Origin: Gemmatimonadota bacterium
GTDB taxonomy: Bacteria; Gemmatimonadota; Gemmatimonadetes; Gemmatimonadales; Gemmatimonadaceae
Reading direction: 5' to 3'
NCBI GenBank assembly: GCA_016874035.1
Contig: VGVM01000023.1
Coordinates: 1-38,297 of the forward strand
DNA: 38,297 nucleotides
Part shown: positions 1 to 38,297 of the stretch, one piece after another
Layout: each line of letters opens with the position of its first letter
How positions within the stretch are numbered: the stretch's first letter is position 1
Notes under the pieces: generated by a model
Databases searched by the model: none
What the model was told of the DNA's origin: nothing
Seen by the model: only the letters and a program-made list of their open reading frames with translations
Program-made: the position numbers and the translations under genes

Positions 1-130
1 CCGCGACGCCCGCGCTGTCACCCTTGCCGAACTTCAGGCCGGTGCGCGGATCGGAAGTCGAGGGGTACGTCTGTGCCGAGAGGGCCGAGCCCGCGGCCGT
101 GAGGAGGAGGAGGGCAAGAAACTTGCGCAT
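1..130 (-). CDS. N-terminus of a secreted protein, cut by the window edge
   Basis: Reading the minus strand from the ATG at 130-128 gives MRKFLALLLLTAAGSALSAQ, a clear Sec signal peptide with a Lys/Arg start, a leucine-rich core and an A-x-A-Q-like cleavage site. About 23 residues of mature protein follow, beginning TYPSTSDPRTGLKFGKGDSA, before the window ends. Nothing catalytic is visible in so short a piece. The 'SDPRxGLK' opening resembles secreted LVIVD-repeat beta-propeller proteins, but that is a weak memory-based match. The gene lies just downstream of the DUF305 gene on the same strand (32-bp gap), so the two may be co-transcribed. Confidence 0.6.
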   Translation of the reverse strand, partial: MRKFLALLLLTAAGSALSAQTYPSTSDPRTGLKFGKGDSAGVA

Positions 131-162
131 TACGGACAACTCCGGGGTTGGGAGACGGGAGG

Positions 163-768
163 CTATGGCTTGACGGGCAATTGCGCGAGCATCGCGCGCA
201 TCACGCCGATCTCGGCGGTCTGCGCGGTTACGACATCGTTGGCAAAGATGCCGACATCCACTTCCTGACCGCCGCGCGGCGCCGCGAACAGGTCGGCGAC
301 CATTTGCAGCGCACCTTCGTGGTGCATGATCATGTAGTTCAGGAACGCGCGGTCGAAGTCCACGCCCCGCGCATCCTCGAGTTCCTTCAACTGCTTGTCA
401 TCGAGCATGCCGGCCATCTTCATGTTGCGCCACGAGGACGTGTCCGGCGCTTCCTGCTTGTAGTAACGCAGCCAGCCCTGCATCTGCAGGATCTCGGGCA
501 TCTGCGACTGGTCGATCTTTTGGGCAAGCTTGAGCAGGCGCGGGTTCGCCTTTCGCGATTCGGCGAGCCGTGACATGACGATCGCCTGCGCGTGGTGGGC
601 GATCATGCCCTGCATGAACTCGACGTCGGCGGCCACGTACCGAGCGCCGGGTGGGACCACGATCTTGGACATGCCGTGCATGGCGTGGCCGGCCATCGGG
701 TCCTGCGCTTCGAGCGAGCCAGCCATCGCCACGGCGAGGGCGGCGAGGGGGAGGGTTCGTAAGATCAT
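163..768 (-). CDS. DUF305 family secreted His/Met-rich protein
   Basis: A 201-residue protein with a Sec signal peptide (about residues 1-22, ending SLEAQ). The mature part has the DUF305 four-helix, ferritin-like pattern: a first His pair in FMQGMIAHHAQA (58-59), a second in YMIMHHEGA (149-150), and many Met residues between them. DUF305 proteins are periplasmic or extracytoplasmic and are often found near copper or other metal handling genes. The paired HH and Met motifs are what would bind metal, but no function is proven. Length is usual for the family. A GGTGA-type ribosome site lies just before the ATG. The gene upstream is tgt, 64 bp away on the same strand. Confidence 0.85.
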   Translation of the reverse strand: MILRTLPLAALAVAMAGSLEAQDPMAGHAMHGMSKIVVPPGARYVAADVEFMQGMIAHHAQAIVMSRLAESRKANPRLLKLAQKIDQSQMPEILQMQGWLRYYKQEAPDTSSWRNMKMAGMLDDKQLKELEDARGVDFDRAFLNYMIMHHEGALQMVADLFAAPRGGQEVDVGIFANDVVTAQTAEIGVMRAMLAQLPVKP

Positions 769-832
769 CGTGTCATCACCGGTGAGGGTGTTTGGGGCGG
801 TAGGACGCGTACAGCATCCATAGCTACGCTAT

Positions 833-2062
833 TCACCCGCTCCGCGTTGCACCAGCGGCCGATTCGAGGCGCTGGAGCCTGTCAGCGCTCCACCCGGCAA
901 AAGCCCCCGTACGAATCGCGGCCCTGGCGTCCATCACGAGGTGCGTCAGGAACCACACATTGTGCAGGGCCAGCAGCCGTGGCCCCAGCATTTCCTCGCT
1001 CACGAACAAGTGGCGCAGGTAGGCGCGGTCGTACTCCGTACAGCAGGGGCACCCGCACCCCTCCACGAGTGCGCGGCGATCGCTCCGGAAGCCGCTCTGG
1101 CGGATCTGCTCGGTTCCGTCCGGCGTGAAGGCCGTTCCATGGCGCCCCATTCGTGTGGGCGCCACGCAGTCGAACAGGTCAACGCCGCGGCGGATTCCCT
1201 CGATCAGGTCGTCGGGATGCCCGACCCCCATCAGGTATCGGGGGAGCGCGCGAGGGAGGATCGGGTCGCAGGTCTCCAGCACGCGGTGCAACTCAGGCTT
1301 GGGCTCGCCGACCGAAACGCCTCCGATCGCGATGCCCTTCCAGTCGCCCATGCCCAGGATCCCGGCGACCGACGCGCGACGCAGGTCCACATCGGTGCCG
1401 CCCTGCACGATCGGGAACAGCGTTTGCGCTGGCCCGGGATCTTCGCGCACCAGGCGCTGGTGCTCAGCTCGGGAGCGATCGAGCCAGCGCAGGCTGCGCT
1501 CCATGGCCGCGCGCGCCACATCGAGTGGCGCTCCACCCTCGACCAGCTCGTCAAGCTGCATGACAACGTCCGCACCGAGGTTCCGTTGCACCTGCATCGC
1601 CTTTTCCGGCGTGTACTGGTGCAGCGAGCCTTCGATGGGGCTGCGGAACTCGACTCCGGCCTCGCTGACGGTGCGCTTCCTCGCGAGCGAGAACACCTGG
1701 AACCCGCCGGAATCCGTGAGCATGGGACCGCGCCAGCGGGAAAACTCTTGCACGCCGCCGGCCTCGCGAACGTGCTCGTCGCCGGGCCGCAGGTAGAGGT
1801 GCAGCGCGTTCGCGAGCACCATCTGCGCCCCTGCGGCGCGGATTTCGTGCATCGAGAGCCCGCGGATAGTGCCGTGGGTTGCCACAGGCATGAACGCCGG
1901 CGTCTCGACCGGACCGTGGGGCGTCGTAAACACGCCCGCTCGCGCCGACCCCGCCTCGTGCGAGATCGTGAAGGTGAACGCGCTCCGGTCGTGGTCGGCA
2001 ACCGTGAGTTCCGACGCATTGACCCGGGCCGCGCGCACGGCGGACGATTTCGTGGGCTCCAT
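833..2062 (-). CDS. tgt: Queuine/preQ1 tRNA-guanine transglycosylase
   Basis: A 409-residue TGT, the enzyme that exchanges guanine-34 in GUN-anticodon tRNAs for preQ1 during queuosine synthesis. Seen directly: TPHGPVETPAFMPVATHG (47-64), the general acid/base Asp in DSGGFQV (117-123), VQGG (219-222), the GGVSVGEP loop (247-254), the nucleophile region VDLFDCVAPTR (294-304), and a zinc site C336-x-C338-x2-C341 with H367. All key residues are present, so the enzyme should be active. The first 25 or so residues are an extension with no good ribosome site before the ATG, so a somewhat later start is possible. It is not next to queA, yajC or secD, its usual partners in many genomes. Confidence 0.96.
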   Translation of the reverse strand: MEPTKSSAVRAARVNASELTVADHDRSAFTFTISHEAGSARAGVFTTPHGPVETPAFMPVATHGTIRGLSMHEIRAAGAQMVLANALHLYLRPGDEHVREAGGVQEFSRWRGPMLTDSGGFQVFSLARKRTVSEAGVEFRSPIEGSLHQYTPEKAMQVQRNLGADVVMQLDELVEGGAPLDVARAAMERSLRWLDRSRAEHQRLVREDPGPAQTLFPIVQGGTDVDLRRASVAGILGMGDWKGIAIGGVSVGEPKPELHRVLETCDPILPRALPRYLMGVGHPDDLIEGIRRGVDLFDCVAPTRMGRHGTAFTPDGTEQIRQSGFRSDRRALVEGCGCPCCTEYDRAYLRHLFVSEEMLGPRLLALHNVWFLTHLVMDARAAIRTGAFAGWSADRLQRLESAAGATRSG

Positions 2063-2136
2063 GACTGAGCGGAAGATTCACCCGGCCCGTCGGCGATGCC
2101 ATGGGAGCCGGGTGTACCTTGAATCAACCGCGGCCT

Positions 2137-2154
2137 GACCCCCGTAGTGGGGTC
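2137..2154. other. Short hairpin in the divergent tgt / membrane-protein intergenic region
   Basis: GACCCC (2137-2142) and GGGGTC (2149-2154) form a perfect 6-bp stem with a 6-nt loop in the 133-bp region between two divergent genes. It could be an operator or just part of a 5' leader. There is no U-tract, and being upstream of both genes it is not an obvious terminator. Confidence 0.25.
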
Positions 2155-2195
2155 GCGGCCCGATCCAACACGGGGCCGGTCAGGAGGCTCGACCC

Positions 2196-2507
2196 ATGCG
2201 ACTGCTTTGGAAGCTCATGAAGGTGGCGGTGCTTCTCGCGATCGTGGTTCCGGTCGCGGTGATCGCGCTCGCCATGACGCTGGGGATCTTCAGCGCGGCG
2301 GCGGCACTCGCGTTCCTGCTCCTGCGCGTCGCCGTGATCGGCCTGGTGGTCTGGGGTGTGTTCCGTCTCGTGTTCGGCGGGTTCCGGCGCGAACCCAAGC
2401 GCCCGACCATCCACGAGCCGAAGCCGCTCCCGCCGGTTGACCCGTACTACGAGGCCGCCATGCGCGACCTCAGCCGCGAACTCGGCGAGACCCCGAAAAC
2501 GCGCTAG
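2196..2507 (+). CDS. Small two-helix membrane protein, unknown function
   Basis: A 103-residue protein. Residues about 7-60 are almost wholly hydrophobic (LLWKLMKVAVLLAIVVPVAV..., then AAAALAFLLLRVAVIGLVVWGVFRLVFGG) and form two closely spaced membrane helices. The C-terminal 40 residues are a charged, proline-containing cytoplasmic-type tail (FRREPKRPTIHEPKPLPPVDPYY). A strong ribosome site CAGGAGG at 2181-2187 sits 8 nt before the ATG, which fixes the start. I do not recognise a family. It stands alone between divergent tgt and convergent proline dehydrogenase. Confidence 0.75.
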   Translation: MRLLWKLMKVAVLLAIVVPVAVIALAMTLGIFSAAAALAFLLLRVAVIGLVVWGVFRLVFGGFRREPKRPTIHEPKPLPPVDPYYEAAMRDLSRELGETPKTR

Positions 2508-2518
2508 GCCGGTTGGGC

Positions 2519-2542
2519 CCGGGCCGGCGCCAGCCGGCCCGG
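2519..2542. terminator. Perfect 10-bp hairpin at a convergent gene junction
   Basis: CCGGGCCGGC (2519-2528) pairs perfectly with GCCGGCCCGG (2533-2542) across a 4-nt GCCA loop. It lies exactly between the stop of the small membrane protein (2507) and the stop of proline dehydrogenase (2545). No U-tract follows on either strand, so it is a candidate bidirectional, U-less terminator or 3'-end stabiliser. Confidence 0.6.
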
Positions 2543-2544
2543 CG

Positions 2545-3471
2545 CTACCCCAGCATCGAGCGGATCACGAACCCGACGTTCGCCGGGCGTTCGGCCAGCC
2601 GCCGCATGTACCACTTGAACCACGCGGTGCCGTACGAAACCAGCGTCACGACGCTCTCGCCGCTCGCGCGCAACCGCTGCTGCTCGGCGTCCTTCACGCC
2701 GTAGAGCATGTGCACTTCGTACTTCCCGGCCGGCACCTTGAGCGCCCGTGCCCGCGCGATGATCCGGCCGACCAACGCGACGTCGTGCGTGCCGAAGATC
2801 GGGAGGCATTTCCCTTCCGCCGCCGCGCGGAGCATCGTGTCCGAGATGTCGTAGTACGCGTTGTCCACGTCCGCCTTCTTCGGGTACGCCAGGTGCGGGG
2901 GTTCGGAGTAGGCGCCCTTCACGAGCCGGATCACCGGGTTCACGTCCAAGAGGTCGGCGACGTCCTTCGGCGTGCGGTACAGGTACGCCTGGATCGCCAG
3001 CCCGGACTTCGGGAACTCCGTCTTGATCTTCCGGTAGAGCGCGATCGTGCGATCCACGTACGACGAGTCTTCCATGTCAATCCAGAGGAAGCAGCCCGTC
3101 GCCTGCGCCTTCGCGGCGAGTTCCTTCGTGTACGCGTCGCAGATATCCGGCGCGATGTCGAGGCCCAGCTGCGTCGGCTTCACGCTCACGTGGCCCGGAA
3201 GCCCGCGCTTCTTGATCTCGTCGAACAGCCAGAGGTAGTGATCGCGCACGGCCTTGGCTTCTTCGGGCGCGGTGATTGCCTCGCCGAGCTTGGTGAAGAT
3301 CGTGCCGCGGCCACCCTTGGCGAGCGCCGCGGACGCGTTCAGCGCATCCTCAGGGGCCTCGCCGGGCATGAATTTGCTCGTGGCGCGGCGGACGAAGCCC
3401 CACTTGGTGACATGGTTGTTGAGGTAGCTGCTCTTGGCGAGTGCGAGGAAGAATCCGCGACCGAATGGCAT
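2545..3471 (-). CDS. Proline dehydrogenase (monofunctional)
   Basis: A 308-residue PRODH, the FAD enzyme that oxidises L-proline to pyrroline-5-carboxylate and passes electrons to the quinone pool. Motifs visible: KPTQLG (98-103), IDMEDS (131-136), QAYLYR (161-166), RLVKGAY (182-188), GTHD (227-230), and the substrate-binding C-terminal helix YGTAWFKWYMRRLAERP (280-296) with the diagnostic Arg pair. Length fits the short monofunctional class; no P5C-dehydrogenase domain or neighbour is present. The ATG at 3471 has no Shine-Dalgarno sequence: its immediate leader is a heptamer tandem repeat (3481-3522), so initiation may be leaderless or SD-independent. It ends 3 nt after a perfect hairpin shared with the convergent gene. 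Confidence 0.94.
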   Translation of the reverse strand: MPFGRGFFLALAKSSYLNNHVTKWGFVRRATSKFMPGEAPEDALNASAALAKGGRGTIFTKLGEAITAPEEAKAVRDHYLWLFDEIKKRGLPGHVSVKPTQLGLDIAPDICDAYTKELAAKAQATGCFLWIDMEDSSYVDRTIALYRKIKTEFPKSGLAIQAYLYRTPKDVADLLDVNPVIRLVKGAYSEPPHLAYPKKADVDNAYYDISDTMLRAAAEGKCLPIFGTHDVALVGRIIARARALKVPAGKYEVHMLYGVKDAEQQRLRASGESVVTLVSYGTAWFKWYMRRLAERPANVGFVIRSMLG

Positions 3472-3480
3472 GAGTCTAGA

Positions 3481-3522
3481 TAGTAGGTATTAGATAGTAG
3501 GTAGTAGGTAGTAGGTAGTAGG
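3481..3522. repeat. Heptamer tandem repeat TAGTAGG in the proline dehydrogenase leader
   Basis: Four perfect consecutive TAGTAGG units occupy 3495-3522, preceded by another unit at 3481-3487 and a degenerate spacer. The array begins 10 nt upstream of the proline dehydrogenase start codon. The same heptamer recurs at 37211-37238, so it is a repeat family, not a one-off. Confidence 0.85.
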
Positions 3523-3576
3523 TAGACAGGGCGCGGACGTAAGAGTGCTGAACTCGCCTCGCTGGACCCCTACGAT

Positions 3577-3608
3577 ACCTGCCTGAAAATGCGTCAGGGC
3601 ACGCAGGT
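3577..3608 (-). terminator. Interrupted hairpin downstream of the Gfo/Idh/MocA gene
   Basis: ACCTGC-CTGA (3577-3586) can pair with TCAG (3594-3597) and GCAGGT (3603-3608), with a 5-nt bulge between the two right-hand blocks and a 7-nt loop. It starts 15 nt beyond the stop codon of the minus-strand oxidoreductase gene. It may end the upstream operon before the proline dehydrogenase leader begins. The bulge makes this tentative. Confidence 0.3.
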
Positions 3609-3622
3609 TTGCTTCACCGGAA

Positions 3623-4855
3623 CTACCCCTTCCACGTCCCCTTGGCGACAGCCGGGACGAACTTGTCGAGTTTGGGCGGCGGGAACGGCAGCGACTTCCG
3701 CTGCTCGGCGCTCATGTAGGCCGTCATGAGCATCCGCACCACATCCACACCGTCGTCCCAGGTGAGTAGCGGCTTTTCCTTGCCGAGGAACACCCGCACG
3801 AAGTGGCGATCCTCGTTGGTGTAGCCGTAGGCGCCGTACTCTTCCGGGATCACCGGCATCACGCCCTGCTCGGCGTTCTGCTTCTCGACGAGATCCTCGC
3901 CCGCCTTACCCTTCACTTCGCGGCTGAAGAACAACTGCAGGCCGGAGTCGAGCGAGTTCCACTTCATCGAATACTCGGGCCCCAGCAGCTCGGCGGAGAG
4001 CCGAAGCCCCGCCCCGACGTAACTCCAGCTCGTCGTGGCCTCGCCGATCGCGAGTTCGCCCGTCGGCGTCTCGAACTCGATCATGACGCTGGCAAAATCT
4101 TCAGCGGGTGCCTTCGAGTAGTCCACCTCTGAGCCCATCGCGGCCTTGAGCTTCTTCGCGTACGCGGGGCGCGACCACTTGAGCGACGCGATGTGACCGG
4201 TGACTCGCTTCGGCTTCACGGTCGAGAGCGGCTGGCCGGGTTCGGTGAGCAAGTAGCGAACGACGAGGGCGGAGTGGCACATCATGTCGTTGAGCACGCC
4301 GCCGCCCTGCTGCCTGCCCTGCCAGAACCACGGCGCGTGTGGGCCGCTGTGTTCTTCCGCGGCGCGCGCGAGGTAGGGCCGGCCCGTGGTGGCGGCGCCT
4401 CGCGCCCAGAGGAGCTTCTTGCCCGCCTCGACGTGCGGCGCGAACAGCTGGTTCTCGAGGTACCCCGTCTTCAGGCCGACCTTCTTGACCATGTCGCGGA
4501 TCTTGATCGCCTCGGCGACGTTCCGCGCGAGCGGCTTCTCGCAAGCGATGCCCTTGAGTGTGCCGCGCCCCTTCGCGATGGTGTGGACGATCTCCTCGAC
4601 GTTCTCGACGCGCGTGTGGTTCGGACCGCAGAGCCAGATCGCGTCCACTTCGGGGTCGGCGACCATTTCGCCGATGCTGCGGAACGTCTTCGCGAACCCG
4701 ACATCCATCTGCTTCGCGAGCGTGGCGGCCTCGGCGGCGCGCACGTGGTTGGGGCTCCACACGCCGGTGACGGCGCTCTCGCGCACGCCGCGCCAGCCCT
4801 GGATGTGGAAGCGGGTGTTGAAGCCGGAGCCGATGAAGCCGACGCGGAGTGCCAT
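3623..4855 (-). CDS. Gfo/Idh/MocA family NAD(P)-dependent oxidoreductase
   Basis: A 410-residue protein. An N-terminal Rossmann fold has the dinucleotide motif GFIGSGFNTRFH (6-17); the family's CEKPLARN signature follows (105-112), then GGGVLNDMMCHS (184-195), the usual 'GGGxLxDxxxH' of the substrate domain. The family oxidises or epimerises sugars, inositols and related polyols; the substrate cannot be read. No signal peptide is seen, so it is cytoplasmic. It is last in a minus-strand set after an amidohydrolase and a TPR protein. The start is remarkable: the first 12 nt of the gene (coding MALR) are repeated four more times upstream in a 14-bp tandem array, each copy forming a tiny ORF ending in TAATG. 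The plausible ribosome site (AGGT at 4923-4920) lies before the outermost copy. Confidence 0.92.
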   Translation of the reverse strand: MALRVGFIGSGFNTRFHIQGWRGVRESAVTGVWSPNHVRAAEAATLAKQMDVGFAKTFRSIGEMVADPEVDAIWLCGPNHTRVENVEEIVHTIAKGRGTLKGIACEKPLARNVAEAIKIRDMVKKVGLKTGYLENQLFAPHVEAGKKLLWARGAATTGRPYLARAAEEHSGPHAPWFWQGRQQGGGVLNDMMCHSALVVRYLLTEPGQPLSTVKPKRVTGHIASLKWSRPAYAKKLKAAMGSEVDYSKAPAEDFASVMIEFETPTGELAIGEATTSWSYVGAGLRLSAELLGPEYSMKWNSLDSGLQLFFSREVKGKAGEDLVEKQNAEQGVMPVIPEEYGAYGYTNEDRHFVRVFLGKEKPLLTWDDGVDVVRMLMTAYMSAEQRKSLPFPPPKLDKFVPAVAKGTWKG

Positions 4856-4911
4856 TAGCGGAGTGCCATTAGCGGAGTGTCATTAGCGGAGTGCCATTAG
4901 CGGAGTGCCAT
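4844..4911 (-). repeat. 14-bp tandem repeat making a ladder of four start-stop mini-ORFs
   Basis: On the minus strand the unit is TAATGGCACTCCGC. Five tandem copies (plus-strand boundaries 4844, 4858, 4872, 4886, 4900) include the real start of the oxidoreductase gene. Each of the four upstream copies reads ATG-GCA-CTC-CGC-TAA, with the last A of TAA being the A of the next ATG; the third copy from the gene has one change (ACA for GCA, Ala to Thr). A possible ribosome site AGGT (4923-4920) lies 8 nt before the outermost ATG (4911) and 64 nt before the true ATG (4855). Translation would then have to terminate and restart along the ladder, or start independently at the real ATG. Changes in copy number would leave the protein unchanged. 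Confidence 0.9.
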
Positions 4912-4946
4912 GTGAAGGTACCTGACGCCGGGCTGCAACATGACCC

Positions 4947-6518
4947 TCACCGGGCCCCTTTCGATTCGACGATGGCGCGCATTTCCGCGGCCTCCGGGAG
5001 TCCCGCGTCCGCCTTGTGCCAGTTGGCTTGCACTCGCTGCGCGGCAGTCAACGCGGATTGCGCGTCGCCAGCGGCGCGCGCGGCCCGGGCGAGGCCGATG
5101 AGTGCGCGCGTCCGGCCAGGTGTTCGGGCAAGCGCTCTCGTGAACGCCGCCTGCGCCTCGGCGGCGCGACCCGCCGCCAGCAGGATCTCGCCGTGCAGCT
5201 CCTCCGGCGGCTTCACGAACTGCGGTGGCCCAAACTCGAATGGCATACCGGCCTCGACGAGCGCGGCATCGCGGGCGCGCGACGCCGCGACGGCCCAGTC
5301 CTTGTCGACCGCGGCAGTGGCGGCCCTCAGCGTGAGCGACACCACGTTCAGTGCGTCCTTGGTCGTCCCGGAGGCCCGCATATGCGCCGTCGCGACCGCG
5401 AGATCCGCCTTCTCCAACGCCGCCTTGTCGCCGCGCTTCAGCGCGACCATTCCGGCAACGAACGCATCGGTTGCCAGCGGAACCTGCTGGCCCAACGGAA
5501 TATTGAGCTGCCACGACGCGACGGGGTCCGTCCACCGCTCGCCGTCAATCACGTAACTCGCGCGCATGTTCACGATGTACCCCGGCTCCCCGCCCCGCTG
5601 CTGCTTGCCGAAGTTGGCGCGTACGGTGTCGAGCAGCGCGCGCGATTCCGCGTACCGCCCGGCTTGGGTGTACCCGTAGCCGAGCCACGACGAGTAGTGA
5701 CCGGCCTGGATGATGTGCGACTGGTTGTGCGCTGCCGTCGTGTTCCGCGCGATGACATCGTCCCACATGCCGAGCGCGACGAAGATGTGCGACGTCATGT
5801 GGAGCGCGTGCGGCGAGCCGGGTGCGATGCGCGAATACGCACGCGCGGCCCAGAGCCCGAGCGGCGCGTGCACAGGGTCGTCGAAGGCGTGGATGACGAA
5901 ATGCGCTGCCGCCGGGTGGTCAGGATTCTCCCGCAGGACTTCCTCGGCCAGCGCGCCCGCCTGCATATAGGATGTGAACTCACGCACGCTCTGGTTGAGC
6001 CCGAGCAAGCCGAGCGCGTGCCACATCTTCGCTTCATGGTCCTTGGGGTGCGCGAGTGACGCCCGTTCGGCCGCGAGCGTGAAGAGCGTGTCGCGCCTCG
6101 GCTTCGAACCTTCGCCGTAGAGGGCCTCGACGGCGTCGAGGTACATCTGCTCGCGAGGCGTCCGCGCCTTGGCGCGCCGTTCCGCCGCTGTCGGCGCCAG
6201 CCGGGCGAGCGCGCCGCGCGCGGTCGCCAGGTTCTGCTGGTTCCACACCTGATGCGTGTACGTCAGCGCCTCACCCGCGTAGGCGAGTGCGAACAACGGG
6301 TCCGCCTTCTGCGCCTCCTGGAACGCCGTCGCGGCAGGCTCGTACTCGAAGCTGTAATACAGCAGCATGCCGCGGATGAATGGCGCCTGCGCGGCGGCGT
6401 TGCCGGAGTTCGGGAAGGAAATCGTGCCGAGCGGCTGCTGATGCGGCGCGGCACCCTGCGCGGCGAGATCGGTGGCCACGAAGGCCAGTGCGGTGCATGC
6501 GACAAGTCGTTGGATCAT
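4947..6518 (-). CDS. Secreted TPR-repeat protein
   Basis: A 523-residue protein with a Sec signal peptide (1-21, ending TDLAAQ) and TPR-like helical pairs, for example around 43-105 and in the C-terminal part (LLAAGRAAEAQAAFTRALAR). The central segment is highly distinctive: HFVIHAFDDPVHAPLG (206-221) and PHALHMTSHIFVALGMWDD (236-254). These His-rich motifs recur in a known but functionally uncharacterised TPR family in soil bacteria. The many conserved His residues suggest metal or ligand binding, which is inference. Its ATG overlaps the stop of the amidohydrolase gene (ATGA, 6518-6515), so the two are translationally coupled. The oxidoreductase ladder begins 35 nt after its stop. Confidence 0.85.
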   Translation of the reverse strand: MIQRLVACTALAFVATDLAAQGAAPHQQPLGTISFPNSGNAAAQAPFIRGMLLYYSFEYEPAATAFQEAQKADPLFALAYAGEALTYTHQVWNQQNLATARGALARLAPTAAERRAKARTPREQMYLDAVEALYGEGSKPRRDTLFTLAAERASLAHPKDHEAKMWHALGLLGLNQSVREFTSYMQAGALAEEVLRENPDHPAAAHFVIHAFDDPVHAPLGLWAARAYSRIAPGSPHALHMTSHIFVALGMWDDVIARNTTAAHNQSHIIQAGHYSSWLGYGYTQAGRYAESRALLDTVRANFGKQQRGGEPGYIVNMRASYVIDGERWTDPVASWQLNIPLGQQVPLATDAFVAGMVALKRGDKAALEKADLAVATAHMRASGTTKDALNVVSLTLRAATAAVDKDWAVAASRARDAALVEAGMPFEFGPPQFVKPPEELHGEILLAAGRAAEAQAAFTRALARTPGRTRALIGLARAARAAGDAQSALTAAQRVQANWHKADAGLPEAAEMRAIVESKGAR

Positions 6519-8266
6519 GCCCGGTACGTCTCCCGGCTACCACAGATCGTCATCACGATCTTGATGTCCTTGATGGTGTTGGGATCCACGTCATGCGGAT
6601 CCTTCTCGAGCAGCACGCAGTCGGCGAACTTGCCGGCCGCGATCGAACCCTTGATGGCTTCTTCCTTCGAGGCGTAGGCGCCGTGCAGCGTGTTGATCTT
6701 GATCGCCTCGTCCACCGTGACCCGCTGGTTGAGCCCCCAGGTCGTGTTGTCCCAGCCACGCCGCGTGACCATGCCCTGGATGCCCATGAGCGGGGCGAAC
6801 GGCCCCGGGCTGAAGTCGGAACCCGCGGCGGCGTGGATGCCCGCATCGAGCATCGAGCGAAACGCCATCGAGCGCTTCATCAGTTCTTCGCCGTAGAACG
6901 GGAACTTGTCGGTGTTGTAGTACGCGTAGGTCGTGAAGCACGACGGGATCGCGTCGAGGGCCTTCATCCGGCGGATCAGCGAGTCGTTGATCAGGGTGCA
7001 GTGCGTGATCTTCGGGCGCGAGTCCGCTTTCGGGAACTTCTTGAGCGCCCGCTCAAACGCGGTGAGGTAGCTGTCAATCGCCACGTCGCCGTTGGCATGA
7101 CAGTTCACCTGGATGCCGGCGCGGTGCACTCGCTCCACCCAGGCATCGAGCACATCCTGCGTTTCGGTGACGTTGCCCTTGTAGCCGTCCGTGCGCCCCG
7201 GGTACACCACGCTGAGCGCCATCGTGCGTTCGGAGAACGACCCGTCCACCGTGTGCTCGCTCGTCGCGCCGAACTTGATCCACTCGTCACCAAACCCCGT
7301 CTGGATGCCATTGGCGATCATGGCATCGAGCACGCGCCCGCTGGGCTCGTAGCTCACGCGGTGGCGCAGGTCGCCGCGGGCGCGGACGTCCTGGATGGCG
7401 GCGAGATCGCCGCCTTCATGGTGCACGCTGGTGAGCCCGTAGCGCGCGAACTCCTTCGAGATGTGCGCGATGCCGTCCCGGGCACGCTTCTCCTGTTCCT
7501 CGGGCGACGGGCGCTGCCGCGTCCCGACGCCGCCGAACACGGCGGTTGCACGGTCCGTCACCCGGCCCGTGAGGTCGCCGCTGGCGTCCTTGTCGAACGT
7601 GCCGCCCGGCGGATTCGGTGTCTCGCGTGTCACCTTGGCCATCTCGAGCGCCTTGGTGTTGTAGAACGACGTGTGACCGCCACGGTGCCGCACGACCACG
7701 GGGTGATCAGACGACACCTTGTCGAGGTCCTGCCGCGTGAGTTGCCGCTTGTCGGTGAGCTTGGTGTCGTCGTGGAAGTAGCCCTCAACCCACGCGCCGG
7801 CCGGCAGGCGCTGCGCCTTGGCGCGGAGCTTCTCGATGATGCTCGCGATCGTGACGAACTCGACCTCGAACGGGTTGCCGACCAGCGTTTCGTACAGCAG
7901 CGTCGCGCCGCCCGCGTGGTTGTGTGTGTCAATGAAGCCGGGGAGCAGTGCACCACCGGCGGCATCAATCACGCGCGTGCGACTCGAGGCGAGGTTCCGG
8001 ATATCGGCGTTCGACCCGACCGCGAGGAAGCGGCCCTCGCGGATCGCCACCGCCTCGGCGCGCGGCCGCGCGGGGTCCATGGTCGTGACCTTGGCGTTCA
8101 CGATGATGGCATCGGCTTCGAGGCCACCGCCCCGCTGTTGCATGGGTGGCAGGGGGCTCGCCACACGCGGCGACGGCGCGGAAGAAGCGTCGAGCTTCCG
8201 TGCGCTGAATGCACCGGCGATCGCCGCCGTCAGCGAGAGGAAGTCCTTGCGATTGACCTTGGGCAT
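6515..8266 (-). CDS. Exported amidohydrolase of the YtcJ-like (Amidohydro_3) family
   Basis: A 583-residue metal-dependent TIM-barrel hydrolase. It has a Tat-like N-terminus (NRKDFLSLTAAIAGAF), a small N-terminal beta domain (about 50-110), the metal motif DTHNHAGG (113-120), RHRGGHTSFYN (193-203), IKFGATSEH with the candidate bridging Lys at 331, CHANGD (389-394), THCTLI (421-426) and the final metal Asp in AAGSDFSPGPF (480-490). The C-terminal composite beta domain follows (KFADCVLLEKDP). Family members hydrolyse amide or imide bonds, but substrate cannot be inferred. A good ribosome site GGAGG stands 5 nt before the ATG. It leads a coupled set with the TPR protein and the Gfo/Idh/MocA enzyme. 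Confidence 0.92.
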   Translation of the reverse strand: MPKVNRKDFLSLTAAIAGAFSARKLDASSAPSPRVASPLPPMQQRGGGLEADAIIVNAKVTTMDPARPRAEAVAIREGRFLAVGSNADIRNLASSRTRVIDAAGGALLPGFIDTHNHAGGATLLYETLVGNPFEVEFVTIASIIEKLRAKAQRLPAGAWVEGYFHDDTKLTDKRQLTRQDLDKVSSDHPVVVRHRGGHTSFYNTKALEMAKVTRETPNPPGGTFDKDASGDLTGRVTDRATAVFGGVGTRQRPSPEEQEKRARDGIAHISKEFARYGLTSVHHEGGDLAAIQDVRARGDLRHRVSYEPSGRVLDAMIANGIQTGFGDEWIKFGATSEHTVDGSFSERTMALSVVYPGRTDGYKGNVTETQDVLDAWVERVHRAGIQVNCHANGDVAIDSYLTAFERALKKFPKADSRPKITHCTLINDSLIRRMKALDAIPSCFTTYAYYNTDKFPFYGEELMKRSMAFRSMLDAGIHAAAGSDFSPGPFAPLMGIQGMVTRRGWDNTTWGLNQRVTVDEAIKINTLHGAYASKEEAIKGSIAAGKFADCVLLEKDPHDVDPNTIKDIKIVMTICGSRETYRA

Positions 8267-8387
8267 CTTGCCTCCGGGGATCGAGCCTGAACGTTAGCGA
8301 AACGGGATGGACCTTGCCGCTCACAGGCAGGGCCGCCCTCGTGGTATTTTGCGCCGTTTCGCCCCCTTCCTGACACCGCCCCCGCCG

Positions 8388-10730
8388 ATGCGTCGCACGC
8401 AACATCCTTCCGTGGCCCTTGCACTCGTCACGTTCATGGCAGTCGCGGCATCCGCGAGCGCACAAGGCACGCCGATCTCGGGGCCGCCCGCGCCAGTCGC
8501 GCCGGCCGTCATCAACCGCGACAGCGTGGGCCAGGCAACGATCCGCGCGATCAAGCTCTCGGCGCCACTCAAGCTGGACGGTGTCCTCGACGAGCCCGTG
8601 TACGCGCAGGAGAAGCCGTTCGGCGGCCTCATCCAGGTTGCCCCCGACTACGGCAAGCCCGCGAGCGAACGGAGCGACATCTGGATCACGTACGACGACA
8701 CGCACATCTACCTGAGCTGCAAGTGCTACGACGAATCTGACCCGTCGGAGTGGATCGTCAACGAACTGCGCCGCGACACCGGCGGCCTGCGCAACAACGA
8801 GCACATCGGGATGCTGTTCGACACGTTCTACGACCGGCGCAGCGGCTACGCCTTCTACACCAACCCGCTCGGCGCGCGGGCGGACTACTCCATCGTGGAC
8901 GAAGGCGGCTCGAATACCGACTGGAATCCAGTGTGGACATCGAAGAGCGGTCGGTTCGAAGGCGGGTGGACGGTCGAGATGGCGATTCCGTTCAAGTCCC
9001 TTCGCTACCGGGCCGGCAAGGACCAGGTGTGGGGCATCCAGATTCGCCGCTCGATCCGGCACAAGAACGAGTGGGCGTACCTGACGCCGGTTCCGCGCAT
9101 CATGTCCGGTCCGCAGGCACTCAACCGGGTTTCTGCTGCGGGAACGCTGGTTGGCCTCGACCTCCCTGCAGCGGGGAAGAACATCGAGCTGAAGCCCTAT
9201 GGCGTGAGCCGTTCGACGACCGACAACACGAAGACGCCGAAGATCTCCAACGCCGTGACGACCGACATCGGCGGCGACATCAAGTACGCGATCACGCCGA
9301 ACCTCACCGCCGACGTCACGGTGAACACGGACTTCGCGCAAGTCGAGATTGATGAGCAGCAGGTGAACCTCACGCGCTTCAGCCTGTTCTTCCCGGAGAA
9401 GCGCGAGTTCTTCCTCGAAGGGCGCGGCATCTTCGAGTTCGGCCGCGGCGGCGGTGGGGCCTTCGGCTTTGGGGGAGGTGGCGGTGGCGGCGGATTTGGC
9501 GGCGGCTCGGACACGCCGTCACTCTTCTACACGCGGCGCATCGGCCTCAACAACGGGGCCGTAATCCCGATCAACGCGGGCGGCCGCGTGACCGGCAAGG
9601 TCGGCAAGTGGGCCATCGGCGCGATGGGCATCGGCACGGCGGACGATGCGGCATCCGCCACGAAGGCCACGAACTTCAGCGTGCTGCGCGTCAAGCGCGA
9701 CATCCTCAGCCGCAGTTCGGTGGGCTTCCTGGCGACCAACCGCAGCGTGGCGACGAGCGGCAAGGGAACCAACAGCGCCCTTGGCGCCGACGCCACGTTC
9801 CTGTTGTCGCAGGAACTGAGCGCCGGTGGATACTGGGCGCAGACGTCAACGACCGGGATCACCGGCGACAACCAGAGCTACCAGGGGCGCGTGGACTACA
9901 GCGCCGACAAGTACGGCGCGCGAGCGGAGTTCCTGTCGGTCGGCAAGAACTTCGATCCGCAGGTCGGCTTCCGGCGCCGCGGTGACTTCGACCGGTCGTT
10001 CGCGGAACTGCGCTTCAGCCCGCGGCCGCGCAACATGCCGAACGTTCGCAAGTTCACGTTCACCGGCTCCGGCGAGTACTTCGAGAACGGCACGGGGGTG
10101 GTCGAGTCGCGCGTGTACGAAGGCAACTTCAGCACGGAGTTCGCCAGCAGCGACATGTTCACCGTGCAGGCGAGCAACAACTACGAGTTCCTGACGGCGG
10201 CGTTCACGCCCTCGGGGTCGTCAGCGCCGATCGCGACCGGCGGGTACACCTTCTCGGACGCGCAGGTGAGCTACACGTTCGGCGCACAGCGCCGCGCGTC
10301 GGGCAGCGTGCGCGTGCACCTGGGCGAGTACTACGACGGCACGATCAAGAGCATGACGATCGGCCAGGCCAACCCATTCTCGCCATCGCGTATGTCCATC
10401 AACCAGCGGCTGGCGATCGAACCCTCATTCACGATCACGAGCATCGAGCGCAAGGCCGGGTCGTTTAGGACGCGGATCGCGCGCACGCGCATTGACTATG
10501 GGTTTTCCCCGCTGATGTTCGCGAGCGCACTGCTCCAGTACAGCTCTGCGGACCGGGCGTTCGGCACGAACCTGCGGTTCCGCTGGGAGTACGCACCCGG
10601 GAGCGAGATCTTCCTCGTGTACACCGACGAGCGGGACACGACCGACGATCGCTTCGCGACGCCGACCACGGTGCGCGGCCAGAAGAACCGCGCGATCGTG
10701 CTGAAGGTGAACCGGCTGTTCCGGTACTAG
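8388..10730 (+). CDS. DUF5916 outer-membrane protein with CBM9-like N-terminus
   Basis: The reading frame is open from 8307, but the ATG at 8388 gives a proper signal peptide (MRRTQHPSVALALVTFMAVA, then ASASAQ) and is preferred: 780 residues. After the signal comes a CBM9-like beta-sandwich (about 35-230) with LDGVLDEPVY, NNEHIGMLFDTFYDRRSGYAF and GGWTVEMAIPFKSLRY. Then the DUF5916 part begins, with EKREFFLEGRGIFEFG just before a glycine-rich loop at about 350-376. The remainder alternates polar and hydrophobic residues like a beta-barrel and ends in VLKVNRLFRY with an aromatic last residue, the usual outer-membrane barrel signal. The function of DUF5916 is unknown; the CBM9-like part suggests sugar or glycan binding. 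Confidence 0.9.
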   Translation: MRRTQHPSVALALVTFMAVAASASAQGTPISGPPAPVAPAVINRDSVGQATIRAIKLSAPLKLDGVLDEPVYAQEKPFGGLIQVAPDYGKPASERSDIWITYDDTHIYLSCKCYDESDPSEWIVNELRRDTGGLRNNEHIGMLFDTFYDRRSGYAFYTNPLGARADYSIVDEGGSNTDWNPVWTSKSGRFEGGWTVEMAIPFKSLRYRAGKDQVWGIQIRRSIRHKNEWAYLTPVPRIMSGPQALNRVSAAGTLVGLDLPAAGKNIELKPYGVSRSTTDNTKTPKISNAVTTDIGGDIKYAITPNLTADVTVNTDFAQVEIDEQQVNLTRFSLFFPEKREFFLEGRGIFEFGRGGGGAFGFGGGGGGGGFGGGSDTPSLFYTRRIGLNNGAVIPINAGGRVTGKVGKWAIGAMGIGTADDAASATKATNFSVLRVKRDILSRSSVGFLATNRSVATSGKGTNSALGADATFLLSQELSAGGYWAQTSTTGITGDNQSYQGRVDYSADKYGARAEFLSVGKNFDPQVGFRRRGDFDRSFAELRFSPRPRNMPNVRKFTFTGSGEYFENGTGVVESRVYEGNFSTEFASSDMFTVQASNNYEFLTAAFTPSGSSAPIATGGYTFSDAQVSYTFGAQRRASGSVRVHLGEYYDGTIKSMTIGQANPFSPSRMSINQRLAIEPSFTITSIERKAGSFRTRIARTRIDYGFSPLMFASALLQYSSADRAFGTNLRFRWEYAPGSEIFLVYTDERDTTDDRFATPTTVRGQKNRAIVLKVNRLFRY

Positions 10731-10746
10731 CCGCTACGCAGCGGCT
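10729..10746. terminator. Perfect 7-bp hairpin spanning two convergent stop codons
   Basis: AGCCGCT (10729-10735) pairs perfectly with AGCGGCT (10740-10746) around a 4-nt ACGC loop. The stops of the DUF5916 gene (10728-10730) and of the convergent aminotransferase-like gene (10736-10734) both fall in or touch the hairpin, so the genes are only 3 nt apart and the signal must serve both. No U-tract. Confidence 0.6.
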
Positions 10747-12005
10747 CCCGCCATCACCTTCAGCGCCGCCACGAACGCGTCCAGCTCCTTCGTGGACGTG
10801 TACACCTGCGGCGTCACGCGGCAACCCTTGAGCGTGGCGTGGTTGATCGCCACCACGAAGATCTTGTGCTCGTCCATCAGCCGCTTCGCCATGTCGGGCG
10901 GCGCCACGCCCTCGATGCCGACGTTGGCGATCGCGCATGAGCGCGCCGGGTCGGTCGGCGTGTTGAGGTAGATCTTCGGCGTCCCTCGGACCCTGCTGGT
11001 CCAGTATTGCTGCAGCCAGCGCAGCCGCTCCTCCTTCCGCTTCGCCCCGATCATCTCATGCAGGTTGATCGCGTCCTCGATACCGAGGTCCGTGTGGCAC
11101 GGGTGCGTGCCCGTGTGATTCAACTTGACGATGCTCGCATCCGGCGTGCTGACGGGATCGGCCCACACGGGCCAGAGGGCCGCGATCCGGTCCTCGCGCA
11201 CGTACAGGATCCCCGTGCCGAGCGGGGCCGAGAGCCATTTGTGCAGCGAGGCGCCGTAGTAGTCGCAGTGCAGGTCCGGGATCTTGAAGTCGAAGTGCGC
11301 AAAGCAGTGCGCGCCGTCCACCATCACCTGCACGCCGCGCGCGTGCGCCATGTCGGCGATCTTCGCGACCGGCATGATGTGCCCTGAGATGTTCACCATG
11401 TGCGGGACCATCAGCAGCCGCGTGCGGGGCGTGATGGCGTTCGCGTAGAGCTGGACGATCTCGTCGTCCGACTTCGGGTCGAGCGGAATCTCGACCATCT
11501 GGTTCGTCATACCGTAGCGGCGCGCCATGAGCCGGAACTGGTCGAGCATCGCGCCGTAGTCGTGCGTGGCCATGACGGCGTGGTCGCCCGGCTTCCAGTC
11601 GAAGCCGGAGATCACCGTGTCGAGCGACTCGGTGGTGTTACGGGTGATGATGAGCTCCGACGGCTTGCAACCCGCCATCTGCGCCAGCCGCGCCGCCACG
11701 CGGGCCTTGTCCGTGACGCGCTTGTTCCGCATGTACCACGAGGCCTGGTAGTTGACGTCGCGCGCATGCTGCATGAAGCGCGCGAGGACCTCCTCGGACT
11801 GGTAGCAGTAGTAGCCGTTCTCGAGGTTGATCCAGTCCTTGTTGATGCGGAACTTCGAGCGCACCTGCGCCCAGAACTTCTCGTCAGCGGCCAGTTCGGC
11901 TTCGGGCACGTGCTCGACGCGATCGAACAACCGCGACAGGTCGGGCATGAAGACCATGCCGGCCGCGCCGGCGCTCATGGTACGGACGAACTCACGCTTG
12001 TTCAT
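10734..12005 (-). CDS. Exported PLP-dependent enzyme, aminotransferase class V / isopenicillin-N-epimerase-like
   Basis: A 423-residue fold-type-I PLP enzyme. Visible: NTTESLDTVISG (123-134, phosphate-binding turn), VPHMVNISGHIMPV (200-213), the cofactor Asp in MVDGAH (228-233, D230), and the Schiff-base lysine in GASLHKWLSAPLGTG (K256). The N-terminus KREFVRTMSAGAAGMVF resembles a Tat signal, unusual for a PLP enzyme and suggestive of folded export. The family includes cysteine desulfurases, kynureninases and isopenicillin N epimerases; the closest flavour is the epimerase-like group with 'HKW' at the lysine, but the substrate is unknown. The ribosome site AGGAG lies 8 nt before the ATG. It is last of a five-gene minus-strand run beginning with PP2C. 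Confidence 0.9.
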   Translation of the reverse strand: MNKREFVRTMSAGAAGMVFMPDLSRLFDRVEHVPEAELAADEKFWAQVRSKFRINKDWINLENGYYCYQSEEVLARFMQHARDVNYQASWYMRNKRVTDKARVAARLAQMAGCKPSELIITRNTTESLDTVISGFDWKPGDHAVMATHDYGAMLDQFRLMARRYGMTNQMVEIPLDPKSDDEIVQLYANAITPRTRLLMVPHMVNISGHIMPVAKIADMAHARGVQVMVDGAHCFAHFDFKIPDLHCDYYGASLHKWLSAPLGTGILYVREDRIAALWPVWADPVSTPDASIVKLNHTGTHPCHTDLGIEDAINLHEMIGAKRKEERLRWLQQYWTSRVRGTPKIYLNTPTDPARSCAIANVGIEGVAPPDMAKRLMDEHKIFVVAINHATLKGCRVTPQVYTSTKELDAFVAALKVMAGAAA

Positions 12006-12057
12006 CTGGGCGCTCCTGGTACAGGGGACATGGCACCACCTCGCGACCGTTCCTTAC

Positions 12058-12672
12058 CTACGCACCACCCTGCCTGCGTGCAATCCGCGTAATCGTAACC
12101 GGCGGGTTGAGCCGCTGCGCCTCAGCCGCCGACTGCTGGATCGCGCGCACGACTTCCATGCCGGCCAACACGCGCCCGAACGCCGCAAACCCCTGCCCGT
12201 CCGCGTTCCGTTTGCCGGCGAAGTCGAGGGCCGGCTGCGGGCCGATGCAGATGAAGAAATCGGTTGTCGCGGTGTTCGGCCCGGCACGCGCCATGGAAAG
12301 TGTGCCGTCGAGGTGTTTCAAGCCAGTGACGCTCGTCCGCTCGAGCTCGATCGCCGGAAGACGCAACCGGTCGGGCGCCTGGCGAGCGCCGCCCTGGATG
12401 ACCTCGATCTTCACGGAGTCCCGCGGCTGGTTGTCCATCCGCACCGTGCGGTGGAACCGGCCGCCGTCATACGCCCCGGCATCCACATAGCGCAGGAAGT
12501 TCGCGCCGCTCACCGGCGCGCGTACGGTGTCCACTTCGGCCGTGATCACGCCAGCCGTGGTTTCGATCAGGACGACGGGGAGTTTCGCCTGCTGCGCGAC
12601 GGCCTCGGAGGCGGCGCCCGCGGCGGCGGTCGCAGCGCCGATCAGGACCGCAACCGCGACAACGCCTCGCAC
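12058..12672 (-). CDS. Secreted cyclophilin-type peptidyl-prolyl isomerase
   Basis: A 204-residue protein beginning at GTG 12672, which overlaps the TAG stop of the VOC gene by one base (TAGTG), so translation is coupled. An alanine-rich signal peptide (MRGVVAVAVLIGAATAAAGA, ending AVAQ) is followed by a cyclophilin fold: TTAGVITAEVDTVRAPVSGANF, GGRFHRTVR, IEVIQGG, GTLSMARAGPNTATTDFFI and FAAFGRVLAGMEVVRAI. Cyclophilins catalyse proline cis-trans isomerisation; this one would assist folding outside the cytoplasm. The usual aromatic Phe/Trp pocket motif near LDGxHxVFG is altered to RNADGQGFAAFG, so activity may differ. The frame stays open upstream inside the VOC gene, but that part has no cyclophilin content. 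Confidence 0.88.
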   Translation of the reverse strand: MRGVVAVAVLIGAATAAAGAASEAVAQQAKLPVVLIETTAGVITAEVDTVRAPVSGANFLRYVDAGAYDGGRFHRTVRMDNQPRDSVKIEVIQGGARQAPDRLRLPAIELERTSVTGLKHLDGTLSMARAGPNTATTDFFICIGPQPALDFAGKRNADGQGFAAFGRVLAGMEVVRAIQQSAAEAQRLNPPVTITRIARRQGGA

Positions 12673-13058
12673 TACGCGGTTTTCGGCTGGATCAACCCCA
12701 TCACCGCGCCCGCGGGATCCTGGATCACGGCGAAATCGCCGTACGACCCCATCGACTTCTTTTCCCGGTACACTTTCCCGCCGCGCTTGACGCACTCCGC
12801 GAGCGACGCGTCCAGGTCCGGAACGCTGACGTACATCAGCCACTGCGCGGGCATCCCCGTGTTGGAGCCGCGGGCGTGGCAGACACCGGCGATCGCCTCG
12901 CCATCCGCCGAGGCACGCATCGTGTAATCCGCGTAGTCGCCCATCTTCACGTCCTGCGACGACCAGCCGGCCACCGCAGAGTAGAAATCGCGAAGCTCCC
13001 CGGCATTGGGCACCGTCAGGTCCACCCAGCCGATTGCGCCGTACTTGAGATCAGACAT
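12672..13058 (-). CDS. VOC (glyoxalase/bleomycin-resistance) family protein
   Basis: A 128-residue single VOC unit with the characteristic opening IGWVDLTVPNAGELRDFYSAVAGW and closing FAVIQDPAGAVMGLIQP. This is one paired beta-alpha-beta-beta-beta module set, the usual size for a metal-binding dimeric VOC enzyme of the glyoxalase-like group. It has no signal peptide and is cytoplasmic. Substrate unknown; members range from lyases to isomerases and antibiotic-binding proteins. It lies between a D-aminoacylase gene 44 bp upstream and the cyclophilin it overlaps. Its own ribosome site is weak. Confidence 0.88.
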   Translation of the reverse strand: MSDLKYGAIGWVDLTVPNAGELRDFYSAVAGWSSQDVKMGDYADYTMRASADGEAIAGVCHARGSNTGMPAQWLMYVSVPDLDASLAECVKRGGKVYREKKSMGSYGDFAVIQDPAGAVMGLIQPKTA

Positions 13059-13102
13059 GTTCTTGATTGGCCTCGAATGATTGGGTAGAACGGAAATACC
13101 GG

Positions 13103-14800
13103 TCAGCGGCCAGCGGTCGCCGCTCCCGCGCGCAGGCCGCGACCCGTGCGATCCGCACCCCGCTGGCCTTCCCGCACCGCAAACCGGCCGTTCACGACCA
13201 CGGCGTTGATCCCGGTCGGGTAACTGAACGGCTGCTCGTACGTCGCCGTGTCCGTGATGCGGGCCGCATCGAAGACGACGACATCGGCGGCGGCTCCTTT
13301 CGCAAGGCGACCGCGATCGGCCAGGTGCATCCGGGATGCCGGGAGCGCGGTCATCTTGTGGATCGCCTGCTCGAGGGTGAGTGCCTTCCGCTCGCGCACG
13401 TAGCGCGCGATCACGCGAGGGAACGACCCAGCCCCACGCGGATGCGGGCTCCCGCGGCGCGTCGGACCGTCAACGGAATACGAACCGCCGTCACTGCACA
13501 CCATGCCGTTCGGGTGCGCCAGGATACGGTCGAGATTCTCCTCGCTCATCGCGAAGCCCACCATGCCGATGCTCGCGTTGTTCCGCTTCAGCATCTCCAC
13601 GGACAGCGCGTAGGGATCCACCCCCAGCGACCGCGCGTACGCGCCGAGGCGCTTTCCTTCTGCCGCCTTGTCCTCAGCGGCTCGCACGCTCGCGATATGC
13701 ACGTTGTCCCACCCGCCGATCAGTTCCACCTTACCGATCGCTTCCGTGCGAATGCGCTCGCGGGTGTCCGCCGCGTCGAGGCGCACGAGGAACGGCTGCG
13801 TGCCGCCATCGCGCGCCCAGACAGGAAAGAGGTTGGTCAACCCGGTCTGGTATGCGATGTACGGATAGCGGTCGAACGCGACATCGAGGCCCGCCCGTCG
13901 TGCGTCGGCAACACGAGCGAACACGGCGTCCAGCTTTGGCCAGTTGCGCGGACCCTGTGTCTTGAGGTGCGAGACCTGCAGCGGACAGCCCGCGCCGCGG
14001 GCGACCGCGATCGATTCGTCGATTGCCTCGAGCAGGCGGTCGTCCTCGTTCCGCATGTGCGTGGTGTACGGAAGGCGACGCGCCGCGAGGGGCCTGCACA
14101 GTTCAATAAGCTCGGCCTGCGGCGCGAAGGCGCCGGGCGTGTACTCGAGGCCGCTCGACGCGCCGCAGGCGCCCGCGCGGATCGCGTCTTCAACCATCGC
14201 ACGCATCCGCGCGAGTTCCGCGGCGGTCGCGGGGCGGTCGTCGTCGCCGACGACAGCGGCCCGCACGCTGCCCAGCCCGATGCCCGTCGCGATGTTCACG
14301 CTGGGCTTCAGCCGGTCGAGCGCCTCGAACACCGCGGCGAACGACTGCGCCGATTCCTCGCCGGGCTCCGCGCCGCTGGTGCGGTTGCGACCTCGAGGCG
14401 CACGAGAACTTCCGTCCTGGCCGACGATGATCGTCGTGATACCCTGCCGGACAACGGACTCCTGGCGCGGATCTTCTTCGAGCGTCCCGTCGCCGTGCGA
14501 GTGGATGTCCACGAAGCCGGGCGCAACGGCGAGACCGCGTGCGTCGAGTTCTTCGGTGCCGCGTTCCGTGATCCGGCGCGCCACGTCCACGATCCGGTCT
14601 CCGACAATGGCGACATCCGCCTCGACGCCCGTACCCCCGGACCCGTTGAACACCGTGCCGCCGCGAATCACGAGGTCGTGCGCGCGTCGCCGCCCGATCA
14701 GCGTTGGAACACCGAACGCCGCACCGCCGGACGGCACGAGCGCGCCTCCGACCGCCACCGCACCCAGCGCGACAAAATCCCGGCGAGTCGGGCCCGCCAT
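13103..14800 (-). CDS. Exported D-aminoacylase / N-acyl-D-amino-acid deacylase family amidohydrolase
   Basis: A 565-residue amidohydrolase with a textbook Tat signal (TRRDFVALGAVAVGGALVPS). It has the short N-terminal beta domain (AHDLVIRGGTVFNGSG), the metal pair in FVDIHSHGD (H100, H102), ACGASSGLEYTPGAFA, THMRNE, QVSHLK and CSDGGS, followed by the C-terminal LADRGRLAKGAAADVVVFD. This motif order is that of D-aminoacylases, which remove acyl groups from N-acyl-D-amino acids such as cell-wall derived ones. Length is slightly above the usual 480-530 because of the signal and an extra tail. Its ATG shares a base with the PP2C stop (TGATG at 14802-14798), so it is coupled to a signalling phosphatase. 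Confidence 0.92.
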   Translation of the reverse strand: MAGPTRRDFVALGAVAVGGALVPSGGAAFGVPTLIGRRRAHDLVIRGGTVFNGSGGTGVEADVAIVGDRIVDVARRITERGTEELDARGLAVAPGFVDIHSHGDGTLEEDPRQESVVRQGITTIIVGQDGSSRAPRGRNRTSGAEPGEESAQSFAAVFEALDRLKPSVNIATGIGLGSVRAAVVGDDDRPATAAELARMRAMVEDAIRAGACGASSGLEYTPGAFAPQAELIELCRPLAARRLPYTTHMRNEDDRLLEAIDESIAVARGAGCPLQVSHLKTQGPRNWPKLDAVFARVADARRAGLDVAFDRYPYIAYQTGLTNLFPVWARDGGTQPFLVRLDAADTRERIRTEAIGKVELIGGWDNVHIASVRAAEDKAAEGKRLGAYARSLGVDPYALSVEMLKRNNASIGMVGFAMSEENLDRILAHPNGMVCSDGGSYSVDGPTRRGSPHPRGAGSFPRVIARYVRERKALTLEQAIHKMTALPASRMHLADRGRLAKGAAADVVVFDAARITDTATYEQPFSYPTGINAVVVNGRFAVREGQRGADRTGRGLRAGAATAGR

Positions 14801-15714
14801 CAGACGGGCTCCTTTGGCACGACGCGTCCGACGATGACCGTGATGTTATCGCTGCCGCCGGCGTCAAGCGCATCCTGCAAGAGCTGTTCGCACACTTGCC
14901 GTGAGCCAGTCATCGCGCGGAGCCGTTCGGCGATCTGGTCATCGCTCACGTGCTTGGTCAATCCATCGCTGCAGAGCAGGCCGACCGCACCCCACTCCTG
15001 GACGACACGCGTGACCACCGGAGTCGTATTCTTGGCGCCGATCGCGCTCGAAAGCACGTTGCCGAACGGCGAACGGAATGCCGCGGTCCGGGTCAGCACG
15101 CCTTCGTCCATCAGGTCCTGCGCCATGGTCTGGTCGCGTGAGACCTGGGTCAGCGACCCGCCCCGATACAGGTAAAACCGGGAGTCGCCGACCTGTAGCA
15201 GATACGACGCGGGCCAGACGCCCATCCAGAGCGTCAGCGTTGTCGCCATCGTGCCGATCCGGCCGAGCGCCTTGCGACGCGCGACCACGGCGTCGCTTGC
15301 ACGCATCGCCGCCGCCTGCAGTTCCTCGATGAACTCGGCGTCGCGCGATTCGCCTTTGTAGAAGCACGCGGTACTGTGCCGCACGTACTCGAGTGCCGTC
15401 TCCACGGCAATCGCGCTTGCCTCGGCGCCGCCTTCACCACCACCGACACCGTCCGCCACCATGGCGAGGAACGCGAGGCGCTCGTCGCCACTCATCGTCG
15501 CGCGTTGCGAGTCCGTGAGGCTCGTCGCGACGACATTCACGCGCTTGTGGATGGAGGCGAGGAGGAATTGGTCCTGGTTGTCCTTGCGCACCTTACCCTG
15601 ATGCGTCAGGCCGTAGACGTCGATCTCGTCGTCGCGCGGCTTGCGGGGGGTAGTATCGAGATCGGTCAGGGGAATGGTCCGGCGAGAGGGTTCACCTGGT
15701 ACGACTGGCGACAC
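14800..15714 (-). CDS. PP2C-type serine/threonine protein phosphatase
   Basis: The catalytic PP2C motifs are complete: VYGLTHQGKVRKDNQDQF, MVADGVGGGEGG, a central VGDSRFYLYRGG, LLCSDGLTKHV and GGSDNITVIV, with the metal Asp residues all present. Such enzymes reverse Hanks-type kinase phosphorylation in bacteria and are Mn/Mg dependent; no kinase gene is in the window. The frame is open to 15855, but that overlaps the divergent amidase start. The GTG at 15714 (about 304 residues) is the first start leaving space for the amidase promoter; there is no clear ribosome site, so the start is uncertain. It heads the five-gene minus-strand run and overlaps the D-aminoacylase start (TGATG). Confidence 0.9.
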   Translation of the reverse strand: MSPVVPGEPSRRTIPLTDLDTTPRKPRDDEIDVYGLTHQGKVRKDNQDQFLLASIHKRVNVVATSLTDSQRATMSGDERLAFLAMVADGVGGGEGGAEASAIAVETALEYVRHSTACFYKGESRDAEFIEELQAAAMRASDAVVARRKALGRIGTMATTLTLWMGVWPASYLLQVGDSRFYLYRGGSLTQVSRDQTMAQDLMDEGVLTRTAAFRSPFGNVLSSAIGAKNTTPVVTRVVQEWGAVGLLCSDGLTKHVSDDQIAERLRAMTGSRQVCEQLLQDALDAGGSDNITVIVGRVVPKEPV

Positions 15715-15819
15715 TACTAATCTGCGCGGCGTCAGCGGGTTTTGCTGGCGCCAAGCGGTCGGGCAGTCTGTCCGAACTTGGTCGGGCGCCGGGCGTCGGC
15801 GCGTGCGGCCCGCCGCAAC

Positions 15820-15825
15820 TATACT
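15820..15825 (+). promoter_or_regulatory. Possible -10 element (TATACT) for the amidase gene
   Basis: TATACT matches five of six bases of the sigma-70 -10 consensus and sits 28 nt before the amidase ATG. No good -35 is seen 17 nt upstream, so this is tentative. A strong ribosome site GGAGG (15833-15837) follows. Confidence 0.3.
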
Positions 15826-15847
15826 GCTGCCCGGAGGAATCTCACGC

Positions 15848-17776
15848 ATGCGCAAGATCGCTGCTGTCCTTGTCTTCGCCGCCGCTGGCGCGACCGCCGG
15901 CTCCGCCGCCCTCGCTCAACCCGGCGCCCTCAGTCGCGTTCCTGCGCGCCCCGCGTTCGACGTCACCGAGGCATCGATCACGGACCTCGGGCGTGCGCTC
16001 ACCGAGGGCCGCGTGACTTCGGTGCAGCTCGTGGATGCGTACCTAGCGCGCATCCGGGCCTACGACCACGCAGGCCCCGCGTTGAACACGATGATTCGCA
16101 CCAACCCTCGGGCTCGTACCGATGCCGCCGCGCTGGACGCCGAGCGCAAGGCGGGACGCGTGCGCGGCCCGATGCATGGCATCCCGATCGTGCTCAAGGA
16201 CAACTTCGACACGCGCGACATGATCACGACCGGCGGTTCACTCGCCCTCGCCACGCACCGGCCGACGCGCGACGCATTCGTCGTGCAGAAGCTGCGCGAG
16301 GCCGGCGCGATCATCATCGGCAAGACGAACCTGCACGAGCTCGCCGCGGGCATCACATCCATCAGCTCGCTCGGCGGGCAGACGCTGAACGCCTACGACC
16401 CGCTTCGCTGCCCCGGGGGCTCGAGCGGCGGGACGAGCTCAGCGGTCGCGGCGAACTTTGCGGCCATCGGCTGGGGCACGGACACCTGCGGCTCGATCCG
16501 CATCCCGGCCGCGTTCGCATCGCTCTTCGGGCTCCGGCCGACGCAGGGACTCTACAGCCGCGACGGCATCATGCCGCTCTCGCTCACGCAGGACACGCCG
16601 GGGCCGCTCGCGCGCACGGTGCGCGATCTCGCCATCGGGCTCGATATCACCGCCGGCTCCGACCCGAACGATCCGCAGACCGCGATCGCCGCGAACCGGC
16701 CGCCGCTCCGCTTTCAGGATTCGTTGCGCACGGACGCGCTCCGTGGCGTGCGCATCGGGATCTTCCGGCCGTACTTCCGCGACGTGGAGGCGGACATCGC
16801 CGATTCCGTCCGCGCGGCCGCGAACGCGATGCGCGCACTGGGCGCCGAGGTCGTCGAGGTGAACATGGCCGACTTCGATGCCACGATCGCCGACTCCCGT
16901 GCGATCATCTACGAGACGAAGTTCGACCTGGTGGATTACTTCGCGCGTACGGGCGAGGCGCCGGTGCGCTCGCTGCGCGAGATCATTGACCGCGGGTTGT
17001 TCGATCGCCAGCTCGAAGCCCGCCACCGCCAGGCCGACACGGCCACCGCCCGCAACTCCGAGGGTCACCGTCGTGCGCTGGCCCGCCAGCAGGCGCTGCG
17101 CGCGCGAATGATCGCGTTCCTCGACAGTGCGCGGCTCGACGCGATTGCTTACCCAACGATCGGCCAGCGGCCGGTGCTCGTGGGCGCGCCGCAAACGGCG
17201 TCCAGCTGTGCGCTCGCCGCACAGACCGGGCTTCCGGCGATTTCGATCCCGGCCGGATTCACCAACGATGGACTGCCCACGGGCGTCGAGCTGCTCGGTC
17301 GCCCGTTCAGCGACGCGCGGCTCGTGGCATTCGCGTTCGCGTTCGAGCAGGGCGGCCCGCGACGCAAGGCGCCGAGCGTCACGCCGGCGCTGGTGAATGG
17401 CCGGGCCCCCGCGGCGCGGCCGCTCGTCCTCACCACGAAGGCCGGCGCCAACACGGTGACGGTTCGATTCTCACTCGATGTCGTGCAAGGCGAACTGCGC
17501 TACGATGCGCGTGTCGCGGCCCCGGCAGCAGCAGCTGCTGCCGCGAGCGACATCCAGGCGGTCGTGATTCGACGCTGGGACGCGGACCCGTCCGGCAAGG
17601 CCGGCGCGCGCCGCGTGACTCACCGCATGCTCGGCCCCGAGATGGCGAGCGCCAACGGACGCATGCGGTTGATCGGCGCCGATGGCGACGCGCTGCGGGA
17701 CGGCCGGCTCACGGTGGCCGTGTTCGGCAGCGCCGGCGCGGAGCCTCTGGCTGAGGTGAAGATCCCGGCGAGGTAG
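15848..17776 (+). CDS. Exported amidase-signature enzyme with an extra C-terminal beta domain
   Basis: The ATG at 15848, with GGAGG 10 nt upstream, gives 642 residues and a clear signal peptide (MRKIAAVLVFAAAGATAGSA, ending ALAQ). Residues about 35-530 are an amidase-signature domain. The Ser-cisSer-Lys triad is visible as K117 (HGIPIVLKDN), S192/S193 (PGGSSGGTSS) and S216 (GTDTCGSIRIP, with Cys where Gly is usual). These enzymes cleave amide bonds of very varied substrates. Residues about 535-642 are additional: an all-beta segment (VTVRFSLDVVQGELRYDARVA ... LRDGRLTVAVFG ... AEVKIP) whose pattern resembles a degenerate CHRD domain. It is transcribed alone, divergent from PP2C. Confidence 0.93.
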   Translation: MRKIAAVLVFAAAGATAGSAALAQPGALSRVPARPAFDVTEASITDLGRALTEGRVTSVQLVDAYLARIRAYDHAGPALNTMIRTNPRARTDAAALDAERKAGRVRGPMHGIPIVLKDNFDTRDMITTGGSLALATHRPTRDAFVVQKLREAGAIIIGKTNLHELAAGITSISSLGGQTLNAYDPLRCPGGSSGGTSSAVAANFAAIGWGTDTCGSIRIPAAFASLFGLRPTQGLYSRDGIMPLSLTQDTPGPLARTVRDLAIGLDITAGSDPNDPQTAIAANRPPLRFQDSLRTDALRGVRIGIFRPYFRDVEADIADSVRAAANAMRALGAEVVEVNMADFDATIADSRAIIYETKFDLVDYFARTGEAPVRSLREIIDRGLFDRQLEARHRQADTATARNSEGHRRALARQQALRARMIAFLDSARLDAIAYPTIGQRPVLVGAPQTASSCALAAQTGLPAISIPAGFTNDGLPTGVELLGRPFSDARLVAFAFAFEQGGPRRKAPSVTPALVNGRAPAARPLVLTTKAGANTVTVRFSLDVVQGELRYDARVAAPAAAAAAASDIQAVVIRRWDADPSGKAGARRVTHRMLGPEMASANGRMRLIGADGDALRDGRLTVAVFGSAGAEPLAEVKIPAR

Positions 17777-17781
17777 GGCGC

Positions 17782-17806
17782 GCGGCCGCTTGTTCCTCCC
17801 GGCCGC
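17782..17806. terminator. 7-bp perfect hairpin between convergent amidase and GNAT genes
   Basis: GCGGCCG (17782-17788) pairs perfectly with CGGCCGC (17800-17806) with an 11-nt loop, between the stops at 17776 and 17818. It has only a weak downstream T cluster (CTTTCT) on the plus strand. Candidate shared terminator. Confidence 0.45.
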
Positions 17807-17817
17807 CGCCGAGCTTT

Positions 17818-18423
17818 CTAGCCCTCGCCCCCGGCGTGCCGCGCGAGCCGCAACTCCAGGTGCCGCTTCACGTCCGGCCACTCGCTGGCAATGATGCTGT
17901 ACATCACGCTGTCGCGCGCGGATCCGTCCCGCCGCGCCTGGTGATGCCGCAGGACGCCGTCCTTTTTCGCACCGAGTGCCTCGATCGCGCGCTGTGAACG
18001 GAAGTTGAAGTTGTCGGTGCGCAGGCCCACGACCTTGCAGCCCAGCGATTCGAACGCGTGCTCGAGCAGCATCAGCTTGCACGTGGTGTTCAGCCCTGTG
18101 CGTTGGCGGCTCGCGCGGTACCAGGTCCAGCCGATCTCCACGCGGTCAATCGCCGCGACGATATCGTGATAGCGCGTGCTGCCGACCACCGTGTTCGTGG
18201 CGATCTCGCGGACAACCCACGGCAGCATGTGGCCGTCCTGCAGGCCCTTGAGCGCATTGGCGATGTGCGCTTCGGTTTCCGCTGCGCGCGGAACTGACGT
18301 AAACCAGAGGTTGTACAGTTCGCCGTCGGCTGCCGCTTCCACCAGCGCGCCGTGGTGCTCGACGCTGAGCGGCTCGAGACGGATGCCGTTGCGTTCGAGG
18401 GTGATGGGCGCGGGGTGGATCAT
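17818..18423 (-). CDS. GNAT family N-acetyltransferase (RimJ/RimL-like)
   Basis: A 201-residue cytoplasmic protein. It opens with ITLERNGIRLEPLSVEHHGAL, as RimJ/RimL-type acetyltransferases do, and continues with VGSTRYHDI, VEIGWTWYRASRQRTGLN (the acetyl-CoA pyrophosphate loop region) and LGCKVVGLRTDNFNFRSQRAIEALGA, the family's C-terminal signature. Targets may be protein N-termini or small amines. The ATG lies 3 nt after the stop of the gluconate-dehydrogenase-subunit-3-like gene, so it is probably the last gene of the GMC dehydrogenase operon, an unexpected partner. Confidence 0.92.
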   Translation of the reverse strand: MIHPAPITLERNGIRLEPLSVEHHGALVEAAADGELYNLWFTSVPRAAETEAHIANALKGLQDGHMLPWVVREIATNTVVGSTRYHDIVAAIDRVEIGWTWYRASRQRTGLNTTCKLMLLEHAFESLGCKVVGLRTDNFNFRSQRAIEALGAKKDGVLRHHQARRDGSARDSVMYSIIASEWPDVKRHLELRLARHAGGEG

Positions 18424-18426
18424 GCC

Positions 18427-19044
18427 CTACTCCACCCCCAAATGCCGCCGCGCCTCGGGCGGGCAGCCCTTCCAGACGGGCACCATCACGTTGCCCATGT
18501 AGCCGAGGTCGCGCACGCCCATCCGGCTCGAGAAGAACCCGCTCGCCGTGAAGTCGCGCAGCCGGTTGAAATGATTGACGCCATCGGCCAGCTCGGCCGC
18601 CGCCTTCGCCGGCCACGCCACGCGGTCGAACAGCTGCCGGCGCTCCGCGCCGGTGCAGCGCACGAATGACTTCTGGAACGTGTTGTACGCGAACCCATCG
18701 AACCACCGCAGCGCATCGCGCACCCATGAGTAGCTCGGGTACTCGGTGCAGAAGAAATCCATGTACTCGGGCACGCCCGCGTCGGTCGCGCTCCCGGACC
18801 GCGCATCGCGCGGGATGATCAGGTCCACCATCACGCGAATCGTGCGCCATTCGTCCGGCTGAAAGTACTTGGGCCGGAACGGAGTCCCCTGCGCCTGTCC
18901 CTGCAGCGCTGCCTCGACGTACAGCGCGGCGTTCTCGGCTTCGGCCGGCGTGATCGGCAACGTGACCGACGCGGCAGCGGCGGCGGCCGTCGCGCCCAGC
19001 CGCAGCGCGTCGCGGCGCGAAACGTTGTCCCGGTCCTTGCTCAC
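18427..19044 (-). CDS. Gluconate 2-dehydrogenase subunit 3-like protein with Tat signal
   Basis: Starts at GTG 19044, inside the 3' end of the GMC gene (GTGA overlap at 19044-19041), with a strong ribosome site AAGGAGG (19056-19050) 5 nt upstream; 205 residues. The N-terminus DNVSRRDALRLGATAAAAAA is a twin-arginine signal. The rest matches the small subunit of membrane-bound gluconate/sugar dehydrogenases: FQPDEWRTIRVMVDLIIPRD, SATDAGVPEYMDFF, and a C-terminal VMVPVWKGCPPEARRHLG. In known complexes this subunit carries the flavin subunit through the Tat system ('hitch-hiker' export) and assists its maturation. The coupled order large > small subunit fits that role here. Confidence 0.9.
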   Translation of the reverse strand: MSKDRDNVSRRDALRLGATAAAAAASVTLPITPAEAENAALYVEAALQGQAQGTPFRPKYFQPDEWRTIRVMVDLIIPRDARSGSATDAGVPEYMDFFCTEYPSYSWVRDALRWFDGFAYNTFQKSFVRCTGAERRQLFDRVAWPAKAAAELADGVNHFNRLRDFTASGFFSSRMGVRDLGYMGNVMVPVWKGCPPEARRHLGVE

Positions 19045-20723
19045 AGTTCCCTCCTTGACATCATGCCCGTGATCGCGTCGGCCGTACGCCACGCGAGCGC
19101 CATGATGGTCCACGTCGGGTTCTTGTCCGCCTGGCCAACGAACGGCGCGCCGTCCGCGATGAACAGGTTCTTGCAGTCGTGCGCCTGGCACTGCGCATTG
19201 AGCACGGACGTCGCCGAGTTGTGTCCCATGCGCGCGCCGCCGGCCTCGTGAATGATCGAGCCGCCGTTGGAGATGCCGTACCCCCGGTCCTTCGTCGGCA
19301 TGGGACTGAACACCTGGCCGCCCATCTCGGCGATCAGCGCACGGAAGGTCTCGTGCATGTGCTTGACCTGGTTGTGCTCGTAATCCGTCCACTGCCAGTG
19401 AAAGCGCAGCACCGGAATGCCCCAGCGATCCTTCACCTTCGGGTCGAGCTCGCAGTACGACTTCTCGTTCGGGATCATCTCGCCGCGGCCGTCGAACCCT
19501 ATCGTCGTGCCGTAGTACCGGCGGTAGTCATTCTTGAGCGTGGCGCCGTAGCCACCACCGGGCGGATACCGATGCATCCCGCCAAAGAACCCGTGCCCCG
19601 GCACGCCCATGCCGCCCCAGACCTCGATGTGGTAGCCGCGCGGAAAATCCAGCTTCGAGTTGTCGAGCCACCATGGCATGTACACGTGCATGCCGCCGAC
19701 GCCGTCGCAGTTGTGGCGCGGCTGGTCCACCATGCGCGGGATGAATCCGCCGACGCCGGCGCCGGTGGTATCTGTGAGGTACTTGCCGAGCATGCCGCTG
19801 GAGTTTGCGAGCCCGTTCGGGTGCAGCGACGACTTCGAGTTCAGCAGGATGCGGACGCTCTCGCAGGCGCTCGCCGCGAGCACGACCACCCGCGCGCGCA
19901 CGTGCGTGTCCACGCCGCGCGTCTTGTCCACGTAGCTCACGCCCGTGGCGCGACCCTGCGAATCCACCGTGACTTCGCGCACCATCGCGTTGGTGATGAT
20001 CGTGAGCTTGCCCGTCTTCTGCGCCGGGAAGATCAACACGTTCGGCGACGAGAAGTTCGCGTTCATCGTGCAGCCGCGCCCGCACTGGCCGCAGTAGTGA
20101 CAGGCCGTGCGCCCGTGGATGGACTTCGTTAATACCGAGAGGCGGGATGGGATGCAGGTTACGTTGAGTCGCTTCGACGCCTGTATCACGAGCAGGTCGC
20201 GGCAGCGCGGCGCCGGCGCGGGCAGGAAGTTGCCGTCCGGATGGTTGCGCAGGCCTTCGCGCGTGCCGTACACGCCGATCAGGTCATCCACCTTGTCGTA
20301 GTACGGGGCGACGTCGTCGTAGGAGATGGGCCAGTCGTCGCCGAGCCCGTCCTTCGATTTCGCCTTGAAGTCGTCCGGGCCGAAGCGGAAGGAGTAGCGG
20401 CCCCAGTGGTTCGTGCGGCCACCGAGCATGCGCGCGCGCCACCAGTCGAAGCGGGTGCCCTCGGCGCGCGTGAACGGTTCGCCGTCAATGTCCCAACCGC
20501 CGATGCAGGCATCGTATTCGCCGAACGGCCGCTCGCGCGTGCTCGCGCCGCGCAGCGGGGTCTGGTACGGCCAGGTGAGCATCTTGGAGTCGCGGGCGTT
20601 GTCCCACCAGCCGCCGGCCTCGAGCATCACCACGTTGGCGCCTGATGCGGTGAGTGCGTGGGCCGCCATTCCGCCGCCGGCACCTGAACCGACTATACAG
20701 ATGTCGAAAGTCCGTGGTTGCAT
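19041..20723 (-). CDS. GMC-family FAD oxidoreductase with a ferredoxin-like Cys cluster
   Basis: A 560-residue flavin dehydrogenase of the glucose-methanol-choline fold. The FAD site is DICIVGSGAGGGMAAHAL (7-24) with LEAGG (34-38). GGRTNHWG (101-108) and the catalytic region IIHEAGGARMGHNS, followed by NPTWTIMALAWR near the end, complete the fold. Residues 208-218 are CHYCGQCGRGC, i.e. C-x2-C-x2-C-x3-C, the spacing of a [4Fe-4S] ligand set. This suggests an extra electron-transfer centre, which is inference. It has no signal of its own and probably rides out of the cell with the Tat-signal subunit encoded next. Ribosome site AGAGGA 5 nt before the ATG. Substrate is probably a sugar, sugar acid or polyol. 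Confidence 0.93.
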   Translation of the reverse strand: MQPRTFDICIVGSGAGGGMAAHALTASGANVVMLEAGGWWDNARDSKMLTWPYQTPLRGASTRERPFGEYDACIGGWDIDGEPFTRAEGTRFDWWRARMLGGRTNHWGRYSFRFGPDDFKAKSKDGLGDDWPISYDDVAPYYDKVDDLIGVYGTREGLRNHPDGNFLPAPAPRCRDLLVIQASKRLNVTCIPSRLSVLTKSIHGRTACHYCGQCGRGCTMNANFSSPNVLIFPAQKTGKLTIITNAMVREVTVDSQGRATGVSYVDKTRGVDTHVRARVVVLAASACESVRILLNSKSSLHPNGLANSSGMLGKYLTDTTGAGVGGFIPRMVDQPRHNCDGVGGMHVYMPWWLDNSKLDFPRGYHIEVWGGMGVPGHGFFGGMHRYPPGGGYGATLKNDYRRYYGTTIGFDGRGEMIPNEKSYCELDPKVKDRWGIPVLRFHWQWTDYEHNQVKHMHETFRALIAEMGGQVFSPMPTKDRGYGISNGGSIIHEAGGARMGHNSATSVLNAQCQAHDCKNLFIADGAPFVGQADKNPTWTIMALAWRTADAITGMMSRREL

Positions 20724-20743
20724 CGGGTTCCTCTGGATGACTG

Positions 20744-20906
20744 CAACTACTTGGGCAGGGAAACAGCGGAAACAACGGATAACTACTGATACAGCAACGA
20801 CAACTGCAACTGCACTACTTGGGGGAACTACAACGGCAACTGCGGCGTCGGCGTCGCGCGTAGTGGCAGTTCCCCCAGAAGTCGCAGTATCCGCCGTTTC
20901 CGTTGG
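20744..20906. repeat. Palindromic repeat element, copy A
   Basis: Part of the 374-bp non-coding stretch 20724-21097. It runs from CAACTACTTGGGCAGGGAAA to GCCGTTTCCGTTGG. The left arm (20745-20830) and right arm (20863-20906) are imperfect inverted copies of each other, so the transcript would fold into one long hairpin. It shares an exact 23-bp block (20863-20885) with copy B. No open reading frame of note. Short codon-like triplets (AAC, GGC, TAC, TGC) give it a low-complexity look. Confidence 0.75.
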
Positions 20907-20923
20907 TTCGCTTCACAGAGAGT

Positions 20924-21105
20924 CAACTGCCTTGGCGGGGAAACGACGGATACAGCAACAACACTGCTTGGGGTAACGACACCTGCAACCGCCGCCTCGG
21001 CGCCGCGCCGCACCTTCCGCCGCGCGTCGTGGCAGTTCCCCCAGAAGTCGCTGTTGCCTTCTCCGCAGTTATCCGCCGTTATCCGTCGGTTCCCTGCTCA
21101 GGCAG
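20924..21105. repeat. Palindromic repeat element, copy B
   Basis: Second copy, in the same orientation as copy A. The identical 23-bp block is at 21029-21051, and both copies start CAACTxCxTGG...GGGAAAC(G/A)(A/G)CGGA. Its outer arms (about 20926-20952 and 21079-21105) are inverted repeats built on CTGCC...GGGAA.CGACGGATA. The right end overlaps the stop codon of the sugar isomerase gene (21100-21098). Two tandem copies of a long palindrome suggest a dispersed non-autonomous repeat (REP/MITE-like), which cannot be confirmed from one window. Confidence 0.75.
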
Positions 21106-21949
21106 TAAGACTCTCCAAGTACCGGTAACCAATCGTCAGTGCCGAAAATCCATCCGGCCTCGGATCGTCGTGCTCCACTATCAAGTGCCGCACGCCCGCC
21201 AATCCTCGCGCCCCGAGAATCTTCCGCCAATCGATCGCCCCCGCCCCGAGATCCCGCATCGCGTACTCCGGCGCGGCGGTCGCATCCTTGAGGTGCAGCG
21301 ACGTGAATCGCCCCGGATGCTTCTGGAAGTATCCCACGGGATCCAACCCGGACGTGATCGCCCAATAGCAATCCATCTGGTAATCCACGAGCCCCGCATC
21401 GGTCTCGCCGAGCAGCACGTCGTACGGGATCGTGCCATCCGCCAGCCGACGCGCATCGCCCGCTTGATTGTGGAAGCCAATCCGGAGGCCCGCGTCGCGC
21501 GCCCGGACACCGAGTGCCGTGAGCCGCGCAGCGATCCCCTTCCAGGCTGCCACCGTCGTGAGGGCGCGCGTGTCGAGCCACGGCACGATCAGCGTGCGCT
21601 GGCCGATTGTCGTCGCGCGGCGCGCCTCTGCCGCGAAGTCGCCTTCGAGCGCCTCGATCGCGACGTGTGAGGACGGCGAGACCAGGCCATTCGCATCCAG
21701 TAGCGCACGCACCCGCGCGGCTTCGACGCCGAAGTAACCCGCGAACTCGACTTCCTTGTATCCGATGCGTGCGACGCGACCGAGCGTCCCGCCGAAATCG
21801 CGCTCCAGTTCCCCGCGCACCGTGTACAGTTGCACGCCCAGCGGCGTGGCGCGCGGCAACCTGAGCGAGCCGACCATTGCGCCCGCGGCGATCGCGCCGA
21901 GAAAGTCGCGTCGCGACTGCGCGCCCTGAGCCGCGCGGTCGTGGCTCAC
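21098..21949 (-). CDS. Tat-exported sugar phosphate isomerase/epimerase-family TIM barrel
   Basis: A 283-residue xylose-isomerase-like TIM barrel. A clear Tat signal (QSRRDFLGAIAAGAMVGSL) precedes LGVQLYTVRGEL, the usual start of the exported branch. Candidate metal ligands are the Glu in YKEVEFAGYF, the His in IGFHNQAGD, the Asp in VDYQMDCYW, the His in TSLHLKDA and the Glu in LIVEHDDP. Members isomerise or epimerise sugars, inosose or hydroxypyruvate; the substrate is unknown. It overlaps the preceding CarboxypepD_reg gene (ATGA, 21949-21946). Its TGA stop (21100-21098) lies within the outer arm of repeat copy B, so the last codons and stop may derive from the repeat. Confidence 0.9.
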   Translation of the reverse strand: MSHDRAAQGAQSRRDFLGAIAAGAMVGSLRLPRATPLGVQLYTVRGELERDFGGTLGRVARIGYKEVEFAGYFGVEAARVRALLDANGLVSPSSHVAIEALEGDFAAEARRATTIGQRTLIVPWLDTRALTTVAAWKGIAARLTALGVRARDAGLRIGFHNQAGDARRLADGTIPYDVLLGETDAGLVDYQMDCYWAITSGLDPVGYFQKHPGRFTSLHLKDATAAPEYAMRDLGAGAIDWRKILGARGLAGVRHLIVEHDDPRPDGFSALTIGYRYLESLTA

Positions 21950-23067
21950 GGCGGGCGCCGGAAGATCGTGGAGCCGTTGACCTCGAGCTCCATCATGCGC
22001 GCGCCGACGATCCGGACGCCGTCGAGCGTCAGTCGCGTCGCGAAACCGTTCGGGGCGCCCCGCACATCATAGGAGAAGATGCGGCGAAACACGCCCGCCG
22101 GCACACGCATCGTCCAGTCGTCGATCAACCAGTGCCCCGTGTCAAAACGCCGGAAACGCAGCGTGCCGCCCGGCTGACCGGGATCGAACGGCGGCGGGAT
22201 GTTCACGTACCGGAAGCCAAGCCCGCGCGGCTCCATCGTCGAACGATCCATCCAGATCGTACCCTCGACCTCGCTCACGCCGATCCGGAACGTCGGCGAT
22301 CGGAAATGGATCCCGAACCACCCTGGCTGCGTGGGCGGGGGCGGCTCGAGCGAGAAGCAGCGACGATTGATGAACTGCCGCGAAAGCATGATCGTCACGT
22401 CGGGGACGTGGTACTTCACGCCCTCCTCGGTCTCGAGCACGTATCCCGCGAGCGCCGCGCTGTCTGGCGGCAGCACCGGCATCACCGGCGCATCGAGGTC
22501 AATCCGCTCCTCGGTGTCCGAGCGTGAGACAGTATCAATCAGCGATCGGCCGAGCACGCGCTCGGTGCGCTTCCACAGCGCGGAGAACATCCGGGTTTCC
22601 GCCGCCAGCCGCGTGGACTCGAGGGCCAGCTTGAACTGGCGCCACGCCTCGCCAAGCGCCGATGTATCGGCGTCAATGTTGCACTGCTCCGCCGAACGCA
22701 CCGTGACGGGGGCCGGGCGTGTTGCATCGGCCGTAAACCGGAGCTCGAGGCGCTGGTCACGGCCCGGCGCGAGGACAACGTCACGGAGTTCGACCGGCCG
22801 GTGCCCGATATGCTGGGCCTTGATGCGGAACGTGCCTGAACCGGGGAGCGGCAAGACGAAGTCGCCGCGGACTGAGGCCATCTCGCGCGCGACGATGCGG
22901 TTGCCCGCGTCCTGTGCGAAGATCAACGCGAACGCCGCGGGCGTACTGCCGTCCGGGAGCACCGCCGCGCCGAACACGCGCTGTGCCGCAGCGGACTCCG
23001 AACCCAATGCGATCGCCAACGCGACACGCGCCATCATTCGCGCGCACACGAACCGGCGCCGGCTCAC
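21946..23067 (-). CDS. CarboxypepD_reg-domain secreted protein, paralogue 2
   Basis: Starts at GTG 23067, overlapping the stop of the upstream paralogue (GTGA, 23067-23064); 373 residues. The frame is open further upstream, but that part has no signal peptide. The N-terminus VSRRRFVCARMMARVALAIA, then SESAAAQ, is a signal peptide. Next is a carboxypeptidase-regulatory-like beta-sandwich (RVFGAAVLPDGSTPAAFALI ... GTFRIKAQHIGHRPVELRDVVL). After AEQCNIDADTSALGEAWRQ comes a long region ending EVEGTIWMDRSTMEPRGLGFRYVNIP and DTGHWLIDDWTMRVP. This layout parallels the upstream gene closely, so they are tandem duplicates. There is no barrel of TonB-receptor size. Function unknown; likely periplasmic or surface. 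Confidence 0.82.
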   Translation of the reverse strand: MSRRRFVCARMMARVALAIALGSESAAAQRVFGAAVLPDGSTPAAFALIFAQDAGNRIVAREMASVRGDFVLPLPGSGTFRIKAQHIGHRPVELRDVVLAPGRDQRLELRFTADATRPAPVTVRSAEQCNIDADTSALGEAWRQFKLALESTRLAAETRMFSALWKRTERVLGRSLIDTVSRSDTEERIDLDAPVMPVLPPDSAALAGYVLETEEGVKYHVPDVTIMLSRQFINRRCFSLEPPPPTQPGWFGIHFRSPTFRIGVSEVEGTIWMDRSTMEPRGLGFRYVNIPPPFDPGQPGGTLRFRRFDTGHWLIDDWTMRVPAGVFRRIFSYDVRGAPNGFATRLTLDGVRIVGARMMELEVNGSTIFRRPP

Positions 23068-24587
23068 CGCGGCGCCTCCAGGCTCACGCGGAGGGTTCGT
23101 CCCTGCTGCGGCGCCGTCACCACGGCAGGCAGCCCTGCATCGGCCCCTGACGATTGCGCACCGGCCACGCCCAAGGTCAATGACACCGAGGCGCCAGGAG
23201 AGATACACGGCAGCGCCCACGTGCCACGTTCGTCCACCAGCGTGGCCAGGCGATACGGCGCGCCGCCCGCTGGCGTGATCGTCGCGTGCACGACCAACCG
23301 CGGTGCGCTCGGACCGGCCACGTCGCGGACATCACCAGCAAGCGTCGCGCCGGCCACCTGCGCGTTCCCGCAGGGCGAGGCCAGCGCCGGCGCCGTGCCG
23401 TTTTTCTCGTTTGTCGCGACCAACTCGCTGGCCGCGCGAAACACGGTCGCCGTGCCGCGGCTCGCGGCGGCCACCTCCCCACCGGTGACACTGATGGCCT
23501 CGAGCACGATGCGGTCCTGGCGGCCGCCACCGGGGACCGCCGAGCCGCCGATACTGCGCATCACGACGTGTGGCATGCGAATCGCCCATCGCGCGACGAT
23601 CCAGTGGCCGCTGCCGATCCGTGCGAACTCGACGAATCCGCCGATCAACACATCATCCATCTCGCGCGGCAAGCCGGTGTACCGAAACTCGAGCAAACGC
23701 AACTCCGACGTCGCGCGGTCCAGCCAGAGCGTGCCGCGGATATCCTGGAGCCACTCGCGTCCACCCGTCGGGCGGAAGCCGATCCCGATCCACTGCGGAC
23801 GTTCGCGCGACGGCGCCTGCACCTGGAAACAGTGCGTCGCCGCGAACTGCGAAGACAACAGTGCGGCGGCGTCAGGCGCGCGGTACGTCGAGGCGTCGCC
23901 ATCTTGGAGCACGTAGCCCTCGCTCGCGAGCGAATCGGCGCTCGCACTCACGAACGGGCGATCGGTGTAGCCACTCCGCGAAGTCACCGTGCGCTTCTCG
24001 GCCTTGCGGCCGGCACGATCCATCCGGAACTGAAACAGGTTCGACTCCATCTCGTGCGTGCGCTCGCGCGCGCTCAGCTGCGTGGCGGTCAACGCCGTCC
24101 GCGCCTGCTCCCAGAGGTCAGCGATCACGCGGCCCGCGTCTTCGGTGGAACCGCAGACGTTGTCGCTCTGCACGGTGACGGTCGAGAGTACTACAGTCTC
24201 GCCGCCGAGTGTGATGCGAAAGTTGGCCAGCCCTCCGGCGCTCACGGCCACCGCGTCCACAACGGTGGGGCGATACCCGATCCGCAATGCGCGAATGCGA
24301 AATGTGCCGGCCGCGGGAAGCCGAAGGTCGAACTCGCCGGCATCGCTCGTCAGTGCGCGCGCGACGGTCGCGCCTGCGGCGTCATCGGCGACGATGATGA
24401 CGCCCGGGGCGCGCGTGGTTTCGTCCGCGAACACGGCGAAGCCCCGAATGGACTGCGCGCCGGCAGCCGTCGCGGCGATCGTGCCGCCGGCGAACGCCGC
24501 GACGATGCAGGACGAAAGCGCCGCGTGAGCGCGCGCGGCGGAGGACGTACCGACCATCCGGTGCATGGGTGCGCGAAGTCCGAACAC
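23064..24587 (-). CDS. CarboxypepD_reg-domain secreted protein, paralogue 1
   Basis: A 507-residue protein from GTG 24587, supported by AGGGGA (24603-24598) 10 nt upstream; an ATG at 24566 is the alternative. The signal peptide ends near TAAGAQ. A regulatory-like domain follows (SIRGFAVFADETTRAPGVII ... GTFRIRALRIGYRPTVVDAVAV), then DNVCGSTEDAGRVIADLWEQ, GYVLQDGDASTYRAPDAAAL, IRGTLWLDRATSELRLLEFRY and GSGHWIVARWAIRMP, all matching the downstream paralogue in order. It has an additional C-terminal beta domain (about 400-507: CGNAQVAGATLAGDVRDVAG ... ERGTWALPC) that paralogue 2 lacks. It follows the zinc dehydrogenase gene by 14 nt and overlaps paralogue 2. Function unknown. Confidence 0.82.
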   Translation of the reverse strand: MFGLRAPMHRMVGTSSAARAHAALSSCIVAAFAGGTIAATAAGAQSIRGFAVFADETTRAPGVIIVADDAAGATVARALTSDAGEFDLRLPAAGTFRIRALRIGYRPTVVDAVAVSAGGLANFRITLGGETVVLSTVTVQSDNVCGSTEDAGRVIADLWEQARTALTATQLSARERTHEMESNLFQFRMDRAGRKAEKRTVTSRSGYTDRPFVSASADSLASEGYVLQDGDASTYRAPDAAALLSSQFAATHCFQVQAPSRERPQWIGIGFRPTGGREWLQDIRGTLWLDRATSELRLLEFRYTGLPREMDDVLIGGFVEFARIGSGHWIVARWAIRMPHVVMRSIGGSAVPGGGRQDRIVLEAISVTGGEVAAASRGTATVFRAASELVATNEKNGTAPALASPCGNAQVAGATLAGDVRDVAGPSAPRLVVHATITPAGGAPYRLATLVDERGTWALPCISPGASVSLTLGVAGAQSSGADAGLPAVVTAPQQGRTLRVSLEAPR

Positions 24588-24601
24588 GCGGCCTGGATCC
24601 C

Positions 24602-25696
24602 CTATGGTTCGATGACCGCCTTAATAACGTCGCGGCGCTCGACCGCCGCCAGTGCTTCGGCCGCCTGATCAAGCCGGTAGCGGCCCGAGATCGCGCCGGA
24701 CCACGGGAGCGCCTTGCCCTGCTCGGCCAGCACGGCGACCGCACGATGGAAATGCGAGAAGTCGCAGCCCCAGCAGCCGCGGAGGTCCACGTGCTTGCGA
24801 TTGATCTGCCAATGCGGGTTCAATGGAACGTCGCCGCCGTCAGTGTACTGACCCGCGATCACCACCTTGCCGCCGTCGCGAGCAAGGTCGAGCGCCTGCG
24901 TCACGGCGCGCGGGTCACCCGCCGCCTCGATCACCACATCTACGCCGCGCCCGCCCGTGAGCGCACGTACCTCGGCGGCCCGGTCCGCCGGCGCGACGCC
25001 GAGGCCGATCACATGCGTCGCGCCCATCGTCTTGGCAAACTCGAGCCGCGGCACAGGGTCGCCGATCACCACCACCGGGTGCGCCCCGGAAAGCCGCGCG
25101 AGTGCCGCTGCGGCGATGCCAACCGGGCCGGCGCCGAGCACCGCGACTGATTGCCCCAGCCGAACTTCGCCGCGCTCCACGGCATGAACGCTCGTGACGA
25201 GTCCGCAGCCGCCGGCGATGAACAGCGCGGGGTCCACGCCCTTCGGGAACCGCAGGAGCTTGATGCCGGGCTTCATCCAGATGTGGTCCGCCCATCCGCC
25301 GAGCGGACCGTCCGCGACGCCATAGGTGATCCCGTACACCTTGCGCGACGGGCAGCGCGTGGTCTGCTTCGTGACGAGGCAGGCGTGACACTGACCGCAG
25401 GTCTCGTGGACGTCGAGGAAGGTGACCATGTCGCCTTCCTTGAACGCCACGCCGTCCACGTCGCGCATGGTCCCGCGGATCGCGGCGAGTTCGCCGACCG
25501 ACACGTGCCCCGGGATGATCGGGTACGGCACGCCGGAGAGCTTCCCGTGATGCAGGTGCACATCCGTGCCGCAGACTTCGGAGAAGCGCGTGCGGATCAT
25601 CGCGCTCCCAGGCGTGAGTTCAGGCCACGGCAGCTCGCGCAGTTCGATCGGCGCGTGCGGGGCCGGCATGACGGCGGCGCGGATGGCGGGGGGCAT
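24602..25696 (-). CDS. Zinc-binding medium-chain alcohol dehydrogenase family protein
   Basis: A 364-residue MDR enzyme. Catalytic zinc ligands are visible as C42 (EVCGTDVH), H64 and E69 (PGHVSVGE). The structural zinc loop ETCGQCHACLVTKQTTRC gives C100, C103, C106 and C115, with one more residue before the last Cys than the common spacing. The nucleotide fold has VAVLGAGPVGIAAAAL and an Asp (VVIGDPVPR) that suggests NAD rather than NADP. These enzymes oxidise alcohols, polyols or amino alcohols such as threonine or sorbitol. It is cytoplasmic, with no signal and no clear ribosome site. The tandem paralogue genes follow, within 14 nt. Confidence 0.93.
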   Translation of the reverse strand: MPPAIRAAVMPAPHAPIELRELPWPELTPGSAMIRTRFSEVCGTDVHLHHGKLSGVPYPIIPGHVSVGELAAIRGTMRDVDGVAFKEGDMVTFLDVHETCGQCHACLVTKQTTRCPSRKVYGITYGVADGPLGGWADHIWMKPGIKLLRFPKGVDPALFIAGGCGLVTSVHAVERGEVRLGQSVAVLGAGPVGIAAAALARLSGAHPVVVIGDPVPRLEFAKTMGATHVIGLGVAPADRAAEVRALTGGRGVDVVIEAAGDPRAVTQALDLARDGGKVVIAGQYTDGGDVPLNPHWQINRKHVDLRGCWGCDFSHFHRAVAVLAEQGKALPWSGAISGRYRLDQAAEALAAVERRDVIKAVIEP

Positions 25697-25752
25697 GCCG
25701 GAAAGCTACGCGCGCGCGCGGGCCCGACGCGTCGTGCGGCGGAACTTTCCCC

Positions 25753-26298
25753 CTACTTACTCCAGGGCGGCACCACGCCGTTCATCCGCGCATACGCGAT
25801 CTGCTGGCCAAGGTGCTCACCTGCGTGTTCCGCCGTCGCGAGCAACCACGCGCGCTTCGTCTGCGTCGCGCCAAACAGTGTGAACGGCTGGGCGAGGTCG
25901 GCATCCGGCATCGCAGTCACCGCACCGCGGAGCGCCGCAAACAAAACCTTCATGATGTTCATCACCGCCGCCTTGTCCGCTGGGCAATTCTCGGCGGTCG
26001 GACCTTCCATCTCCTTCGGCATCGCGAGGCCGAACGGCTTGCCGAGCAGGTAGTTGTCCACGCTGATGTGCATGAACACCTCGCACACGGAGCGAACGCC
26101 CGTTCCCGGACGCCAATCGTACTTGTCCTTCGGCACGGCCGTCGCCAACTGCGCGAACTTCGATTCGAGTTGCCCGAGCTGCGAGAGGAACTCACCGCGG
26201 AAACCCGTTGGGGCGGCAGCGGCCTGGGCGCGCAACTGCGCGCCGGAAACGAGCACAACTGCGGTCAGGAGCGACGCACGACGCGTGAACGCTTTCAT
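25753..26298 (-). CDS. Secreted DinB-family protein
   Basis: A 181-residue protein with a signal peptide (MKAFTRRASLLTAVVLVSGA, ending QLRAQA). The mature part is a DinB-like four-helix bundle: GEFLSQLGQLESKFAQLATAVP, SVCEVFMHISVDNYLL (first His) and LATAEHAGEHLGQQIAYARMNGVVPP (the later His pair). The three His residues are the family's usual nickel/zinc site. Cytoplasmic DinB relatives are thiol-dependent transferases; exported ones such as this have no known role. It follows the plug-domain gene by 52 bp and precedes the dehydrogenase by 56 bp on the same strand. Confidence 0.9.
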   Translation of the reverse strand: MKAFTRRASLLTAVVLVSGAQLRAQAAAAPTGFRGEFLSQLGQLESKFAQLATAVPKDKYDWRPGTGVRSVCEVFMHISVDNYLLGKPFGLAMPKEMEGPTAENCPADKAAVMNIMKVLFAALRGAVTAMPDADLAQPFTLFGATQTKRAWLLATAEHAGEHLGQQIAYARMNGVVPPWSK

Positions 26299-26350
26299 TG
26301 GACGATTGGTGTGGTGGAGGGTGTTTTCCTGAGTGACGCAGCCAGCGGCG

Positions 26351-26986
26351 TTATCGGCGCCGCCGGTAATCCTTGAGCCAGATCACGAACAATCCGCAGT
26401 TCGCATCGCCCTGCAGCGTGCCGCCGAGTTCGAGCGGGATGCTCGACGGGCCGTTGTAGAACTCGACCGCCGCGATGTCCTCCTGCCGGATCGCGCGGAG
26501 GTCGTACATCGGAGGCATAGCGACGTCGTTGATCGCCACCCGGATGATGCAGAGCTGGTTCGGCGTCGAACCGACCATGCTCATCCGCGTGCCGCGGTTG
26601 CCGACGATCGCCGTGTTGCCGCTGCCGATATCACGGATGTCGCCGCCGCTGACGCGCGCGAGCAACATCGGCGTGTGCGGCGCGTTCAGCGCCATGATTT
26701 CCTTATTGGTCAGGAACTTGCCCGTTCCCTTGATACGCGCGCGCCGCTGGTACGCCATCGGCAGCTCGACAAAGTCTTCCTTGATCGTCGTTTGCGGCAA
26801 CTGCTGGGCCCCGCTGCGCTTCGCCGAGTCGGCTCGCGCCTGCGAGTCGGCGCGCTGCGCAGAATCAGACCGTGGCGGGCGGGCCTGCCCGGCGCCCTGC
26901 GCCGACGCGCGCGTCGCAACCGCGCCTGTCGCCGCCGTCGCGAAAGCCGCCATCGTCACAACGTTCAGAATCCTCAGTCGCCCCAT
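26351..26986 (-). CDS. Standalone TonB-receptor plug-like secreted protein
   Basis: A 211-residue protein with a signal peptide (ending TRASAQ) followed by a charged low-complexity stretch with DSAQRADSQARADSAKR repeats (about 40-56). The remaining part, from about 70, looks like a TonB-dependent receptor plug without a barrel: IMALNAPHTPMLLARVSGGD, CIIRVAINDVAMPPMYDLRA, then the ending IAAVEFYNGPSSIPLELGG and CGLFVIWLK. This plug-like ending is familiar from proteins of Gemmatimonadota-type bacteria, usually fused to a CarboxypepD_reg domain, which is absent here. Its ATG shares a base with the stop of the M20 hydrolase gene (TAATG, 26988-26984), so the two are coupled. Confidence 0.8.
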   Translation of the reverse strand: MGRLRILNVVTMAAFATAATGAVATRASAQGAGQARPPRSDSAQRADSQARADSAKRSGAQQLPQTTIKEDFVELPMAYQRRARIKGTGKFLTNKEIMALNAPHTPMLLARVSGGDIRDIGSGNTAIVGNRGTRMSMVGSTPNQLCIIRVAINDVAMPPMYDLRAIRQEDIAAVEFYNGPSSIPLELGGTLQGDANCGLFVIWLKDYRRRR

Positions 26987-28338
26987 TACGCCCCCGCGTC
27001 CGCGGCCAGCACGGCGTGCATCAACACGTTCACGCCGTTCTCGATATCCCCTGGAGTGGAATACTCCTTAGGCGAGTGACTGATCCCTCCGATGCTCGGG
27101 ATGAAGATCATCCCCATCGGGCAGATCAGCGCCAGGTTCTGCGCATCGTGCCCCGCCCCACTTGGCAGCAGCTTGGTCGCCAGCCCCAGCTGCCTTGCCG
27201 CCGCCGAAATGTAGCCCCGCATCGCCGGGTCGCTGAGCGCCGGCGCGTGAGGCGTGGAACTCGTCCGGAAGCTGAAGGTGGTGCCGCTGCGTTCGCCGAT
27301 CTTCTTCGCCTCATCCTGGATCATCTGCCCGACGCGCTGGATCACGTCGGAACTCAGATCGCGCACCTCGACCGTCATTTCGACCCGCCCAGGGATCACG
27401 TTCGTTGCGCCGGGGAACGCCTGAATCTTCCCTACCGTTGCTACCTGCCTGCCGGGCATGGACGTCACGATCCGGTTTACTGCCTCGACCAGTCTCGACG
27501 CCGACAGCAGCGCATCGCGGCGACCGGTCATCGCCGTCGTGCCGGCGTGATTGGCGAATCCCTCGACGGTCACGTCCCATCGCGCGATGGACACGATGCC
27601 CTCGACGATGCCGATGGGAATCTTCTCGAGGTCCAACGTTCCGCCCTGCTCGATATGCAGCTCGAAGTAGCATGCCGCGTCGCCCTTGGCGCGGCGCGAC
27701 GATTCGAGTCGGGTCGGATCGCCGCCGAGGAACGTGATGCCTTCGCGAATCGTCTTGCCGCTGACGGAGCGCGCGGCGAGTTCTTGCGCGGTCATCACGC
27801 CGGTCGCGGCGTGGCTGCCGTAGAGGCCGCCTTCTTCGTTCTGCCAGACGACCACTTCGAGCGGGTGTCGCGTGGTCACACCCTGTTCGGCGAAGGTCTG
27901 GACGACTTCGATCGCGCCAAGCGAGCCGACATCGCCATCGTAGTTCCCGCCTTCGGGCACGGAATCAATGTGTGAGCCGAAGATGATCGGTTTCAGGCCT
28001 GGTACACTGCCCGAGCGTCGGCCCCAGATGTTGCCGGCCGTGTCCATTGATACGTCGAGCTTCGCAGACCGCATGAGTTGCATCACGTACGCGCGTCCAT
28101 CGCGATCGGCGTCGGAGTACGCCACGCGAGAGACTCCGCCCTGCGGGTTCGCGCCGAACTTCGCGAGCTCGGTGAGGTGCCCATTGATGCGCGCGGCGTT
28201 GATGCGGAGCGCGCCGCGGCCCTGTACGCTTGCGCCGGGCATGGGGTCGGCGGCGTCAGCGCGTGCGATCAGTCCGCCCGCCCCGGTCGCGGCCGTCAAC
28301 GCTCCGGCGGTGCCCGCCACGAAGGTGCGTCGTTTCAT
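26986..28338 (-). CDS. Exported M20-family hydrolase (allantoate amidohydrolase / N-carbamoyl-L-amino-acid hydrolase type)
   Basis: The frame opens at 28374, but the ATG at 28338 gives a textbook Tat signal (MKRRTFVAGTAGALTAATGA) and is preferred: 450 residues. The M20 metal ligands are in place: H123 in GSHIDSVPEGG, D134 in NYDGDVG, the Glu pair in QNEEGG (168-169), the bridging-domain His in LHIEQGGTLD, and a final His in SGAGHDAQNLA. This arrangement is that of the hydantoinase/carbamoylase branch, which hydrolyses ureido groups (N-carbamoyl amino acids, allantoate, ureidoglycolate), releasing ammonia. It heads the long minus-strand run, and its TAA stop overlaps the plug-protein ATG. Confidence 0.92.
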   Translation of the reverse strand: MKRRTFVAGTAGALTAATGAGGLIARADAADPMPGASVQGRGALRINAARINGHLTELAKFGANPQGGVSRVAYSDADRDGRAYVMQLMRSAKLDVSMDTAGNIWGRRSGSVPGLKPIIFGSHIDSVPEGGNYDGDVGSLGAIEVVQTFAEQGVTTRHPLEVVVWQNEEGGLYGSHAATGVMTAQELAARSVSGKTIREGITFLGGDPTRLESSRRAKGDAACYFELHIEQGGTLDLEKIPIGIVEGIVSIARWDVTVEGFANHAGTTAMTGRRDALLSASRLVEAVNRIVTSMPGRQVATVGKIQAFPGATNVIPGRVEMTVEVRDLSSDVIQRVGQMIQDEAKKIGERSGTTFSFRTSSTPHAPALSDPAMRGYISAAARQLGLATKLLPSGAGHDAQNLALICPMGMIFIPSIGGISHSPKEYSTPGDIENGVNVLMHAVLAADAGA

Positions 28339-28390
28339 GTCGGGGAAGATGCCACAGCCGGGCGGGTTCCGCACCCGCTAATTTCCGTCC

Positions 28391-29821
28391 ATGATCGTCC
28401 GCCGCCTCTATGACACCCGGCTCGCGCAGGCCAGCTACCTGATTGGCTGCGGTGCGTCGGGCGAAGCCATTGTGATTGACCCGCATCGCGACATCGGCAT
28501 GTACCTCGAAGTCGCGGCGGCGGAGAAGGTGCGCATCGCGCATGTGACCGAGACGCACATCCATGCGGATTTCGCGTCCGGTGCGCGCGCGCTTGCGATG
28601 GCGACCGGGGCGACGCTGCACCTATCCGACGAAGGCACGGCGGACTGGAAGTACGGCTCGCCGATCGCGGACGGCGCGCGGCTGCTGCACGACGGCGATG
28701 AGATTGTCGTCGGCAACGTGCGGCTGCGGGCGGTGCACACGCCGGGGCACACGCCGGAGCACATGGCGTTTCTCGTGACCGATGGCGCTGCGGCGAGCGA
28801 GCCCATTGCCATGGTGACGGGCGACTTCGTGTTTGTCGGCGATGTCGGGCGGCCGGACTTGTTGGAGCGCGCGGCGAACTTCAAGGGCACGATGGAGGCC
28901 GGGGCGCGCACACTGTATCGGTCGCTGCAGAAGTTCGCAGCGTACCCCGACTGGATGCAGATCTGGCCCGGACACGGCGCGGGCTCGGCGTGCGGCAAGG
29001 GGCTCTCGGCGGTGCCGCACAGTACGGTGGGCTACGAACGGCGGTTCAACTGGGCGTTCTCGATTCCCAGCGAGGAGGCGTTTGTCGCCGCCGTGCTCGA
29101 AGGGCAGCCGGAACCGCCGCGGTATTTCGCGGAGATGAAGCGCATCAACAAGACTGGCGCGGCGCCGTTTGATTTTGGCGTGGCTCCCCCCGTGATGTCA
29201 CTCAGTGCCGTCGCGGCGCACCTGCGCGCGGGAAACCCCGTGGTGGATGTGCGGCCGGCGGCCGATTTCGCGGCGGGCCATTTGCCGGGTACGCTGAACA
29301 TTCCGCTCAATCGGAGTTTCAACACCTGGGCCGGCGCGCTGCTGCCGTACGATCATGATCTCCTGTTGATCGTGCCCGGCGGCGACGCTGCGATGACGCG
29401 CGAATGTATCCGCGAGCTCGCGATGATCGCGTTGGATCGCGTGGTCGGCGTTGCGAGTGATGCCGTGATCGGCATGGCAGCTGTCGCGGGCACGCCGGCG
29501 CAGCTCACTGCGCAGTGGTCACCCGCAGATGTGAACGTGAAGGCGGGTGTCATCGCGCTGATTGATGTTCGCGGGCGCAGCGAGTGGGCCGACGGTCACA
29601 TTCCCGGCGCGATACACATTCCGCTCGCGGAGTTGCAGGCACGGATGAGCGAAGTACCCACGGGGCAGCAGCTTGTGATGCACTGCCAGGGCGGCGGCCG
29701 GTCCGCGATCGCGGCGAGTGTACTGCAGGCGGCGGGCTATGGCCGCGTGGCGAACATGACGGGCGGGTTTGATGCGTGGAAGGGGGAGGGGTTGGGGGCG
29801 GCGGTCGGTTCCGGCAGGTGA
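28391..29821 (+). CDS. MBL-fold persulfide-dioxygenase-like protein fused to two rhodanese domains
   Basis: A 476-residue cytoplasmic protein. Residues 1-250 are a metallo-beta-lactamase fold: ETHIHADFASG (H56, H58, D60), TPGHTPEH (H120), TGDFVFVGDVGRPDLL (D145) and PGHGAGSACGK (H195). The iron ligands used by ETHE1-type persulfide dioxygenases (two His and one Asp) are retained. Residues about 265-360 form a first rhodanese domain whose active loop is VPGGDAAM, lacking the catalytic Cys. Residues about 385-470 form a second with C432 in MHCQGGGRSA. The protein probably oxidises glutathione or protein persulfides and transfers the sulfane sulfur, in sulfide detoxification. It is divergent from the M20 gene, with only 52 bp between them. 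Confidence 0.93.
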   Translation: MIVRRLYDTRLAQASYLIGCGASGEAIVIDPHRDIGMYLEVAAAEKVRIAHVTETHIHADFASGARALAMATGATLHLSDEGTADWKYGSPIADGARLLHDGDEIVVGNVRLRAVHTPGHTPEHMAFLVTDGAAASEPIAMVTGDFVFVGDVGRPDLLERAANFKGTMEAGARTLYRSLQKFAAYPDWMQIWPGHGAGSACGKGLSAVPHSTVGYERRFNWAFSIPSEEAFVAAVLEGQPEPPRYFAEMKRINKTGAAPFDFGVAPPVMSLSAVAAHLRAGNPVVDVRPAADFAAGHLPGTLNIPLNRSFNTWAGALLPYDHDLLLIVPGGDAAMTRECIRELAMIALDRVVGVASDAVIGMAAVAGTPAQLTAQWSPADVNVKAGVIALIDVRGRSEWADGHIPGAIHIPLAELQARMSEVPTGQQLVMHCQGGGRSAIAASVLQAAGYGRVANMTGGFDAWKGEGLGAAVGSGR

Positions 29822-30145
29822 CCAAGATCGCGGTGGACCTTTCCGCAGTGGCGTACTACTGCACCAGGATTCCTGCGTTCTCAACCACCGTTGCCTCGCT
29901 GATCCATCCATCCCCGCGTCACGCAAGCATCCGCTTTCGTCGGTTCGAGAACTTCGTGGGCGGCGCCGCCGGGGTCGCCACCCTAAAGGCTGCCATGGCG
30001 ACGCGCCCGCGGGCGACGTGACGTAACATGCTGCCGACGGCCGCGGCTTCGCGGGCAGAGCGGTACTTGCACGGACTCCAGTGCGGTATTGATTTCTGTC
30101 GTAGGCCTTGGCCGCCTGCCCGCCGTCCCTTTTCGAGACCGTGCC
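29822..30145. other. 324-bp intergenic stretch, no gene recognised
   Basis: Between the rhodanese fusion and the small pore-like protein. Short frames exist on both strands but none shows a signal, domain or ribosome site. A 12-bp perfect palindrome CGCCCGCGGGCG is at 30004-30015, and a TTGCAC (30067-30072) could be a -35 box for the downstream gene, though no convincing -10 follows. It is less GC-dense than its surroundings at 29822-29950. Confidence 0.5.
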
Positions 30146-30487
30146 ATGTACGAGCCGCGCCACCATCGCCCTCTCGGGCGCAGCGCGTTTATTCGGCGAC
30201 TCGCCTCCCATGCGACCGCCGTTGGCGGCATCGTCCTGCTGTCGCTCCTCATCGGCATGGCGGGTTACCACTACTTCGAAGGCGTGCCGTGGATCGACGC
30301 GTTTCTCGATGCGGCGATGCTGCTCGGTGGGGAGGGTCCGGTAAGGGCGCCGCAGTCCTCCGCAGGCAAGCTCTTCGCCGGTTCGTACGCGCTCTATTCC
30401 GGCTTGGTCTTCCTGGTGGCACTGGCCGTGTTGATCGCGCCGATCGTCCACCGCGTCCTGCACAAGTTCCATTGGGACGAAAAGTGA
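30146..30487 (+). CDS. Small two-helix membrane protein with a K-channel-like pore segment
   Basis: A 113-residue protein if it starts at ATG 30146; an upstream in-frame ATG at 30089 adds a non-membrane tail and is less likely. The layout is helix 1 (about 24-44, ATAVGGIVLLSLLIGMAG), a re-entrant segment (WIDAFLDAAMLLGGEGPV, about 49-66), then helix 2 (AGSYALYSGLVFLVALAVLI, about 78-97) and a basic cytoplasmic tail HRVLHKFHWDEK. This resembles the two-helix plus pore loop of potassium channels, with LGGEG where the filter would be, but it is not the canonical T-x-G-[YF]-G. Similar short proteins occur in other bacteria as uncharacterised. Transport is a guess. Confidence 0.75.
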   Translation: MYEPRHHRPLGRSAFIRRLASHATAVGGIVLLSLLIGMAGYHYFEGVPWIDAFLDAAMLLGGEGPVRAPQSSAGKLFAGSYALYSGLVFLVALAVLIAPIVHRVLHKFHWDEK

Positions 30488-30516
30488 GGCGGACCCGCCC
30501 CGCAGTCGCGGTCGCC

Positions 30517-32097
30517 CTACCTCCCCACCGCTGCTCCGCACCCCGGCACCTTGTACGCACCGATCCGTGTTGAATACGTCGCGGCGCCGCGCTTGAGGTA
30601 GTCGCCCACGTACCAGAACGTGCAGTCGTCGCTCGGATCAATCGCGAGCGCGGGATAATCCTCCCAGCGGTTCGTGTGCCCCTGCGCGCCGGCGCCTTCC
30701 TGCAGCACGGACTCCCGGAAACCCATCGTGCCCGGCGGGTCCGTCGCGAGCCGCGCCGCGAAGCGCTGGCCCACGTACGCCGCCCGGCTCCCGTACGAGA
30801 AGCCGAACCCTATGTTGCCGCGCGCGTCCATGCCGATGCTCGCCATCCAGCGGAACGCGGAGTCGGGGGCGAACGTGCCCTGCTGGAAGAGCCGCGGCCT
30901 TCGGTCCGCGCCGAGCCGGAACTCGTACCAGCGTACGCCACCGCCGCTCTGCGTGGTGTTCACCGAATGCGTCGCGACGATTGACTCCTGGCTGCCGATC
31001 CGCCGATACACCACGCGGTTCATCAACTTGTCGCCCTGCGCGTCGAGCCGCCGCGCGGAATCGGGCTGCGGCACGCAGTTGGTGAGCTGCCCGTTGCACA
31101 GGTAGTTGTACGGCGCCACCGGGATCTTAAACGGTCCTTCGAGCCGCGACTTCGTGGAATCCGCCCAGTTCACGCGGTGCAGCCAGTAATAGATGCCGTC
31201 GTCGTCGAAATCGCCCTTGAGCTGCGTGCCGCCGGTCGCAAGCACGATCGCCGGCGCGCCGGGCGGCGGGACCTGCATGCCGTCAATGTCTGCGGGGTTT
31301 GGGAAGTTCACGTCGTTCACGATGTGGCACTGTTCGGTCGCCGAGAGCCCTTGCAGCATCCGCGCGCGATCCGCGACGCAGAAGTGCTTCTCGATCACGT
31401 CGTCACCGGTGCTCGTGCCGTTGTAATAGCCATCGGGCCACACGGCGATGCGCGGATAGTCCGGGAACAGCGGCCTCAGGAACTCATACTTGTAGTACGG
31501 GCCGAGCGGGTCCGGGCCGACGCTCACGGCGTAGCACATCGAGTATGGGCCGGTCGAATCGTTCGCCGGGCGCCGGAAGATGGGCATCACCACGAGCCAG
31601 CGGTCCGCCAGCTGGTCGTACTTCACGACAGCGTCGCCGTTGTTCCGCGCCTCGCACTGCCCGCCTACGCCCTGAAAGAACGCGTTCGTCGGCGCGGAGC
31701 CCACGAGCACGCGGCCCGTGGTGTCGTAGCGCGCGCCTTTCTTCGTGAAGATCGCGTAGCGCGTGTTGACGATCTGGAAGATGTGATCGGGCCCCACGGC
31801 GAGCGCATTGTCCGACGGATTGCGCACGGGCTGCGGCGGCGCGGCGCCGGCGAAGCCGATGCCGAGTCCATCGAACGACGCGAGGGCTTCGAGCGCCGGG
31901 CGCGAACCTTGCGCGCGCTGCTCGATCGCGCCGCCGAGCGCGGGAGTCGTGGGTGCGATCACCGGCGGGGGAGGCGGGGGCGGTCGCTGCATGGCCGCCG
32001 CCTGCGCAGCGGCACTGAAGATCAACAGCGAAAACAGGCCGGCGTGCGCCCACCGCGCGCCGACGCAATGCGAGGTGTCGCGCGCGGTCGAGTACAT
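30517..32097 (-). CDS. Large secreted protein of unknown function, beta-propeller-like
   Basis: A 526-residue protein with a signal peptide (about residues 18-36, GLFSLLIFSAAAQAAAMQ) and a proline run. The mature part has repeated beta-strand/turn patterns (DGLGIGFAGAAPPQPVRNPS, ALAVGPDHIFQIVNTRYAIF, NGDAVVKYDQLADRWLVVMP, YPRIAVWPDGYYNG, NRWEDYPALAIDPSDDCTFW), typical of a propeller, and several Cys residues. Recognisable relatives in other soil bacteria are uncharacterised. It begins 8 nt after the creatininase-like gene, so the two form an operon. I see no catalytic motif. It could be a binding or adhesion protein. Confidence 0.8.
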   Translation of the reverse strand: MYSTARDTSHCVGARWAHAGLFSLLIFSAAAQAAAMQRPPPPPPPVIAPTTPALGGAIEQRAQGSRPALEALASFDGLGIGFAGAAPPQPVRNPSDNALAVGPDHIFQIVNTRYAIFTKKGARYDTTGRVLVGSAPTNAFFQGVGGQCEARNNGDAVVKYDQLADRWLVVMPIFRRPANDSTGPYSMCYAVSVGPDPLGPYYKYEFLRPLFPDYPRIAVWPDGYYNGTSTGDDVIEKHFCVADRARMLQGLSATEQCHIVNDVNFPNPADIDGMQVPPPGAPAIVLATGGTQLKGDFDDDGIYYWLHRVNWADSTKSRLEGPFKIPVAPYNYLCNGQLTNCVPQPDSARRLDAQGDKLMNRVVYRRIGSQESIVATHSVNTTQSGGGVRWYEFRLGADRRPRLFQQGTFAPDSAFRWMASIGMDARGNIGFGFSYGSRAAYVGQRFAARLATDPPGTMGFRESVLQEGAGAQGHTNRWEDYPALAIDPSDDCTFWYVGDYLKRGAATYSTRIGAYKVPGCGAAVGR

Positions 32098-32105
32098 CCC
32101 GGCGC

Positions 32106-33053
32106 CTACTTCTGCCCGGCGGTCAGCTTCTGGATCTGCGCCACCGAGAGATTGACCTTGAGATCGAAGATGATCTTGCCGATCTCCGGCGACGCCTTCC
32201 GCGCATCACCGTTGATGCCGTTGTTCACGCGCGGGCGCGCGGCCGCGACCGAATCCACCGGGGCATCCGGGCACGGGACGTAGTTGCCGACGGCGGTAGG
32301 CAGAAGTTCCATCCGCACCCAGCCCTTGTCCTGTCCCAGGTACACCATGTTGGACGTGTCGTTGAGCCCCGCGTGCGACGCGCACGGGAGGCCGCGCTGC
32401 ACGAGGATCTTCGCAAACTCCGTCCGCGCCGCGTAGTACGCGTCCGGGATGTGATAGACGTACTTCCCTTCCGCCGCATACTTCGCGCTGAGTTCCGTGG
32501 CGACCTCACCGAGCTGGGCCTGCCCACCGCCGTTGTCGCCCATGATCGCCACCGTCTTGAAACCCTGCCGGAGCAATGCCTCGGCGATTTCCATGTTGAC
32601 GGCCTTGTAGAGCGCGGCCGAGATGCCGATCGAACCCGGCATTTCCGCGCTCACGCCCGCCGGCGAATACGCGAGGACGGGTGCGACAAGCGCGTTGCCC
32701 AGCTTGAGTGCGACGGCCTTGGCCATTTCGCGGGCCATAAGTGTGTGGCCGCCGTTCACGTTCTGCGGCCCTCGCTGCTCCGTGCCGCCGTTGTACACGA
32801 TCGCCGTGGTCTTGCCGAGCTCGCGGATCGCGCGCTTGACCTCGGGCCACGTCATCATCTCGATCTCGACGAGGTCGCGCGTGCGCGCCAGCGCCTCGCC
32901 CGTGGCGGGGATGGGCGGGCCGCCGCGCCCGCGACCACCACCGCGTCCGGCCTGCGCGGAATCTCCGCCGGCGCGACCGCCCTGGGCTTCCAAGAGTCCT
33001 GCGGCGCCGACCATGAGGCCAACGGCAGCGATCACACGAGAGGCATGCAGCAT
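32106..33053 (-). CDS. Secreted creatininase-family protein with an altered metal site
   Basis: A 315-residue protein with a signal peptide (ending GLLEAQ) and a Gly/Arg-rich linker (about 25-48). The creatininase fold is clear from residue 60: WPEVKRAIRELGKTTAIVYN, GGTEQRGPQNVNGGHT (89-104), PGSIGISAAL, GFKTVAIMGDNGGGQ and SHAGLNDTSNMVYL. Creatininases hydrolyse cyclic amides such as creatinine at a two-metal site whose ligands lie in ExHGxHxPxxTD, NGHGGN and HAGxxETS. Here these read EQRGPQNVNGGHT, DNGGGQ and HAGLNDTS: the second-position His of the first motif is Arg, and the NGHGGN His is absent. Metal binding may be rearranged or lost. First of a two-gene operon. Confidence 0.85.
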   Translation of the reverse strand: MLHASRVIAAVGLMVGAAGLLEAQGGRAGGDSAQAGRGGGRGRGGPPIPATGEALARTRDLVEIEMMTWPEVKRAIRELGKTTAIVYNGGTEQRGPQNVNGGHTLMAREMAKAVALKLGNALVAPVLAYSPAGVSAEMPGSIGISAALYKAVNMEIAEALLRQGFKTVAIMGDNGGGQAQLGEVATELSAKYAAEGKYVYHIPDAYYAARTEFAKILVQRGLPCASHAGLNDTSNMVYLGQDKGWVRMELLPTAVGNYVPCPDAPVDSVAAARPRVNNGINGDARKASPEIGKIIFDLKVNLSVAQIQKLTAGQK

Positions 33054-33168
33054 GAAGGGACTCCTCGTCCGGCTTGCGGTTCGGGTGGGGGCGTTCGGTA
33101 GAAGCCGTTGGCGTACCGACTTCTATAGAGTACCTCGACGCCCCGCCACCCGACAACCGGGGCTGCCG

Positions 33169-33924
33169 CTAACGGCCCGCCGCCACCAGTTCCCACCGGC
33201 CCGACACCACGACCGACACCTTGAGCTCGGGTGCCACCACCTGCGTCGCGATCCGTTCCGACCTCAGCGCCATCGCATCAGCCATCCCGTACGAAGTCGC
33301 GAGCATTCCGCCCGGCGTATCAATCCCGAGTTCCACCACGCGCCCCAACCGAAGCCCCGCCGCCATCGCGACGGCCTCCGCGCGCGCGCGGGCCTGCTCG
33401 GTCGCCTTGCGCAGCGCGTCGAGCTCCGCGCGCCGCGTGTTCGTCGCCTGGAACTCGACATTCGAGACCGTCTGTGCCCCCTCGGCCATCGCCGTGTCAA
33501 TCACGCGCCCGATCAACGCGAAATCGCGGATTCGCACGGTCATGGCGTCATTGGTCACGTAGCTCGTGTCGCGCAGGTCGTTGCGGACCTGGATGTGCGA
33601 GCGGTTACCCCAGCGCCCCCAAGCGCCGGAAGTTGGGATAGAGTCCGACGGAATCCCCAACGCCACGATGGCGGCACGGATTGCGGCGGCGCGCCGGGCG
33701 GCAAGACGGCCGGCGGCCGCGGGCGTCTTGCCCGTGGCCGTGAACTGGATGGTGACCAGGGCAAGGTCCGGCTCGACGGAGACCGTTTCGGTCCCGTTCG
33801 CGCGGATCTCGGATATTCCTTGCGTGGCCGCGGCGCCTTGGGCGCGCAGCTCGGTGGGCACGGCGACGGCGTGTGCCATCGCCAGTGCGGTTGAAGCCAG
33901 TGATACCAACAGAACTCGGCGCAT
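33169..33924 (-). CDS. Secreted SIMPL-domain (DUF541) protein
   Basis: The frame is open to 34041, but the ATG at 33924 has AGGAGG 5 nt upstream and gives a proper signal peptide (MRRVLLVSLASTALAMAHAV, ending ELRAQG): 251 residues. The SIMPL/DUF541 body follows: EIRANGTETVSVEPDLALVTIQF, AIVALGIPSDSIPTSG, VRNDLRDTSYVTNDAMTVRI, DTAMAEGAQTVSNVEF and AEAVAMAAGLRLGRVVELG. SIMPL proteins are periplasmic or surface oligomers linked in various bacteria to oxidative-stress tolerance and to signalling; the precise role is unknown. The ribosome site sits in the loop of a 5-bp stem (GTCTC/GAGAC, 33926-33940). It is divergent from the BNR protein. Confidence 0.92.
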   Translation of the reverse strand: MRRVLLVSLASTALAMAHAVAVPTELRAQGAAATQGISEIRANGTETVSVEPDLALVTIQFTATGKTPAAAGRLAARRAAAIRAAIVALGIPSDSIPTSGAWGRWGNRSHIQVRNDLRDTSYVTNDAMTVRIRDFALIGRVIDTAMAEGAQTVSNVEFQATNTRRAELDALRKATEQARARAEAVAMAAGLRLGRVVELGIDTPGGMLATSYGMADAMALRSERIATQVVAPELKVSVVVSGRWELVAAGR

Positions 33925-33925
33925 C

Positions 33926-33940
33926 GTCTCCTCCTGAGAC
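33926..33940 (-). promoter_or_regulatory. 5-bp stem presenting the SIMPL gene's ribosome site in its loop
   Basis: GTCTC (33926-33930) and GAGAC (33936-33940) are perfect inverted repeats with a 5-nt loop that on the minus strand is AGGAG, most of the Shine-Dalgarno sequence, 5 nt before the ATG. It could be a weak translational switch, or simply coincidence. Confidence 0.35.
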
Positions 33941-34034
33941 ACGGGTGAGTGCCGCGTACATTTAGGAGACGTTGGCCGCCGGATAACTTGCACACCTGAT
34001 CTGGCCAGTCCCGACCCACCCTGGAGCGAACCGT

Positions 34035-37000
34035 ATGTCATTCAAGCACTTCGGCCCTGCCGTCCTGGTGTTCGCGTTGCTCGCTGCGTCGGCGGATGCC
34101 GGCGCGCAAGCCGCCCGCCCAGCCGGACTCACCGACTCGACCTTCGCCGGCCTGTCGTACCGCAACATCGGGCCCGCCAACATGTCCGGGCGAATCGCCG
34201 ATGTTGAAGGCGTGGCCGGCGACCCGAGCCTGATCTACGTCGGTTCGGCGTCCGGCGGAGTCTGGAAGTCCACGAGCGGCGGCATCACGTGGACGCCGAT
34301 CTTCGACAAACAGCCCGTGCAATCCATCGGCGACATGGCCGTGGACCCGACGAACCCGGAAGTGATCTACGTTGGCACGGGCGAGGCGAACGTCCGCAAC
34401 TCGGTCTCGTTCGGCAACGGCGTTTACAAGTCTACGGACGGCGGCAAGACGTGGAAGCATGTCGGGCTCAGCGACACGCGGCACATCTCGCGCATCGTGA
34501 TCAACCCGCTCGACACGCGGAAGGTGTACGTCGCGGCGGTCGGGCACGCGTTCGGGCCCAACGAGGAGCGCGGCGTCTTCATGAGCGAGGACGCCGGCGA
34601 CACGTGGAAGAAGGTGCTCTACGTGGACAACATGCACGGCGCCTCGGACATTGACATTGACCCGAAGAACCCGAACCGACTGTACGCCGGCATATGGTAC
34701 TTCACCCGGAAGCAGTGGGACCACAAGTCCGGGAGCGAGAAGGGCGGCATCTTCCGCTCGATTGATGGCGGCAAGACCTGGGAGAAGGTCACGAAGGGCG
34801 TCCCGAAGCTGGTCGGGCGCATCGGCATCAAGGTCGCGCCGTCCGCGCCGAACATCGTGTATGCGGTCGCCGAGACGCGCGAGGGTTACGTGTTCAAGTC
34901 CACGGACTACGGCGAGACGTGGACCAAGACCAGCGACAACGCGCACACGCTGGGCCGCGGCTTCTACTACGCCGACCTCCGCGTGGACCCGCAGAACGAG
35001 AACCGGCTCTACACGCTGGGCATGGCGTTCACGCATTCCGTGGACGGCGGCTACACGTTCAAGATGATGAGCGGAAACTTCCACGGCGATTTCCAGACAC
35101 TCTGGATTGACCCGCGGAATCCGCGGCGCTTGCTCATGGGCGACGACGGCGGCCTGAACATCACCTATGACCAGGGCGGCGCGTGGCGCTGGGTGCAGAA
35201 CATCCCGGTCGGCCAGTTCTACCAGTTGAGCTTCGACATGAAGGAACCGTTCTACTCGGTGTCGGGCGGCCTGCAGGACAACGGCACGTGGGTCGGGCCA
35301 AGCCGCACACGGGGCAGCGCGATCCTCTCCGAGAACTGGCGTTTCATCCAGGGCGGCGACGGCTACTATGCCGTCTCACATCCGGATGACCCGGAGCAGT
35401 TCCTCTCGGACTACCAGGCCGGCGGCATCCAGGCGACCAACCTCCGCACCTTCGAGCAGCGCGAGGCGAGCCCGCAGGTGAAGCGCATGGACGGATACCC
35501 GGCCGACTCAAACAAGGTGCGATTCAACTGGAACGCGCCGATCGTGAAGTCGCCGCACGACGGCAAGGTCGTGTACTTCGCCGGCAACATCGTCTATCGC
35601 ACCACCGACTGGGGCAAGACGTGGACGGCGATCTCGCCAGATCTCTCCAAGAACGACAAGTCGAAGCAGGGTGACGCGGGCGGACCGATCCTCAAGGAGA
35701 ACACGGTCGCCGAGTACTACGCCAACGTGTACTCGCTCGAGGAATCGCCGGTGCGCGCCGGCGTGATCTGGGCCGGCACCGACGACGGCAACGTGCAGGT
35801 CACGCAGGACGGCGGTCGCACGTGGACCAATGTCGCGGCGAACATCCCGGGCGTCGGGCCCGATGCCGTCATCTCCGCCGTCGAGCCGTCGCGCCGCGAC
35901 GCCGGCACGGCTTACGTGGGCATCGAGCGGCGCATGTCGGACGATTTCAAGCCGTACGTGTTCAAGACGACGGACTACGGGCGCACCTGGACGAACATCA
36001 CGGGCAACATCCCGGCGACGGCGTACGTGCAGGTGGTGCGCGAGGACCCGAAGAACACGAACCTCATCTATGTGGGTACTGAGCTCGGGCTCTACGCAAA
36101 CTGGAACGGCGGCACGGGCGATTGGACGCGGCTGCACCTCGGCAACATGCCGTCGGTCGCCGTGCACGAGGTCCGTGTGCACCCGCGCGACAACGACCTG
36201 ATCGTGGCGACGCACGGGCGCGCGATCTGGATCTTCGACGACGCAGCGCCGATCCAGCAGATGACACGCGACATCGCGGCCAAGGCGGCGCACTTGTTCC
36301 CGACTCGGTCGGCCGTGCGCTACAACACGGGCGGCGACGCCTGGCTCTGGGGCAACGCGGGATTCCGCGGCGCGAACACGCCCTACGGAGCGCAACTCAC
36401 CTACTGGCTCAAGGACAAGCCGGCCGCGGATTCCTTGGTGAAGGTCGAGGTGCTGCTCAACGGCTCGGTGATTCGCACGCTCAAGCGCCCGGCGGCGAAC
36501 GCGGGCTTCAATCGCGTGACGTGGGACCTGCGCTACGATCCGCCGAAGGTGCTCAGTGACATGCCGGCGGATTCAGCGGAGCCGGGCGACTGGCGATCGC
36601 GGCCCATGGGGCCGCAGGCACTGCCCGGGCAGTACTCGGTGCGGCTCACGCTGAACGGGCAGGCGCAGGAGCAGCCGCTGACGATTCGCATGGACCCCAC
36701 CGCGACCGCGACCGTTGCGGACCTGCGCACGCAGTTCGAGCAGGCGTCGCGACTGAACGCCGTGATCGCGAACCTGATTGACACCGAGCGCAACCTGGTG
36801 GCATTCAAGGGTCAGGTCGGCGAGCGCAGCAAGTCGGGCTCCGAGGCACACGGCGCGGCCGCCGCGGGGCTCGTGAAGGCCGCGAGCGAGGAGATCGTGA
36901 AGCTCGACTCCGTGCGGCATCAGGTGACGCGGCCGCGCTCGGATATGGTGCCGTACTACTCAGAAGGTCCGCGCCCGCTGGACCGAGCGATGTCGTTGAT

Positions 37001-37202
37001 GGGCTCGATTGACAGTGGGCTCAACCCGTCAATCCCTGGCCAGCTCGAGTACGCCGGCGATGTGCGACGCGATGCGCAAACGGTGATTGACATGGTGGAA
37101 CGTCAGGTCGATGCGACGGTGCGGCGTATCAACCCGCTGCTGCAGCAGCTCGGCCTGCCGGCGCTGGCGCCGCCGGCGAAGAAGTCGGCGGCGATGAACT
37201 GA
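34035..37202 (+). CDS. Giant secreted sortilin/VPS10-like BNR (Asp-box) repeat protein
   Basis: A 1055-residue secreted protein with a Sec signal peptide (MSFKHFGPAVLVFALLAASA, then DAGAQA) and GGAG-type ribosome site 8 nt before the ATG. It has many Asp-box/BNR repeats, seen as KSTDGGKTWKHV, MSEDAGDTWKKV, RSIDGGKTWEKV, KSTDYGETWTKT, RTTDWGKTWTAI, VTQDGGRTWTNV and KTTDYGRTWTNI. These form the 10-bladed propellers of sortilin/VPS10-type and sialidase-like proteins. The C-terminal third (about 745-1055) lacks Asp boxes and contains a beta-sandwich (KVEVLLNGSVIRTLKRPAAN ... LPGQYSVRLTLNGQAQEQPL) followed by a helical region (about 890-1040). The families are annotated as glycosyl hydrolases, but catalytic residues are not visible. 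Its gene ends before a heptamer repeat and a strong hairpin. Confidence 0.92.
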   Translation: MSFKHFGPAVLVFALLAASADAGAQAARPAGLTDSTFAGLSYRNIGPANMSGRIADVEGVAGDPSLIYVGSASGGVWKSTSGGITWTPIFDKQPVQSIGDMAVDPTNPEVIYVGTGEANVRNSVSFGNGVYKSTDGGKTWKHVGLSDTRHISRIVINPLDTRKVYVAAVGHAFGPNEERGVFMSEDAGDTWKKVLYVDNMHGASDIDIDPKNPNRLYAGIWYFTRKQWDHKSGSEKGGIFRSIDGGKTWEKVTKGVPKLVGRIGIKVAPSAPNIVYAVAETREGYVFKSTDYGETWTKTSDNAHTLGRGFYYADLRVDPQNENRLYTLGMAFTHSVDGGYTFKMMSGNFHGDFQTLWIDPRNPRRLLMGDDGGLNITYDQGGAWRWVQNIPVGQFYQLSFDMKEPFYSVSGGLQDNGTWVGPSRTRGSAILSENWRFIQGGDGYYAVSHPDDPEQFLSDYQAGGIQATNLRTFEQREASPQVKRMDGYPADSNKVRFNWNAPIVKSPHDGKVVYFAGNIVYRTTDWGKTWTAISPDLSKNDKSKQGDAGGPILKENTVAEYYANVYSLEESPVRAGVIWAGTDDGNVQVTQDGGRTWTNVAANIPGVGPDAVISAVEPSRRDAGTAYVGIERRMSDDFKPYVFKTTDYGRTWTNITGNIPATAYVQVVREDPKNTNLIYVGTELGLYANWNGGTGDWTRLHLGNMPSVAVHEVRVHPRDNDLIVATHGRAIWIFDDAAPIQQMTRDIAAKAAHLFPTRSAVRYNTGGDAWLWGNAGFRGANTPYGAQLTYWLKDKPAADSLVKVEVLLNGSVIRTLKRPAANAGFNRVTWDLRYDPPKVLSDMPADSAEPGDWRSRPMGPQALPGQYSVRLTLNGQAQEQPLTIRMDPTATATVADLRTQFEQASRLNAVIANLIDTERNLVAFKGQVGERSKSGSEAHGAAAAGLVKAASEEIVKLDSVRHQVTRPRSDMVPYYSEGPRPLDRAMSLMGSIDSGLNPSIPGQLEYAGDVRRDAQTVIDMVERQVDATVRRINPLLQQLGLPALAPPAKKSAAMN

Positions 37203-37210
37203 ACAACAGA

Positions 37211-37238
37211 TAGTAGATAGTAGGTAGTAGATAGTAGG
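37211..37238. repeat. Second heptamer tandem repeat TAGTAG(A/G)
   Basis: Four consecutive 7-bp units (TAGTAGA, TAGTAGG, TAGTAGA, TAGTAGG) lie between the BNR gene stop (37202) and the terminator hairpin (37241). It is the same family as the array at 3481-3522, where the units are TAGTAGG. Confidence 0.85.
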
Positions 37239-37240
37239 GG

Positions 37241-37275
37241 CGCCGCGCTGACCGCAGTTTCGCGTCAGCGCGGCG
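37241..37275. terminator. Perfect 12-bp hairpin between convergent BNR and propeller genes
   Basis: CGCCGCGCTGAC (37241-37252) pairs perfectly with GTCAGCGCGGCG (37264-37275) across an 11-nt loop. It includes the last codons of the minus-strand propeller gene (stop at 37267-37265). The longest such stem in the window; no U-tract. A candidate shared terminator. Confidence 0.65.
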
Positions 37276-38297
37276 TCGTCACTTTCAACACATCAATGCC
37301 GCCGGCCTGCGGGCCGACGAACGCGGTGCCGACCTTGGCGAAGCTCGCGAGGTCGATCACGTCCACGCTTCCCTGCTCCGAGCCCACGCCTTCGCTCGTC
37401 ACGAACGCGTAGCGATCGTCCGGCGACACGACGACGCCATGCACGACACGGCGGCTCGTGGGCACGCGCGCGAGCTCCGTGCCCGACCGGAGGTCAATCA
37501 CCGAGACCGACTGGTCGCGCTTGTTGGTCGCGATGAGCTTCGTGCCGTCGCGCGTCACGGCCAGGTTGTACACGCCATCACGGGTGCGCAGGCGCCGCGC
37601 GACCTTCCACGCCGCGACATCCACCTCGACGATCTCGTTCGACTTGTTGCACGCGACGTACACGCGCGCGCCGTCGGCGGACGGCTGCGCCCACGTGGGC
37701 GAGCAGGACTTGTCGCTCGGGTCCGGCGCGTCCATGCCGTGTCCGCCGTGGCTGGCCATCGCACCGGCCGGCGCGCCGCGCTGGGGCGGCGGCCCGTCCA
37801 TGCCCTTCTCGCTGCCCGCCGTGACCGAGAAGTGCCGCGCGACCTTGAGGAGCTCTGCGTCAATCTCGACGAGCATGTCGTCCATCATGCACGCCGAGTA
37901 GTGGCGCGTGCCGGAGGGGTTGAAGCGCGAGCCGTGCGGCATCGCGCAGGTGACAATGCGCGCGAGTTCGACCATTTCCTTCGTCGAGACCACCGACACG
38001 CTCGACGGCACCATGTCGCCGTAGAAGTTGAAGTTCACCGCGAACGCGTACCAGCCGTTCGGGCTCACCTGCACGGTCGCCGGGAACGCGCCGAGTATGA
38101 CGTGGCCCTCGGGGACCTGCTGGCCCGCACGCAGCCGCCAGAGCGAGCCGCCGGGGAGTCCGTGCGCGGTTGTGATGTACATGTCGCCGCCGCCCGGCGC
38201 GACCGCGACGCCGTGCGGCCCGTCGGGGTCCGTGATGGACATGCCGATCGTGAACTGCGACTCGACGACGGTGGTGTCGGGACCGAACCGGATGATC
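37265..38297 (-). CDS. YVTN-type beta-propeller protein, 5' end beyond the window
   Basis: The frame is open through the right edge: upstream of the internal ATG at 38242 the codons read IIRFGPDTTVVESQFTIG without a stop, so at least 344 residues are present and the start is missing. It is a YncE/YVTN-type seven-bladed propeller: HGVAVAPGGGDMYITTAHG, ATVQVSPNGWYAFAVN, SVSVVSTKEMVELARIV, SNEIVEVDVAAWKVARRL, VYNLAVTRDGTKLIAT, SVSVIDLRSGTELARV and HGVVVSPDDRYAFVTSEG, each of the family's repeat form. A Gly/His/Met-rich loop (APAGAMASHGGHGMDAPDP) might bind metal. Such proteins are often exported; whether this one is cannot be seen because the start is missing. Confidence 0.85.
   Translation of the reverse strand, partial: IIRFGPDTTVVESQFTIGMSITDPDGPHGVAVAPGGGDMYITTAHGLPGGSLWRLRAGQQVPEGHVILGAFPATVQVSPNGWYAFAVNFNFYGDMVPSSVSVVSTKEMVELARIVTCAMPHGSRFNPSGTRHYSACMMDDMLVEIDAELLKVARHFSVTAGSEKGMDGPPPQRGAPAGAMASHGGHGMDAPDPSDKSCSPTWAQPSADGARVYVACNKSNEIVEVDVAAWKVARRLRTRDGVYNLAVTRDGTKLIATNKRDQSVSVIDLRSGTELARVPTSRRVVHGVVVSPDDRYAFVTSEGVGSEQGSVDVIDLASFAKVGTAFVGPQAGGIDVLKVTTPR

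Follow-up and report, generated by a model that had tools for sequence, protein, structure and literature searches.

How does a gene come to begin in the last copy of a tandem repeat built from stop and start codons, and do ribosomes make use of the copies that lie in front of it? This question is raised by a locus in a Gemmatimonadaceae metagenome-assembled genome (MAG) from an uncultured bacterium, which is 99.5% complete. Throughout this text, the window denotes the whole stretch of DNA that was analysed, 38,297 nucleotides of contig VGVM01000023.1. The explanation that we favour, on balance and by a modest degree of confidence, combines an array derived from a junction between two genes with a relay of termination and reinitiation events along it. 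The anatomy of the array, the ancestral junction, the gene loss and the recurrence of similar ladders at other gene starts form the part established here, and the use of the rungs by ribosomes is put forward more tentatively below.

Anatomy of the array

The array lies on the minus strand at positions 4844–4911 (68 nt), where a 14-nt unit is repeated in tandem to give five copies that differ by a single substitution. The unit reads TAATGGCACTCCGC or, in the phase chosen by the first-pass annotation of this DNA, ATGGCACTCCGCTA. TRF describes it as 4.9 copies of period 14 with 96% match and a score of 129. In 200 Markov-1 shuffles of the window, the maximum scores had a median of 52 and never exceeded 78; the array is beyond chance expectation. 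The first bases of its five ATGs are found at 4911, 4897, 4883, 4869, and 4855. The last of them opens the gene of a Gfo/Idh/MocA oxidoreductase (3623–4855, minus strand; 410 aa; PF01408 and PF22725), which begins at copy 5 of the array and for whose product no equivalog-level name was found.

Copies 1–4 each form a closed mini-ORF, ATG NNN CTC CGC TAA, and the final A of each TAA is also the A of the next ATG, generating a TAATG joint. Rung 1 (4897–4911, minus strand; ATG GCA CTC CGC TAA) and rung 2 (4883–4897, minus strand) encode MALR-stop, followed by rung 3 (4869–4883, minus strand), which encodes MTLR-stop owing to a G to A change that turns the beginning of copy 3 (4883–4870) into ATGACA, and by rung 4 (4855–4869, minus strand), again MALR-stop, whose TAA overlaps the real ATG (TAATG, 4857–4853). 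All four rung joints are 1-nt stop/start overlaps on the same strand, as in coupled junctions. The first-pass annotation had described the five copies, the rungs with their one ACA codon and the innermost copy as the Gfo start, all of which are borne out by the sequence, and had rightly pointed out that the TAATG geometry is of the kind known to allow termination–reinitiation. It also stands that a change in unit number is frame-neutral: each unit supplies an in-frame TAA, gaining or losing units leaves the real ORF as it is, and the frame switching of simple sequence repeat (SSR) contingency loci does not apply.

The 14-nt unit occurs at no second locus when the whole 3.08-Mb genome is searched with up to one mismatch. 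Genome-wide gene and array statistics rest on a 438-kb sample of this genome, where all other arrays scoring at least 90, one 47-nt unit excepted, have a period divisible by three. The window also contains intergenic 7-nt arrays at 3477–3525 and 37208–37237 (TAGGTAG and AGATAGT). The TAGGTAG pattern is present at about 20 genomic places on both strands, and other Gemmatimonadota often contain related TGATGNN arrays of 7 nt.

Leader and Shine–Dalgarno sites

Upstream of the array lies a gene for a TPR-repeat protein (4947–6518, minus strand; 523 aa), a candidate feeder of ribosomes into the ladder. Its stop codon (4949–4947) is separated from rung 1 by a spacer of 35 nt (4912–4946, minus strand), which is the site occupied by acetamidase and amidohydrolase genes of about 2.5 kb in a relative. 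An ATG at 4941, located 5 nt past the TPR stop and overlooked by the first-pass annotation, opens a short ORF of 14 codons, MLQPGVRYLHMALR-stop (4897–4941, minus strand), that is in frame with rung 1 and closes on its TAA; in geometry only, it constitutes an upstream ORF near the first start. The TPR gene, the 14-codon ORF, rungs 2–4, and the Gfo gene thereby form a continuous chain in which each stop is followed by a start.

Shine–Dalgarno (SD)-like sequences are restricted to the outer end of this chain. GAGG (4948–4945) lies upstream of the ATG at 4941 with a duplex ΔG of −5.9, and AGGT (4923–4920) is found 8 nt before the outermost array ATG (4911) with a duplex ΔG of −4.1, making rung 1 the only rung with such a site. 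No SD-like match precedes the remaining four ATGs, including the true start (ΔG of −1.5, −1.5, +0.7, and −1.5). These duplex energies agree with the earlier statement that AGGT is suitably spaced for the outermost ATG alone within the array. Owing to the array, the real ATG is 56 nt farther from the nearest SD.

Stop/start overlaps as such are not unusual in this organism. According to automatic gene calls in the 438-kb sample, TRATG or 4-nt overlaps join about 58 of 185 pairs of adjacent genes on the same strand; thus, the coupling geometry is ordinary for the genome. Among the neighbouring genes of the window, the analysis detected two TRATG junctions, and the TAATG at 26984–26988, which the first-pass annotation had placed between two real genes, is indeed an ordinary overlap of that type.

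The ancestral junction and the lost gene pair

The origin of the array becomes apparent by comparison with a relative of the same genus (G004), whose Gfo protein is 86% identical to that of the window. The operon in this relative is ordered amidohydrolase–TPR–acetamidase–amidohydrolase2–Gfo–ProDH, the gene names being the analyst's reading. The window keeps this order minus acetamidase and amidohydrolase2 (2.5 kb), with the gap exactly at the array. An orthologue of amidohydrolase2 immediately precedes Gfo in 8 of the 17 other members of the genus, and none is found in the 99.5%-complete genome studied here, where the best match reaches 33% identity. In G004, the amidohydrolase gene ends ...TTCTAATGGCACTCCGCGTC on the Gfo start, and the boundary reads GGGATCTTCTAATGGCACTCCGCGTCGGC, a 1-nt stop/start overlap of the form TTC TAATG. 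A single slipped copy of CTAATGGCACTCCG yields exactly the rung joint CTCCGCTAATGG, and slippage by one such unit turns a G004-type junction into ...CTCCGCTAATGGCACTCCGCGTC, the joint seen in the window.

Since the G004 amidohydrolase ends on the Gfo start and the gene pair is missing here, the array very probably arose by tandem amplification of an ancestral stop/start junction. The TA of the unit would then be the stop codon of the lost upstream amidohydrolase, retained as a relic in each mini-ORF. This modifies the earlier description of the unit as the gene's own start: copy 5 is the real start, but the TA appears, from the G004 comparison, to derive from the stop codon of the lost neighbour. 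A related junction, TTCTAAAGTGGCACTCCGC, is found in another genome (G002) at the end of an intact amidohydrolase gene, ahead of a Gfo pseudogene. This pseudogene (L035 2753–2905, G002:C1) has a large internal deletion that joins residues 2–20 to about 95–128.

The most economical history would place amplification at the coupled junction first and loss of the upstream genes second. We infer this order only, because the TA is missing from rung 1, in front of which CAC stands in place of the ancestral CTA. The 35-nt spacer is similar to the stretch that encodes VFKQGVGY close to the C-terminus of the amidohydrolase (in the frame ATG TTG CAG CCC GGC GTC AGG TAC), with a score that is reached by 13 of 1000 shuffles but by 162 of 2000 (8%) random 35-mers of the window. 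The 14-codon ORF may, on this weak evidence, be a degraded remnant of the C-terminal coding region of the amidohydrolase. The locus illustrates that a coupled junction can persist after the gene that contributed the stop codon has gone.

The array is absent before every other Gfo orthologue examined, where a MALR-stop ORF is likewise lacking as a conserved leader peptide, and the relatives offer no series of copy numbers. The single-base variant had been taken as a sign of long persistence, a view that does not hold: with one mismatch in five copies and a Gfo gene that is about 20% nucleotide-diverged from its array-less relatives, the evidence points to an array that is young or has been homogenised.

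Similar ladders elsewhere in Gemmatimonadota

Three TRATG motifs at 14-nt spacing were searched in 298 Gemmatimonadota genomes, a search that recovered the array of the window. The protein names given for other ladders are the analyst's reading of the sequences, not database calls. Ladders precede a BatB-like VWA gene (G203; mini-ORFs MGEH-stop and MGQH-stop) and miaA (G100; MRFA-stop and MWCA-stop), and in both cases the upstream gene ends on rung 1, as does a PIN-domain-like gene before a BatA-like gene (G090), where the units have diverged and one measures 15 nt. A further ladder, of six copies, precedes ispG (G034). Two ladders of period 11 were also found. One belongs to a membrane-protein gene that follows a DUF4159-like gene (G322), with the GTG start of the next gene on the last rung; the other belongs to a gene in another family (G311), whose upstream neighbour terminates on rung 2. 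The loci concerned (L147, L148, L149, L230, L171, and L342) encode BatB-like, MiaA, BatA-like, and IspG proteins, a membrane protein, and a large membrane-anchored protein. Further candidates (L161, L225, L231, L235, and L220) were dropped, as the downstream ORF was not a recognisable protein.

A rough chance expectation, based on the junction and TRATG frequencies of the window genome, is about 0.03 ladders at gene starts per period in 298 genomes. Within their genus, which is not that of the window, the MiaA and BatB ladders each occur in a single species (28 miaA and 27 BatB loci, a few of them partial or paralogous), and the Gfo array likewise in one; therefore, stop/start ladders appear, at present sampling, to form repeatedly and not to last. 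Many of the other TRATG arrays among the matches listed are 7-nt intergenic ones or begin on the stop codon of a gene and lead into no start; slippage close to stop codons is thus common in Gemmatimonadota.

Several other arrays deserve mention. At L161, L225, L333, L334, L153, L158, L228, and L351, arrays with periods from 8 to 16 open, with their first copy, precisely at the stop codon that ends a long upstream gene; such stop-codon arrays reach no gene start and are the 3'-end counterpart of the ladders. A 16-nt array of at least eight copies in G336 forms the ends of two contigs (L228 and L229; C347 and C512), which are probably one locus split by the repeat in the assembly. Diverged TRATG motifs at 11-bp spacing were observed in several genomes (L321, L331, L332, L337, L338, and L340), and their helical spacing suggests direct repeats of operators, not mini-ORFs.

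Three-rung TRATG patterns are found with period 11 in 29 of the 298 genomes versus 6 of 298 with period 13, and a reversed-pattern control gives about 7 matches for each of these periods. Selection on the reading frame was considered as the reason for this excess and rejected, since most period-11 matches lie away from gene starts; it is further weakened by the fact that 11 bp is about one helical turn, with operator repeats as the alternative. Of the ladders placed at recognisable gene starts, seven show period 11 or 14 as opposed to none with period 13, a bias that is only suggestive (p of about 0.06, calculated by hand for two periods versus one, from samples that differ).

A proposed termination–reinitiation relay and its alternatives

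The proposed history starts with slippage-type amplification of the 1-nt overlap (TTC TAATG GCACTCCGC) between the amidohydrolase and Gfo/Idh/MocA genes. A stop/start unit would here be copied into a stop/start unit, and such duplications would be tolerable because the added copies change neither protein. Deletion of the amidohydrolase gene and the preceding acetamidase gene, at a later point or together with the amplification, would have left the rungs behind. Ribosomes would then enter at the SD-bearing ATGs at 4941 or 4911, or arrive from the TPR gene, translate a short ORF, terminate on a rung and restart at the overlapping ATG, repeating this step down to the real ATG. If each step passed a fixed fraction of ribosomes, output would fall geometrically with the number of rungs; moreover, very short ORFs may lose ribosomes by peptidyl-tRNA drop-off, as discussed in PMC8708949, in which case the ladder would serve as an attenuator.

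Reinitiation at overlapping stop and start codons is established experimentally in bacteria and archaea, being most efficient at spacings of −4 to +3 nt (PMC6728339, PMC12548453). In four of five tested E. coli gene pairs, removal of the SD reduced reinitiation by 60–90% or abolished it (PMC6728339), and the SD-less rungs may pass few ribosomes for this reason. The ladder is also restricted to one species and shows no conservation, which counts against the relay, since neutral mutation suffices to explain such an array. That the relay operates is a conjecture we rate at just under an even chance.

The alternative that survives best, possible but on the whole doubtful, is that the array is a neutral scar of slippage, a passing duplication irrelevant to expression, with the gene being translated by ribosomes that initiate directly at the real ATG or reach it otherwise and with the copies being lost later. 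Its restriction to one species among the Gfo orthologues examined, repeated in the MiaA and BatB ladders, fits this well, as do the intergenic tandem repeats common in the phylum, some of which start on a stop codon and never reach a start. However, a real ATG that lies 56 nt from the nearest SD, with four closed mini-ORFs in the way, makes some effect on initiation likely. In the first-pass annotation, the array had instead been proposed to tune expression by copy number as a form of phase variation, the number of units varying within populations and scaling translation. Frame-neutral, near-identical units in a leader would suit this role, and such ladders do form recurrently, but the array-less Gfo orthologues, the two analogous ladders of one species each, the missing copy-number series among relatives and a gene with no link to any switchable trait leave the proposal unsupported and quite unlikely. 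A broader idea, which we regard as speculative and unlikely, is that the stop/start ladders of Gemmatimonadota are a recurrent, frame-neutral and evolvable element, where self-closing units with a period of 2 modulo 3 multiply and each rung scales translation by a fixed factor, providing a graded and reversible dial.

An error of copy number in the metagenome assembly is very improbable: the genome is a MAG and an unrelated 16-nt array does sit at contig ends in G336, but the array of 68 nt is shorter than the usual read length and bears a private variant in its middle copy. Direct repeats are typical of operator iterons, but the reading of the units as DNA elements or as a structured leader instead of mini-ORFs can be set aside as scarcely credible, since a spacing of 14 bp does not correspond to complete helical turns, the unit consists of ancestral coding and stop sequence and occurs at no other genomic place, and the leader RNA shows no more structure than shuffled sequences do (z = +1.0).

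Comparison with known systems

No described case of tandem start-codon repeats or mini-ORF arrays in bacteria was found in the openly accessible literature, apart from a remark on mycobacterial interspersed repetitive units (MIRUs) in a review (PMC12548453). If ribosomes do hop along the rungs, natural ladders with differing numbers of rungs would allow a single SD-less stop–restart event to be measured, and they would offer a simple genetic route to graded expression with unchanged proteins. Even a neutral array would illustrate clearly why tandem duplication is tolerated at stop/start overlaps.

Among known systems, SSR contingency loci are like the array in that tandemly repeated units, which slippage could change, occupy the 5' end of a gene, but they usually switch by reading frame or promoter spacing; since the array is frame-neutral and its variation unobserved, it is not a standard contingency locus. 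Minigenes and short upstream ORFs, such as the two-codon mg2 before txe (PMC8708949), resemble the rungs in that an ORF of a few codons just upstream affects the translation of the next gene in cis. However, mg2 is a single mini-ORF, unlike the array of near-identical four-codon ORFs described here. MIRUs sit at start codons and contain an internal ORF coupled to the gene, and their insertion barely disturbs expression; they are apparently mobile, occur at many places and have a spacing of −4 nt (PMC12548453). In contrast, the unit of the present array measures 14 nt and derives from a local junction with a 1-nt overlap. Since it is confined to one genomic locus and not dispersed, the array is not a MIRU, though akin to one in tolerating insertion at a start. 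Termination–reinitiation coupling at TGATG, TAATG, or ATGA junctions offers the likeness of a 1-nt TAATG overlap at each rung on one transcript strand, exactly as in the ancestral G004 junction, with the difference that the junction is tandemly repeated here, that several very short ORFs precede the gene and that the coupling is putative. By analogy, the array would thus work like translational coupling, a mechanism of a known kind, with MIRUs as its closest analogue.
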